The notes under the pieces were generated by a model that worked only from the letters and a program-made list of their open reading frames with translations, searched no databases and was not told where the DNA came from. From contig CM055096.1 in the NCBI GenBank assembly GCA_029204225.1, positions 31,868,305-31,932,304 of the forward strand: 64,000 bases of DNA, read 5' to 3'. The DNA is from Diphasiastrum complanatum. Lineage: Eukaryota > Streptophyta > Lycopodiopsida > Lycopodiales > Lycopodiaceae. Both the position numbers and the translations under genes were made by a program. Position 1 is the stretch's first letter, and each line of letters begins with the position of its first letter. This document shows, one piece after another, positions 1 to 64,000 of the stretch.

Positions 1-2240
1 TTCATCACTGATATTTACTTCACAATTTGGTATTGAATAACATGGAATTTGGAATGATGGCCAACAAACCACCGATGGCCAGATCATCGCGATTATATAG
101 AATGAATTCTTGCATATGATAGCACCGCTTGTGATTACCAATTGGCCGTGGATCTGTAACGCGATTGAGAGCTTCAATAGCTTCTGGTTTCTGAGTAATT
201 CAGCGCTTATAACATGCATGCTTGATTGCATGTTGAGTACTCATTCTAAAGCATGGTTTGATGTAGTTGGCTGCCCTACAAGAGTGCTCACTATCACACT
301 AATGGGCTTTGATAATGATGAATACTTATTGTATGACATTGATAATAAGTTGTGTATGAGGATACTAATACTATCTACATGTGATAAGCATATTGCTACT
401 ACCAATAAGTCTTCTATAAAGCACTATTGATTACTACGAGCAACGAATCTTGTTTCAGACATGGATAACAACTGATGCTCAACTATGACAACTGTCTCCC
501 TCACTTAACTAACTTGTTGATAGATAACAAGTTCGTTGAAAGATTAAGAACATGTAAAACCTTTGAGAGGAGTTTGAATTTACCATTCTAGAAATCTAAT
601 CTAATAGTTCCTTCACCTTTGATTGTGTGTGGCTATTGTTACCAAGTGAAAATTTTTCTCGATATTGAAAGATGAATAGCTTTGGAACTATTCTTAATGA
701 CTTGTCACATGCTGTGTGAATCAGAAATCAAAGAAGCAAGCCTCATCATTATGTGCATTCTGGTGATTTGCCATCATGAACGCATTTTCATCCACTTTAT
801 GAATAGGGGCTTGATTCACTTATGCATCTACATTGGCCTATTGATTCCACCGCGTCTTCTTGTTATTGTTGAACTTCAGTTTCTTGTAGTCTTGGACCTT
901 GTGATTAGTGCACTTACAATATTTACAATATTATCTTCTTTTCTTGTGTATTGTTCTGTTGATCTTGATTCTGACAAGCCAAATAACGACTAAAGAAGAG
1001 TGGATAGTGGAGTCCTATCCACTACATATTTCGGGTCCAATCCTATAACTCGACATGGCACCTACCAGGTGGATAATGGTGCATTCCATTAGTGCTATGC
1101 CATCAACAACTATAAATAGATTAGTAGATCAGTTCATCTCGATAAGTTCAGTAGTTGTTCTTTAAGTTGTTCATCAAGAGTATTCATTCTTCTTATCCTC
1201 TCTGTTTTGCCATAGGCGTAGACTGATATATAGCATATTTTCCAACAGATGTTTTGACAATCTTTTGAATATTGTTCAAGTCGACAGTCGCTTGAATACT
1301 ATTTGAGTCAAGGTAGTTGACTGTGTGAACTTTGGTGTATTTATTCAGGTCCTTTGTCTACGACATATTCTTTTGCAATATCCCAAATCTAGGACACGGT
1401 CATGGATGTCTGAAAGGATATGACGAGTAATATCTAGTGGCAACTAGATCAAATGGGATTTGAAATTAAATTAAAATTTCAATACTATAACTTTAAACTC
1501 CAAGCCTCTTGCTCTGATTGAAAAAAGACTCGGTCTCAGTCTTACTCGGAAAGGCTTTGTCACCTGGGACCATATCATGAATTTTATCTATTCTCTTAGT
1601 CTCTCTCGCCTTAGGATTGAACTTGGTCTATTTGCTCGCGAATCTAGATTTATGTCCTTTGCCTTTACTCATGATGACCTTGGGTCTCTACCGCTCTTTC
1701 TATTGACTATGATAAGAATTGAATATTTAAGGCCTTGGATAAGAAAGACAAGATCTCCTATTCTTCTATCTATTCTGTTCTATCTATTCTGCTACCAAAG
1801 AGCCTCTCTTCACCTTTTCTTGGTTCAATTCTAAGTGGAGCCTCTTTGATCCTCCCGGTTTGTGGAAATCTAGATTTCCACGTACCCACAAAATTAGAAC
1901 GAGCAAGCTCAGAATCATCTCTCTTAGAATTCTCCAATTCTCCCTCTTTGTGCGAGCAAATTATAGGGGTAGTGTATCTCATGTTTGTTCAAAGTGCAAA
2001 ACTTCATAAGAGGACGTTGCTTATCTACTTTTTCATTGCCATACCCCTCTTTGGAGATCAGTGACTGACTTGTTTATTTCATACTTTCATGTCATATTTA
2101 GAAGATTCAGTCACGATGGTCTGCTAAATGATATTATCTTGGATGATCGATGAAGTTAGGAACAATTTATGGCACTATTTTAGAATTATCACTTTATGAA
2201 ATATTTGTAGATATTCAATGGGATTTTGGAACGCTCTATT
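1..2240. other. No recognisable gene; AT-rich DNA with short ORFs
   Basis: Only short ORFs (up to about 109 codons) occur, on both strands and without recognisable motifs. A TATAAATA box at 1111-1118 sits in a promoter- or LTR-like context at about 1015-1250, but no partner LTR was found. The stretch 1700-2060 carries overlapping ORFs on both strands with no known family. I see nothing else to annotate. Confidence 0.5.
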
Positions 2241-2249
2241 ACTTTGTTT

Positions 2250-2612
2250 ATGGGGAGTTTGCAAGACTTAGATAATCGACTACAGATCACAGACAATCAG
2301 CAAGTAATCAACAAACAAGTGCAACGCAACAATCAGAGATACAAAAACTAGAAGCAAAAAAAATATGTTTTTGTTTTTCTTGTGAGTGAGTCATTCAGTG
2401 TCTCGCTCATTGGCGGCCTGGCGCCTCTTACAGAATCGCAGTGCTCTTATTCTAATACATATTCTATTGGCATTCTATGTTATATAGATCTCAGTTGGTG
2501 AGATTACAAGATAGATTCAAACCAAATTACAAGAGAGGTTTAACGCTAATCTATTGGTTAGCCACCCCCTGATGACGTTGCTTTGGCGGCTGAGGGGTGA
2601 TAGTACAATCCC
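2250..2612 (-). mobile_element. Candidate LTR fragment, minus strand
   Basis: Read on the minus strand, a purine-rich tract (GAGCGTGAGGGGA, about 2611-2623) precedes a segment opening TTGTACTATCACC. It continues through a TATA-like ATCTATATAAC and a T-rich tail, the usual order of PPT followed by LTR in plant copia elements. No second LTR or target-site duplication was found, so this may be a solo or truncated LTR. The boundaries are estimates. Confidence 0.35.
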
Positions 2613-2639
2613 CTCACGCTCGTTAAGCTGCAGTCTGCC

Positions 2640-2850
2640 AACTTGACTTGTCCGACATTTTGGGTTTCTGTCGACCATCGGCCTTCAGCCTTCACGACAT
2701 CTTCGCATTTTGTCTAGTGGTGGATGAGTCCTCGTCTGCCATTTCGATGACTTCGGACACTTCGGGTTCTGGCTGCAGGGGCAAATGTCGGGCACTTCGG
2801 TTACTTTCGTAACTTCGACTTCGGGCACTTCGGGGAATGCCAGGGAATGG
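2640..2850. repeat. Short TTCGGGCACTTCGG-type repeats
   Basis: Variants of TTCGG-CACTTCGG recur at about 2750-2770, 2788-2802 and 2818-2834, with further ACTTCG units between them. On the minus strand the block lies in a 92-codon ORF (2970-2692), where it gives repeated PEVSEV/SARS-like peptides. It sits just upstream of the candidate minus-strand LTR and may be the 3' end of that element. Confidence 0.4.
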
Positions 2851-2999
2851 TTGCAAAGAGTTCACCATTTCCAACAATATTTGTTTAGATAGAAATAGTA
2901 GGGAATCTGAAAATGGAGACTTTGTCATTTTCCCCTTGCTAATCTTTAGAGAAGCTGAAAACTTTCTCATTTGTAGGTAAATGGTTCTTCTATTTGTAC

Positions 3000-4690
3000 T
3001 TTGTATAAACTCATTAATCTATGGTTAATTTTCTCGAGAGAAAAAAAAAATCTACATATACCTGTAGAAATCCGCATCCAGGTGAATGAAATTTTAGGTT
3101 TCTAACATGCCTTGCTTCTCTCATCATGTATTCACTTGTTATGGGTTGGGAGTGAGGTGTTGATCTTCTAAAGAGATTCATCTCTATTTGGTTCTGATTA
3201 GTCTATCTTGTGCTCCCTTCTAGCGTCATGTTAGTTAGTTTCTTGGAGTGTCATTATGTTGGTATCAAGGCAAGGCTAAAATGTAGATGGGATAATTACA
3301 AAAAAAAACAATTTTTACATTGATCTTTAAAGGAGGAAGCACTTGGATGTAGAAGCCAATTAGAGTGCTGATTCTCTCAAAGGAGAGATGTTGGATCTTT
3401 AGCACAAAGGAGCTTTCGTGCCCAAGACTAAGATCACTATAAACACAGACTATGCCATATCTTAATGCTCAGACATATGTATTGTCAGAGTAGGAGTGAG
3501 GCGGAGGAAGGGGGAATCCAGGCTCTCTTTACTTGAGCATAATGTTTCGATCTACAAATCCATCATGTTGTGGTTGGTTCAAATGCATTCAGTAGATTAT
3601 TGAAAATTGAAATTGATGTAGGAATACTAGGTTTGCCCACTTTGTGTTTTTGTGGCAAATGAGCAATTGCTGATGTGATGACAAACCTACAATTGTCAGC
3701 TGACAACTGTGAAAATTAAAAGGAGTGCCTTATGGAAGTAATCGTCGACTATAACCAACCGCCATAGCAAAGGACAAGGCGAAACCCTTGATGTGGTGGC
3801 CATCATCAGGAATATTCAAGAAGGAATCAGGCTGATTACAGGCGCATACATTCTATATGTTCAAACATCTGCATAAGTTTTAACCATCTTGTACTTCAAA
3901 TGCTTAAGGCTTCAGCTATTCTCGATTATATGACCTCGAATTGACAAATTATAGCCAACTGATCCAATAAATTATGTACTTCCACGTTGAACTTGTTGTT
4001 AGTATGTGCTCTCAATAATAACACTCATCAAATACTGAAGCACGACTACAACAAACAATTAAACTATCATAAATAAGCAAAATTATTGTCAATACATTGA
4101 TAGTGTAGAGTCATGATAAGTAGAATTATTGCCAATATATCTTGAAAGTCAGGTCATCCAAGACATGACAGTTCCGTAAATTTACAAGCCCCAATGACCA
4201 CTGCCACATGCGAAACCTTATGAGCTTGAGCTTCCAGTCTTCTATAAGACACTTCCAAGATCGCCTGTCGCCATCAATCAGCATCACCATTATGTGATGC
4301 TTTAGCTTGCAATCTTATCTCAATTGTCACTGACACAAGTGTCACAAAGTGAACCACTGAAAATCAAAAGCACTCTCAGATGCTGCATTAAAATACTATT
4401 GATCAAAGCTTTAACTGAAAATCTCACGGCTCCTCACTTGTTGCTGTGACGAAGAAAACCATCCAATAAAAAAGCAAAGTAAAGTAGTGCACTAAAATAC
4501 TCTAGACCAAAAATGATTGTAAAGATATTCCTTGTTCCACCAAGTGCAACAAAAGTCCTTGGGTCATGCTCAATCATTCAGGCCTAGATTTCAGACTGGT
4601 GCACATCGTGCATTGCATATGCCATAATCACTGATCACTGAAAAGCTCGTTTTTAACCATGCATACTAGCTTATTGGAAAAGTGAAGAGG
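3000..4690. other. Unannotated AT-rich stretch
   Basis: No ORF over about 60 codons with recognisable content. At 3259 a TGGTATCAAGGC string resembles a degenerate primer-binding site, but no LTR end was confirmed next to it. The following 1.4 kb could be untranslated leader or decayed gag of the gypsy relic that becomes readable from about 4.7 kb. That link is inference. Confidence 0.4.
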
Positions 4691-4712
4691 AAGAAAGGTA
4701 ATATCAAAAGAT

Positions 4713-6001
4713 ATGCCATTGGATACAAGATGCACAGGCAGAGGAGCACAAGCAAAAGAAAAGTCAACAACACCTCTACCAGCAGAAGTACCAGTACCAC
4801 TAGTCGACTCCCCATTACGATCAGATCAAACTGACTGTTTGCACCATCATGAAGTACCATTTCACATGGGTGAGTCTGAGGTTCCACAATCGGGAGTGCT
4901 TGCAAGTTTGTTAGCTAGCCGCATGGACATATCCTTGAGAGAACTCATGCGGATGGCACCACAAGCAAAAAACATTATGACAAATTGGCTCAACTCATAG
5001 TTGGAACCAACCACAAAGGAGCCCTTATACTATACGGGCTACGAAGGAACAAGCAACGTCCTCCATATTGGGACAACGTGGGAAAGTGAAGAGCACAATA
5101 TCACCTTGCCAATCAAGCATAAAATATTTGAGGATGAAGCAGCAATGGTAGATGGTGGATCAGGTGTAAATTTGATCTCCACTATTTTTTCTTGTATCAG
5201 AAATGGGGTTTGCAAGGATTGAAACCAATAAAATTTGCCATCAATTCAATAGATCAATCTTGTGTAAAACCAAAAGGTGTAGTTGACGACATTCTAGTAA
5301 AAATAGCAGGAATGCAGTCTGTAATCACTTTTGTGGTGATGGACATACAAGAATCCCCTTCTGCATACCGCGTTTTACTAGGAAGACCTTGGTTGAGGAT
5401 CGCGCAACTGGTTCACAACTGGAGAACTGGAAAACTCACCTTAAAAAACAGAGAGCAGGCTGTAAAGGTTGATCCAACCACATGGGCGGTGAAACCAATT
5501 ACACCAAAAGCTGATGACGGATTGTCCACCACTGATCACACAATTGATCGCCCAAGGCAGGCCAAGGGATCTCATTACGACTCTGAAACAAATATCATGA
5601 GATGGACGGACGCATTGGCAATATTTGACTATATGGCTGGGCATGCTTGTCAACCGGATTCAAATCTAGAACCCAACACATCTTCACCCAAGTGTTATAC
5701 CTTAGACACACCAATCACTTTCGAGGTGAATATGATCAATGTAGCATGGTTGTCTATGGAAACTATTGAGGACCCTGTGGATGATGATTTAGTCCCTTGG
5801 CAACATGCTTTTACCTACAACAAGAAAACTGAGCTGATTGATGAGCAGGTCCTGCAACATATGGATCCAGATTGTTATGGAATGAGGAAAGTACCAGCTC
5901 AGCCACCTCAGAGATCGGCCATGGCAAAATTCTCCAAGATAGATCCACCCAAGACACCTATCAACAAGAAAAATCAGCTGAACAACGATATAGCCAGGTG
6001 A
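4713..6001 (+). pseudogene. Gypsy gag-protease region relic
   Basis: An ORF at 4713-5000 (95 codons) precedes ORFs 5001-5222 and 5192-6001, which together read as a retropepsin-like domain. The flap and core contain EAAMVDGGSGVNLIST, where DGG replaces the usual DSG/DTG triad, and the C-terminal half contains YRVLLGRPWL, the typical hydrophobic-GRPWL motif of plant gypsy proteases. A one-base frame change near 5190-5215 separates the active-site half from the C-terminal half. The remaining 170 or so codons form a poorly conserved linker. The protein would process Gag-Pol; here the reading frame is broken. Confidence 0.75.
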
Positions 6002-6046
6002 TTCGATGGAGCGACCTACCGGAAGAGGCCATAGCTATGGTGGATA

Positions 6047-6430
6047 TTGATATTCATAACCATGAAGCAAATGTCAAACTGGTTCCCAAGAAAGATGACA
6101 AGGTTGTTACCAACTATGTTGATAAAAAAAAAAAAAGTGTTGGACTCCTTGAAGTCAATCCAATTGGAGCCAGATGCAGCACCATCATTCTCAAGGATGA
6201 CCAAAAACCCAAGGATTACAAGTTGGGCTAAGTTCAACATGCTGAAGAAGGAATCCCGCCGAATGCTAGTTCACGAGATGCCAAAAACCTTCAAGAACTA
6301 TACCTTGGACGATGTGGTAATCATGATGTCGCAAGCACAAAGAGAACCTGACCAAAATCAGGAACTAGCAGAACAAGTCTTCAAAGGACCTGCGTGGACG
6401 CAACCTGTGACTCTAGCTGAGCCAGGTTAA
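6047..6430 (+). pseudogene. Gypsy protease-RT linker, frameshifted
   Basis: Two overlapping frames (5872-6231 and 6047-6430) split what looks like one linker between protease and RT. A run of about 12 A at 6125-6136 lies near the frame switch and is a likely slippage site. No catalytic motif is expected in this part. It leads directly into the RT N-terminal region (EQLTPTQVNRLRALF). Confidence 0.6.
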
Positions 6431-6448
6431 GAAGAGAAGATCATATAT

Positions 6449-7172
6449 GTGGGAGAACAACTGACACCCACCCAAGTCAACAGACTACGTGCATTATTTG
6501 TGGAATACAAAGACTGCTTCACATGGAATTACAAGGATCTGATGGGTATACCACCAACCGTAGTCCAACATACTATACCCTTGGTGGATGGAGCAGTCCC
6601 CAAGGTGAGCCGCTACCATTGCTGCAACCCGAACTATACGGAATCGATCAAGCAAGAGTTGTAAATTACTTGATGCTGATTTCATTTATGAAATCGAGCA
6701 CACAGAGTGGGTATCACCGATAGTCATAGTACCCAAGAAGAACGACAAAATGCAAATATGTGTGAACCTGAAAGCGTTAAATGCACTTACCAAGAAGGAT
6801 CATTTTCTCCTTACCATTTACGGAAAGTGTTTTGGACAGAGTAGCAGGAGCAGAAGCCTACAATTTTCTAGACGGTTTCATGACTACAATCAGGTGAAAA
6901 TAGCACCGGACGATCAACACAAGACAACATTTGCCACTGAATGGAAAACATATGCCTATAACGTGATGTGGTTTGGACTTTGTAATGCCCCAAGCACCTT
7001 CCAACGAGTTATGCAAATGACATTCAAAGAGTATTTGCAAAAATTTCTGGAGATCTTCCTGGATGATTTGTGCATGCACGGACCTAACTATGAGCACTTA
7101 TCCAACTTGAAAAAGGTATTGAAGAAATGTCGTGAATACCAGATCTCCTTGAACCCAAAAAAGTGTGGGTGA
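6449..7172 (+). pseudogene. Gypsy reverse transcriptase relic
   Basis: The N-terminal part reads CFTWNYKDLMGIPP followed by a frame break near 6660. The palm then resumes at 6750 (VPKKNDKMQICVNLKALN, where RVCVDYRDLN is usual), followed by the WFGLCNAPSTFQRVM motif. The catalytic box is IFLDDLCMHG, with both aspartates kept. At least two frameshifts and an early stop after KKCG inactivate it. In the family this domain copies the element RNA into DNA. Confidence 0.85.
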
Positions 7173-7455
7173 CACATGGCCTCATATTAGGCCATATTGT
7201 ATCAAGACACGGAATCGCCAATGATCTATCAAAGATCAGGATCATTGTCGATCTACCACCTCCAGGGATGATTTGCGGAGTCTACGTATTTATGGGTCAT
7301 GCTAATTACTATTAGATCTTCATTCTAGATTTTGCAGAGTTAGCACAGCCAATCTACAAGCTCACAACGGAACCACATTGGATGGAGGAGGCCCTACATG
7401 CTTTCCAGAAGCTTAAAGATGCATTGGTATTAGCACCAATATTACGTCCACCCAA

Positions 7456-7810
7456 TTGGTCCATAGAGTTTATGTGCATACAGACGCATCAAAGTATGCA
7501 ATAGGAGTAGTCTTAACCCAGCTAGGAGAATACAAAAAGGATTTTCCAATCCGATTAATTACTAGCCAGCAGCTCAGTGATTTAGAGATAAACTATTCGA
7601 CCATCGAACGGGAGACACTGGCTATGATCTATGCGGTTAAGAAATTTTGACACTATTTGATGGCCACCCATTTTGCCTTTTATACGGACCATCAACCCTT
7701 GATTTACCTTGTAAATAAAACTTGCAACATAGGGAGGATCGCTCGCTTGTTACTTTTGTTGTTGGAGTTTGATTTTCGGATTGTCATGCGCAAGGGAAAG
7801 TAGCATTATA
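7456..7810 (+). pseudogene. Gypsy RNase H relic
   Basis: The ORF at 7456-7650 holds the RNase H entry motif YVHTDASKYAIGVVL and the helix with TIERETLAMIYAVKKF. In-frame stops follow KKF and, later, the RKGK segment; between them FYTDHQPLIYL is readable. The acidic residues are still visible, but the chain is interrupted. It closely resembles the minus-strand copy at 47.5-48.0 kb, which suggests one family. Confidence 0.8.
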
Positions 7811-8396
7811 TGGCAGATCATGTGACACAAATCAAGAGAAAGGAGACTTCAGCCCTACCTGATGATGAGCTACCAGATGATGCCTTATTTTACATTGACA
7901 TTGTACAAGAATGGGCTGCTGACATTGTTGAGTATCTTATGCGGGGCCAACCAGACAAATCCTTATCCAAGGCAGAACTGCGGAAGTTAAGTCTAAAAGC
8001 TCAACCTTATCAACTGATTGTCGACCAATTATATCGAATGGGAGAAGATAAAATCCTTTGAAGATGTATTCTTCCACACAAGGCCACCCACATTATTTCA
8101 ATTTCGCATGAAGGGGTGGCGGTCATTTTGCATCCGACATAACAGTTCGCAAAATCTTGCAATCAGGATGCTGATGGCCAACGATTCATAAAGATATGGA
8201 TGAATACTCGAAGAAATGCGATGTGTGCCAGAGAGCTAGAACACCAACACAATTGAACTATGACCTTTTACATCCAGTTCTAGCTCAAGCACCATTCGAA
8301 AAATGGGGATTGAACTATATCGGTCCAATTCATCCTGCTGCAAGAAGTTCACAAGCCTGATATAGTATCGTGGCCACGGACTATCTCACCAAGTGG
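7810..8396 (+). pseudogene. Gypsy integrase N-terminal part, truncated
   Basis: The 83-codon ORF 7810-8061 is the RNase H-integrase connection (ELPDDALFYIDIVQEW). Beyond it, in other frames, lies the zinc finger (GGHFASD, then KCDVCQRAR) and the core entry WGLNYIGPI. Plant gypsy integrases usually have WGLDFIGPI at that point, so the first catalytic Asp appears to be Asn. The reading stops at TDYLTKW, where foreign LTR-like sequence starts. Confidence 0.8.
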
Positions 8397-8865
8397 GAGT
8401 TAGAAATCATTTTTGATTTAATTCATTAGTATAAGCTCTAAATGTGATGATGTAATTATTGTACAATTTATTTGGTTTACTGTATATGGTTGTGATCGGG
8501 ACGTGACCCGTTAGGATATATTGATCGGGCACTGATCCCGTAGCTAGCTACTTGGGTTAGTCGAGTAGCCACACATAGGAAGAATTAGCCTGTACATAGT
8601 TATTTATAGTACTTGTTATACTTGGGGGCATGTCCCAAGTTTGTTGGTCGAATTTGGCCATATTGGGCCCGACCTTAGTTTGACAGGTGGTAGGCCAATT
8701 TTAGGACACCTGCCTTTTCATGTAGTTTTTGAATACTCTATATGTACAGTGTTTCTTTTAATCTATGAACTTTTGTTGTGCCATCTTTGAGAGCTTATGA
8801 CGAGTGGCTATGGTGATTGTGTGGTGTGATCTGCATACTACACTAGATTCTATCGGAATTTCAAC
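8396..8865 (+). mobile_element. 5' LTR of an uncharacterised element
   Basis: The segment ends just before a perfect TGGTATCAGAGC. It carries a promoter-like stretch near 8740 and a stem-like CTTGGGGGCATGTCCCAAG. Its left edge replaces the gypsy integrase sequence without a clean TG terminus, so the first bases may be missing. No matching 3' LTR was found downstream. Confidence 0.6.
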
Positions 8866-8866
8866 T

Positions 8867-8878
8867 TGGTATCAGAGC
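8867..8878 (+). promoter_or_regulatory. Primer-binding site (initiator Met-tRNA type)
   Basis: TGGTATCAGAGC is complementary to the 3' end of plant initiator Met-tRNA and lies one or two bases after the LTR end. This fixes the element on the plus strand. Confidence 0.75.
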
Positions 8879-11800
8879 TGCAGGGTGATGTAGGTATGCA
8901 CGATCTGCTGGAGCTATGGGATAGCGTCTTTCACCAGAAGAAATAGCACTCAAAGCGTCTAAGGAGAGAGGACTCCATACAAAGAGTATAGACAGTCTGG
9001 ATGGCTGGAGACAACAAAGTTCCTTCGATCGGAGCTTCGGGGAAGATAAGAACGATCGTCGTAGGTGGATTCCGGGGAGAATTCACAAAAAATCTTGCAG
9101 TTTCGATGGTTTCGGGGAAATCATCGGTGGTGGCTTAGTTATTCACTGTGTGGACAGTCGTTTGGTGCAACGGGGCTTGCAAGAGATTTGCAAAGAACAG
9201 TGACAGAGAGCCATAGCAATTTACAGGGTCAGATTGGGTGGAAAATTGAGAAAATTTTTCAGTTTCGTGGGGTGTTGAAGGATTTTTGAGAAAATCGACT
9301 TGTTTGCAGTCAATATCGCACCAATCAGAGAGCCGTAAATTGCATCGTATGCCTTGAGGGAGGGCAACCTCATCCAAGCAAAGAAATTGCAAGAAGAACC
9401 ACTAGAAAATGTGGAAAAATGCCCAAAATATCCTTCTCTTCAAAGTTTCTAGGGTTTACAGATGGAAAATCATGGATCTCTCTTTCCACATAACTATTTC
9501 TAGAGCTGTAAAAGGCCAGTCGAGGGCGCCCTGGTACTGTGAAGATGGCTGTAAGAGGCCGTGGGCGGCCATGGAGAGGCAAGGGAGATGGATCAATGTT
9601 TAGTGGTGGCTGCCATAGCAAGGAGCAAGAAAAACCTTGCAAAGATGAGGAAGAAGGGAGGATGGAGCGCGGACAACACTCGCGAACGTCCAGCCCTGTT
9701 GGAGCGCCAGCGTATTGAGGGTGCTAGCGAACTTAGGAATATTCTTCGGTGCGCAGGGGTAGGCAGAGCCGTAGGATGAGGCTCCATCAAGATCGACGGC
9801 TGATATTAAATACTCGGAGAGTATTGTGAGCCTTTGGATGGTGAACCACCATTGGATGGTGAGATAAAGGGCTCATGAAAGGTTGAAGGGGTCTAAAGGG
9901 CCAGTGGGGCCTTCAACTTCAACAAAAATTTTTAGTTTAAAATACTGGAAGGGACCCGAAGTCCAGAATGGACTTTACTTCATTAAAAATCCTCAAAATA
10001 AAGATACAGTTCATTTTTGCAAGGCAAATTGGTTTTGGGGCTATCTTTGGCTAGAGGGCACCTTTTTTGGCCATCCTTGGGCCAAAATTACCTCTGAAAT
10101 TGGCTGCTCAGAGCCAGCAGACAGTGCAATGTCATAGAGCAGGGAGAAACATGTTTCAGGGTGTTTTCGTCACCATTCTATTGAGCAGAGTGCGGGTGAT
10201 CTACTGATGGGCTACATTCGCTATTTGGGTACCGTAGGGCCAAATTTGGGGCTATTTTTGGCTAGTGAAACCTGCTACAGGGCAGTATATTGAGGCATTA
10301 TTGCTTCAGAATCATTACTACCTACTCTTGACAGGGTAACAAAGTGTTTGGAGGTGGTAAATGCAGTATGGGGGCGAATGGTAGTGGAATTGTGTGGAGA
10401 AAGCTAGTTTTTGGCGACGGAAGTGCAGTTTGGCGATGTGACTACTCATCATTGGCAACAATTTTGAGAGGGCAAGCAATCATTGGTGAGAGATAGGCAT
10501 GGTATGCCGGTTACAGGTGAGAAAATCTTGTGATCAGGTTCAACTCTTGGGGTTCAAACCAACCAACATCAAGTGGCACTTTGGGCGAACGCTCTCACAA
10601 GCATGATCGGCAGTGGCATTGTCGAGTCAGGTGATAGCTACATTGACACACGCATCTGTATCTTGGAAATTTTTCTTTCGGAGGTAAATATGAGCTAGCT
10701 TGGAGGTATACACATTTTGGTGGTCACAGGTGATGGAAGTGCAAGGTGGTGCCAGTTGGAAGCCATTGGGCAAGATAGCGGACTTGCATTGGATGAGTTG
10801 TGTGTGGGACACACAGAGGATGAAGAAAGGGTCAATAATCACACTTTGGAGACTCTTGGTGAGTGGTGAGTGTGATGATTTTGCGATTTTGCAGTCGGTG
10901 AGTCAATTTTGATCAAGCCATTTTAGCTGTGGAGCAGTGTATCAGGTTTGTCATCGGAGAGATACACTTCAACTGCCTATTCTAGGTAAGTCAAGTCAAT
11001 TTGCCATATCAGTATTGCATCAGGGATGCAGATTCCAATGATGACAGGGTGTAGATCGTTTGATTTGGGCCATGGAAGATTCCACAGGTTCACTTGGAGG
11101 GATATTGGCATGCACAGTCATGTGAGGGACTTGATGTTGGCTTTGGAGTTTACATCTCAGTGTATTCTCAGGAAGTGGCTTGGAACCATTCATAGGAACA
11201 GCTTGGAGCTAGTTTGGGGGAATACAGCTGGGCACTACAGAGTAGATGCTTGGATCTTTGTGATCAAGGATGGCATTGGAATACCTAGTAGCGATAGCAC
11301 TGCAGGATGACATGGGATGATCATCAAGGGGCAGCTATTTCATATTGTACTTGAGTCATTGGCATGGACATGACTTACAGGTGGGATTCATGATGGAATC
11401 ATAAAGTTGCAAATCCAAATGGGCAAAGTGTGAAGCTTCGAGAGCCAGCTCTATGTTGGAGAGCTGATGGAGATTGCACACTTGGGTGTGATCGGAGGGA
11501 AAACACTATGGTGAGTGTTTTGCTAGTGATCTACTATACGGGACACTGATGGCGAGGATTTCATGGTGTGCTCATTTGGGAGTACAGGTTGGCATTACAG
11601 CATGAGGCCAGTCATTGGCATTGGCATTGATGGGGAGGCATCCACCATCACATGTGTGGATAAGCTATCTATAGCTTTCATGCATTTGGTTGTATTTGCA
11701 GGAGTCTAGGCTTGGAACAGGTGTTGGAATTTCCATGGTGTAGATTCTCAGGTGGTGAGATCATGGGAAAGCCTGGAGGAAGTCACTCAGAGCCATATAC

Positions 11801-12250
11801 CTCAATACGATCAGAGAGACAGTAGTCTCAAGATCCCATGAGCGGCGACTCAGGGACAAGCTTGCGTTGGCATGGTGTCGGGTGGCACATAGCCAGGGAG
11901 AGAGAGCATATGCTAGGAGCCAGGTAGAGCAGGTAATGCTTTGGAGTTCGGCTTGTCTAGCAGGATAGTGACCAGGATTGGAGACATCAGGTGAGCATAG
12001 TATGTGGATGACAAGTCCATTGGGGTGGCACTCAGGGAGATGCTACAGTTGCTCATGTATGATATGCCGTTTGATGTATGGACGATGTTCTTCAGCTAGT
12101 GCATCATGTGGTGACCTAGGGATGAGTCAAGCCTACTTGGAGGTAGAGCCATCAAGGGTAACACCAAGCAACAATTTGCCGCTAGTCCTGTTTTGTTTGC
12201 CATCTCCGCTTTCTACCTAGTTAACAAGATCCATGGTTTTGTTCCTCAGG
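8879..12250 (+). mobile_element. Long non-coding interior of an LTR element (LARD-like)
   Basis: About 3.4 kb follows the PBS with no ORF longer than 95 codons and no retroviral domain on either strand. It looks richer in G than the flanks and has low-order repetition such as GGCATTGGCATTGAT near 11.6 kb. Placed between a PBS and a gag-like ORF, it resembles the long leader of a non-autonomous large retrotransposon derivative. Without a 3' LTR, that classification is inference. Confidence 0.45.
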
Positions 12251-12353
12251 TTGAGTCTGTCTTGTCTGTCTATGAAGATGTGGCACCTGCCGAATCTTCA
12301 CGACTAACCATCGATGGGTATGCAGCGAGGTCATAATTCTTGACTCGCCTTCC

Positions 12354-13287
12354 ATGTCACGTCACCGTACTAGACAACCAACGCCAGCTACGCTACCACC
12401 CCCCACTGCCACACGCTCTGCACTACCCATTCCCCCTTCCATTGATGCTTCCCTAGTCTTTGCTTCCTCACAGGGACAGTTTGTGACCATTGGGGACACC
12501 ATCCCAATCACAGCTGCCCAGGCCGCCTCACCTCGATAAATGCAAGCAATCTCACCAAATATACAAGCTTTCATGGATATGTTTGATGATTCCGATCCTT
12601 TGGGAAAAATGAAATTTTTGTGATGCCTCAGAGCCCAGGACCCTTTTCGAACAAGTCCATGATAGCACTAATTTGTGTGATTCATCTTTTCAGATCGATC
12701 ACCAAGATCAACCAGATCAGGGCACCAGACACTATTAGGGTCGTTCATGTGGTTAAACCATCGAAGAAGTTCGATGCCACATTGCTTGATGGTTATGAAG
12801 AAGAAGAACTGGCACGATCTCAACGCGAAACTAGCACCGCACCTGTAGTTCATGTTCCTGTTGTTGTTGCTGCTACAACCGCAGCAACTATGGATTCTGG
12901 CAACGCACTAGGTTTAGTCAATAACCTTGCGCGAGTGATCCAGACCATGTTGGATGAGAAGAAGGACATGGACAAAAGAATATCCGAGTTGGGATCAAGA
13001 ACACTTTGATCAACCGAAAGGTGATTCAACTGACTCAGGAGCTAAAGATCACCAAACAACATGAAGCAAAGTCCGAAGCTGAGATGAAGAAAGCCCAACA
13101 ATCAGCCGAAACATTGGAAGGCTATGTGGCTACTTTTCAAAATACCCTCATGACCGCGCAAGATCAAGTGGACAAGGCTGTCCAAGATGCCAAACAACAA
13201 GTGTTGCTATTTCAGGGGCAGTTGGACATGGCTATAGATGTTCTCTCTTCATTTCAATACAAGCAGGTTGGCCCTCTTATGGAATGA
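12354..13287 (+). pseudogene. Gag-like coiled-coil protein, broken
   Basis: Three ORFs (12354-12539, 12620-13009, 13006-13287) read as one polypeptide with small breaks. It has a Pro/Thr/Ala-rich head, an acidic middle (DGYEEEELARSQ) and a C-terminal heptad region (KAQQSAETLEGYVATFQNTL and following residues) likely to form a coiled coil. The last two ORFs overlap by one ATG-containing join. I do not recognise the family. The same kind of coiled-coil protein occurs at 40.7-42.6 kb (-) and 48.2-48.9 kb (+), each beside retrotransposon debris, so a structural (Gag-like) role is inferred. Confidence 0.5.
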
Positions 13288-13299
13288 ATGTGAAATGTC

Positions 13300-14027
13300 C
13301 TTGCTCTCGATCTCTTTTCCTCCATCTCTCATGCTTTCTTTGTGTTTGCTAATTATTGGATTTGATGTTATTGGAATTGCCATTTCTTATACTTTTCGTG
13401 AGAGAGAAAGGGATAGAGAGAAGAGTAAGCTATCATCATTGTGGATTTAGTGTTAATGGATCTTAGTGTTAATTGTGGATCATCTATGCATGCTGAATCT
13501 TGATTTATGGTATTGCTCTCATGGGATCGAACCTCAGTGTGACATTTAACCTCGTCTCCTTGATGCTTGTGTGCTTGGATCTTGGGTTGAGGCTAGGGTG
13601 AGAAAGAGCCCCACAACAGGCACTGAATTGGCACCAGTAGGGAAACGATCTAGGGTAGCGAGCTACAAGATGTAGGTAGCAGCATCGATTCTCATTCGAC
13701 TTTGTTATGAACTTCTAGTATCACTGCTCCTAACACAACTTTGCTGAAAATCTCCACCTTATGGATTATGGAAGAAGAGCTAGCAAGGGCCAGGGGTAAG
13801 GGTGAAGCTTTATTGTCCACCTGATGGAAGAAACAAAATTTTCATCCATCCATGTGACTTTTAGCATTGAAAACACAATCATCCACCTTTGTTATCATGT
13901 TTGAAAGCCACCAAACAAGTATTGCAAGTTTTACACAAGATCAACGCTTTGAGAGCATGTAAAAAAAAATTGAAATTCTAATAATTTAAAGAATGTGAGT
14001 AGCTTACAAAGCATTTTCAATGTGATG
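13300..14027. other. No gene seen
   Basis: AT-rich sequence with an AGAGAG-rich patch at 13397-13428 and no coherent ORF. Confidence 0.5.
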
Positions 14028-14662
14028 TGTGAAAATTGTCAACTACTCTCGACATTTTATTTGGTATCAGTTTTGGAGGCCAAAGTGAAATCTCAACATA
14101 AAGATAGTTTCATATTTGTCGATAAAGGCCTAAATAGTGACATTACTATTTTTGGCAAGTAGATAAGTGGATGAGGCCTTGTTTGGATCCATTCTATTGG
14201 TACATTGCATTTGGACTAGTATTTCTAGGTTTTTGGTTAAGTACCTAGAAGTTGCCATTTTAGGGCATATTTAGGAAAAGTGGCTAAATGACATATTGGA
14301 TGATATAAATAGCTATACCTACATGGAGAACAGATCATTGTTTTCTCTTATGATGTGGAGAATTAATCTTTGTTGATTCTATGTCCATCTCTTATGGTTT
14401 CTCATGATATCTTGAGTTTCTATGTGTAGAATGTTGATTTTCTTGTTGATCTAGCTTTCACACATGTGAAGTACTGTAATGTACTACTGATGTATGGATA
14501 GGGATAGTACTAGGTCAGATCCAAGTGGTTATGATCAGATCTTGATGCATTTCTAAATTCTAGCATGCATAAAGTTGAGTTTTCTATGTTGTTCTAGATG
14601 TGTAATCCAATTGGCTAAGATCATTTATGGATCAAATGTGTTTTGATCTCTAATTTTTCACA
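14028..14662 (+). mobile_element. Copia 5' LTR, related to the 51-58 kb element
   Basis: It begins TGTGAAAATTGTCAAC and ends ATTTTTCACA. The intact element at 51.4-57.8 kb, read in its sense direction, has the same 5' opening and nearly the same 3' end. The length is 635 bp against 655 bp. A GATATAAATAG box at about 14300 is the likely promoter. It is followed immediately by a primer-binding site. Confidence 0.7.
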
Positions 14663-14674
14663 TGGTATCAGATC
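14663..14674 (+). promoter_or_regulatory. Primer-binding site, one-base variant
   Basis: TGGTATCAGATC directly abuts the LTR end. It differs by one base from the TGGTATCAGAGC seen elsewhere in the window. Confidence 0.6.
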
Positions 14675-15390
14675 AGGTTGCAAGCCAAATCTGGTGGTAT
14701 TACCAAATCTAGAAGTGGATTTGAGGGTGCCATAAATTCTTTGTGGATTTGGAGGTTCTACTATCTCAAATCAAACATTTTCAACATTGATTGGATCTTT
14801 GTGATCTTATAACCATTTTAGGTCAAATCACTTGTAGATGGCTAATTTCTGAAACCACTCATTGGATTTTGAAAACAAAAAATTGCTCATGGTAGAAAAT
14901 CATACATTCTAATAGATGATATATCAAGATTCCAGCTTTTGCAAGTACATTTTCCTTGATAAGACATTTTGCATTTTTTATGAAACCCTAAATTTGATAG
15001 GATCTCTTGATTTTCAGGTTTCTAGAATTTTCAAGAGTGTGTTTCAATTTTTAGACTTCATTTTTACTCGCAATTCCTGACAGGCAAAAAATGCGAAAAA
15101 GATGATACTCCATTTCTACTCAAAATTCCTAATAGGCGAAAAACACGACATTGTAGTTTTACTTGCAATTTTTTGACAGTGTCGCTTTGAGAGAAAATTG
15201 ACTGTGGCAAAAAGGCGACAATGTCAGGTTTTGTAGTGAGAGAAAATTCTCGACACTATTGTCAAACTCCGTGTATTTCTGCAGACTGTGTAAAGACACT
15301 TGTAATTATGCAGACTGTGTAAAACACGGGAGAATCTGCAGAACTGGATAAACAGTCGAATGAAGATTAAAAATCGATTAGTCGATTAGT
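14675..15390 (+). mobile_element. Copia untranslated leader
   Basis: About 0.7 kb without an ORF between the PBS and the RT fragment. The intact relative has a leader of about 1.16 kb before its start codon. Here gag, protease, integrase and part of RT are missing, so a large internal deletion joins leader to RT near 15.39 kb. Confidence 0.5.
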
Positions 15391-16085
15391 AGGAAGGAGA
15401 ATTATCCAACACAACTCGAGGGCTACATTTCACATAGCAAGCCAAATCATGTTTGTTTTCTACAAAAGAGTTTGTACGGTCTTAAGCAAGCACCAAGAGT
15501 TGGTATGCTAAGCTTAACTTTTTCTTACTTTCACAAAATTTCATGATGAGTGAATATGATCATTCTTTACCATAGATTTGTTGGAAATCAGATTACTATC
15601 CTTCTTATCTATGTGGATGACATCATATTGAGTGGAGGAAACAAACAAGATATTGATGATATCAAGTTTGCACTCAAAAAGGAGTTTGAGGTGCATGATC
15701 TTGGTCTTTTGCATTATATATTGGGAATAGAGGTATTTAGAATTTATCAATTTAATTCATATGTCAAGAGAAGTATGCTCATTCTATTCTAAAAAGATTT
15801 CATATGGTAGAAGCTTGTGATACACCAATGGAGTCAAATGTAAAGCTAACTATAAGAGGTCATGAAAGATCCTTCGATGACATTACTCTCTATAGGAAGC
15901 TAGTTGGTTCACTCATATATCTAACCATCACAAGACCTAATCTAAGCTATTGTGTTGGTAGATTAAGCCAATTTATGCAAATCCTAGTGCAGAGCATTGG
16001 AATCTAGGCAAGAGGGTATTGAGATGTACATCTTGGGAACAAGAGATTTTGGCATGAACCTAGGTAGCCTAAGTGTGATGAGAAA
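15390..16085 (+). pseudogene. Copia reverse transcriptase fragment
   Basis: In shifting frames one reads EGYISHSKPNHVCFLQKSL, YGLKQAP, then LLIYVDDIILSGG (catalytic YVDD kept), LHYILGIE, and finally RDFGMN. Each piece lines up with the intact ORF at 52.0-56.0 kb. Several frameshifts and stops break it. Homology stops near 16.08 kb, before RNase H, where an unrelated copia integrase starts. Confidence 0.8.
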
Positions 16086-18789
16086 ATTGGATATGGTGAA
16101 TGGATTGCCTATGATGGAAGACCATTTGAAGATGATCTACGAGTCATGTGTTTATGGGAAGCAACGTCATGAGAAGTTCAAGTGTGGTGGTGTTGCGAGG
16201 GAAAAGAACATCCTAGATTTGATCCACACAAATCTATGCGGACATATGAGGACGATGTCCATAGGTGTATTATTTTCTCACTTTCATAGATGATATGTCT
16301 CGTAAGATGTGGATTTACTTTTTGGAGAAATCTGATGCTTTTGCCACTTTTAAGAGCTTCAAAGCAATGGTTGAAAACCAAACAAGTAGGAAGATCAAGA
16401 TCCTAAGATCTGATAATGGAGGTGAGTACAGGTCCAATAAGTTTGAGGACTTTTGTGACCAATGTGGAATCAAAAGAAAGTTCATGCAAGCTCACACTCC
16501 CGAATTCAATGGTCTAGTTGAGCGCAAGAATTGTATGCAAAAAGCACTAGAACTATGCTTGTTGTGATGAAACTACCAATTAAGGGCTTTTGGTCAAATG
16601 CATGCAATACTGCAGTATATCTCCAAACTCGGAGCCCTACCATTGCGATACCAAAGATAACACCTAAGGAGGCATTTAAAAAGAAGAAGCCAAAGAATCA
16701 CTTGCGAATCTTTGCCATATAAAGCCTTTGAATTTCTAAGGAGGAGAGAAGTAAGCTTGATGTAAAAGCTTTAAAGTGTATCTACTTAGGCTATGATGAT
16801 CATGTGAAAGGCTATAGATGCTTTGATCCTTTGGAGAGGAAAATACATGTTAGCCACGATGTTATCTTTGATGAATCCAAGATGTACAAAGATGAGGATT
16901 CTGAGAAGTTGGACACATCAACCAACAAGGATGACATAGTGAAAATTCCTCTTGATGATGGACATTTTGTGGATATTCCTAATGATGGACATGGTGATGC
17001 ACCTCATGATACCATTACACAACCTTGAGAGATAGGTTGGAGGGGTAGGGATAAGTTGTTTGGTACTAAGAGGATTGAAATTGCAAGTGACAAATGCAAG
17101 AAAAAGGATGTATCATGGGATGCATTTTCACCAAGAATCTGATCACCTGACAAGAAGCTCCCCAAGTGGTTTGAGATATTGAATATGGAGAGTCGTGACA
17201 TGGATGACTATTCTAAATCATCCATCTAGGGAGAGCTAAGAAGATCAATAAGAGAGAAGATGCAAACTAACAAGTATGAAGCAGATTACACTCTCTTATC
17301 TACCATCATTCAAAGCAATGAACCTTTGACTTATGATGAAGCGAAAGATGATGACATTTTGGTCAAAGCCATGGAAGAAGAGATGGAGTCAATTGCTAAG
17401 CATGGCACCTGGGACTTAGTGGAACCACCAGCTAGTAAGAGACCCAATGGTTGCAAATGGGTATACCGGACAAAGTACTATGTAGATGGGAGTATAGCAA
17501 GCATAAGGCCAGATTGGTGATCAAGGGCTATCATGCACAAAGTAAAGGTATTGATTACGAGGAGACCACTAGTATGTAAGTGGAATACTTTACATTTGCT
17601 TGTTGCCTTAGCTTCACATTAGTGTTTATGGATCAACCTCAATGCTTTGTGATGAAAGGAAAGGAGCATAAAGTATGTCGCTTGAAGAAAGCACTTTATG
17701 GTCTCAAACATGCACCGCTTGCATGGTATAGCAGGATTGATGCCTACTTTCATTCGAAGGGGATGGTGAGAACACATTCTGACCCTAATATTTATGTCCA
17801 ATGCTTTAATTGTATGATTGATGTTGATGATCTGATTATGATCAATAAGGATCTCATGAATCAATTTGAGATGACAATTCTCAACCTGATGCACTATTGT
17901 CTTGGAGTGGAGGAGTGGCAAAAAGGACATGAGGTAGGACTAACACAGGTCAGGTATGTTAGAGAATTGCTACAGCAAGCTACAAGATTGCAAGCCAGTG
18001 AACACTCCTATTGAGCCAGGTAGAAAGCTTTCCAAGCTTGATGAGTTACAGTCATTTGATGCTATGTTGTATGGGCAACTAGTATGGAGCTTGATTTACC
18101 TTACCATGACTAGGCTAGATATATGCTATGTTGTAGATATTGTAAGTTAGTTTATGGCATCACCACCTACTTAGATGCATTGGAAGGCAACCAAATGAAT
18201 TTTGTGATATGTCAAGGGCATGACTTTCGATTGTGGGGTGGTGTACAGGAAGCAGGAAAGTTCACCTGAGTTATGTGGGTATGTGGATGCGGATCGAGGA
18301 GGTTATTATAATGATCGTAGATCTACCAAAGGGTATGTATTCCAGCTTTTTGCTAGTTGCTTTTCCTGGTCTATTAAGAAGCAAAGTATAGTTGCTTTAT
18401 CCACAACAAAAGCAGAGTATAATACAATGTGTAGTGCAACACAGAATGCCATTTGGTTGAGGAAAATCTTAGATGATATGGACATGAAACAAAAAAAATC
18501 CAAAACTATACATAATGACAGTCAGAGTGGCATTCAGCTAGGGAAGAATCCGATGTTTCATGCGAGAACTTAACACATCAACATTCACTACCACTTTATA
18601 CATGGGAGATTTCTGAATAAAGAAATAAATACTGTCATTGTACTAAAGATGAATAATTAGCTGACATTTTCACTAAGCTACTCATTAGAGAGAAGTTTGA
18701 TAAGTTTAGATCAAAATTTTTTGTAGTTTGTTAACTTTGATGCTATGTATATCAATGTATGAAAAGTAGATTCTACTTTTAGGGAGAGG
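16085..18789 (+). pseudogene. Copia pol relic (integrase to RNase H), different lineage
   Basis: The order is GAG-pre-integrase zinc knuckle (CVYGKQRHEKF), integrase core (LIHTNLCGHM, LTFIDDMSRKMW, RSDNGGEY, FNGLVERKN), RT (GCKWVYRTKY, LYGLKHAPLAWY, VDDLIMI) and RNase H (GYVDADRGG, STTKAEY). The first integrase Asp is Asn (HTN for HTD). The RT box reads DVDD, so the Tyr is lost but the aspartates stay. RNase H has Lys where STTEAEY is usual. Stops and frameshifts occur throughout. Its integrase and RT motifs differ from those of the other copia elements here, so it is a separate lineage. Confidence 0.85.
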
Positions 18790-19060
18790 TTAGAATAAAA
18801 GCAAAAAAATTGTGCTACTATTTTGTGGGTCCAATCAAGGGATTAGGATCAGTTGGCCTCGACATGAGGCAAATTGACGGGACACATCTCCCATCAACGA
18901 CAACGTGGGCCATGCATGAGTTGCCAAAAAGGAAGCTATATGTATAGTGTATTTTGGTTTTGAGAAATTTACAGTTGTAATTATGTGAGCTTGGTGTGGG
19001 AGAGTGCTTTCTGTGTGTGTATTAGTGTGCATTATGATTTGTGATCCTATTTTAAGCGAA
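18781..19060 (+). mobile_element. PPT and probable 3' LTR of the copia relic
   Basis: AGGGAGAGG at 18781-18789 is a polypurine tract, directly followed by TTAGAATAAAAGC, an LTR start typical of copia elements but lacking the first TG. The right boundary is a guess near 19060, because no 5' copy was seen to compare. Confidence 0.5.
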
Positions 19061-19319
19061 TTTTCATTGGTTTAGGATAGGTATTGAATTTTGTCAATTA
19101 AAAATCAGAATCTACTTTGAAGCATCATGACCTTGTATTATTCAAAGGGTATTTACCTTTATATAATAGGCTCCCTCTATTTAGGTTGTAACATTGTTTC
19201 TTTTGTTAACTCATTATACTATCTTGTGGGGATCAATTCTCAAAGCTATAAGTTCTTGCAAGTGTTCTAGAATTTTATGTTGTTTTCACATGTGGTCAAA
19301 AAGATTTGTGTTCCTAACA

Positions 19320-19958
<639 letters not shown>

Positions 19959-20110
19959 CTCCCTCTTCAACTAGTTTAAGAATAGACTTTGAGAACACTC
20001 CAAGTGAAGTCCTATGCTTCATAAACAAGTCTTTTTTCAATGCTTTGGTAAAGATATCAGCTACACATTCCTTTTGAAGAAATACGTTGAAGCTCCAAAA
20101 TAGCGGTAGT
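19959..20110 (-). pseudogene. Copia RNase H C-terminal fragment
   Basis: On the minus strand the last codons read GVFSKSILKLVEEGV and stop inside the LTR. This is the same arrangement as in the intact element at 52.0 kb, whose ORF ends NVEEGV. Upstream the frame is recognisable for about 50 codons (the region equivalent to VADIFTKPLGK) before it decays. Confidence 0.6.
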
Positions 20111-23100
20111 AGCTAGGAAGATTGTCCTACTTGCTTCTGTAAAAGACAATGCAATAAAAAAACAGCAAAATTTGATTATTCATCTTCACATAATTCAGAT
20201 TTATAAGCTAATATATATTGCAATTCATCTCCACTTAGATGATTGTCATTGTCAGTAATATGTGTTTTCCACAAAGGATTCACTCTATTACAACCATGAC
20301 TTTTCATTTGATTTGAAACATTCTTAACCCAATTGATAGTTGTCATCATCCACTTAAAATCAATCTATGTAAAAGAGATTAAACTAGCTTTAAGAGAAAT
20401 TCAATGACATTAAATGTTCACTCTTGTATCTGAGGAATTTCTAATTAAGAGTCTAAGAAAGTGAGAAATAGCTTTACAGGTTCTCGCGATCAGTTTTGCA
20501 AATTGTGAGATATCCATTTGGGATCCGGATCATACCTCGAAACTACACAAAATACCCCACAATAATTGACCAATGGTCTTGTATTAGTGTCATTGAAGCC
20601 TACCATTGTCAATCATATCCTTATGGTCATAGAATTTCCTTTGGAATTATTGATATCCCATACCACTAGCTCTCTCTCCAAAAAGATCCTTAACCTCTTG
20701 ATTTAATCAAGAGATCCAATTGATCTATTTAGTTGTCCTATAACCTTTATAGAAAAATATCCTTTACAACCAAACCAAGGAGAATCCATTTATTTTGATG
20801 TCTTGCAGTCACTTCCAGATTGATATTCGTAATGCACACATGACTTTGTGATTTAACAAGAAAGATCAATATGGTTATTATCACATTATCATGATGGAAA
20901 TAAGATATGAGGTTACATAAATGGCAAATCTCAATAAATGGCGATTTTCAAAAGTTAGCAACATTGATTCTCTTTTTTGAGTAAATTCCAAATTTTCATT
21001 TATTCATCTAGTTACCTACACTTATTTCATAACAAAAAAATTACATTGAAGGGGTACTTTGCCTAAAGGTTTTCTTTTTGATCAACCTAATGATCATTAT
21101 CCATTAGATTCTCAATCGCAAAGAAAAAAACTATTATTTTCAAATATATACATACTTAAGCAAAATGGAAAATTTTAGAATTTTGCAAGAAAATCTACAA
21201 CCACATCATAATTTTTCTATTGGGAGTAAACCGACTTCTTAAATTATAATGTCTCTTCATAAATGCTAATAACCAAAGTTCACTTCTTTGGAATATTACT
21301 TAAAATTTTCATTGATCACTAACTTTGTTTGGAATTATCTTTTACTGTGATGAATTCGTGAATATAATTATTTGGTTTAATAAGGAAAAAAGTTTCACTT
21401 TACATTGGGTTGAATACATGGAAAACTTTCACTAGGAACCTTTTTCACCATTGTATTTAATCCTTGACAAATCACCTTTGAATCTCCACATAAAATCCAA
21501 ACTTTTTGTATATTCTTTGATAGTACCCCTACATGATAGTGGATTTTAAAATACTTGGAGTTTCTTTCTAGATTTTTCCATTGACTTACAATTGTGTGGA
21601 TGTCACCTTACATCAGATTCTATTCATTTGACATAGTGATGATGTTTATGTGTCTAGATATTATTATTATTGCAACACTACCACATTGTTAGAATTGGCA
21701 AAAGCTAACTTGATCAAATCTTGTAAATACCATAATGACTTGTACCTATCATCATTAGACATGTGTGGAGCCTGTTCTCATGTGTGAAATCTATGTCTAC
21801 GTCATTTAGATAGATCATATAGGTTGTACATCTCATTTAATTTGGAAACTAGTGGTTAAATTGGCCATAAACTAGCTTAGTAGTATTATGCCACTTGGCA
21901 CCATTCTAGTGGTAGAAAATGCTATATCACATGGTTAGGAGTGGTCTCCCACGTGTGAAATGTCAAGCATAAAGTTCAGATCCATTGTAGGAATTATCTC
22001 CTAGATTGTAGGAATCTAGAAGGTCAACACTAGCCACCAATGACGATGTGGCAAATTAGTGAAATCTTAGCCAAAGTGGATATGGATAAGCACTATGAGC
22101 TGTCTCACACGTGCTGGATATGGCTTAGAGAGAGATTATGAAGATTTTGTATATCATCCATGTGAGATCCATTTGAAGGTTAACGATGAGAAACATTGAT
22201 TTGGGAGCAGTCTTGGTGTGTTCACTCTCTTATGCATGTTCTTTGTGAATGAATGCTTAGGATCTATCAAGTAAACATATTTTCTGGTAGCAGGTCATAC
22301 AGTGGCTGTACTTCACACGTGTGAAGCCTTTGGATCATTGTTTTTGGTTGTTCTTGCTTGGATATATAGAAATTGTCAAGTAGAAGCTAGATTTGGATGC
22401 TAACTATTTTGATATAGATCAAGATTCCAAGCTTCCAATCACTCTTATTGATCATTTGTAGATCAAATTGAGTCCATTACTCTGAAATTTCACAACATGA
22501 CCAACAAAATAAAAATTGGATATTTAAACACCATCTCGCTTTACTAATCATGTCTCAAACCAAGGCCTTTGAATCATGGCATCATCTCTTTCACCTCTTT
22601 GTCAAAATCCATGATATACTCTCTAATTTGCTATAATTTGACAATGACACATTGCAATAACCATGAAACACACATGATTCTAATTATGTACAAATGGTGG
22701 TTATGTGGTCAAACAAGTGAAATGACTAAAGTACAATAGCTAAGTTTTTTTTTTCAAATTAACACTCCTCAAAACTATGCTATTACTACAACATAGATTC
22801 ACTAAAAATATTAAGTGCTTATGGTGAGTTGAAGATGATAATCATGTTATAGATTCATCTTTGGTATAGACTGACTAAAATCATATTTCCACCCTCAACA
22901 CTCTTATAGGTAGATTAGAACGCATTGGATATGTCATGAATCCAATGTTGTAGTTGGCAAGAATATGGAAAAGTTACTATAGGAAGCAAGGATCGATTGG
23001 ACAAAAACACTTTAGTGTCTGTCAAGAAGTGTTCCCAAATTGAAATTGTTATATGTGATTCAACTAATGTTTGAATCTTAACAAATTATTTTATGCCTAA

Positions 23101-24250
23101 AATTGATACATCTTCATGCAGAAGTTGGGCAGCTAACAAGGATAGGGAGTGATCTGCATGTAGCGAGGGTTTAGCTTTTGCTTTTTATGGAGCTCAATTT
23201 AGGGTTGTGGGTGAGTTAGTGTGGTGGCGGCTGCCTCTAGAATGAAGCATAGGTTCGGGTTTTGAACCCTAAAGTTTTTGTAGCCTTTTGTAGTTTTTGT
23301 TGTATTCCAAGAAACTGGTCCTGAAAATAATTTTGGTTCTTTTTTAACCATGTTCACGAGTCTCCCCTATGGTAGTTAACTAGTGATTTTGGAGAACATT
23401 CGCCAAAGTTAAAGTCATTGAGTTATAAATGTTGAGAGTGGATGGTTCCTTAGAATCGAATTTTGATTTGTAGTGTTAAATTATTGTTATTTTGGTTAAA
23501 CTAAAAAAGAATTGATTAATTTTGCCTCAATAGTAGATTCCTGATTGAGCACTCTAGTTCTTGATTCATACAGTTAGGATTGCGGGCAAGTGGATATATC
23601 AAAGTATATACTACAAAGAAATGAATGAGAAAGAAAGAAAACCTCTAGTTTAAACAATAAAGACCTCAAGAAGGTCCCTCTGACTCCTTTCACAACGAGA
23701 TATTAAAAGAAATGCAAAATCATTAACATGACAACATAGTGATAATGGACCTAGCTTATAGAATGTGAAAACAAATGAGAAATCAAGAAAGCTTCAGGTT
23801 TAAACAATAAAGACCTCAAGCCTCAAACCCTTTTAAGAAAATGCAAAATCATTAACATGGTAGCAAATGATAATGACCAACCACCTTTTAATAGTATGTG
23901 ATATCTTGATTGTAGGGCCTAAGATTTGAAACATTCAAACCTAAATAAGGAAGACCAAAGTTTGAAAGGCACAACAAATTTCCAACAACATAATCCATTT
24001 TGTGGATATTGTGTCAAGATCCTAACTCTCTAGAATTATCATTGATAGTGAGAGGATAATACTAAATGTGTTGAAGAATAACATGTGGATAATCCATGCA
24101 ACTACATATTCCAAAGAACCAACGGAAATAGTGAACCTAAATAAAGTCTCATAGACTCATTTTTATGCACATGGATTATCGTGTCATCTACATTCGACAC
24201 ATTTACTCATATCATTTAAAAGGAATCAGTTAAGTAGGATAAGGCGTAGA
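20110..24250. other. Degenerate repeat-derived DNA, no gene
   Basis: No long ORF. The first kilobase may be decayed minus-strand copia pol. Between 21.75 and 22.33 kb several CACGTG/CACATGTG motifs occur (about 21953, 22107, 22315), like those in the LTRs of this window. An imperfect duplication of about 110-130 bp, with shared TTTAAACAATAAAGACCTCA, lies at about 23619-23750 and 23775-23880. Confidence 0.45.
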
Positions 24251-24478
24251 TCCACAAGTGGAATATCCACCTCGATTTCTACCCTTACTATGTTGTCAAA
24301 AGTTTCAATTTCAAATGTATGAGGACTATCAATCTTGTGGTACTCCACCAAAAAAAAAAAAAATCAATCTCATATTGATGACAAGCTTGAAAGAGTATCC
24401 ATTTACTTTGACCTTGATGTTCCACATGAGAATTGACAGCACTTGCTCATGCAACAATATGGAGTTTAGCTTTAAAGA

Positions 24479-25803
24479 TCAGGATCTGGAGATATGTTTG
24501 GCTAAAAAATAACCAGATTCGATTGCTGACATTCCCACAACCACAAAGGTCAAGAAGCTCATGCTCACAGATGCCGCTGCAATTGTGCAGAAACCACTCA
24601 ATCCAGTGTTTTTGCAGAGAGATAGCCACACACTACCAAATCCGTTGTTGACCAGATGCACTGTTTCGGCACCTGCTGCCGAGGTTGCCAGCACCAGATA
24701 CGCAAAAAACTGGACCAATTGCAAATAGCATGTCATGAAGAGGAGTGATCTGAACTTGAAGGAGATAGAATACTTCTGTGAGTTAGTCTTAAATAGTTTT
24801 TTAATGCCGTTAACTTCTAACAAAACAAGCAATGTGTACTTAGCTTAGAGTTAGATTAAAGTACTCTTTATTTGCAATGATCATCTTCTCATTAGACTAC
24901 CCTTCAGGCTTTTGCAAACTAATCAGTTTGATGTTTCATCAATTATTTGTATTGCAGAACATCCAACTTAATCTAACTTTACTTCGGGATGGAAGGAATG
25001 AGGTGCAGTAAGTAGGTCACTACGCCTGAATGGCTGTGTGACCACGCATGTCACAGAGAGACTTAGAAAAAGAGAGACCTGATCAAAACTGAAGCTCAGG
25101 TATTCTGAGAGTGGAGTGGGTAGCAGACCATGCCCTGCAACAATGCTGACGAGAGCACCCAAAGTCTGTGCAAGAGAATATGCACATACTAGCACATTTG
25201 CGGCAAGAACAGCTCTGCAAAGCACTCCTTTTCCTTAGCACGGATTATTCAGTGAATTGCAATAGATGTTAGCTGGTCTTATTCTACTCAGTTTGAGGTG
25301 GATAAATCAAACTTCAACGCCATTAAAAGTTGGACATGTGGAAACAGCTCTTGTTTCTGAACTGAAAGTTAGAATACTGCACACCCTATTTGTTGGCACA
25401 CGCGATAGAGGTTACTCTGCCAACAAGACTGTCGATGGTGTGGATTGTCGAACAACAGTTTCGTATATGGATGCTGAGCGGAAACTTACTTCATGGTGCC
25501 AAAGTTGGAGTATTTGATATTGACTCGGAATACACCTCCTAGCGCGTCTATTTCCGTGGCTGACTTGCTATCTGAAGCCATCGTTGCAAAGGCAGTGAGG
25601 CTTAGCGCTGCAGCAAGTATACGTAGCACCAAATCTGCGACTCTCCAGCAGCGACCCCTTGAGCTGTTCGCGCGTGAGTTTACGTAATACGCCTTGTCTT
25701 GATGCTGAGACTCCAAGTTAGGCACCACTCCATCAAATGATGGGGGTTGAGCAGCATAATTTGGTGCTTCGCCGCCCATATTTTGTGCGAGGTTGTTGGT
25801 CAT
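24479..25803 (-). CDS. CASP-like membrane protein (MARVEL domain), three exons
   Basis: Exons are 25803-25490, 25214-25079 and 24709-24479. Both introns are GT-AG (GTAAGT donor in the first, weaker GTCTCT in the second), and the phases join cleanly to 226 residues. There are four predicted membrane helices: about 55-76, 106-131, 150-166 and 195-217. Arg61 in the first helix and Asp149 of the FDQ motif at the third are the two hallmark charged residues of CASP/CASPL proteins. Known members are plasma-membrane scaffolds; true CASPs organise Casparian strips, while CASPLs have varied and often unknown roles. The intron after FDQ matches my recollection of the family. An in-frame ATG exists 60 bases upstream (25863), but the extra residues come from a GTCTCT simple repeat, so the start at 25803 is preferred. 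The frame is intact, and this is the clearest host gene in the window. Confidence 0.88.
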
Positions 25804-26117
25804 TTTCTGTCTGTCTCTGTCTCTGTCTCTCTTATAAAATCTATAACTAGGTTCACCTAGCACAGCAAGACTCTGGGCTAAGTATATTAGCTCCCACAGA
25901 GTAAAACCTTATGAGCCAAGAACTTCAATGCTCTGCTCTCTCTAGATCTTTCCTGCCGCACAGTGCAGAATCCAGATGTAGCACAGCGCAGATGTTATGA
26001 ACGAGTCTCCTGTCTAACGATATCAGTCAGACCTTGTCTCTCGCTCAAATCCGAATTCCTTGGTCTAATCCTCTCAGAAGCTAGATGCTGGATACCAGTC
26101 CACTAGAGATATGCCAC

Positions 26118-26126
26118 TTTATATCC
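26118..26126 (-). promoter_or_regulatory. Possible TATA box of the CASP-like gene
   Basis: The minus strand reads GATATAAAG about 315 bases upstream of the chosen start codon. The intervening leader includes a GAGACAGAGACAGAGAC repeat (about 25812-25832). No other TATA-like string is better placed, but position alone is weak support. Confidence 0.3.
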
Positions 26127-26483
26127 CTATAGGCTATCACCACTTGCCATGTTGCTTATAAGTCCAAACTCCAAAGAAAGTAAAACAAAGTTCGGCTGCG
26201 GGGGCGACGCAGATGGAGGTCTCCGCTTTTGACAATCTTACTTTTCAGACCACAAATACGGTAACACCTAATTCAAGGTGGAAAATTCTGTGGAAGATTC
26301 AGACGTCAACTCCATGATCACAAGTATGCCAGCTTGAGATAATTCACGAAGCTTTATTATAACCGCCCACCAACTGCGCTTGTTCTTCGTGGTTGATGCT
26401 TTGTCTCTAAACATTAGCTGCAGCTCAATGCTAAGCTACAACGCTTGAGCTCCTTCCTATCAAAAAAGACAACATGTATCAGA

Positions 26484-27137
26484 GATGAACCAGTGACTAT
26501 GGCTATATTCCAGAAGTAGCTAGATTCAGACATTCATGAAAAGATTGCAAAATCAACAAGATGTGGTAGACAGTCAGAATCAATCTCATATTCCATGGTC
26601 AGGTCAATGGAGGGTGATTGATATCGCGTGGGTTCAGCCGTTGATTTGCGATGGTGTATGCATGATCCAGCACGAAGAGCTGCTGAGGCGCCTACGACGA
26701 CGATGAACCAGTGACTATGGCTATATTCCAGAAGTAGCTAGATTCAGACATTCATGAAAAGATTGCAAAATCAACAAGATGTGGTAGACAGTCAGAATCA
26801 ATCTCATATTCCATGGTCAGGTCAATGGAGGGTGATTGATATCGCGTGGGTTCAGCCGTTGATTTGCGATGGTGTATGCATGATCCAGCACGAAGAGCTG
26901 CTGAGGCGCCTACGACGACGATGAACCAGTGACTATGGCTATATTCCAGAAGTAGCTAGATTCAGACATTCATGAAAAGATTGCAAAATCAACAAGATGT
27001 GGTAGACAGTCAGAATCAATCTCATATTCCATGGTCAGGTCAATGGAGGGTGATTGATATCGCGTGGGTTCAGCCGTTGATTTGCGATGGTGTATGCATG
27101 ATCCAGCACGAAGAGCTGCTGAGGCGCCTACGGCGAC
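26484..27137. repeat. 218-bp tandem repeat, three copies
   Basis: Copies start at 26484, 26702 and 26920, each opening GATGAACCAGTGACTATGG and closing GAGGCGCCTACGACGAC. By eye copies 1 and 2 are identical, and copy 3 differs only at its far end (CGGCGACGACGACG). The period is not a multiple of three, so no frame runs through. It lies just upstream of the CASP-like gene. The near-perfect identity indicates a very recent duplication. Confidence 0.95.
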
Positions 27138-27208
27138 GACGACGACGTGGGCGATGGAAGACGACGTCAGAAGATATGGAAATAGCTTCCTCGTGCATCT
27201 TGCATACT

Positions 27209-27295
27209 CACATTCTTCATATATAATTCATGAAGCCACATTCTTCATATATTTCATATTCACATTCTTCGCACATAATTCATGAAGCCACATTT
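27209..27295. repeat. Short imperfect direct repeat
   Basis: CATATATAATTCATGAAGCC at about 27218 recurs as CACATAATTCATGAAGCC at about 27270. Both are flanked by CACATTCTTC and CACATT blocks. Confidence 0.7.
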
Positions 27296-27299
27296 TTTA

Positions 27300-29000
27300 T
27301 TGATTGTAATCCAGGCCACACTTTCTATAAGTGTGCCCCAGATTGACTTAGTGCAAGGAGTCCCTCTTATGAATATCCATTATAGGTCTTTGTAGTAGTT
27401 TGCACTTTACTTTGCAACTCCTTCAAGTTTTGGGTGCGGCGCTCTCGTACTCGAGCTTCCAAGAACTTAAGTGTTATTCTTTTTGGCACATACAATACTC
27501 CTTTGCACTAGTATCTCTATGTACAATTTCTGGGTAATGAGTTTATACAGACTCTACTATATATCGAAATCACACAGTATGTACTTCTCTTTTAAATTCA
27601 ATAATAAGAGCTGCATGTAACTATTTTGGGTGTGCCCTCAATCAAAGAGCTTCTCAGTTAACCATTATTTTTTTTGGCATATGTATTGTTGGCACTAGCA
27701 TCATTGTCATGTACAATATTTACATTGTGTTGGCCTCTAGATGTCCCTTTATTAATGTGTTGATTGAACTTTGAGCCCCATATATAGATTTGAATTATCA
27801 TCAATGTGTACAATATTTACATTAACTTGGCCTCTAAATGTCCCTTTACGAATGTGTTGACTGAACTTTGAGCCCAAGCTTTGTTATAAAATTAGGAGTA
27901 CGGTTTGGGACAACGTCTAGTATGTCATTTAGAGCACTCCAACGAAGTTTCAAAACCCATCATACATAAAACAAAAATTTCATTTTTTTTTAAATGTTTA
28001 CCAACTGATTTGCATGTGAATATTTAATGCCAAACAATTTTCTCACACTACAGCCAAGGGAGATACAATACTAACCTCATGACTAGCATAGTATTAGTCC
28101 AACGCAAGGAAATATTTATAGACAATGGGAAAAATTCATAATAGATAATGTAAGAAGCAGGAGAAAGTTTGTGGAAATGAAGAGACCACTCTCTCAAATC
28201 TAAAAAGAAACTTAATTCAACTATTGCCTAGTGTTTGTAATAGTCTCAACCTCTATTGGAGCCACTTACAATTTGGTGATAACCATCATCCTTGTGAAGA
28301 CAAAGATCTCGGTGCAATTCCATTGACGTCAAACTATTCTATCAATCAAGGGTTCTATACATATTGCACTTTTCTATATGGTGACATTTGGAATGCATTG
28401 TACAAAACATTATGCATAACATGAGTTAAAAAACTCAATCGTAATAGCTTCTAATCGCCTCCATGTTAACATTTCATAAAGCTCATACATCTCTAACAAA
28501 CTTTCATCCACTCCATGTGTCGCTCTCTAAATAGTTTATCACCACTTTTTAGTTGAAAGTGGTATCACATCACTCCATCTCTTTGTAGTTTAGAAAAATC
28601 CCCTAGTAAGGGTAATTCTCACAATTCTACCTCCATCATACAAGAACTGGGCCATAGATAGATCTTGGCACTTTGTTACTATATGAATCGAGTGATCAAG
28701 AAAATGCATGTATTGGTGAAAGGGATGTATATGGAAAATTTAACTTTGTGTCCCTCATTGTCTACTTCCTTGGCTAGAACACTAGTTGTCATGATCCTCA
28801 GTATTGTATCAAGGGCAATCAATTCACCTAGACAGTCTTGATAACATGGAAATATCTTGGGAGATATAAGACATATAATGAATGCTCTAGTTGGCGGAAA
28901 GTGTATTTCGTTTCAAAAATCCCCTTCTTAGATCACTACACCTCTTGATCTTAGATATGTTTTGGATTCGAATATGGTGGGCCCATAGGTCTTAAAAGAG
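27300..29000. repeat. Gene-free stretch with a ~98-bp imperfect duplication
   Basis: GTACAATATTTACATT followed by TTGGCCTCTA-ATGTCCCTTTA and AATGTGTTGA-TGAACTTTGAGCCC occurs at about 27711-27780 and again at about 27809-27876. No ORF with recognisable content was seen here on either strand. Confidence 0.55.
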
Positions 29001-29686
29001 GAATTCACCTCTATCGGATAACCTTAAAACTCGCTTTGGATCTCATTCATTCTCCACTTCATTTGTATCTATTACATCTATATGTCAACTATTCGGCCTA
29101 CCCTGACTATTCATCGGTCACATCTACTCAATTGACACCAACTATTCATCGGTGACATCGACAATTTGACTTCACCAATTACTCGTGTGTCAATATCAAT
29201 TCCAAAAGCTGACTCAAACAATCGGTGGCTCATTAGTACCTTTATCACAACCGAACAGAATCAAATATCGTCCAAAGGCGATCGCCAACAACATGTAGTG
29301 CCTTAATCCTAATTGTAAAGTATAGATTAAACATTCTTTCCGGTAATCTAGGTCATGTATGTCATGCTGAATGTTCATTTTATTATGTCCTATTTCTTGC
29401 TTGCAGATAAACTTATTTGTAGATTAAGTTGTATTCATTATTGATAGCATTCGTTGATTTGTCGCTCTAATTTTTGCACCTAATACGCTTCTGCAAAGCT
29501 AAATCTAAAACTTAGATAATCTGTGCATGGCTATGGAATCGATCATATCGATCCGGTGACTTCGAAACCTTGATCAAGTAGGAGACTTCAATCTGTCAAA
29601 GTCGGTCTAAATCCGATATATGTAGTTCCATGCACCAAGGATTCCGCTCACCTGCTCAGCCGCTGTGTCACAACGATATCCCAACA
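29000..29686 (+). mobile_element. LTR end preceding a primer-binding site
   Basis: Sequence up to CCCAACA at 29686 abuts a PBS and should be the 3' end of a plus-strand 5' LTR. The left boundary could not be placed. No coding region of the matching element follows; another LTR begins within 130 bases. Confidence 0.4.
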
Positions 29687-29698
29687 TGGTATCAGAGC
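29687..29698 (+). promoter_or_regulatory. Primer-binding site (initiator Met-tRNA type)
   Basis: A perfect TGGTATCAGAGC, identical to those at 8867 and 35166. Confidence 0.7.
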
Positions 29699-29814
29699 TG
29701 TAATTCTACTCTCTGATTCTTTGAAGAAAATTTAGAACTTACACTATTAGAATGATTGTTATGATAAAGATTAGACACTTGCTATAATTATTTCCAATCA
29801 AACAATCTACTATC

Positions 29815-30315
29815 TGTGAAGGATTTCAGATCATTCAAGATCCAATCCATGTCCCTAATCTTTGGTTACAAAAAGAGCAAACCAACAATCGAGCCAATGT
29901 AGAAAATTAATCAGCATCTACATACAAAATGAGATGCAAACCCTAAGAGATATTGATCAAACATGAACCAGAACATAAAATAGAGTTGCTTCCCATACAT
30001 TTATAGTACCCTACTGTATTTCACACGAGTGGAACCAAAAATAGCAATAAATGATCATTCTACACATAGAATTGCAAGATAACATCATGAGAGTGCACCA
30101 ATGAGTAGTAGAATCCAAAGAGAACCATGTATAATGATGAAATGAGAGAGAGAAAAGAGAAGATCCCTTTATCCATGAGTTACAACAATATATAGCAGGT
30201 CCAAACCCTACTTTGCCACTTGGCTTTCTCTCCAATATGAAAAACCCTACTATTTTGGGACTAGATTCAATGTATTAGACAAATCTCAAATTTAACTCAA
30301 AATCTCACATTGTAT
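29815..30315 (-). mobile_element. Copia LTR copy B, truncated
   Basis: It begins TGTGAAGGATTTCAGATCATTC, as copy C does at 44039, and follows it through the TACTGTATTTCACAC and GAGAGAGAGAA blocks. After about 30.3 kb similarity to copy C is lost. Its end shows ATCTCACATTG instead of the CTCACACTCCCTC junction, so the 3' edge is rearranged. Confidence 0.6.
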
Positions 30316-32138
30316 TATAAGCTTCGGTCCTATTGGACCCTTTTTCTAAGACCTCTAACATCCTATTGGATGAGTGACTTCACATCTTTTGATTTTGATT
30401 GGGCCCTTCTACCAATTTTCTCACTTATGATTGGACCCTTTGACTTTTGCCACCACATTGGGTGCATCACTCATCAAATCTAAAATTGACATGTGTAAGA
30501 AACCTAACTAGCTCAAATTACATCACAATTGAATTTTGGCCTAATCATGACAAAACATATGTACTTGACCATTTGACCTCTAAAGCCAAAATTGGCCCTA
30601 TCACCTAGTGACACCAAGATGCTTGACTAGCAATCTTTATGATACCCCTAAAGTCAACATTATAAACTAATTCTAACTACTTTACACATGTGGGAACATG
30701 CTCCACACATGTGAAATGTACTCACAAACATAAAACATAAAATTGCCAAGCTAGATTTTTGCCAATTTTTTACACTCAAAGAATAGCTTGGTAAGGTACT
30801 AGATCAACGAAGGAGTTTGCAATGAAGTAAAAAACCAGCAAAAGGATCCATCATAGCAGCACCCTCACCATCTCCATGATAAGATCTCTTTGGTAGAAAT
30901 CTCTTGCCAACACCTTTGAACATCATTCCACCAATTTGCCACTATATCCATGTGCTTCCTCCATGCTTGATGATGATCTTTGATTTGAAAGTACCATTTA
31001 CATGAATATGGCTGCACCATGATGAAAATCAAAGGCTTCCATGCCTCATAAAGATCACAAAGATCATAGAGATCAAGATCATAAGATGAGCAAAAGTGTT
31101 GATTATCAAGATTGAGCATTCTAGCTTGACTAGCCCACATACTATGAACTTTATCCATGATGGATCTAATATTGAAATCAAATTCTATCTTGATCTTCTT
31201 AGGCTAAATACTTGCTCAAGGATGTAAGTGTTCTCTTTGGATGCTTCACTTAATCTCAAGAGAAGTTTACAAAATCCATGATGTGAGTTCTTAGGTACTA
31301 TGGCATAACATATTGAAAGTACATATTGGGACTTTTGGTTTTTCCCTTAATTTGAGAGCTCAGTTTTGACATATTTGGAACTATTTTGCTTCAAATTTGG
31401 TAGTATTGTATGTGTGCATGAATCCCATTTTAGGATATACGGAAATTCAATAGAAAGTATTAATTCAGCAATGTTAGTTTTTGTGCAAGTTGTTTGAGAA
31501 AGAGAAAGAGAGAGAGTTTTTGGTGGAGTAAAAAATAGTCAACGTTCCCAATTCTGGGATGGGGTGTAGCCCTGGTTTTTTTCTTGTTGAAGGCATGGTG
31601 TCATAAATGGTTCTTTGTTGGACTTGAAACATCCACAAGGAAGGCCATGCTGATGGGAGGGAGCATTGTGGTGACATTATGGAATAGGATACAACCATAT
31701 GGGTCGAGAATTTCGACTAACACTTTTCATGCTTTCTTTCTATCACTTTCATTCTTGGTGGGTTCTTGGTACTTTTGGTTCTCCTGGAGTACCAGAGTTT
31801 TGCGGCTTGTTGGTACTTTTTTTGTTCGTGGTACCCCAGGATTTTTTTTGTTCTTGGTTCTAGATTTTTTTGTGTTCAAGATACTTATTCTTCTGAAGTA
31901 CCGAAATTGGTACTATTGGTTGTTGTCTTAGTCTAAATCTCGATAAAAAAGACTTATCAAAATTGAGCTAAAATATGAAATCTGACACTATTGAGCTTAA
32001 ATCTAAAATCTATCATTTTCCTTCTTTGACCTTGCATAATCAAGTATAGATAGCCCTATGCTGACTAAGAGCCCCCCTGTGGGCAGTTTCTTGCATGAAG
32101 GCTAGCAACTGAACAAGGACCCAAACACGAATTCAACG
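30316..32138. other. No recognisable gene
   Basis: A 97-codon minus-strand ORF (31158-30865) is rich in Trp and His but matches no family I know. At 31.7-31.9 kb a T-rich stretch repeats GGTACTTTT and GAGTACC units. Short CACATGTG motifs occur near 30.69-30.71 kb. Confidence 0.4.
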
Positions 32139-32642
32139 ATAAATGAAGTGCTAGAAGAACTTTAAAAGCTCAAGGATGATATAGACTACTCCGCAGCAGA
32201 GCAGCCCCACCATCAGACAGAAGAGGGCAAAATAGGCAAGGCAAAAATTACTATTGACATAGACGAGCTGGATGAAGATATGGAGGAAGAGCGGGACTAG
32301 CAGGAGCATCAAGAACAGCACCAGTAGCAACAAGACCAAGAACAGCAAGACCAGACACAGTAGGACCACCAGACAATGCATGACCAATAGGAGGAGGAAG
32401 AGCAGGAGGATGTGCATGTGGATGTGGGAAATGAAGGGGCAGGCGATGAAGCTGAAGGACCTCAAAAAGAGAAAGCAAAGAGGGAGGAGGCTAGGGCAGA
32501 GAATGACGAAACTCTGCACACTTTTGAACCTGAGATAGGTGAAGATCTGTGCGACAATACTCTGTTATCAGAGTTCTATCCCCTTAAAAAGATAAAGCAC
32601 TCCAAATCATTTAACATTAAAACTCATGCAAGAAAGATGTAA
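32139..32642 (+). pseudogene. Gln/Glu-rich protein relic with TAG stops
   Basis: One frame stays coherent from about 32139 to 32642: acidic DIDELDEDMEEE, a Gln-rich tract, then Glu/Ala-rich sequence and a basic tail ending HARKM. Apart from one early TAA, the interruptions are four TAG codons at 32298, 32325, 32361 and 32388, all in the same frame and set among CAG codons. The open part from ATG 32412 is 76 codons. No family is recognised; a retrotransposon accessory or Gag-like protein is possible. Confidence 0.45.
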
Positions 32643-33367
32643 CATGTGCACACTCTATTGCACTAAAAGTAGAATAATGTTACCTATTGTGTTATGAAGT
32701 GTGACTAAATTCACCGATTGATCAGTGTCACCGCTATCTAATATGTTTAGAAGACATTTGTTATTATTAAAAGGGAAACAAGGCATTTATTTTTTTTATT
32801 GCGCAATGTGAATCCCATTATGGTGATGTCATTTTCTTCTTCTTATGTGCTTGTAGCACCCACCCCTTGGTGGATAAAAGACGAGACTCCAATGACGACC
32901 AGGGCCCCAACGTTGATGACATTCGGTAGGTTGGTCGTCCTCAATCTAAATAGGATGTTATCAAGCAAAACCCGATGGCCCTTTTCTAAATTGCTTTAAA
33001 AGAAACATAATCCGAGTGTTTGAACACTGCTATTATTTTCTGAGGCCTGGGGCTAAGATTTTTTTGAAGACACTAAAAAACAGTTAGATTGAGTTGGTTT
33101 ATTTCCTTGAATATATTTGTGAGTTTTTTTTTTTCAAGTGCCAATGTGCACAAAATCCCAACGATATTTGTATGTAAAAATTTATCAGATGGAAAAATAG
33201 AATGCAGAATTAAAATGTCTTCCATGTGTTTCCATTATCAAATTGAAAAACAAATGTTGAGCTTATGCTTCCATGATCAAAGATGAAAAAAAAAAATAAA
33301 GGTAAATGGGTGCCACTTGATCAAGACTTGAAAGCCAGTGGACATTCAAAACAAAAAAATATTGAAA

Positions 33368-33517
33368 TTATATACAATGATGTTGCTTTGACGTGTGTTG
33401 AGGTGGAAGAGGGTCCTCGATCTCAGGTGCAATGCTTACACCATTCTGAACATAGGTTCTGATCAACTCTTGCCGAAATCTATATACATCGTCAGGAGTA
33501 TACGGCTCAAGAGTGAA
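33368..33517 (-). CDS. Terminal-exon-like ORF of an unrecognised gene
   Basis: The minus strand shows a GATGACAG splice acceptor at 33518-33525, followed by exactly 49 codons and a stop. The peptide opens FTLEPYTPDDVYRFRQELI, then TYVQNGV and EIEDPLPP. Its composition is that of a folded protein rather than chance sequence. I do not recognise the family. No preceding exon was found up to the copia insertion at 34.4 kb, so this could be a stranded gene fragment. Confidence 0.4.
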   Translation of the reverse strand, partial: FTLEPYTPDDVYRFRQELIRTYVQNGVSIAPEIEDPLPPQHTSKQHHCI

Positions 33518-34239
33518 CTGTCATCACAAAACACGAGAATCAGCAAATTACAAACAATGATAGTAAAGAAATATGAATCAGAATGAAAGGAACTACAAAT
33601 GAACAGAATATTATCTTTTCAATATCTACGTCCACTTGTAAATTATACCACTCAAAAAATAGCTTTGTATTGTACAGGATGAACCATGCACAACTAAAAG
33701 TGTCTTTTTGTTGTACACACTGCATATATTGAACCAAAATTAGTAATATTATGATAGAAAATTTATTTATGCTATGATGATAGATTTGAACTAAAAAAGA
33801 AATACATGCATATCAGAGATAAATTGAATATACCTTGAGAGATCTAATGGTTATCTCTCCAATTTAGGTTGATGAGAATAAAAATCTTTCGCGGGCGCGA
33901 AACAATCGTGAAAGCGAAGCAACCACAACTCAATGCGTTTCGGATGGAGTTCAGTTTTGGTCGCTGGACACTACCAGTTGAATCACTCCTACAGTCCTCC
34001 AGAATGTAGTAAGGCACTGCTTATCTACGTTTACAAATTAATGCAGCATTCAACAAATTCAAACAATGTGCGGAATTGAAATGAATGGGAGAATTAGACA
34101 CACTAATAACAGCACACACATTTGCATTCAAGATCATACATCATAAATTGACATGTGCGCAATGGCTACAAGATCATCTATTGATTTTTTTTTTATTCTT
34201 CAAGAACTGCATGAAGATTCACGCAGTGTGTTGGCGTGA

Positions 34240-34364
34240 GAGAAATACAGTTCTCTCACATTGAAAAATAAAAGACAAATTGTTGTCTAGAGCAGTGGAA
34301 AACTCTAGAACAGTGGTGAACTGCTTTCTGAGGGTGCCCAGCTAGCCTTCAATTGCCTTGAGGG
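34240..34364 (-). pseudogene. 3' part of the interrupted coiled-coil ORF
   Basis: Read on the minus strand and joined across the copia insertion to the 40.7 kb segment, the frame continues as EDEHALKAIEG, a TAG stop, then LGTLRKQFTTVLEF. This shows that 34.24-34.36 kb and the DNA beyond 40.70 kb were once contiguous. Confidence 0.7.
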
Positions 34365-35165
34365 TGTTAAAATTGAAAAACAATCCATATTGATTTCTTG
34401 GCTTGCTACAAATGTTGTACCATGCAAGTATGTAGCTCATTAATGCAAAATGCCAAGTTTGGCCTACATAGAACTCGAGCTACATGGTTATGTATTATCT
34501 AGTTTGATAAATGCAACTTGCATATAGTTTGTAGACACGGAATTAGCATGATTGTGCTTGTAGAAACTCGTGGCAACTCACATGCATTAATTGTAAGTGA
34601 TCCATAGTGACATGCAAGGCATGCACAAAGTTTAATGGACACATGCATGATGATCTGAACATTTCTAGTTAGAACTAGTACACTTGTAAAAAGTTGGTAG
34701 AATTTCATGCATGACAAGTGACAAATGTCACATGGACTCTAGATGTCACTTTAGATGTCATTTTGGAATGGATAGATGTGGTTCTACCTCGAGCTACCTC
34801 AATCTCCATAAATATGTGTAGCTCTCCACACAATCAATGATGAAGAACCAAAGTTTTGTAGCTATCTCATGCCATTTTGGATCTAAACAAATATTGCTTG
34901 TTATCTCTCTAGCTCTCTCTCTCTCTCTCTAACTCGTGTTGAGGCTAATGCTCAGACACTGAAATCTTGTATTTTTATTCATTCTTTGATTCATTACTAT
35001 TATATTCTATTGATTGGCAAGCTAGATTGTGAATTAGCCATTTCTTTTGAACTAGATTTTGTTGATCAATCTAGAATCAGGTTATAGTGCCAATCACAAA
35101 GCTTAATTAAGATCAGTCACTCTTGTGGACATTCCCCACACGTGTGAATTCTGGAAATTTTGTCA
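34365..35165 (+). repeat. 5' LTR, 801 bp
   Basis: It starts TGTTAAAATTG and ends TTTTGTCA. It contains a CT microsatellite (about 34911-34930) and a CACACGTGTG palindrome 20 bases before the end (about 35137-35146). It keeps 17 bases (about 34399-34415) that the 3' LTR has lost. Confidence 0.95.
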
Positions 35166-35177
35166 TGGTATCAGAGC
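35166..35177 (+). promoter_or_regulatory. Primer-binding site
   Basis: TGGTATCAGAGC follows the LTR with no spacer. Confidence 0.9.
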
Positions 35178-35933
35178 CTCATTAAGCTTTGCATGCTAAC
35201 AACTCTGATTATACAAGAAACTGAGAGCTAAATCAAACAAAAAAGCAATTTAGCATTTTTCTAACCTTTCTTTGAAGTGTATTTGGATCAAATCGGACTT
35301 GAATTGAATTTTTAGACCTGAATTGAGGTAGTACGGAATTCTGGAATTCCGCACGTGTGAAAATCAGATTTTTTCAGTCCCTTTGTTCCCCTTATTTATA
35401 GATCCAAAGATAGCAGTCTTATAGCTTGATGGAAAGCATTTGATCTGTACTTTCCATAGAAATTGAAACCAAATCAATCTGATGTGTCTAGCAAGAGTTA
35501 TAAGCTCTTAGAAAGGATAGGGATAGGTCCAAAATCCGAGTGACAGCATTTTGATTTGATTCAATTATACTTTGTTCTGAATCCATTGTTTTGAGCATCC
35601 AGCACAAGAGACTGTAAATCAAGACTGAGTTGAAGTATTTGAACACCCTTTGAGCCTTCTGAGTGTCAATAGTATTTTCTTTTGAAGCATTTCACACGTG
35701 CCAAAAGTAGGATTCAAACCAGCCAAAGTGTCTCAAACTACTTTTAGTGTCTGATCTAGATAACTTGTCTTGTGGAATATTTGAGATTCATCTCAAATAT
35801 AGTTGCAAGTGTTTCACATAGGAAGGTAGTTCAACCTTGAAATTACCTATAGTGAAAGAGAGCAGCAACTCTAAGTCTGATAGGAACAAGCTCAAACATA
35901 TCTCAATCCAATAACTAAGAAGTCTTCATTATA

Positions 35934-36704
35934 ATGGCATCTCAGGGAGGATATCTTCTAGAAGCCAGCGAAAGACTAAACACTTCTAGTTACTCAATTT
36001 GGAAGTTAAGAATGGAGTCTGTTTTGATACTCCAGGATGTTATGGATATTGTGCTTGGTGTTGAGGAGGAACCTCAAGCACAGGTTGAAATTCCTAAATA
36101 TACGAAGAGAGCTAGAATGGCTCTATATTTCATTAAGATGAATGTATCTAATGAAATCTTGAGAGAGATAGGACCTTGCACTACAGCCAAAGAAGCTTTG
36201 GATGCACTAAAGACCATCTATGAAGCAAAGAATACTTCTATAATACTCACTCTTAGGAATCAAATTTTCCAAAGTTTCCAAAGAAGTGAAGAGAGTGCAT
36301 TTAACGATGTTCTGAGAGTTAAAGATTTACATAGAGAGCTTTCCTGTGTTGGTGTTACCATTAACCAAGTTGAGCTAGTTCAAGTCATACTGAATGGCTT
36401 GAGAGATGACTATGATAATCTTGTTCAGACTTGTGCTATTAAGGAGGAGTTGCCTAATCTAGAAACTCTCCAAGGAATTCTTATTTCTAAAGAATCTAGA
36501 CAAAGCTATAAACTCTCCAAGATGACAAACTTGAACATGGTGGAAGTGACAAAGCCCTCTTTGTCAAAGGCAAGCAGAAAGGAAGGAGTAAGAACCAATT
36601 CTCTCAAGCATACAACAAAGACAAAGCCAAAGATCGAGATCGAGATGGTGAAGAGGATGAAACATCTCATCCCTCTAACTCAAAAACCAAGAAGAAGAAA
36701 GTGA
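35934..36704 (+). pseudogene. Copia Gag (UBN2/DUF4219 type), frameshifted
   Basis: The ORF starts MASQGGYLLEASERL and follows the Gag of the intact element at 56.0 kb (MASNGGIMLESSERL) for about 200 residues, including ILTLRNQIFQ and VILNGLRDDYDNLVQ. Near 36540 the original frame is lost. In another frame DKALFVKGKQKG continues into the zinc knuckle CFFCGKKGHYASNC at about 36707-36748. Gag forms the virus-like particle and binds the RNA. Confidence 0.85.
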
Positions 36705-37228
36705 AGTGCTTCTTCTGTGGCAAAAAGGGGCACTATGCCTCTAATTGCTTTAAGAAGAAAAATCAACTCAAGCAAGCTAATCTCTCCAAAGAGATTGAAG
36801 AAGATTCTATTGCAAGTGATGGAGAAGGATCACTTATGGTGTCCAGTTTTTCTTCATCACCTTTCAAGAAAGATGGAGCTTGGTACATAAACAATGGAGC
36901 CTCTTCACATATGTGTTGTTCAAAGGAGTCATTTGACTCAATCTTACCTTTCAAAGGACTCAAGAGATCTATTTACACAGCTAATGATCATGAGTGTCCA
37001 ATAGAAGGAATTGGCAACATTCCATTGAAGCTTGCTCCTTCAAAAGTTCTTGCACTTTCTAATGTTCTTTTCATTCCAAAACTTACAAAGAACTTAATTA
37101 GTGTGGGAAACTTGCTTGATAATGGTTGTGATGTAAAGTTCAACTCCAATACTTGTTTTATCAAGAGAAAAGATGAGATCCTTGCTGATGGAACTAGATG
37201 TGGTGGAACTTTTAAGTTGAATTCTTAA
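36701..37228 (+). pseudogene. Copia zinc knuckle and protease, active site altered
   Basis: The zinc knuckle (C-x2-C-x4-H-x4-C) is intact. The protease centre reads WYINNGASSHM where the family has WYIDSGASSHM, so the catalytic Asp is Asn. The C-terminal half (LSNVLFIPKLTKNLISVG) is well kept. The ORF ends at a TAA within the protease-integrase junction. Confidence 0.85.
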
Positions 37229-37232
37229 GAGA

Positions 37233-38511
37233 ATGCAAACCTTTGTAAAGTTGCTTTGTTATCTAAAGAGGAGCTATGGCATAGAAGGTTGGGACATCCT
37301 AACTTTACATCTATGTCTTATATGGTTAGGAAGTAGAAGGCTATTGGTCTTTCAAAATCTCTTTCTAAAGATTTCAAGCCTTGTGAGGCTTGTTCCATTG
37401 CAAAGTCACACAGAAAGCCATATCAGAAGTCTTTTATAAAGACTACTTATCCATTGGAACTCATACATTCAGATGTACATTTTTTCTCTTCTAAAAGTAT
37501 TGGTGGTGCAACATGTTTTGTCACCTTTATTGATGACTTTACTAGATTCACTTGGTTGTATCTACTTTCTTCAAAGGCTATGGTTTTTTATCACTTCCTT
37601 ATTTTCAAAGATTATGTAGAGTTTTCTTGCAAATTAAAGCTTTAAGATGCGATGGAGGAGGTGAATATATCTCCAACAAGTTTCATAATTATTGTGAAGG
37701 TGAAGGAATAAAGAGAGAATTTTCTTGTGCCTATTCTCCATCCCAAAATGGAGTAGTTGATAGGAAAAACAGATCTTTATGTAAATGTGCTAAAGCAATT
37801 TGAGTAGCAGCTTCTTTGCCTATTGAATATTGGGGTGAAGCTAGAAATTGTGCAAACTATTTGTGCAATAGATTACCTCACAATGCTCTTGCTGGAAAAA
37901 CACCTTTTGAAGTCTTGTTTCAGAAGAAACCTAAGGTAGATCACCTTAGAGTTTTTGGTTGTACTTGCTTTGTTAATATGCCCTTGGAAACAAGGAAAAG
38001 AGATGATCATAATTCTGTTAAAGGGATTGTGGTTGGATATGCATCCAACAAGAAAGCTTACAGGATCTATGTTCCCTCTACCTCAACTACAATTGAGAGT
38101 AGAGATGTGATATTTCATGAAGATCAAAAATACATTCTTGAAAAGGCCGAGTTCAAAGATTCTCACAAAGATACTCCAATCATCACCCTTGAAGATCATC
38201 ATGGAGAGATGGGGCCGAGATTTGAGGAGGAGTCACCTCAAATTTTTTCACCAAGGAGATCTCAAAGAGAAAGATCAGAGCCTAGAAGGCTTACCTATGA
38301 AGATAGAGGAAAGCAAGTGGAAATCAACTCCACTAATTGTGCCTATTTTATTTCTCATGAGGAGCCAAAGGATGTATATGATGCTATCAACTCAAAGGAA
38401 TGGTACCTTGCCATGAAGGAGGAATATGATGCTTTGATGGCCAATAATACATGGGAGCTTGTGGATCTTCCTTCCAACAAGCATACCATTGGTTGCAAAT
38501 GGGTTTTTTGA
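37233..38511 (+). pseudogene. Copia integrase, interrupted
   Basis: The zinc domain LWHRRLGHPNF and CEACSIAKSHR is present but crossed by a TAG (37336). The core has ELIHSDVH and FVTFIDDFTRFTW, then a frameshift near 37640, CDGGGEYISNKF, and QNGVVDRKNRSL. The catalytic Glu of the usual NGVVERKNR is Asp here. A TGA at 37801 precedes the clean 231-codon stretch 37816-38511, which holds the C-terminal region and the start of RT (IGCKWVF). Confidence 0.85.
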
Positions 38512-39342
38512 GTCAAGTATGGCACAATCAACAAGTGCAAGGCTAGGCTTTGTGCTAAAGGCTTTGATCAAGTATATGGACTTGATTATGAGGAGACCTT
38601 TGCCCCAGTTGCAAAGATGGTGTCAATTAGAATCATAATTTCTCTTGCTTGTTTTTTCAATTGGCAAATTCTCAACTAGATGTTTCTAATGCATTTCTAA
38701 GTGGCTGTCTAGAAGTAGAGATCTATATGGATCAACCTATTGGGTTTATCCATGATGAAGGAAAAGTTTGCTTGCTCTTCAAAAGTTTATATGGATTAAA
38801 GCAAGCTCCAAGGTCATGGTATTCTCGACTTAACACCTTTCTTGAGTCACTAGGATTTAATCTTAGTAACTATGATCCTTCCTTATATGTCAAATTTTTT
38901 GATAAAGATATTGTCATCCTTCTTATTTATGTTGATGCTATCATTCTGACAGGAAGTTGTATCAAGTTAGTTGAGGAAACCAAGATTGCACTTGGAAAAG
39001 AGTTCAAGATGCAAGATCTTGAAAAAATTCACTATATTCTAGGATGAGAGATTGACTTTCTTAAAGATAAAGCTTTTGTATGTCAATCTAAGTATGCTCT
39101 TTCAATATTGAAAAAGTTCAATATGTTGAATTGTAAGAGTATAGAAACACCTATGGAGCAAAATGTAAAGGACTCTAAAAAAGGTGATGAAAGATCCTTC
39201 AAGGACATCACACTTTTTAGAAGTCTTATAGGCTCCTTAATTTGGCTCACAATAACTAGACCTGACATAAGCTTTAGTGCTCATAAGTTGATCCAGGCTA
39301 TGCAAAATCCTTCAGTTTATCATCGAAAAAAAGGCCAAGAGA
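38512..39342 (+). pseudogene. Copia reverse transcriptase, catalytic Asp lost
   Basis: After a TGA following GCKWVF the frame gives KARLCAKGFDQVYGLDYEET and FAPVAKMVSIRI. A frameshift near 38655 leads to QLDVSNAFLSG, YGLKQAPRSWYSRL and LLIYVDAIILTGS. The YVDD box is YVDA (about 38927-38938), which should abolish polymerase activity. Another stop (TGA at 39046) follows HYILG. Confidence 0.88.
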
Positions 39343-39894
39343 GTGCTTAGATATATATCTTCAACTTCTGATTTTGGTTTATTGTATAAAAGTGAAGATC
39401 TTTCTATTATTGGTTATTCTGACTCAGATTTTGCAAGAGATAGAGCAAATCAAAAATCTACAAGTGCTTATGTCATATATCTTGGAGGAAACTTGATATC
39501 TTGGCTTTCCAAAAAGCAAGATACTGTATCACTCTCATCATGTGAAGCTGAGTACAAGGCGCTCACTACAACAACAAAGGAAGTGCTTTGGATCAAGAGG
39601 TTACTAGTGGAGCTAAAGATAATTATGGAAGTAGATATACCTATGATCATGTGTGACAACATTTCAGCTCAAGCCCTTGCCAACAACCCAATATTCCATG
39701 CAAGGAGCAAGCATATCAAAGTTGCACATCACTTCATGAGAGAGAAGCTCATTGGAAGTGAAATCAAATTGGAGCACATCGACACATCATCTGGCATTGC
39801 AGATATGCTCACCAAACCTTTGAGCAAAAGTTCCTTCAACAAGCATAGAGCCAACCTTGGAGTCATACCAAGATCCATGTTTAAATCGATATAG
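39343..39894 (+). pseudogene. Copia RNase H, frame open
   Basis: The open frame of 183 codons contains GYSDSDFARDR, LSSCEAEYKAL, MCDNISAQALANNP and FHARSKHIKVAHHF, with the acidic residues of the family present. It ends MLTKPLSKSSFNKHRANLGV just before the polypurine tract. This domain is the best preserved of the copy, but it depends on a broken upstream pol frame. Confidence 0.85.
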
Positions 39895-39911
39895 ATCATT
39901 TTTAGGAGGAG

Positions 39912-40695
39912 TGTTAAAATTGAAAAACAATCCATATTGATTTGTTGTACCATGCAAGTATGTAGCTCATTAATGCAAAATGCCAAGTTTGGCATACATA
40001 GAACTCGAGCTACATGGTTATGTATTATCTAGTTCGATAAATGCAACTTGCATATAGTTTGTAGACATAGAATTAGCATGATTATGCTTGTAGAAACTCG
40101 TGGCTACTCACATGCATTAATTGTAAGTGATCCATACTGACATGCAAGGCATGCACAAAGTTTAATGGACACATGCATGATGATTTGGACATTTCTAGTT
40201 AGAACTAGTACACTTGTAAAAAGTTGGTAGACTTTCATGCATGACAAGTGACAAATGTCACATAGACTCTAGATGTCACTTTAGATGTCATTTTGGAATG
40301 GATAGATGTGGTTCCACCTCGAGCTTCCTCAATCTCCATAAATATGTGTAGCTCTCCACACAATCAATGATGAAAAACCAAAAATTTGTAGCTATCTCAT
40401 GCCATTTTGGATCTAAACAAATATTGCTTGTTATCTCTCTAGCTCTCTCTCTCTCTCTCTAACTCATGTTGAGGCTAATGCTCATAAACTGAAATCTTGT
40501 ATTTTTATTCATTCTTTGATTCATTGCTATTATATTCTATTGATTAGCATGCTAGATTGTGAATTAGCCATTTCTTCTGAACTAGATTTTGTTGATCAAT
40601 CTAGAATCAGGTTATAGTGCCAATCACAAAGCTTAATTAAGATCAGTCACTCTTGTGGACATTCCCCACACGTGTGAATTTTGGAAATTTTGTCA
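39912..40695 (+). repeat. 3' LTR, 784 bp
   Basis: It aligns with the 5' LTR over its whole length apart from a 17-base deletion after CCATATTGATTT. It is preceded by TTAGGAGGAG and followed by the GAGGG target duplicate. Confidence 0.95.
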
Positions 40696-40700
40696 GAGGG

Positions 40701-42640
40701 CATGCTCATCTTCTTGGAGCGTGGTGTGTAGGATTGCCAGCTCAGTATCCTTTGTGTTGAGCACCACATCGTGAAGCTTGTACTGATCTTGGTAGGTCTA
40801 TAGTACCCAGGCAGAGCGGTTTTTGTAGGATTCGGCGCACTTCTTTTGCAGCTTTTGGGCGGCCGTTGTGTCTTCCTCTGTTGTTGCTACTGTTGGATCT
40901 AGTGCATATTGGATAGCCTGCACTTGCTGGTCTACTTGTTGGACTTTCAGCTCCAGGGACACCTGTTGAGTTTTGAAGTTGGCCTGGACTCTCTGCATCT
41001 CTGTCGTGTCCTTGGAAACATTGCGCTCGAGCTGGCAAACATAGTCTTTGATCGATCTCTCATTGGCTTTGAGAGATTCGCGCTCTTGCTCCATGGTCAT
41101 TTGTTTCAGCATGGTAAGTTTTCTGTGCAATCCTTTCTTGATTGAGCTCAAAAGTTTGGACACGAGGTATTGGTATTGCTGAGCTGCTTCCTCCTTATCT
41201 CTTTTTCACTCTCTCTTTTCAACTACGCGACCTGATCAGTCAAGGTCTGCAACGTTTGCCCCGCCACCAATTGGTCGTGAAACCGCTCAGTAGCTCATTC
41301 AGAGAGCATCTGGTGGAGTTGTTGTTAGAGGCCTGTTAAGGCAATCCAGCAACCCAGAGTCGGAATGACAATGGTGGAGATGGGGGTGACAATGGGGGTG
41401 ACGATGGAGGTGGTGAGAGTGGCAATGGTGGAAACAATTGTGGGGCGAATGAGAGCAGAGGTTAATGGAATAGAGACTATGAGGGGCGATGTGGCGATGG
41501 CGAGAGTGGTGACAATGGAGGAGAAAATAGAAGTGGCGACAGTGGAGGATATGGGAGAAGTGGCGGCTGGGCGAACGGGGCTGTGGGGTGGAGATACGAT
41601 TTGAAGTATTGGGGAGGAATGTGTGGAAATGGTACACATAGGAGATGAAATAAACGAGGATGACTGCTGGCCTTCCAATAGTGTCATAAGTACGTCCTGG
41701 GGAGTGGAGCTGGCTGATGGGGAGGATGGTGTAGGCATTTGGACACCTATGTTTTTCAGATGACTGTAGGCTATAATAGTTATCAGACCACCATAGGTAA
41801 TCTGGTTGGAGAGCTTGAAAGCAGTTTGCAACTCCTTAGTGAGAAGCAAGGTCCCATCATAAATAGTGTTCGGTCCCTCCATCATGGTCAGCATGACCAC
41901 AACTTGCTTGGACACTCGTAGAGGGCAGTGGGAGCTCACAATGATGGTGGCGGTCATGAATTCCATCGCTTCACGGAGATTCGGATTCACGATATGCGTG
42001 ATCATGAACCATCATTGGTTTTGGTCTTGATGTCAACTTGATCCAAGAGAAAAAAGACGGACACATCAAATTTGGTGAGGCCTCGGGAGTATGGTAGGTT
42101 TGAGGTGTGTGAAAGGCTCAAAGCCAATGAGATCAGCTGGGGATCAAGGGGGACCACCAGGTCCTACTCTTTATAGGTAACTGTGAATTGGTTGGTATCG
42201 AAAGTGAAAAAGACATGTTGCACCAGGGACTAGTGGTCCTGGACAAGTGGCACCTCCATGTTGGCTAAACTCGCATTCGTTAGAATCGCAAGGCAGCCAG
42301 CCATCTTTGCGAAGAGCAGCAATTTCCTACTCAGTGAGCAATGAAAGGATGGTGTACTACGAGGGCGCACGGGTTGCACAGCCAGGCATTTGGCAGGTAG
42401 ATCGGACAGAAGTCCCTCCCTTCTCTCGGTTGGGCAAAGTGGATGAGGTCAGGGAATCGGATGACGTGGATCCGGTATGCTGGGACACGGATGGTGATAT
42501 AGTTGCACGTGAGGAAGTAAAGGGGATGGGGGATCGATTGGGATTGTTCGGTTCGGTGGCGCTTCGGGTGATGTGGATTTTTTTTCCAGAAGGGGCAACA
42601 GCATCTGAAAGGCGACATTTCGATGCCATGGTGTGGATCA
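40701..42640 (-). pseudogene. Gag-like coiled-coil element (minus strand)
   Basis: The head begins MASKCRLSDAVAPSGKKIHI (42629). It is followed in other frames by FDTNQFTVTY, SRGLTKFDVSVFF and DQVDIKTKTNDGS, then the ORF 42005-41325 opening MITHIVNPNLREAMEF with a long Ser/Thr/Pro/Ile-rich tail. Then comes the 121-codon coiled-coil ORF 41163-40798 (KANERSIKDYVCQLERNV). A later frame, YKLHDVVLNTKDTELAIL, matches KLHVTMLTTKDTELATL at 48.3 kb. No enzyme motif is seen. It is probably the first ORF of an LTR element; the family is unknown to me. The copia at 34.4-40.7 kb cut its 3' part. Confidence 0.55.
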
Positions 42641-42709
42641 GGCGATGAATCGGTAGTATGAAGGTCGATGAAAAAAGTTAGGACTGTATGGAAATGATGG
42701 CTCTGATGG

Positions 42710-43680
42710 CGACAGGCTGGCGAGTTAGAGGATGGCTGGTGAGTCAGAGGGTTTGGCGAGTCAAGCATGAGTCAGGACCATGGCGAATCGGTGGTGAGTC
42801 AGAAAAAAATGATGGAAATGGTCTGACGGTGAGTTAGTGGATGGCATATGTCTGATGGCGAGTCAGAAGATGGAAGAAAAATCACGAAAAATGAGGTCAC
42901 TAGTTAGGCGATCCAACGAGTCAAACATAGCGTGAGTCAGCGGCAAGTTAGGCACAAATAAAAAAAAGTGACTAAATGGCCTAACTTGCACATATTTATA
43001 GGGGGTTCTCTGACTCGCCTACTGCTATTTTAGGAAGTTGATTCTATCTGTGTCAAATTATCATTTTTTACACTATGCATAGCCTGTTTCTCAATTGAAT
43101 TAGAACCTCTCATTGTTTACTATCTCCTACTTAATCTTAGATGCATACAATAGAACAAGAAATAGGACTATTTTTTGTATTTTCACTTTTTAGTTGTTTT
43201 TTATCGTTTCCGTTTTCTTTTTCCTCAAACAATTTTTTTGTAGATCTTTTATGTGTTTGGATGATCAGATGATGGATCTGATTGAGGATCAAACCAATGC
43301 GATGATGAACTCAGTTCAAAATCAGATCGAGACTTTAATTAAAGTTCTGAAGGATGGAAGATGGCGTAAATGCAAATCCAAAAGGCAATCTAGGAAAATA
43401 CATATGGGTTTTGATTTGTCAAATGTTCTGAAAACGTTTTTGTTTAGACAGTTGACTAGTCAAGCCATACTAGCGAGTCAAGACTGGTGAGTCAGATGCA
43501 AGTCAAGACTAGAGAGTCAGACACAAGTCAAGATTGGCGAGTCAGGCATACATCAGAATTTTTGACTCATCGAGCTACCTACTAGTTACAGAGGACAATC
43601 AGAGCTATCTAGCAAAGTGGCAAGTCAAATGGAGTAGTTGCGAGTCACCAAATGGGCGAGTTAGATAGGCATGAATCAGA
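42710..43680. repeat. GAGTCA-rich block
   Basis: The core GAGTCA or GAGTTA, usually as GCGAGTCAG or GGTGAGTCAG, occurs about nine times in 42.71-42.95 kb and about eight times, with variants, in 43.47-43.68 kb. One inverted copy (TGACTCGCC) lies near 43.01 kb. Spacing is irregular, so it is not a simple satellite. Placed upstream of the minus-strand gag-like ORF, it could be leader or LTR of that element. Confidence 0.6.
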
Positions 43681-44038
43681 CAATTTTCTATTCATTGGTC
43701 TAGTACATGATAGATCAGGTACTGTACTACCGTTTGTACTAACCGCTTTGTCTGTGTTGTCAAATTCTTTTGATTCCTCAATCTCATAACAATCCAAATA
43801 ATATGACTCAATGTCTTCTTCTAAAAAAATATTCAATGCATAGGACGATTGTTTGGATGTGAAACTGGTATCTAACTGCGTTGTTCCTTCTTTGTATCAT
43901 TCTTGCTGCCATGTAATAATATGCTCATGTAGCTTCTCGTTTTCATCATGCTCACCAGTTCGGAAGCGCAACTCTTTCTTTTTCCAATGGACATTGGCGT
44001 TTTCTTGATAAAGCCAAGGTCTTCCAATAAGAACAGAG
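43640..44038 (-). pseudogene. Gypsy protease fragment
   Basis: The minus strand reads HSVLIGRPWLYQENANVHW and RFRTGEHDENEKLHEH, equivalent to YRVLLGRPWL in the gypsy at 5.4 kb. It begins exactly where LTR copy C ends, so that element interrupts it. The adjoining ORF 43836-43645 is acidic linker (LEEDIESYYLDCYEIEES). Confidence 0.6.
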
Positions 44039-44697
44039 TGTGAAGGATTTCAGATAATTCAAGATCCAATCCATGTCCCAAATCTTTGGTTAAAATAAGG
44101 AGCAAACCAACAATCCTGCCAATGTAGAAAAATCAGCATCTACATACAAAATGAGATGCAAACTCTAAGAGATATTGATCAAACATGAACCAAAACATAA
44201 AATATGTTTCCATACAATTACAATACCCTACTGTATTTCACACGTGTGGAACCGAAAATAGCAAAGTATGAGCATTCTACACACAAGATTGCAAGATAAC
44301 ACCAAGATAGTGCACCAATGAGTAGTAGAACCCAAAGAGAACCATGTATAATGATGAAATGAGAGAGAGAAGAGAGAAGATTTGTCTCTCCATGGCTTAC
44401 ATCCTTTTATAGAGTTTCCAAACCCTATTTGGCCATTTGGCTTTCCCTCCAAAATGCAAACCCTACTATTTTTGGGTCTAGATTCAATGTACCCAAAGTT
44501 CAAATTTGAATCTCTCTCAAACTCGACTACCAACTTTCCCACACTTTCAAAAAGTGTTTATCAAATGTATTTTAAACTAATATAACTTTGAAAAGTTTAT
44601 CTCTAAGTCTAAAATGAGTTTTGGCCTCTTATTGACAATTTACCAGAATATGACTAAACTAGACTAAACTAGTTGAAACTAGTTGAAATCTCTCACA
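44039..44697 (-). mobile_element. Copia LTR copy C, full length (659 bp)
   Basis: It has TG...CA ends: TGTGAAGGATTTCAG and AAATCTCTCACA. On the right it is followed by CTCCCTCTTCAAC. On the minus strand this gives PKLVEEGV and a stop inside the LTR, as in copy A. It carries TATTTCACACGTGTGG (about 44235-44250). The interior that follows to about 45.1 kb has no clear pol domain. Confidence 0.75.
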
Positions 44698-45235
44698 CTC
44701 CCTCTTCAACTAGTTTTGGCATAGTTTTGACAATAGAACTTTGATCCAACTTTAGAATGACCTCCATCCTAAGTATAGATCTCCTTTATAAAGTTCTAAA
44801 GTATTTTTCATAATTGATATAGAGAATCGTGTCCAAATTGGATGCTTCACTATTTCTTACATCAATTTACACATCAAGATGTAACTAGAACATGAAGAAC
44901 CAAATAGAATGTGAATGAAATGATTCCTCCATGTTTCAAACTTTGAACTCTCTGGAAAATTATAGCAACCAAACAATAAATGTGAAGGATGACCATTTGC
45001 TTGCTTGTCTCCTCCAACTTTTTCCTTTCTTGATATGTCTCCACCATAAAGCTCCATGAATGAGATCCTATTGGATTTTGTTTGATATGCCCAGATTTTG
45101 TCTGATCTTGCTAAATCTTGAGGGATTTGACGATCTGACTAGATCCACTTAGATCTGACTTATTTTGATTGGATTTGGCTGTGATGACTTCCGATAGGGC
45201 CTGATCTAATTCTTGTATGTGTATACGGTCAAAAC

Positions 45236-45580
45236 TTGTGGAGTCGGCTATCGTTGATGGGTGTATCGCATGGTGTTCCATCAAGTTGTTCAAGATTCAC
45301 GGCTCCATGGCTTAGGATTTCCTTGACGAGGTACTGGCCTTCACCTGTGAACTTCAACTTCTTCTTGATCACCTTAGTTTTGTACATGAGGACTAGGTCT
45401 CTAGATCGAAGATTCTTCTTGTGTAACCGGTGATCATGACATGCTTTGGGTCATGATTTCTCGGCTCCTAGTGCATGTACTGCCAAGATTCGTGTCTCGC
45501 AAAGTTTGTGTAAGGCAATATTGAGAGTAAAGAGCGCAAGAGTGTATCAGAAGGTTGGAAGAAAGTTTCAAAAAGTTCTG
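45236..45580 (-). pseudogene. Gypsy integrase C-terminal domain
   Basis: After a frame change the minus strand reads CETRILAVHALGAEKS, then LHKKNLRSRDLVLMYKTKV, LKFTGEGQYLVKEILSHGAV and a stop after SRLHKF. This is the GPY/F-type chromodomain-proximal end of a plant gypsy integrase. It is a second copy of the end seen at 46.36 kb, so two gypsy termini lie within 1.2 kb. Confidence 0.7.
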
Positions 45581-45779
45581 GTCGTTGGAAAATTTGGCAA
45601 GAGCTTTGCTGACACAAGTGAGAAATGAATTCGAATTCAACCCTTTTATAGGTGATTTTGGAGGGTCCATTAGACAAAGTACTAGTTTGGTTGCTCAGTT
45701 TTGGACAAAAATTTGCAGGCAAGCTCAGTACTTTGAAAATAGTTTCCAAAAATCTCAGCAAAAGTTTTTGAATATCTAA

Positions 45780-46160
45780 AGTGGTCCGACGAAGGTTCTG
45801 AAGATCTAACGAAGGTTCAACATTTGCCTAAGAACATCCTTCGCCTAGGTACTGTAGATAATAAAAATTTTCAAGGTCTTAACCTATGTCCAACCTAATT
45901 TTGTTATTCTGAATCCATCTGTCAGGTCAACGAAGGCTAATAAAGATTGTAAGATGCTTGGCGAAGGTTCTCAAAATGGCAAACTGTTGAACATTCGCCA
46001 AAACAGGCAGTAACTCTACTAGAGAACCTTCGCCCACTCAGTAGAGGTCCATCTGAAGTGGATGTGTGATCTAGCAACTCGACAAAGGTTTCTAATATTG
46101 TATGTACAAGAAATGACTCAAAAAGTGATTTTCTAAGTCATTGTTCATAAAAAATTGATT
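45780..46160. repeat. Short repeat-rich gap with GCGAAGGTTC-type units
   Basis: Variants of CGAAGGTT and the inverse AACCTTCGCC recur several times (about 45788, 45808, 45964, 46025, 46083). No ORF is present. Confidence 0.45.
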
Positions 46161-46359
46161 CTTGAAAATACTTTCCTTCAACTTTTTTTTGATCTGATGG
46201 CTTTTTTGACTTTTGCTCATGATTTTTTTTTTTTTCTTTTTTTTTACTATCTTTTTTCAAAAAAAGAAAATCAACCAAGTAGTGAAAAACAAAGATATTG
46301 TAAAACAACAAAAGTGAAATTGATAAGGTGTTGGATCATGCTGGTTGTGAACTAGCTGA

Positions 46360-48200
46360 ACTGGTCGCCAAAACTTGCGTAGTCGGCTGCCACATTCACC
46401 GGAATATCAAATCATTTTCCATCCAAGTGTTCTAAAATAACTACTCCATAGTTCAATATCTCTTTTTCCTTGTACGGTCCTTCACCTGTTCAATTTGCCT
46501 TTGATCAGTTTCGTCTTATACATCAGTGCTAGCGTGCCATGCCTTGCGGCGAGCTTTCTCTGCTGCTAATACATGAACTACCATCAATCTGGTTTCATAA
46601 AATTTTTGTAAAGCCTCATGACGCAGTTGTAAGGATTTCGCATCATCCAACCATTCTTTTGCCGCTATATGTGTAAGGATGGTATCAAAAATTCAATCGG
46701 CATAACTGCATCTTGACCATAGACAAGCTAGAATGGTGTTTGATTTTGTACTACCTTTGTAAGTTGTTTTGAATGCCCATAATGTTGCATGCAATTTATT
46801 TTTTCAAGCAGAATGGCTTGCTTCATCTATTTTTGTCATAATGTTGTAGAGAATCTTACCCCTAGGATAATACAGAGTACTAAACCGATGAATAACAAAA
46901 AAGTCTTCCAACAAACACTTTATTGTTTCATTTACAAAGGGTGTTCCACTATCACTCACGATCTCGATAGGACATCCAAACCTAACAATAATGTGCTCAT
47001 ACAGAAACTTAGTCGTAGATTTTGCATCTGCAACTCAAATTGCTTTTGCTTCAACCCACTTTGTCATGTAATAAGTTGCAATGATTATATATCTGGCTTG
47101 AGACCCTCTTGCTGCAGGATGAATAGGACCAACATAGTCAAGGCCCCATTTCTCGAACAGTGCTTGCATAAAACCGGATGCAAAGGTTCATAATTTTGCT
47201 TTGTAGGACGACGTGCTCGTTGACAAACATCACATGACTAAATATAATTTTTTGTATCTTTATGAAGTGTAGGCCACCAACGTCCTGATTACAAAAGTTT
47301 GCAAATAGTGATATCTGTTTAAAAATGTCCCCCGCCCATTTCATCATGGGAAAACATGATTAGTTCAGGTACTTCATGTGGCAAAACACATCTTCACAAA
47401 ATATCATCCATCCCTCGGCGATATAATTGGCCCGCAATCAATTTATAAGGCTGTGCCTGAAGAATCAATTGTCTCTTTTGTACTTTTGTCAAGGAGTCAT
47501 TGGGTTGGCCAAGCATCAGATATTCAACCATATTTGTTGCCCGCTCAGGTAGTGCTTCAACATAGAACAACGTAGCATTTGGTAGTTCATCATCCACTTC
47601 AGTATTAACTGGATCGTAGATACATGGTCAGCCAGATAATGTTGTTTACCTTTTCGAACCACAACTTGAAAATCAAATTCGGTCAATAAAAGTAGCCATC
47701 CTGCAATGTGCCCCATGTTACATATCTTGTTTACTATATAAAGTAACGGCTGATGATCAGTGTAAAATGCAAAATGCGCTGTCGTTAGACAATGTCGAAA
47801 CTTCTTAACAGAAAAAACCATCGCTAACACTTCTCATTCTATTGTCGAGTAATTATTCTCAGGAGCTTAAGCTATTGGCTTGCAACCTGATAGGATAATC
47901 TTTCTTCTATTCACCTGGCTGCGTCAAAACTGATCCAATTGTATATTTTGATGCATCAGTATGAACATGAAACTCAATTGTCCAAATTGAAACTCATAGT
48001 ATTGGTGCTGAAGCTAAAGCTTTCTTCAATTTGTCAAATGCTTTCAACACCTCAACTGTCCAGATTGGTACAATAGTCTACTTGTATACAGGTCTTGCTA
48101 AATCCACAAAGAATAAAATGAATATTTTATAGTAATTTGCATGACCCATAAAAACTTAGACTCTGTGAATTGTTCCTGGCGGTGGTAACTCGACTATGAC
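46360..48200 (-). pseudogene. Gypsy RNase H-integrase relic
   Basis: From high to low coordinates on the minus strand: VHTDASKYTIGSVLTQPGE (about 47960), RNase H ORF 47830-47516 (FYTDHQPLLYIVNKICNMG), connection ORF 47597-47394 (DDELPNATLFYVEAL), zinc finger with CDVCQRARRPT (about 47230), then broken integrase core and C-terminus (KEWLDDA, YETRLMVVHVLAAEK). It is the same family as the plus-strand gypsy at 4.7-8.4 kb. Stops and frameshifts occur throughout. Confidence 0.8.
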
Positions 48201-48212
48201 TTTGAAAAGCCA

Positions 48213-49700
48213 ATGAGAGATCACTCAAGAATTATATCTACACCTTGGAGGGCAATGTCTCAAGGGAGGTATTACAAAGATCACTTCGTCCGAGCGCTAC
48301 AGATATATAGGAATCAACAGAAACTTCATGTAACCATGCTCACCACAAAGGATACAGAGCTGGCAACTCTACGCGCCACGCATCATAAATTTTCCACATG
48401 ATCAACGCTTCCAATTGGAGCTAAATCACATGCATCCACCCCCCCCTCTTTGTTCGTCCCTTCACCTTCACAACACGCACAGGTACGGTTACGCGCTGGA
48501 ATACCAACCAGCAGCATCAGAGAAACTGACAAATGCTCTCGCTGAACATATCAAGCACTACCATACCACCGTCGTTGCCCTTCCAAAAGCCCTCCACCTC
48601 GCTTATAACGAGCTCCAAAAACTCTATTATGACTGTCATCAATACCATCCCGCCACCCTCATTATCTGCTACAATGTGGCCTTGGCACATTATAATGCCA
48701 TTGTCCAAGATCCCTCCATCCGCCATCCTTGCTCCATCTCTGACTTCCCCTTCATTGAATCCACCTCCACCATTGACTACCAACAACTCCAACTAACCTT
48801 CCCTCATTTCGACCTCCAAACTAGCGGAGATCGCACCTTCGACCAGGACCTTTAGTACGCCGCACAGGCCGAAGCCACCACCTCCCTTCAAATTGATCCA
48901 AACATGTCTGATCTTGAGACTACCTCTCCTCCTCGCGGCTCCTCACCACCTCGCTCCATATCACCTCATGCCGCCGCCTCACCGCCCCCCCTCGTTTCTT
49001 CGCCCCCAAATATAATCTTCCATCCACTTCCACCGTTCCTCCCCGAACTGTCGACAACCTTCTTGATCTTGTGGTGGTACACAAGCACTGGTACCAAAAG
49101 GTGTTTTCAGTACCTTATTCGGAGCAGCGGGCCCTCTTCATCAAACAATAATTAGATATCAAGGCAAGAGGCAGCTACAAGTTACCCGAAAAGCTCGAGA
49201 AGCTCCTAAAGAATAAACCGGTCGATATCCTATCACTTCTGCATCCTCAACCAAAATGGAGGAAGGCAGTACTTTTGCAACCCCGAGTTAATAAAAGAGT
49301 ATCTCACAGCTCTAGCGGCAATAAGGACAGACTCCAACGTACTATCTCATGCCCCACATAAAATCTTGGACAACTTTGAAGACTCCCAATGTCGGGGCCT
49401 ACAATTGGCTATTAATAAAGTCTGAACAAGGTTGAATAAAAGCGGTCAACTTCAATAGGGCCCTCAACCGGTTCATGACAGATGCGGCTAATTCTCCATA
49501 TCCAATCGTTCCGGAAGTCTATTACAACGTGGAGACACTTCTCACAACCGCAAAAGTGGATACTAGGTGGGACATGTGCTTCAGTGAGTATTGTTTCAAC
49601 CCCAATAAAACCTTCAAGATGCCAGCAATTGAGGATCAAATCCCCCTATACTGAACCTACCATCGCCTATCTGCAACATCTTTCGTTAATATAGCGAGGT
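48213..49700 (+). pseudogene. Gag-like element, Pro-rich, plus strand
   Basis: The ORF 48213-48401 has KLHVTMLTTKDTELATL, matching the minus-strand protein at 40.8 kb. ORF 48415-48855 (146 codons) and the Pro/Ser-rich stretch 48904-49155 follow, then several broken frames to 49.7 kb. No enzyme motif is recognised. A plus-strand PPT and LTR at 50.2 kb suggest this is the 3' portion of a non-autonomous LTR element. Confidence 0.5.
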
Positions 49701-50192
49701 TGGAAAGATGGTATACAACGGATTTCTTGGGGAATAGGCACCCGGTGTTCGGCCCAATTCACTCTCAATCCATAACGCACAACACATTGTGGACCTGATT
49801 CGTCCACGTGGTCGCACAAACCCACCGCAAAATCCGAGATGCGAAGGGCCAGCAACTCGAGCAGGCTCCATGAAGCACATATCTATCCTCTGTATCTCAT
49901 CTTTAAAAAAAAGTCCACAAAAAGCATCCAAGGACTCACTTTTATTTTCTTGTTTCTCAATGTTAGTTCCATTTTATCTTTCTTTTATTTCAGTAATCCA
50001 TTGTACGCTTTCTCTGTTACCCCCCTCTCCGACTACATTTTGTTGCCAAAAAAAAACATTTCTCACTTTTTGCAGCTTCTCACCCCCATTTTGTCTATAC
50101 CCCCTTTTCACCCTCTTTTGCCATGGTCTCACATTGCCATGCACGCCAACGCCAATGACATATGCAGGTCCAAAGGGACTGTCACCAAATTC

Positions 50193-50830
50193 AAAGTGGG
50201 GGCATGCTAGAAGATACATGTGAAGATTCTTCTAACTGATTCCATATGCTAAAAGAGCCTAACGAATATCAAGTGACGGAGTCGAGCCGCCAAACTACAT
50301 TAAAGAGCGTTGACAAATTACCAAGAAGGAGTTCCAGAATCCATATGTACTGGGAACGCCAATGCCAGAGAAGTCGACAAGTCGCGGACCGGTCAATGAG
50401 CTAAAACAAATCCCAGTGCCTCACCAACATATATTACGACGACGGGAATAAAAGCATGGTTGAGTTGGCATAAAGACTTAGATCTATTTGTAGTATAACG
50501 TCAGACACTCGTAGCAGGTGCACTGTACTCGTAAGCCTATGGCACGAGAAATAAAAGTAGATCTGTGCTCGAATGAGCCTCAAATGAACAAGGACCCAAG
50601 TAGTTCAAAATGCAATTTGGCTTAAAATTTTTTAAAAAGTCAAGTTCTTATGGCACATGGATTTTGTGTGAACCATAAACCCTAACCCTAGCCTTGTCTA
50701 TAAGGAGGGATGTAACACCATCTTGTAATCACTTTTCATTGTCAAGAATAGAGAATAGATAGTTCTTATTATGCAAAAACATCATCTAGATACATAACCA
50801 ATTTGTTGCAAGAAAAACTTTCCAAATATA
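50193..50830 (+). mobile_element. PPT and 3' LTR
   Basis: AAAGTGGGGGCA (50193-50204) is a polypurine tract next to TGCTAGAAGATACATG. The LTR contains a TATA-like TCTATAAGG at about 50697. The right end is approximate, because no partner LTR was found in the window. Confidence 0.5.
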
Positions 50831-51384
50831 ATGTGACATGTGGATGACAAAAAGAGACTAATATGATATTGAATACACAAATGTCCATATGTCCATATGC
50901 AATAAGCACATTACAAGCATGGCATGCATGGTCGAAATTTTCCAAAGAAGGAATTACATCACTTTTCCATCATTCCATACTTGCTATAAGATGCCCACAT
51001 AAATGGGTTCATGATTCAATGACATGAGGCATATGCAAAATCAATCTCTTTATTGTTTTTAATCATCAACTACTAGGGTTTTTTCTAGATTTTGTTTTTT
51101 CCATCAATATTGGATAGAACTAGCCTTAGCATGCACAATATCTACATTGTACATCCACTTATAGGTCACCCTAATTTGAGCACCAAGCCAATATTGGAGC
51201 ATAAGGCTCCTAGGTGTCCCTTGTCCGTAACAATCAAGATTTAAGCATGCATCATTGAGGCTGCAACAAGCACTCTCAAGCAAGTCAACTATTAAGGGAA
51301 GCGTTTTTTCTCATTAATAATGATCTGATTTCTTTTAATATCTAAGTGTTTATGAGTTCCTCATGATGGACATTGATACTAAGC
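50830..51384. other. No gene; copia-like debris at the right edge
   Basis: The last 80 bases plus the 57.82-57.9 kb flank read like a decayed minus-strand copia pol, with AGTGTTTATGAGTTCCTCATG as the most familiar string. This is a resemblance only. Confidence 0.3.
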
Positions 51385-52039
51385 TGTGAAAAATACAGAT
51401 CCTAAGTGGATCTAAACTCCAAGATCATTGGCTTGAATGCTTGCACTCCAAACTACATAAGCTAGGAATTGGCAACACATTCTATGCTACCTAGAATGCA
51501 AAGAACTTGATCCAAAAGCATTTATCACAAATGGAAACTTCCATAAACATCAAGTGCGGCCCAAAATAGCATTATACAGTCCATAATACATCAGCCTACC
51601 ACTTTTGGAAAGCACCTAAGATCATACACAATAGCTTGAAGACAATACACACAACAATGCTCTCAATGGAGGAAGAAACAATGACAATGATCTATTGATC
51701 TCAATGAAGCATACAAAAGGTTTCTCCAACCTGTTCTCCACGACTTCCCTACTATTTATGGATGAGGAAGATGACTCTCTCTCCTCTCTCTAGAAGGTAC
51801 TTGACCCTAGATATTCCCTATATAGGAAAAATAGCCAAAAATGGCTTATATGACCAAAATACATCAAAATGGTCTCATTTTGAAGGGTATGAAGTTTGAC
51901 ACTTCATCATACTGAAAAAATACAGTAAATAAAAACATTGTGGCCTGGTTCACACGTGTGAAACTCCAGAACCAAAACTATTTACAATTTTAGCCAATTT
52001 AGGCCTCAAACTAGCTAGGAAATGTTGACAATTTTCACA
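51385..52039 (-). repeat. 3' LTR (left copy), 655 bp
   Basis: In plus orientation it begins TGTGAAAAATACAG and ends AATTTTCACA. It contains the CACACGTGTG palindrome at about 51951-51960. A TATATAGG string near 51820 is the likely promoter region. Confidence 0.96.
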
Positions 52040-55000
52040 CTCCCTCTTCAACATTGGATGCTAGTTTCAACATAGTCTTTGAGCACATTCCAAGATTAGA
52101 TCTATGCATTAAATATAGGTCCTTTCCCAATGGTTTGGTGAAGATATCAGCCACACACTCCTTTGAAGAGACATGTTGAAGCTCCACCTCTTTGGCAATG
52201 ACTTGATCTCTCACAAAATGGTGAGCAATCTCAATGTGCTTGCTCCTTGCATGAAAAACAGGATTGCTTGCCAAGCTTTGGGCTGAAAGGTTATCACAAA
52301 GTATGATTGGAGTCTTCTCTGGTTCCAGCAAGTGAAGATCCAATAACATCCTCTTGATCCAAAGAATCTCCTTGGTGCATGTTGTTAATGCCTTGTACTC
52401 GGCTTCGGTGGAAGATAGAGAGATAGTTGGTTGCTTCTTTGATAGCCATGAGACCACTCCATCTCCAAGATAGATTGCAAAGGCACTTGTTGACTTCCTA
52501 TCCATTTGATCACCTGCAAAATCTGAATCTGAAAATCCACAAAGGTTAGGTGTAGTACCTCCATACAAGATGCCAAAATCTCTAGATCCCGAGATGTATC
52601 TAAGTACTCTCTTTCCTAGCTTCCAATGAGCCTCACTAGGATCTTGCATAAATTGACTTAGTTTACCAACCACAAAGCTTAGATCAGGTCTTGTGATGGT
52701 TAACCATATAAGAGATCCTATTAGCTTTCTATAGAGAGTAATGTCCTTGAAGGATCTTTCATTACTTCTTGTAGTTAGCTTTACATTTGATTCCATAGGA
52801 GTAGAAACAACTTTACAATCTTCCATATGAAACCTTTTTAGAATAGAGTTAACATACTTTTCTTGACATATGAATGTAGATTTAGAAGTTCTAATAATCT
52901 CTATTCCTAAGATATAATGAAGTTTACCAAGATCTTGAATTTCAAACTCTCTTTTGAGTGCCATCTTGATTTCATCTATATCTAGATTGTTACCACCACT
53001 TAAGATAATGTCATCAACATAGATCAAAAGTAAAGTGATATCATTTTCATTCAATCTAAAGTAGAGAGAATGATCATACTCACTCATAACAAAGTTTTGA
53101 GAAAGTAAGAAGGAATTGAGCTTAGCATACCAACTCCTTGGTGCTTGCTTTAGCCCATACAAACTCTTTTGGAGATAGCACACATGATTAGGCTCATCAT
53201 GTGAAACATAGCCCTCGGGTTGCTCCATGTAAATATCTTCTTCAAGATCACCATTCAAGAAGGCATTAGTAACATCCATTTGCCACATATCCCAATCATA
53301 AAGAGTTGCAAGAGAGATTAGGATTCGAATAGTTACCATCTTTGCCACGGGTGCAAAGGTCTCATCATAGTCAATACCATATTCTTGAGCATACCCCTTT
53401 GCCACCAACCTTGCCTTGTACTTGTTGATTGATCCATCTTGATTTGTCTTGATCTTGAAGATCCAGTTACAACCAATTGCCTTCTTGTCCTTTGGAAGCT
53501 TTACCAACCTCCATGTGTTGCTTTTGATGAGTGCTTGATGCTCATGATCCATGGCTTGGATCCATTCCTTCTTTTGAATTGCTTCACCTACACAAGTTGG
53601 TTCATCAAAAGAGGTAAGAAAAGCAAGGTTAGAGTTGTCCACCACTTGCTTTCCTTTTTCATCATAGGTTAGCCTTGATGGCTTAGCCCTTTGCCTTTGA
53701 GTCTTCCTTGAAGTTTGCTTTGGAGTGGCATCTCCATCTTCATCCAAGACATCTTGCACATCATGATGATTAGTAGGCACATCAACATCAACATCAACAA
53801 CATTGGAAACATTCTCTTCATGAAAGATGACATCCCTACTTATGACAACTTTCTTTGTAGAAGGAATGTACACTTTGTAAGCCTTGCTTACTTCACTATA
53901 GCCAACAAACACACCCTTCTTTGATGAAGGATCTTCTTTAGTTCTATCATCAAGTGTGATATTGACAAAACATGTACATCCAAAGATCCTACAATGCTTG
54001 ACACTCAGCCTTCTACCATAAAGAACCTCATGAGGAGTTTTACCATCCAAGGAAGCACTTGTCCATCTATTACATAGATAGTTAGCACATGCTAAAGCTT
54101 CCCCCCAAAAAGACTTAGCAAGATTAGCATGTAGTCTCATTGCCTTGGCACATTCACAAAGGGTTCTATTCTTCCTCTCGGCCACTCCATTCTGTTGTGG
54201 AGTCCTAGGACTAGACATCTCCCTCTTAATCCCATGTGCTATACAAAAGTCTTTGAACCTATTTGAGGTGTATTCCCCTCCATTATCAGATCTTAAGCAT
54301 TTGATCTTTGTATTGAATTGGTTTTCCATTTCATTCTTGAACTTGACAAATGCAGCAAACACTTCATCCTTACTTTTAAGAAGATAGATCCAAGTATACC
54401 TACTAAAGTCATCAATGAAAGTTGCATACATCTTTGCCCCACCATTGCTAGTTGTACTAGAAGAATGAATATCAGAATGCACAAGTTGAAAAGCTTCTTT
54501 AGATCTAGAAGTAGATCTAGAATAAGCAAGTCTATGAGATTTGGACAAGGCACAATGTTCACAAACACTATTGTTTGCAACAAGACTTTTAGGGAGACCA
54601 AGAACAAGCTCTTTCTTTGCCATTACCTCCAAAGATTTGAAGTTGGGATGGCCCAACCTCTTGTGCCAAACTTCTTGGTTTGTCAATTGCTCCCTAGCCA
54701 TACATCCTTCATGATTAGAGATCACACATGCATCAAGCTTGAAAAGTTTACCATGCCTCCTACCTTGAGCAATCAAGGATCCACATTTACTTATCAAACA
54801 TGCATCTCCAATGAACTCCACATCAAGTCCTTTGTCAATCATTTGACTTACACTAAGCAAATTCTTAGTGATTGAAGGAATGTACAAAACATTTTCAAGA
54901 TTTGCTTTCCTATTTGTTGAAAGGGAAATAGGAATAGTGCCTATGCCTTTGATGTCACATTGACCATCATTTGCAGTGTAGATGATGTTACCTTCTCCCT

Positions 55001-55988
55001 CATAAGACAATAAGGATGTAAAGTATTCCTTATGTCTTGTCATGTGAGATGAGGCTCCACTATCAATCCACCAAGGATCATTATCATCTATGTTGGCTAA
55101 CAAACTTGAAGTCATAACAAGTGATTCACATGTGTTATGTTCTTCCTCATCTATTGTAAGATTTCCTTGCCTCTCTCCTTGCTCTCTTTTCTTCTTATAA
55201 CATTCATTTGCAAAATGACCTTTTATCCCACAATAAAAGCACTTGAACTTTGACTTATTGTTCTTAGTAGAAGAGGAAGAGGAAGAGTGATCATCATGAT
55301 CAAAGTTACCACCTTTGGACCATTTCCCTTTGCCTTTACCTTTGCCCTTGAATTTGCCTTTTGTGAAGAAAGCCTCTTCACCTCCACCTTGCAAGGATGC
55401 ACCATCAAGCTTTGATTGCAACCTATGTTCTTCAGCCAATAAGATTTCTTGCAAGTCAACCACACTTGGCAAGACTCTTTGAATGGCAAAACTTTGCACA
55501 AGGTTAGCATGTTCATTTAGCAAACCATTCAACATAACTTGGACTATTTCACCATCTTTTATGTTCTCATCAATGCATGCTAAATCATCACTTAGGGACT
55601 TAACTCTCAAGATAAATGCATGAGCACTTTCACCCTCTCTTTGCCTACTAGAAAATATTTGTCTCCTTAGGGTCAATACCCTAGATGTGGACTTTGATTC
55701 AAAGAGCTTCTTTAAGGCATTCCATGCCTCACTTGCACTTTGACACTTTCCAACTTCCTTGAGAAGTTCATTTGTAACATTCATTTTAATGATATGAAGA
55801 GCCCTTTTGGCCTTCTTATCAAACCTTTGTTGCTCTTGAAGTGTGAGAGGTCTCTCTTCAATTTCTGCAACTATGTCCATGAGTTCATTCAACTCAAGTA
55901 AGGACTCCATCCTCACTTTCCAAGTAGAGTAGTTTGATGAACTCAACCTTTCACTAGACTCTAGCATGATCCCACCATTGGAAGCCAT
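52035..55988 (-). CDS. Gag-Pol polyprotein of the intact copia element
   Basis: 1317 residues with every expected domain in order. Gag occupies 1-200, followed by a Gly/Lys-rich linker. The zinc knuckle is C250, C253, H258, C263. Protease has Asp309 in WWIDSGASSHM. The integrase zinc motif is H442, H447, C476, C479, and its core is Asp506, Asp568, Glu604. RT has Asp905 (QMDVTNAF) and YVDD at 990-993. RNase H has Asp1154, Glu1197 and Asp1232. The polyprotein would build particles, copy the RNA and insert the cDNA. All catalytic residues are present and there is no stop or frameshift. Gag and Pol share one frame, as usual in plant copia. The last codons (EEGV) are read from the polypurine tract and the stop lies inside the LTR. 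Confidence 0.97.
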   Translation of the reverse strand: MASNGGIMLESSERLSSSNYSTWKVRMESLLELNELMDIVAEIEERPLTLQEQQRFDKKAKRALHIIKMNVTNELLKEVGKCQSASEAWNALKKLFESKSTSRVLTLRRQIFSSRQREGESAHAFILRVKSLSDDLACIDENIKDGEIVQVMLNGLLNEHANLVQSFAIQRVLPSVVDLQEILLAEEHRLQSKLDGASLQGGGEEAFFTKGKFKGKGKGKGKWSKGGNFDHDDHSSSSSSTKNNKSKFKCFYCGIKGHFANECYKKKREQGERQGNLTIDEEEHNTCESLVMTSSLLANIDDNDPWWIDSGASSHMTRHKEYFTSLLSYEGEGNIIYTANDGQCDIKGIGTIPISLSTNRKANLENVLYIPSITKNLLSVSQMIDKGLDVEFIGDACLISKCGSLIAQGRRHGKLFKLDACVISNHEGCMAREQLTNQEVWHKRLGHPNFKSLEVMAKKELVLGLPKSLVANNSVCEHCALSKSHRLAYSRSTSRSKEAFQLVHSDIHSSSTTSNGGAKMYATFIDDFSRYTWIYLLKSKDEVFAAFVKFKNEMENQFNTKIKCLRSDNGGEYTSNRFKDFCIAHGIKREMSSPRTPQQNGVAERKNRTLCECAKAMRLHANLAKSFWGEALACANYLCNRWTSASLDGKTPHEVLYGRRLSVKHCRIFGCTCFVNITLDDRTKEDPSSKKGVFVGYSEVSKAYKVYIPSTKKVVISRDVIFHEENVSNVVDVDVDVPTNHHDVQDVLDEDGDATPKQTSRKTQRQRAKPSRLTYDEKGKQVVDNSNLAFLTSFDEPTCVGEAIQKKEWIQAMDHEHQALIKSNTWRLVKLPKDKKAIGCNWIFKIKTNQDGSINKYKARLVAKGYAQEYGIDYDETFAPVAKMVTIRILISLATLYDWDMWQMDVTNAFLNGDLEEDIYMEQPEGYVSHDEPNHVCYLQKSLYGLKQAPRSWYAKLNSFLLSQNFVMSEYDHSLYFRLNENDITLLLIYVDDIILSGGNNLDIDEIKMALKREFEIQDLGKLHYILGIEIIRTSKSTFICQEKYVNSILKRFHMEDCKVVSTPMESNVKLTTRSNERSFKDITLYRKLIGSLIWLTITRPDLSFVVGKLSQFMQDPSEAHWKLGKRVLRYISGSRDFGILYGGTTPNLCGFSDSDFAGDQMDRKSTSAFAIYLGDGVVSWLSKKQPTISLSSTEAEYKALTTCTKEILWIKRMLLDLHLLEPEKTPIILCDNLSAQSLASNPVFHARSKHIEIAHHFVRDQVIAKEVELQHVSSKECVADIFTKPLGKDLYLMHRSNLGMCSKTMLKLASNVEEGV
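52040..52052 (-). promoter_or_regulatory. Polypurine tract
   Basis: The minus strand reads GTTGAAGAGGGAG directly before the LTR TGTGAAAA. It doubles as coding sequence for the last residues of the polyprotein. Confidence 0.85.
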
Positions 55989-57148
55989 GATTCTAATGTT
56001 TCTTCAACTTTTAGGTTCTGTCCTAAAGCACTTAGCACTCACTTTTCTCTCAACAAATGATAGATAAAGAGATCTATGAAGATTTAGGACCCTAAAACAC
56101 TTCTATCTTGAACCTAGATGGTTTCCAAGCATAGAAAGGAAGATTGAAACACATGCAACACTTTGCACACACTAAGAATGGATTACAAAATCAAACCAAC
56201 CTGAACACACTCTTGCTTAAGCTCTCAAACTTTCCAGCAAGTGACCAAATCAAGTTATGGTGTGAAGAGTTACTTGCATTCTTAGAAAATACCCAAAACT
56301 AGGATGCCAAGATTACCTAGTAATGAACAAACTTGATCAACATATGATCAACACACTAAGATATTGATTCAACCTGTAAAACCACATGTAAACCACACTT
56401 CTAAAAGTTTATAAACTCCAGCAAGTGATAAATACAAGATTTAGAGGTGAATGAATGAGCACACTTAGTGAATCACAAGACTAGCTTCACTATCTTGTCA
56501 AATCTTGGTGTTTAGATGTAGATCTAAGATCACTTCACATGAGAATGTTCCTCAACCTGTTAAGAACCTGAAAACACACTTGCATAATGGTTAACACCTT
56601 CCAGCAAATGCTCCAATCAAATTACATAAGGAGAGTTACTTACATGCTCAACAAAGTACACCAAAATTTATGCCAAAATTGATGACAATCTTTACAATAT
56701 GCTCTTCACAATGGAGCTTACAATATGTTCACCCAAAAAAGGGGATCTTTCATCCAAATGGGAGCTTTGCTCAGCCTTTAGGAGAATTACAACTCACTCA
56801 AAAGAGCATTTGTCATCCACTTAAGGAGAAGTTTCATCCACTTAAGGAGAGTGTTCATCCAAGAATGGAGATTGTCAACAATAGGATTGAAAAGAACATT
56901 GTTAGTATTGAATATGCACAAGCCTCACAATCACAAATGATTAGGTGTTATGATCTGATCCAAAATAGTTTCTTTTCAGCCTCTGATCTTCAATAGACCT
57001 GAAATATGCTTTTGATCCACAAGTTCAACTCACAAAACAAAGGTTAGTAAGATTTGATCAACAAAGCAATGCAAAATCATGCTAGAACTTGATCAAACAT
57101 CCAAATATCACCAAAAATGGAATACTTACTGTAAATAGAAGCCAACCA
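55989..57148 (-). mobile_element. Untranslated leader of the intact copia
   Basis: 1160 bases between PBS and start codon. Related blocks recur three times with 'CAACCTGT' and 'CCAGCAAGTGA' cores (about 56200-56240, 56370-56430, 56555-56610). A 108-codon opposite-strand ORF (56670-56996) has HPKKG/HPLKE repeats and is probably chance. Confidence 0.7.
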
Positions 57149-57160
57149 GCTCTGATACCA
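57149..57160 (-). promoter_or_regulatory. Primer-binding site
   Basis: GCTCTGATACCA on the plus strand is the complement of TGGTATCAGAGC and abuts the 5' LTR. Confidence 0.93.
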
Positions 57161-57815
57161 TGTGAAAAATACAGATCCTAAGTGGATCTAAACTCCAAGA
57201 TCATTGGCTTGAATGCTTGCACTCCAACCTACATAAGCTAGGAATTGGCAACACATTCTATGCTACCTAGAATGCAAAGAACTTGATCAAAAAGCATTTA
57301 TCACAAATGGAAACTTCCATAAACATCAAGTGCGGCCCAAAATAGCATTATACAGTCCATAATACATCAGCCTACCACTTTAGGAAAGCACCTAAGATCA
57401 TACACAATAGCTTGAAGACAATACACACAACAATGCTCTCAATGGAGGAAGAAACAATGACAATGATCTATTGATCTCAATGAAGCATACAAAAGGTTTC
57501 TCCAACCTGTTCTCCACGACTTCCCTACTATTTATGGATGAGGAAGATGACTCTCTCTCCTCTCTCTAGAAGGTACTTGACCCTAGATATTCCCTATATA
57601 GGAAAAATAGCTAAAAATGGCTTATATGACCAAAATACATCAAAATGGTCTCATTTTGAAGGGTATGAAGTTTGACACTTCATCATACTGAAAAAATACA
57701 GTAAATAAAAACATTGTGGCCTGGTTCACACGTGTGAAACTCCAGAACCAAAACTATTTACAATTTTAGCCAATTTAGGCCTCAAACTAGCTAGGAAATG
57801 TTGACAATTTTCACA
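57161..57815 (-). repeat. 5' LTR (right copy), 655 bp
   Basis: It has the same length as the left copy. Differences noticed are AACCTAC for AAACTAC, GATCAAAAAG for GATCCAAAAG, CTTTAGG for CTTTTGG, and AGCTAAA for AGCCAAA. It is followed by the TAAGC duplicate. Confidence 0.96.
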
Positions 57816-57820
57816 TAAGC

Positions 57821-58572
57821 CACTTTTACATTTTTTCACTATTGATCAATTCATCATGAAAGAATGTCACCATTTTCTTCCTATCATTGATCTTAAACGT
57901 GTAAAATTAAAAGCATGTATATTTACATTGCATAATTATCTAGAATGGTGTACAATCCAAAGAATTTTCAAGAATAATTCACAAAATTAACCTTCACTTT
58001 ACGTAATATATTAACGTTGAAAAACCTAATGCAAGAACTTGGCGAATGTGCTTATGCACGAACTTGATGAATTTGCTAGTGATCTTTATTGGATTTGTTA
58101 CGTCCATGTCCAGTATGTGGGATTCGGATAATTCTTGATATGGATAGCCGATCACTCCAGTGTATTTTAATTGAAATGTGGAATCTGGTCATTTCTTTAT
58201 ATAGCTACAATCTTTGTGTGTAGCATTCTCATTCCAATCACCAAAACTCTCTAAATTTTTGGATCAAATTTGGAAGGTGTCTATAGCACAAACCTTCCAA
58301 TTCTACAAAGTGGTCTATGGGTGGGATTATTGAAAAGACCTTCTACGCAATCATCATTTTTAAAAGTTTCAATGAAGTTCTCTTAAGAGGCACAAATAGG
58401 TCCTTCTTTTTAGCTTTTCCACCATTGATGATGGATGGTCGACTAATTTTTCAAAATTTTGGATTGAAGCAATTGTTAATGAGCCCTTGCATATTCCAAT
58501 TGTTGGTGAGAAAATATCATCAACTTTACATTTAGCTACATTTTGAAAAGTTATCTGTTTGATCTCATGTAA
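57821..58572. other. No gene seen
   Basis: AT-rich with no coherent ORF. It continues the DNA left of the copia insertion. Confidence 0.45.
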
Positions 58573-58669
58573 AATATGAATATAATGCTTCTTGGTTTCC
58601 AAGGGAAGGCTCGAACTTGAGACCAAAGAAACTTTGGATGTCAAGCTAACCAATTGAGCCAACTCCCTT
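58573..58669 (-). mobile_element. tRNA-derived SINE-like unit
   Basis: On the minus strand it begins GGGAGTTGGCTCAATTGG, containing an A-box-like TGGCTCAATTGG. About 35 bases later is a B-box-like AGTTCGAGCC (consensus GGTTCGANTCC). This is the internal Pol III promoter arrangement of tRNA-derived SINEs. The TTCTTGGTTTCC tail follows. A true tRNA gene is unlikely, as no full cloverleaf forms by eye. Confidence 0.55.
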
Positions 58670-58676
58670 GGGTTAA

Positions 58677-58759
58677 AGTATGAATATAATGCTTCTTGGT
58701 TTCCAAGGGGAGGCTCGAACTTGAGACCAAAGAAACTTTGGATGTCAAAATAACCAATG
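58677..58759 (-). repeat. Second, truncated copy of the SINE-like unit
   Basis: TATGAATATAATGCTTCTTG through AAACTTTGGATGTCAA repeats the first copy with two or three changes but lacks the A-box end. The two copies are eight bases apart. Confidence 0.75.
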
Positions 58760-59228
58760 GAAGGAGTCAGTATGGACTCCCTTCCACACTTGTTGGTGAG
58801 AGGGATATGACTGAAATTCCAATATAGAAATGGTGACAAAGAACAAAAAAAAGATAAAATTAAAATTAAACCAAGTATTTCCAATGGAAATTCACAAAAG
58901 TAAAATTTGTTGTGAAGGGTATGTGGACCCCAATATGATATGCTATGCACATTCATTGTGTCAAGTGTCCATAATCATTGGAAGATTAGGAATATTCAAA
59001 TGATAAAATTGGTACATAATGTTATAACTCTTCTTCCTCATTATTGATCTTGTTTATTAAGGTCTTCTTTGCACAATACTTCCTATAAGTTAACATCTAT
59101 GATAAGTGATATAAATATTTGAAAGTGAACTATCAGGTAATTGCATTACAAACAATATCAATATTTCTGATCTCACAATGATCTATCGAATTAGCACAGT
59201 ACCCTGATGCGCAGTTTACTCATAATGG

Positions 59229-60250
59229 CTAATGGAACTTGGTCAGAATCAGAATTCCCTGAATCTCTAAATATGAGTTGCCACAAATTCTAGGAACGCT
59301 CCCTCTAAGCTCATGCTGAACATCAACAATTTCAAGCTCACTAAGCACATTCTCATATTTGAATTTTTTGCCATCTTTAAAAGGTTCAGCAATAATATTC
59401 ATTGCAGCCATTTTTTGAATCTCCATGGATTGATCATATCTTCGATAAGAGTTCTCATTACGATGACCTATAATAGCCATTCCAACTATAGTAGGTGCGC
59501 CTGCTTAAATTATCCTAAAACAAACACAAACAAAAAAACAGAAATAAGACGGTGCAAACAACTTAACACAATTACAAAAACACAACAATAACAGAAGTAT
59601 TAATTTGTTAACCTCTGAATACTTGCATAACGAAGACTTTTATTCATGAATCCTCCCCCATCTCCAAGTACGGACATCATTCTCTTTATCCAACAGCTTA
59701 AAACCTTCAGTCCCACATTATTACTATTGTACCATGCATTGCTTTGAGGATTTCCTCGTATAGCTTGCAAAAAACTATGATGACCAACAATAGGATTCTG
59801 TTTTGCTAGATCTTCTCGAATTGTGTCATAGAAGCACTGTGGTTTTTAGAATCCCTCTCAGAATACCTAAATTAACATTTAAAAAATCAATTCAAAATTT
59901 ATGCTACCAAAATATAAAGCAATATAATCCTAAAAAACAAGCTGGACTTGTTGAGCAATTACAAAACAATACAACTAATTCAAAAAAATCCAACATTCTA
60001 CAATAAAAACTTACACAACAAAAGAACCATGAACATCACATCCTTCTTGAAAATCGACATCAAGTAAATTGTACAATTTTATGTGTCCGCGAACCATAAA
60101 ACGACTCAAATAGTAATAACACCATCGTTTCTATAAACCAATAGCATGATGTATAGAACGTTCAGGATCTTTTAAACACTCTTCCTCATCCTTCCACATC
60201 ATAGGCGCACTCTTCTTTTGTTTCTTGTTAGCTCCAGATTTAATAGACAT
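59229..60250 (-). pseudogene. Tyrosine recombinase-like relic (Crypton/DUF3504 type)
   Basis: Three exon-like blocks. Block 1 (60250 to about 60014) gives DPERSIHHAIGL, a TAG, KRWCYYYLSRFMVRGHIKLY and DVDFQEGCDVHGSFVV, then a GTAAGT donor. Block 2 (about 59856-59614) opens YSERDSK and, after a one-base slip in an A run, PQCFYDTIREDL, NAWYNSNNVGLK and FMNKSLRYASIQR. Block 3 (59500-59229) gives APTIVGMAIIGHRNENSYRR and YDQS. VRG with its Arg, NKSLR (usual NHSLR), GHR and the following Tyr correspond to the R...H-x-x-R...H/R...Y signature of tyrosine recombinases. Such enzymes cut and join DNA through a covalent Tyr link. One stop, one slip and a phase mismatch at the last junction mark it as a relic. 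The first His of HxxR is Lys. Confidence 0.62.
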
Positions 60251-60770
60251 AAGAGGAGTTCTCAATATCAAAAAGACCCTTTAAGGAATGCCATGTGGGA
60301 TATACAAAAATATCAAAATAAATAAAACAATATTGTTTATTTGCTTGCCCACACCACTCCCAAGGCCTCCCCAACTCCCAATGATCTAATCACAGTGTCT
60401 ATAGTCATAGTTAAGAACTGTTAACAGTTCACAGTATAACTTGACTAAATTCAAAAATATTCCCTCCATTGGTTACGAAAAGGGCTATATTTTCACTGGA
60501 TCTAGAATATGACCGCCATTCCCAAATTCGAATCAGAAAAAATTGCAAAATGTTTACATATGCATTCCTTCCACGAGAATGGAAATATGAGCGCCAACTA
60601 CCTATTGGAATGAAAAAATGAGCGGCATTTCCAAATTTGAATCAAGAATACAAGCATGGAGATTGGATTGATCGTACATAGTATATAATATAATCAAAGA
60701 TGAGTATTTTGTTTTGTTTCATAGAATCTGGTCATAGTACTTTGATGCAACTGATTACTCTATTATTTTT
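60251..60770. other. Shared intergenic region between two divergent transposase-like relics
   Basis: About 520 bases separate the minus-strand recombinase-like relic from the plus-strand DDE-like relic. There is no ORF. If both starts are right, it would act as a bidirectional promoter. No clear TATA box was settled on for either side, and further upstream exons cannot be excluded: CTTTGCAG at 60825-60832 could be a splice acceptor. Confidence 0.35.
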
Positions 60771-63284
60771 TTGATGATGACATTATATCATCTACATGTG
60801 GATATCCCTGTTGATTTGGCACCTTTGCAGAGAAGAGGAGGCAAAGGAATTCAAATATCTGCTGAAGATCGTTCTCGTTACAGGGCAGAAGGAAAGAAAA
60901 ACGTGGATTTGTGGACAGATGGAACATTATATCCACAAGATCCAAGCACTTTGACACATCCCACATTCTCTTCAATAACTCATTTAGTTACATGGATATG
61001 CAATGGGCATAGTGGATTACTAGGATATTGTGAAAGATTGCAAAACCATGGAAAACAACTTTATATGAATAAAGTTCACTTTTTAGAAGGTGAGTTAATT
61101 CGGATATCCTCTTATTGTCAGAATAGAAATTGTCATCCCCAAAAGACGTTAGAAGAAAATGAACAACTTAAAAAAAATAATGAATCATTACAAAAGATAG
61201 CAACCAATATCAAATCAGAACTAGAGCAAATGCAATCAGTCTTCAGTCTATTCGTATTGAAAACTTACAATTACTGAAGGATGTGGATTTGGTAAAGAAG
61301 AAGGCTGAAAGTAAGAAGCAAAAGCGACAAAGTTGCGAGGATATTCAAACGCTTTCAAAAGGAGGTTATCGAAATAGAAGGATCTGTGCATTCAAGTAAG
61401 CATATTCTAAATTTTGTAAGTTTTTCAATGACATTTGGATTTAATTTCAGCTATGGTGATATTCTGTTAACTATCTGTTTTTTTTCCAGATCTGCATTAG
61501 TAGCTCCTCGGAATATTAAAGACAATGCTTCACTAGGAATGTCATTGGACACAATATTGACTTGCAAATCCATTGAGCGTATCATGATGAACAATAGGAT
61601 TTCAAATGTAAAGTGTAAAATAGCAGAGTCTTTGATGGTGGACATTCAAAATATTTTAGATAAGACTATAGTTCAGGGTGCTTGTGATTTTGCAGGTATT
61701 AGTAGGGAAGCATATGCAACAATATTTAAACTAATTAGAGAAGCTTTTAAGCAAGTTCAAATTAGAAAAGTCCCAATCCCTAGGACATACCACTTGAAGA
61801 AAGAGAGGGATACATTAAACATAGGTATGCGTAAGATCACTGGAACTCCATTTCATATTGAGAAGGTGTATGAAACTGATGGAAGATCGATATTCTATAA
61901 TTCATCAAGCAATTTATTTGTTGATCTAAATTACTTGCTGAGATACATCGACACATTCTATGATATAACCTATGAAAAGGTGAATGGCAAAATAATCATA
62001 GTACTTAAGTTAGATGAGTCCGAAATTGTGAAAGGGCAGAAGATGGAAAGGGTTAGTATAACTCTCATGAATGGTGCTCTATCCCAAACAGAGAACCAAG
62101 AAGATTTAAATTCAGTGTCTAGTCAGAAAATGATATATGGTGGTTGGCAGCGTTTCAGGTAACTAGCCTCATTATTACATTACATTCATTGAATAGTATA
62201 AATACATTGTAAACTAAGTATGATTAATTCTTTGGACAGGTGCTAAAAGAGGATCATGATATATTATCATGGATATTCTCAAGGACATCTTATCCTAGGA
62301 TCATCAAGGGCCATATGGATGGAGGATGTCTCAATGTTCCAAGAGTTGGAGACTTCAATGTTGAATGGCACTTAGCAGGTGATTTGAAAACATTGAAATG
62401 TATGTATAATGTCTCTCATGGTGCTACATCAAAACACCCTTGTTTGTACTGCATGAAAATGGCAAAAGATGTAACTAGGAGTACAGGAATTACTAGAGAT
62501 AATGCAGATCCAAACTGGAAGCCTGTGCTGTCTATCCCCTTAAAAAATGTGCATGTTTGCACTTTTCATGCAGATTTTAGATTAATAGAAAAGATCATTT
62601 ATCTTCATATAGTTTTTGCTTGGAATACTAAGCCAACATCATTAGCACAAGAAGCTATCTCTCGATTAGAAGATGTTTTTATCAAAAGCAGGACTCCATA
62701 AAGGACATGTCAAAATTCAAAAAGATGAAAAGCTTTCAGGAAAGAATGGGAACATGCCAACTAAGCCAAGCATAGGAGGAGCAAAAGCACGTCGTTTTCT
62801 ATCAAATCATACTGGTAAGGCTTCACTCTGATATTGATAAGAAAGCTGTCCAAAGGACTTGTGTCGAGTTTGTTAATGCAATATCAAAAGCATGGGGAGA
62901 AGGTCACATCACTCATTACATGGTTAGTATAAAATTTTGAAAATGCTTTCAAATTTTCATATATATTTAGATCTAAACATAAGACTAACATTATGATTTT
63001 GACATATGCAGCACATACTAAGAGATCATACAACATTTTTTGCAAACACATATGGAAGCTTGAGTGTATGGTCATTACAAGGGATGGAGAAGTCACACTG
63101 GCAAGCACGAGCAGCATTTCATAGAAATACACAACATGGAGGAACCAATGAAAAACGAAACTACATTTGTCAATTGTTTCAGTGGTTCTACCGTAGAGTT
63201 CAGATTCGACATATAACAAAGTCCACACAATACAACAAGTTTAGAAAAGCATGCAAGTTCATACAGGAAGAGAAAATTAGATGA
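60771..63284 (+). pseudogene. DDE transposase-like relic with RAG1/Transib-type motif order
   Basis: Exon-like blocks: 60771-61395, intron 61396-61489 (GTAAGC...CCAG, in phase), 61490-62158, intron to 62239 (GTAACT...ACAG), 62240-62922, intron 62923-63011 (GTTAGT...GCAG, in phase), 63012-63284. The N-terminal part has a coiled coil (LEENEQLKKNNESLQ). Candidate catalytic acids are Asp at 62013 (LKLDESEI, then RVSITLMNG), Asp at 62381 (HLAGDLKT) and Glu at 63087 (LQGMEKSH). CLYC (62441-62452) follows the second Asp by 20 residues. GHITHYM joins across an intron to HILRDH, an HxxxxH pair. RAG1 and Transib have the same order and very similar spacing, including a zinc site of CxxC plus HxxxxH. 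Frame breaks near 61230, 62158, 62680 and 62815 indicate decay. It could also belong to another RNase H-fold transposase family with a CxxC insert. Confidence 0.6.
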
Positions 63285-63470
63285 TTGCTGAGTAGAAGAT
63301 CATCATGACATGTTCAGAATTGCTTTGCAAATTCATTGAACAAGAGAGGAGCAATACCCAATGTAAATGTATTGATTGTATTATACAAAGTGTCAACTAT
63401 TCATCATCAGATCTTGTATCAGATTCTATGGTAGTATTGTTATGAAGAAATTCTCTACTAGCGTATGCAT

Positions 63471-64000
63471 CTAATAGATGTGCATTATCCTATTTCCACT
63501 AAGCTCAATATAAGTGGAATACAATGAATAATGGGAGCTCCTTAAAGGAACATTCCCATCAGTAAAGCCTAAAATGTTCAAAACATAAGATCTTTTGACA
63601 AAAATGATCTTATTTGTCTTAACAAATTTATGTCCTCCTAAATAAAATGATAAAGCTTTAACTGCCATTATAAGACTCTCCCCGACTAGGCTCAGCTTGG
63701 AATGAGCAATACAGATCTCATTCTTCAAGAAATGCCGAAGATAGTGGCCCAGTCCATTGTCCCTCTGGAACGAGGATGCGTGTTGTCTGAAACCACCTCG
63801 TATCGCAGCAAAATCATCTATTATGAGAGAATCCTGCAATAGGAAATATGTTAGCAAAAACACATTCAGTGATTGAAAACATTCAAATGCAAGGAAGATT
63901 AAACACTTACACATTCTTTATCATCAGCAACAACCAGATCAGGATGATCAATATAATGACCACATACTGAAGTGAAATCATCAGTGAAATGCATTAATGA
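63471..64000 (-). CDS. Unrecognised spliced gene, 5' part outside the window
   Basis: The terminal exon is 63833-63471 (acceptor ATTGCAG) and reads DSLIIDDFAAIRGGFRQHAS, then LGHYLRHFLKNEICIAHSKL and LSFYLGGHKFVKTNKIIF, ending NRIMHIY and a stop. The previous exon runs from beyond 64000 to 63911 (SLMHFTDDFTSVCGHYIDHP, then DLVVADDKEC) with a GTAAGT donor. Both sides are phase 0. No stop interrupts either exon. I do not recognise the family. It lies in the same block as the two transposase-like relics and might be a cargo or accessory protein of one element, or an ordinary host gene. Confidence 0.5.

Follow-up and report, generated by a model that had tools for sequence, protein, structure and literature searches.

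The window, which is the whole 64,000-nucleotide stretch of DNA that was analysed, contains on its plus strand a transposase gene of about 790 codons interrupted by three introns. Exon 1 (60771–61395) corresponds to an N-terminal and coiled-coil region that is frameshifted in the window copy and has a matching N-terminal region in relatives. Exon 2 (61490–62158) carries the first putative catalytic Asp (codon 62013–62015) in a KLDES motif at ~62010. Exon 3 (62240–62922) comprises the second Asp (codon 62381–62383) in GDLK at ~62378, a CxxC motif that reads CLYC (62441–62452), CTFH, and ITHYM, which is joined across the 62922/63012 junction to HILRDH, the HxxxxH motif (63012–63029) of exon 4 (63012–63284). 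The presumed catalytic Glu (codon 63087–63089) lies in GSLSVWSLQGMEKSH, and the stop codon is at 63282–63284. All motifs quoted in the original prediction are therefore present. The introns, located by comparison of copies, span 61396–61489 (94 bp), 62159–62239 (81 bp) and 62923–63011 (89 bp), and have GT..AG ends in the window copy. Slicing the exons from 21 rows (the window copy and copies L009–L028) yields four exons, with GT..AG ends in 53 of 63 introns and one decayed splice end in ten rows. The gene has the structure of a spliced gene, as had been predicted, with three introns instead of the two originally counted.

Frameshifts and a deletion disrupt the transposase of the window copy: 138 bp present in other copies are absent between 62824 and 62825. 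Its CTFH reads CTLH in other copies. The most open transposase frame is found in copy L028, with one internal stop across about 790 codons and a Gln where the catalytic Glu is expected; the same change, E962Q, occurs in listed RAG1 structures. The median between-copy dN/dS is 0.76–0.80 for the transposase and 0.66 for the histone region described below, values that are expected if most copies are decaying.

The gene lies within a larger plus-strand element, of which the window holds 60248–64000. Similarity to other copies begins at 60247/60248, and both borders agree with the empty sites described below. The left border falls at 60245–60248 in 17 of 19 further copies (L010–L028), the exceptions being L015 and L016, in which homology begins only at 60523. 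The right border, where homology to other copies stops, is at window-equivalent 69492 (position 5597 of L029; own-extended 9993), and was recovered in three of four copies extended rightward. The two ends are 35-bp inverted repeats that read 5'-CATTAGAGGAGTTCTCAATATCAAAAAGACCCTTT inward from each side, so that the element starts with 5'-CA and finishes with TG-3'. The left terminal inverted repeat (TIR) of the window copy, identified by comparison with other copies, is ~35 bp long (60248–60282) and opens CATAAG where other copies have CATTAGAGGAGTTCTCAATATCAAAAAGACCCTTT. The TIR does not start with a CAC resembling the heptamer of recombination signal sequences; the ends are CATTAG.

The window occupies bases 31868305–31932304 of contig C5 in an assembly of 1.74 Gb and 5176 contigs. 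A genome search with 2 kb of the gene, in which scoring covered 40 of the 4541 first-look candidates, returned 75 matches at at least 40 places, the window included. Long matches are 93–97% identical. Exceptions are the window's own match and the one on contig C1231, which reaches 99% identity with its flanks included and is probably another haplotype. Searches with the end sequences gave 1867 and 1945 first-look candidates, which suggests a large family, although 40 of each were scored and the figures are not a copy number. Flanks are common to L013/L014, L017/L018, L021/L022/L023 and L024/L026; therefore, not all copies are separate insertions. The predicted right end is present in one of 20 further copies and, with wider stretches, in three of ten more, one of which duplicates a copy already counted. 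The marked gene belongs to a decayed copy of a multicopy interspersed DNA transposon that is larger than the gene and runs beyond the window. Rearrangements were observed among the copies: in L017 and L018, which have flanks in common, ~760 bp of the element, across the minus-strand ORF, are duplicated in tandem, and L011, taken with L030, contains at element positions ~7900–10100 an insert with a frame that reads, by eye, as reverse transcriptase-like.

A second element protein is encoded by an open frame on the minus strand that starts within the window (63471–63917) and continues past it (own-element 3228–4690); pieces of this protein from another copy gave no Pfam match. Another minus-strand frame lies at own-element 7539–8821; like that at 3228–4690, it is open in pieces. 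The other element ORFs, which are broken and were scanned piecewise, gave no Pfam match to the kelch or PHD domains of a RAG2-like protein. In the neighbourhood of the element, the minus strand at 52035–56003 holds a single open frame of 1322 amino acids that reads by eye as a Ty1/copia polyprotein and is probably a recent retrotransposon insertion, and a direct repeat of ~85 bp occupies 58570–58654 and 58674–58758. The element itself interrupts a multicopy gene-like sequence (59229–60247, minus strand, and L029 from 5598) that has no Pfam match and whose part to the left of the element presumably recalls a Crypton-type tyrosine recombinase (GHRNENSYRRY).

The original prediction read the gene as having a layout of the RAG1/Transib type, and the order and spacing of the motifs support this reading. 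The putative D-D-E residues with C(2)C and H(4)H have the same order as in RAG1/Transib and a similar spacing. The CxxC lies 20 residues past the second Asp, as claimed, and the Glu follows 20 residues after the second His of HILRDH in an ungapped stretch, the same spacing as between H942 and E962 of mouse RAG1 (the mouse sequence was confirmed against PDB chains). The predicted fold of a relative, protein P0002, agrees with this layout. Its model matches solved RAG1/Transib structures well above other transposases, with E values down to 1.7e-11, and all 24 matches with E ≤ 0.001 fall in this one group. The model is thus that of a relative, and its Glu region is predicted at low pLDDT.

Plain comparisons of the amino acid sequences give weak scores for RAG1. 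A 96-residue C-terminal piece, in a form assembled from several copies, ranks RAG1 first to third when its sequence is searched against the PDB, with non-significant E values of 0.75 to 1.4, the other two matches having 1.6. With a four-sequence profile, RAG1 accounts for 14 of 17 PDB matches (E 0.29 to 1.4), and agrin is at the top with 0.17; the A2 alignment profile has no match in the PDB. The hhalign score against RAG1 is 26.0 (probability 2.8%), compared with a mean of 16.1 for 71 shuffles, one of which scored higher, and with 19.6 for reversed RAG1; with the whole alignment, it is 19.5. Sequence alone is insufficient to prove the link to RAG1. In Pfam, the four exon pieces of the window copy match no transposase family, and none, Transposase_21 of CACTA included, is among the Pfam matches listed (25 of 76 rows, 49 members).

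The joined translation of L028 retrieved 24 proteins with E ≤ 1 (best 5.9e-122), and their alignment retrieved at least 71 with E ≤ 0.001 in a second round in which the 7999 candidates sharing most words were scored. Among 74 proteins, many of them partial, exact patterns of the KLDE type occur in 44, of the WHxAxDLK type in 65, CxxC in 68 and HxCTxH in 68. The alignment suggests that many relatives continue into intron sequence directly behind ITHYM, the position of intron 3. One relative, P0024, comes from the fern Adiantum nelumboides, where the transposase piece forms part of a predicted protein; sequence sets tagged lgn, ena, jgi and ncbi supplied the rest. P0024 joins a DUF7794 domain (Pfam PF25070) to the transposase piece and may be a gene fusion, a pseudogene or an annotation error. 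Viral contigs gave 109 pattern matches, none of which was confirmed. These protein matches indicate a conserved family behind the gene, beyond chance. That a degenerate frame merely happens to contain RAG1-looking motifs would fit the weak sequence-only scores, but both the conserved family and, strongly, the E values and single grouping of the fold matches speak against it, and such a coincidence is scarcely credible.

A different account of the fold match is that the element is an ordinary plant CACTA/EnSpm or another member of the CACTA-Mirage-Chapaev-Transib (CMCT) clade, and that the resemblance to RAG1 reflects a fold common to this clade. CACTA elements are common in plants, and the zinc-site motif layout and the CA..TG termini of the element are CMCT features. 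To our knowledge, no CACTA/EnSpm transposase has been solved, so the fold search cannot separate Transib from CACTA relatives. The Glu is placed as in RAG1, 20 residues past the second His and within GSxxxWxxxGxE, which argues against CACTA, in which the Glu lies farther from the second His; Transposase_21 is, moreover, absent from the 25 of 76 Pfam rows listed. The manner of insertion, examined next, also bears on this alternative.

Both ends are available for eight copies (the window copy, L012, L018, C14:27617941, C3743 (L019), C6:74952734, L010 and L020). Compared by eye, none of the eight has a target-site duplication (TSD) of two or more bases adjoining the ends; the near misses are C14 and C3743, in which two of three end-adjacent bases agree. 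Interspersed copies and TIRs are present in the host genome, but a 5-bp TSD was found in none of these eight copies. A search with the joined flanks of the window copy gave 39 candidates and 42 matches, of which 23 cover nearly all 300 bases and span the junction; many of these cluster on C5 and C22 and are, therefore, not independent. The ten empty sites that were fetched all run through AATAGA/C with scattered substitutions and no base gained or lost, which shows that the insertion neither duplicated nor deleted target bases. This proves that the window copy inserted without target duplication or deletion.

The available text of the literature describes TSDs of 5 bp for Transib and RAG-like elements (PMC7204232, PMC9435367) and of 2–5 bp for the CMCT clade, which Kojima 2025 defines as CACTA/EnSpm-Mirage-Chapaev-Transib with Plavaka, ESTA and Lanisha (PMC12730594). 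Compared feature by feature, the element has the C(2)C and H(3-4)H motifs between the second D and the E and the 5'-CA..TG-3' ends of this clade, and differs from it in the lack of a TSD. Taken with the Glu placement and the Pfam rows listed, this difference makes an ordinary CACTA or other CMCT element rather unlikely. A Transib superfamily member in a plant would explain the predicted fold and the motif layout, and the accessible part of Tao et al. 2022 mentions 39 potential Transib-like proteins in plants (PMC9435367), but the element fails on both TSD and ends, and membership is very unlikely. Given those 39 proteins, the presence of a Transib relative in a plant is by itself no novelty. 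Beyond Tao et al., no paper on plant RAG-like elements was found among the titles and abstract starts of the open-access literature.

Past the window, at window-equivalent 65728–66714, the element contains an ORF that matches Pfam Histone (PF00125) with 91.9 bits (cut-off 26.4; E 4.7e-26) and H3 chains in the PDB with a best E of 2.5e-21, and is thus predicted to encode a core histone fold domain of the H3 type. Besides the window copy, 16 of the 19 others have this ORF in the stretches fetched, as does L018 once extended; the fetched stretches of L017 and L018 end short of this region, and the ORF was not seen in L027. The first 125 codons are free of stops in the window copy, L011 (frameshifted), L024, L025 and L026 (L024 and L026 having flanks in common). 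Many copies carry stops or frameshifts within the ORF. In three of four copies, the protein is 51–54% identical to canonical plant H3, 46–51% to two plant CENH3 and 55–57% to fission yeast Cnp1 over 92 residues, with lower values for L025. The element H3 stands alone on a long branch of the tree; several reference rows in the comparison and in the tree were entered by hand. The stretches LLIP, EAAEDY and KDF are common to the element H3 and Arabidopsis CENH3, for which reason a CENH3 origin was considered; neither the identities nor the tree decides for it.

The N-terminal tail of the element H3 has been rewritten. Canonical H3 starts with (M)ARTKQTARK, to which the start of the element protein, MDRRKQTRR, aligns with K4 kept. 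Most copies have Asp at the K9 position, in place of which the window copy has Asn and L025 has Glu, and the tail is also devoid of lysines at the K27 and K36 positions. In the window copy, the lysine aligned to K4 is the sole lysine before the fold, and L010 and L012 have one more each. A search for homologues of the histone ORF gave two matches, P0075 (Forsythia), the H3 part of which reads as CENH3, and P0076; with these two alone, there is no evidence of an H3 cargo in other elements. Likewise, no transposon with a histone H3 cargo was found in the titles and abstract starts of the open-access literature.

The H3 ORF might be a passenger, a host gene fragment picked up by chance that the element does not use; we give this reading slightly less than even odds. 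The stops and frameshifts in many copies, the dN/dS of this region and the lack of a transposon-borne relative in the homologue search all agree with a passenger. On the other side, the ORF sits inside the element in most copies examined, retains 125 stop-free codons in the five copies named above, and has diverged far from ordinary H3 while the residues of the fold are retained.

With a probability of roughly 80%, we consider the locus to be a decayed copy of an interspersed DNA transposon that encodes a transposase predicted to adopt the RAG1/Transib fold. The element is best called a TSD-free variant of RAG1/Transib-fold transposons with an H3 cargo, as classed by its features. RAG1 core and RAG-like (ProtoRAG) elements differ from it in their 5-bp TSD and CAC-type ends, as opposed to no TSD and CATTAG; the element has an H3 ORF and no recognised RAG2-like gene, and the sequence similarity is not significant. 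HzTransib, a Transib, is described in the available text as having a single gene and 5-bp TSDs (PMC7204232), while the element has several ORFs, no TSD and other ends. Similar in the manner of insertion are the Spy transposons of the PHIS superfamily, cut-and-paste elements whose lack of TSDs is described as distinguishing them from every other group of DNA transposons (PMC4482050). The Spy transposase is related to PIF/Harbinger and prefers AAATTT, in contrast to the predicted RAG1-fold transposase of the element, whose eight flank pairs show, by eye, no AAATTT at the junction. DNA transposons that carry a gene for a chromatin protein are represented by fungal TET/JBP and Phytophthora SET transposons; as far as the accessible text tells, their cargo consists of enzymes that act on epigenetic marks (PMC12730594), whereas that of the element is a histone.

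A scheme for the activity of intact copies can be outlined. Two transposase subunits would pair the element ends, which may be cut via a nick and a hairpin, as RAG1 and Transib do. Both ends would then be joined directly opposite each other in the target, resulting in no duplication. More speculatively, the element H3, devoid of the K9, K27 and K36 lysines, could be placed onto or near element DNA and weaken silencing; that this histone blocks silencing is put forward as a hypothesis. The full version of the scheme, a separate RAG1-fold lineage with a zero-base stagger, no TSD and its own H3 variant stripped of K9/K27/K36 that keeps chromatin open, is distinctly unlikely.

RAG1, which rearranges the antibody genes of vertebrates, is usually traced via animal elements. 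A family that shares the predicted fold of RAG1 and the layout of its active site, represented by a piece in a fern and by many relatives in other sequence sets, may provide a wider base for studying the origin of V(D)J recombination. If insertion without a TSD by a RAG1-fold enzyme is true, the strand-transfer spacing of this fold would not be fixed at five bases. Similarly, a transposon with an H3 of rewritten tail, if true, would represent a novel way of countering silencing, one that is directly testable.
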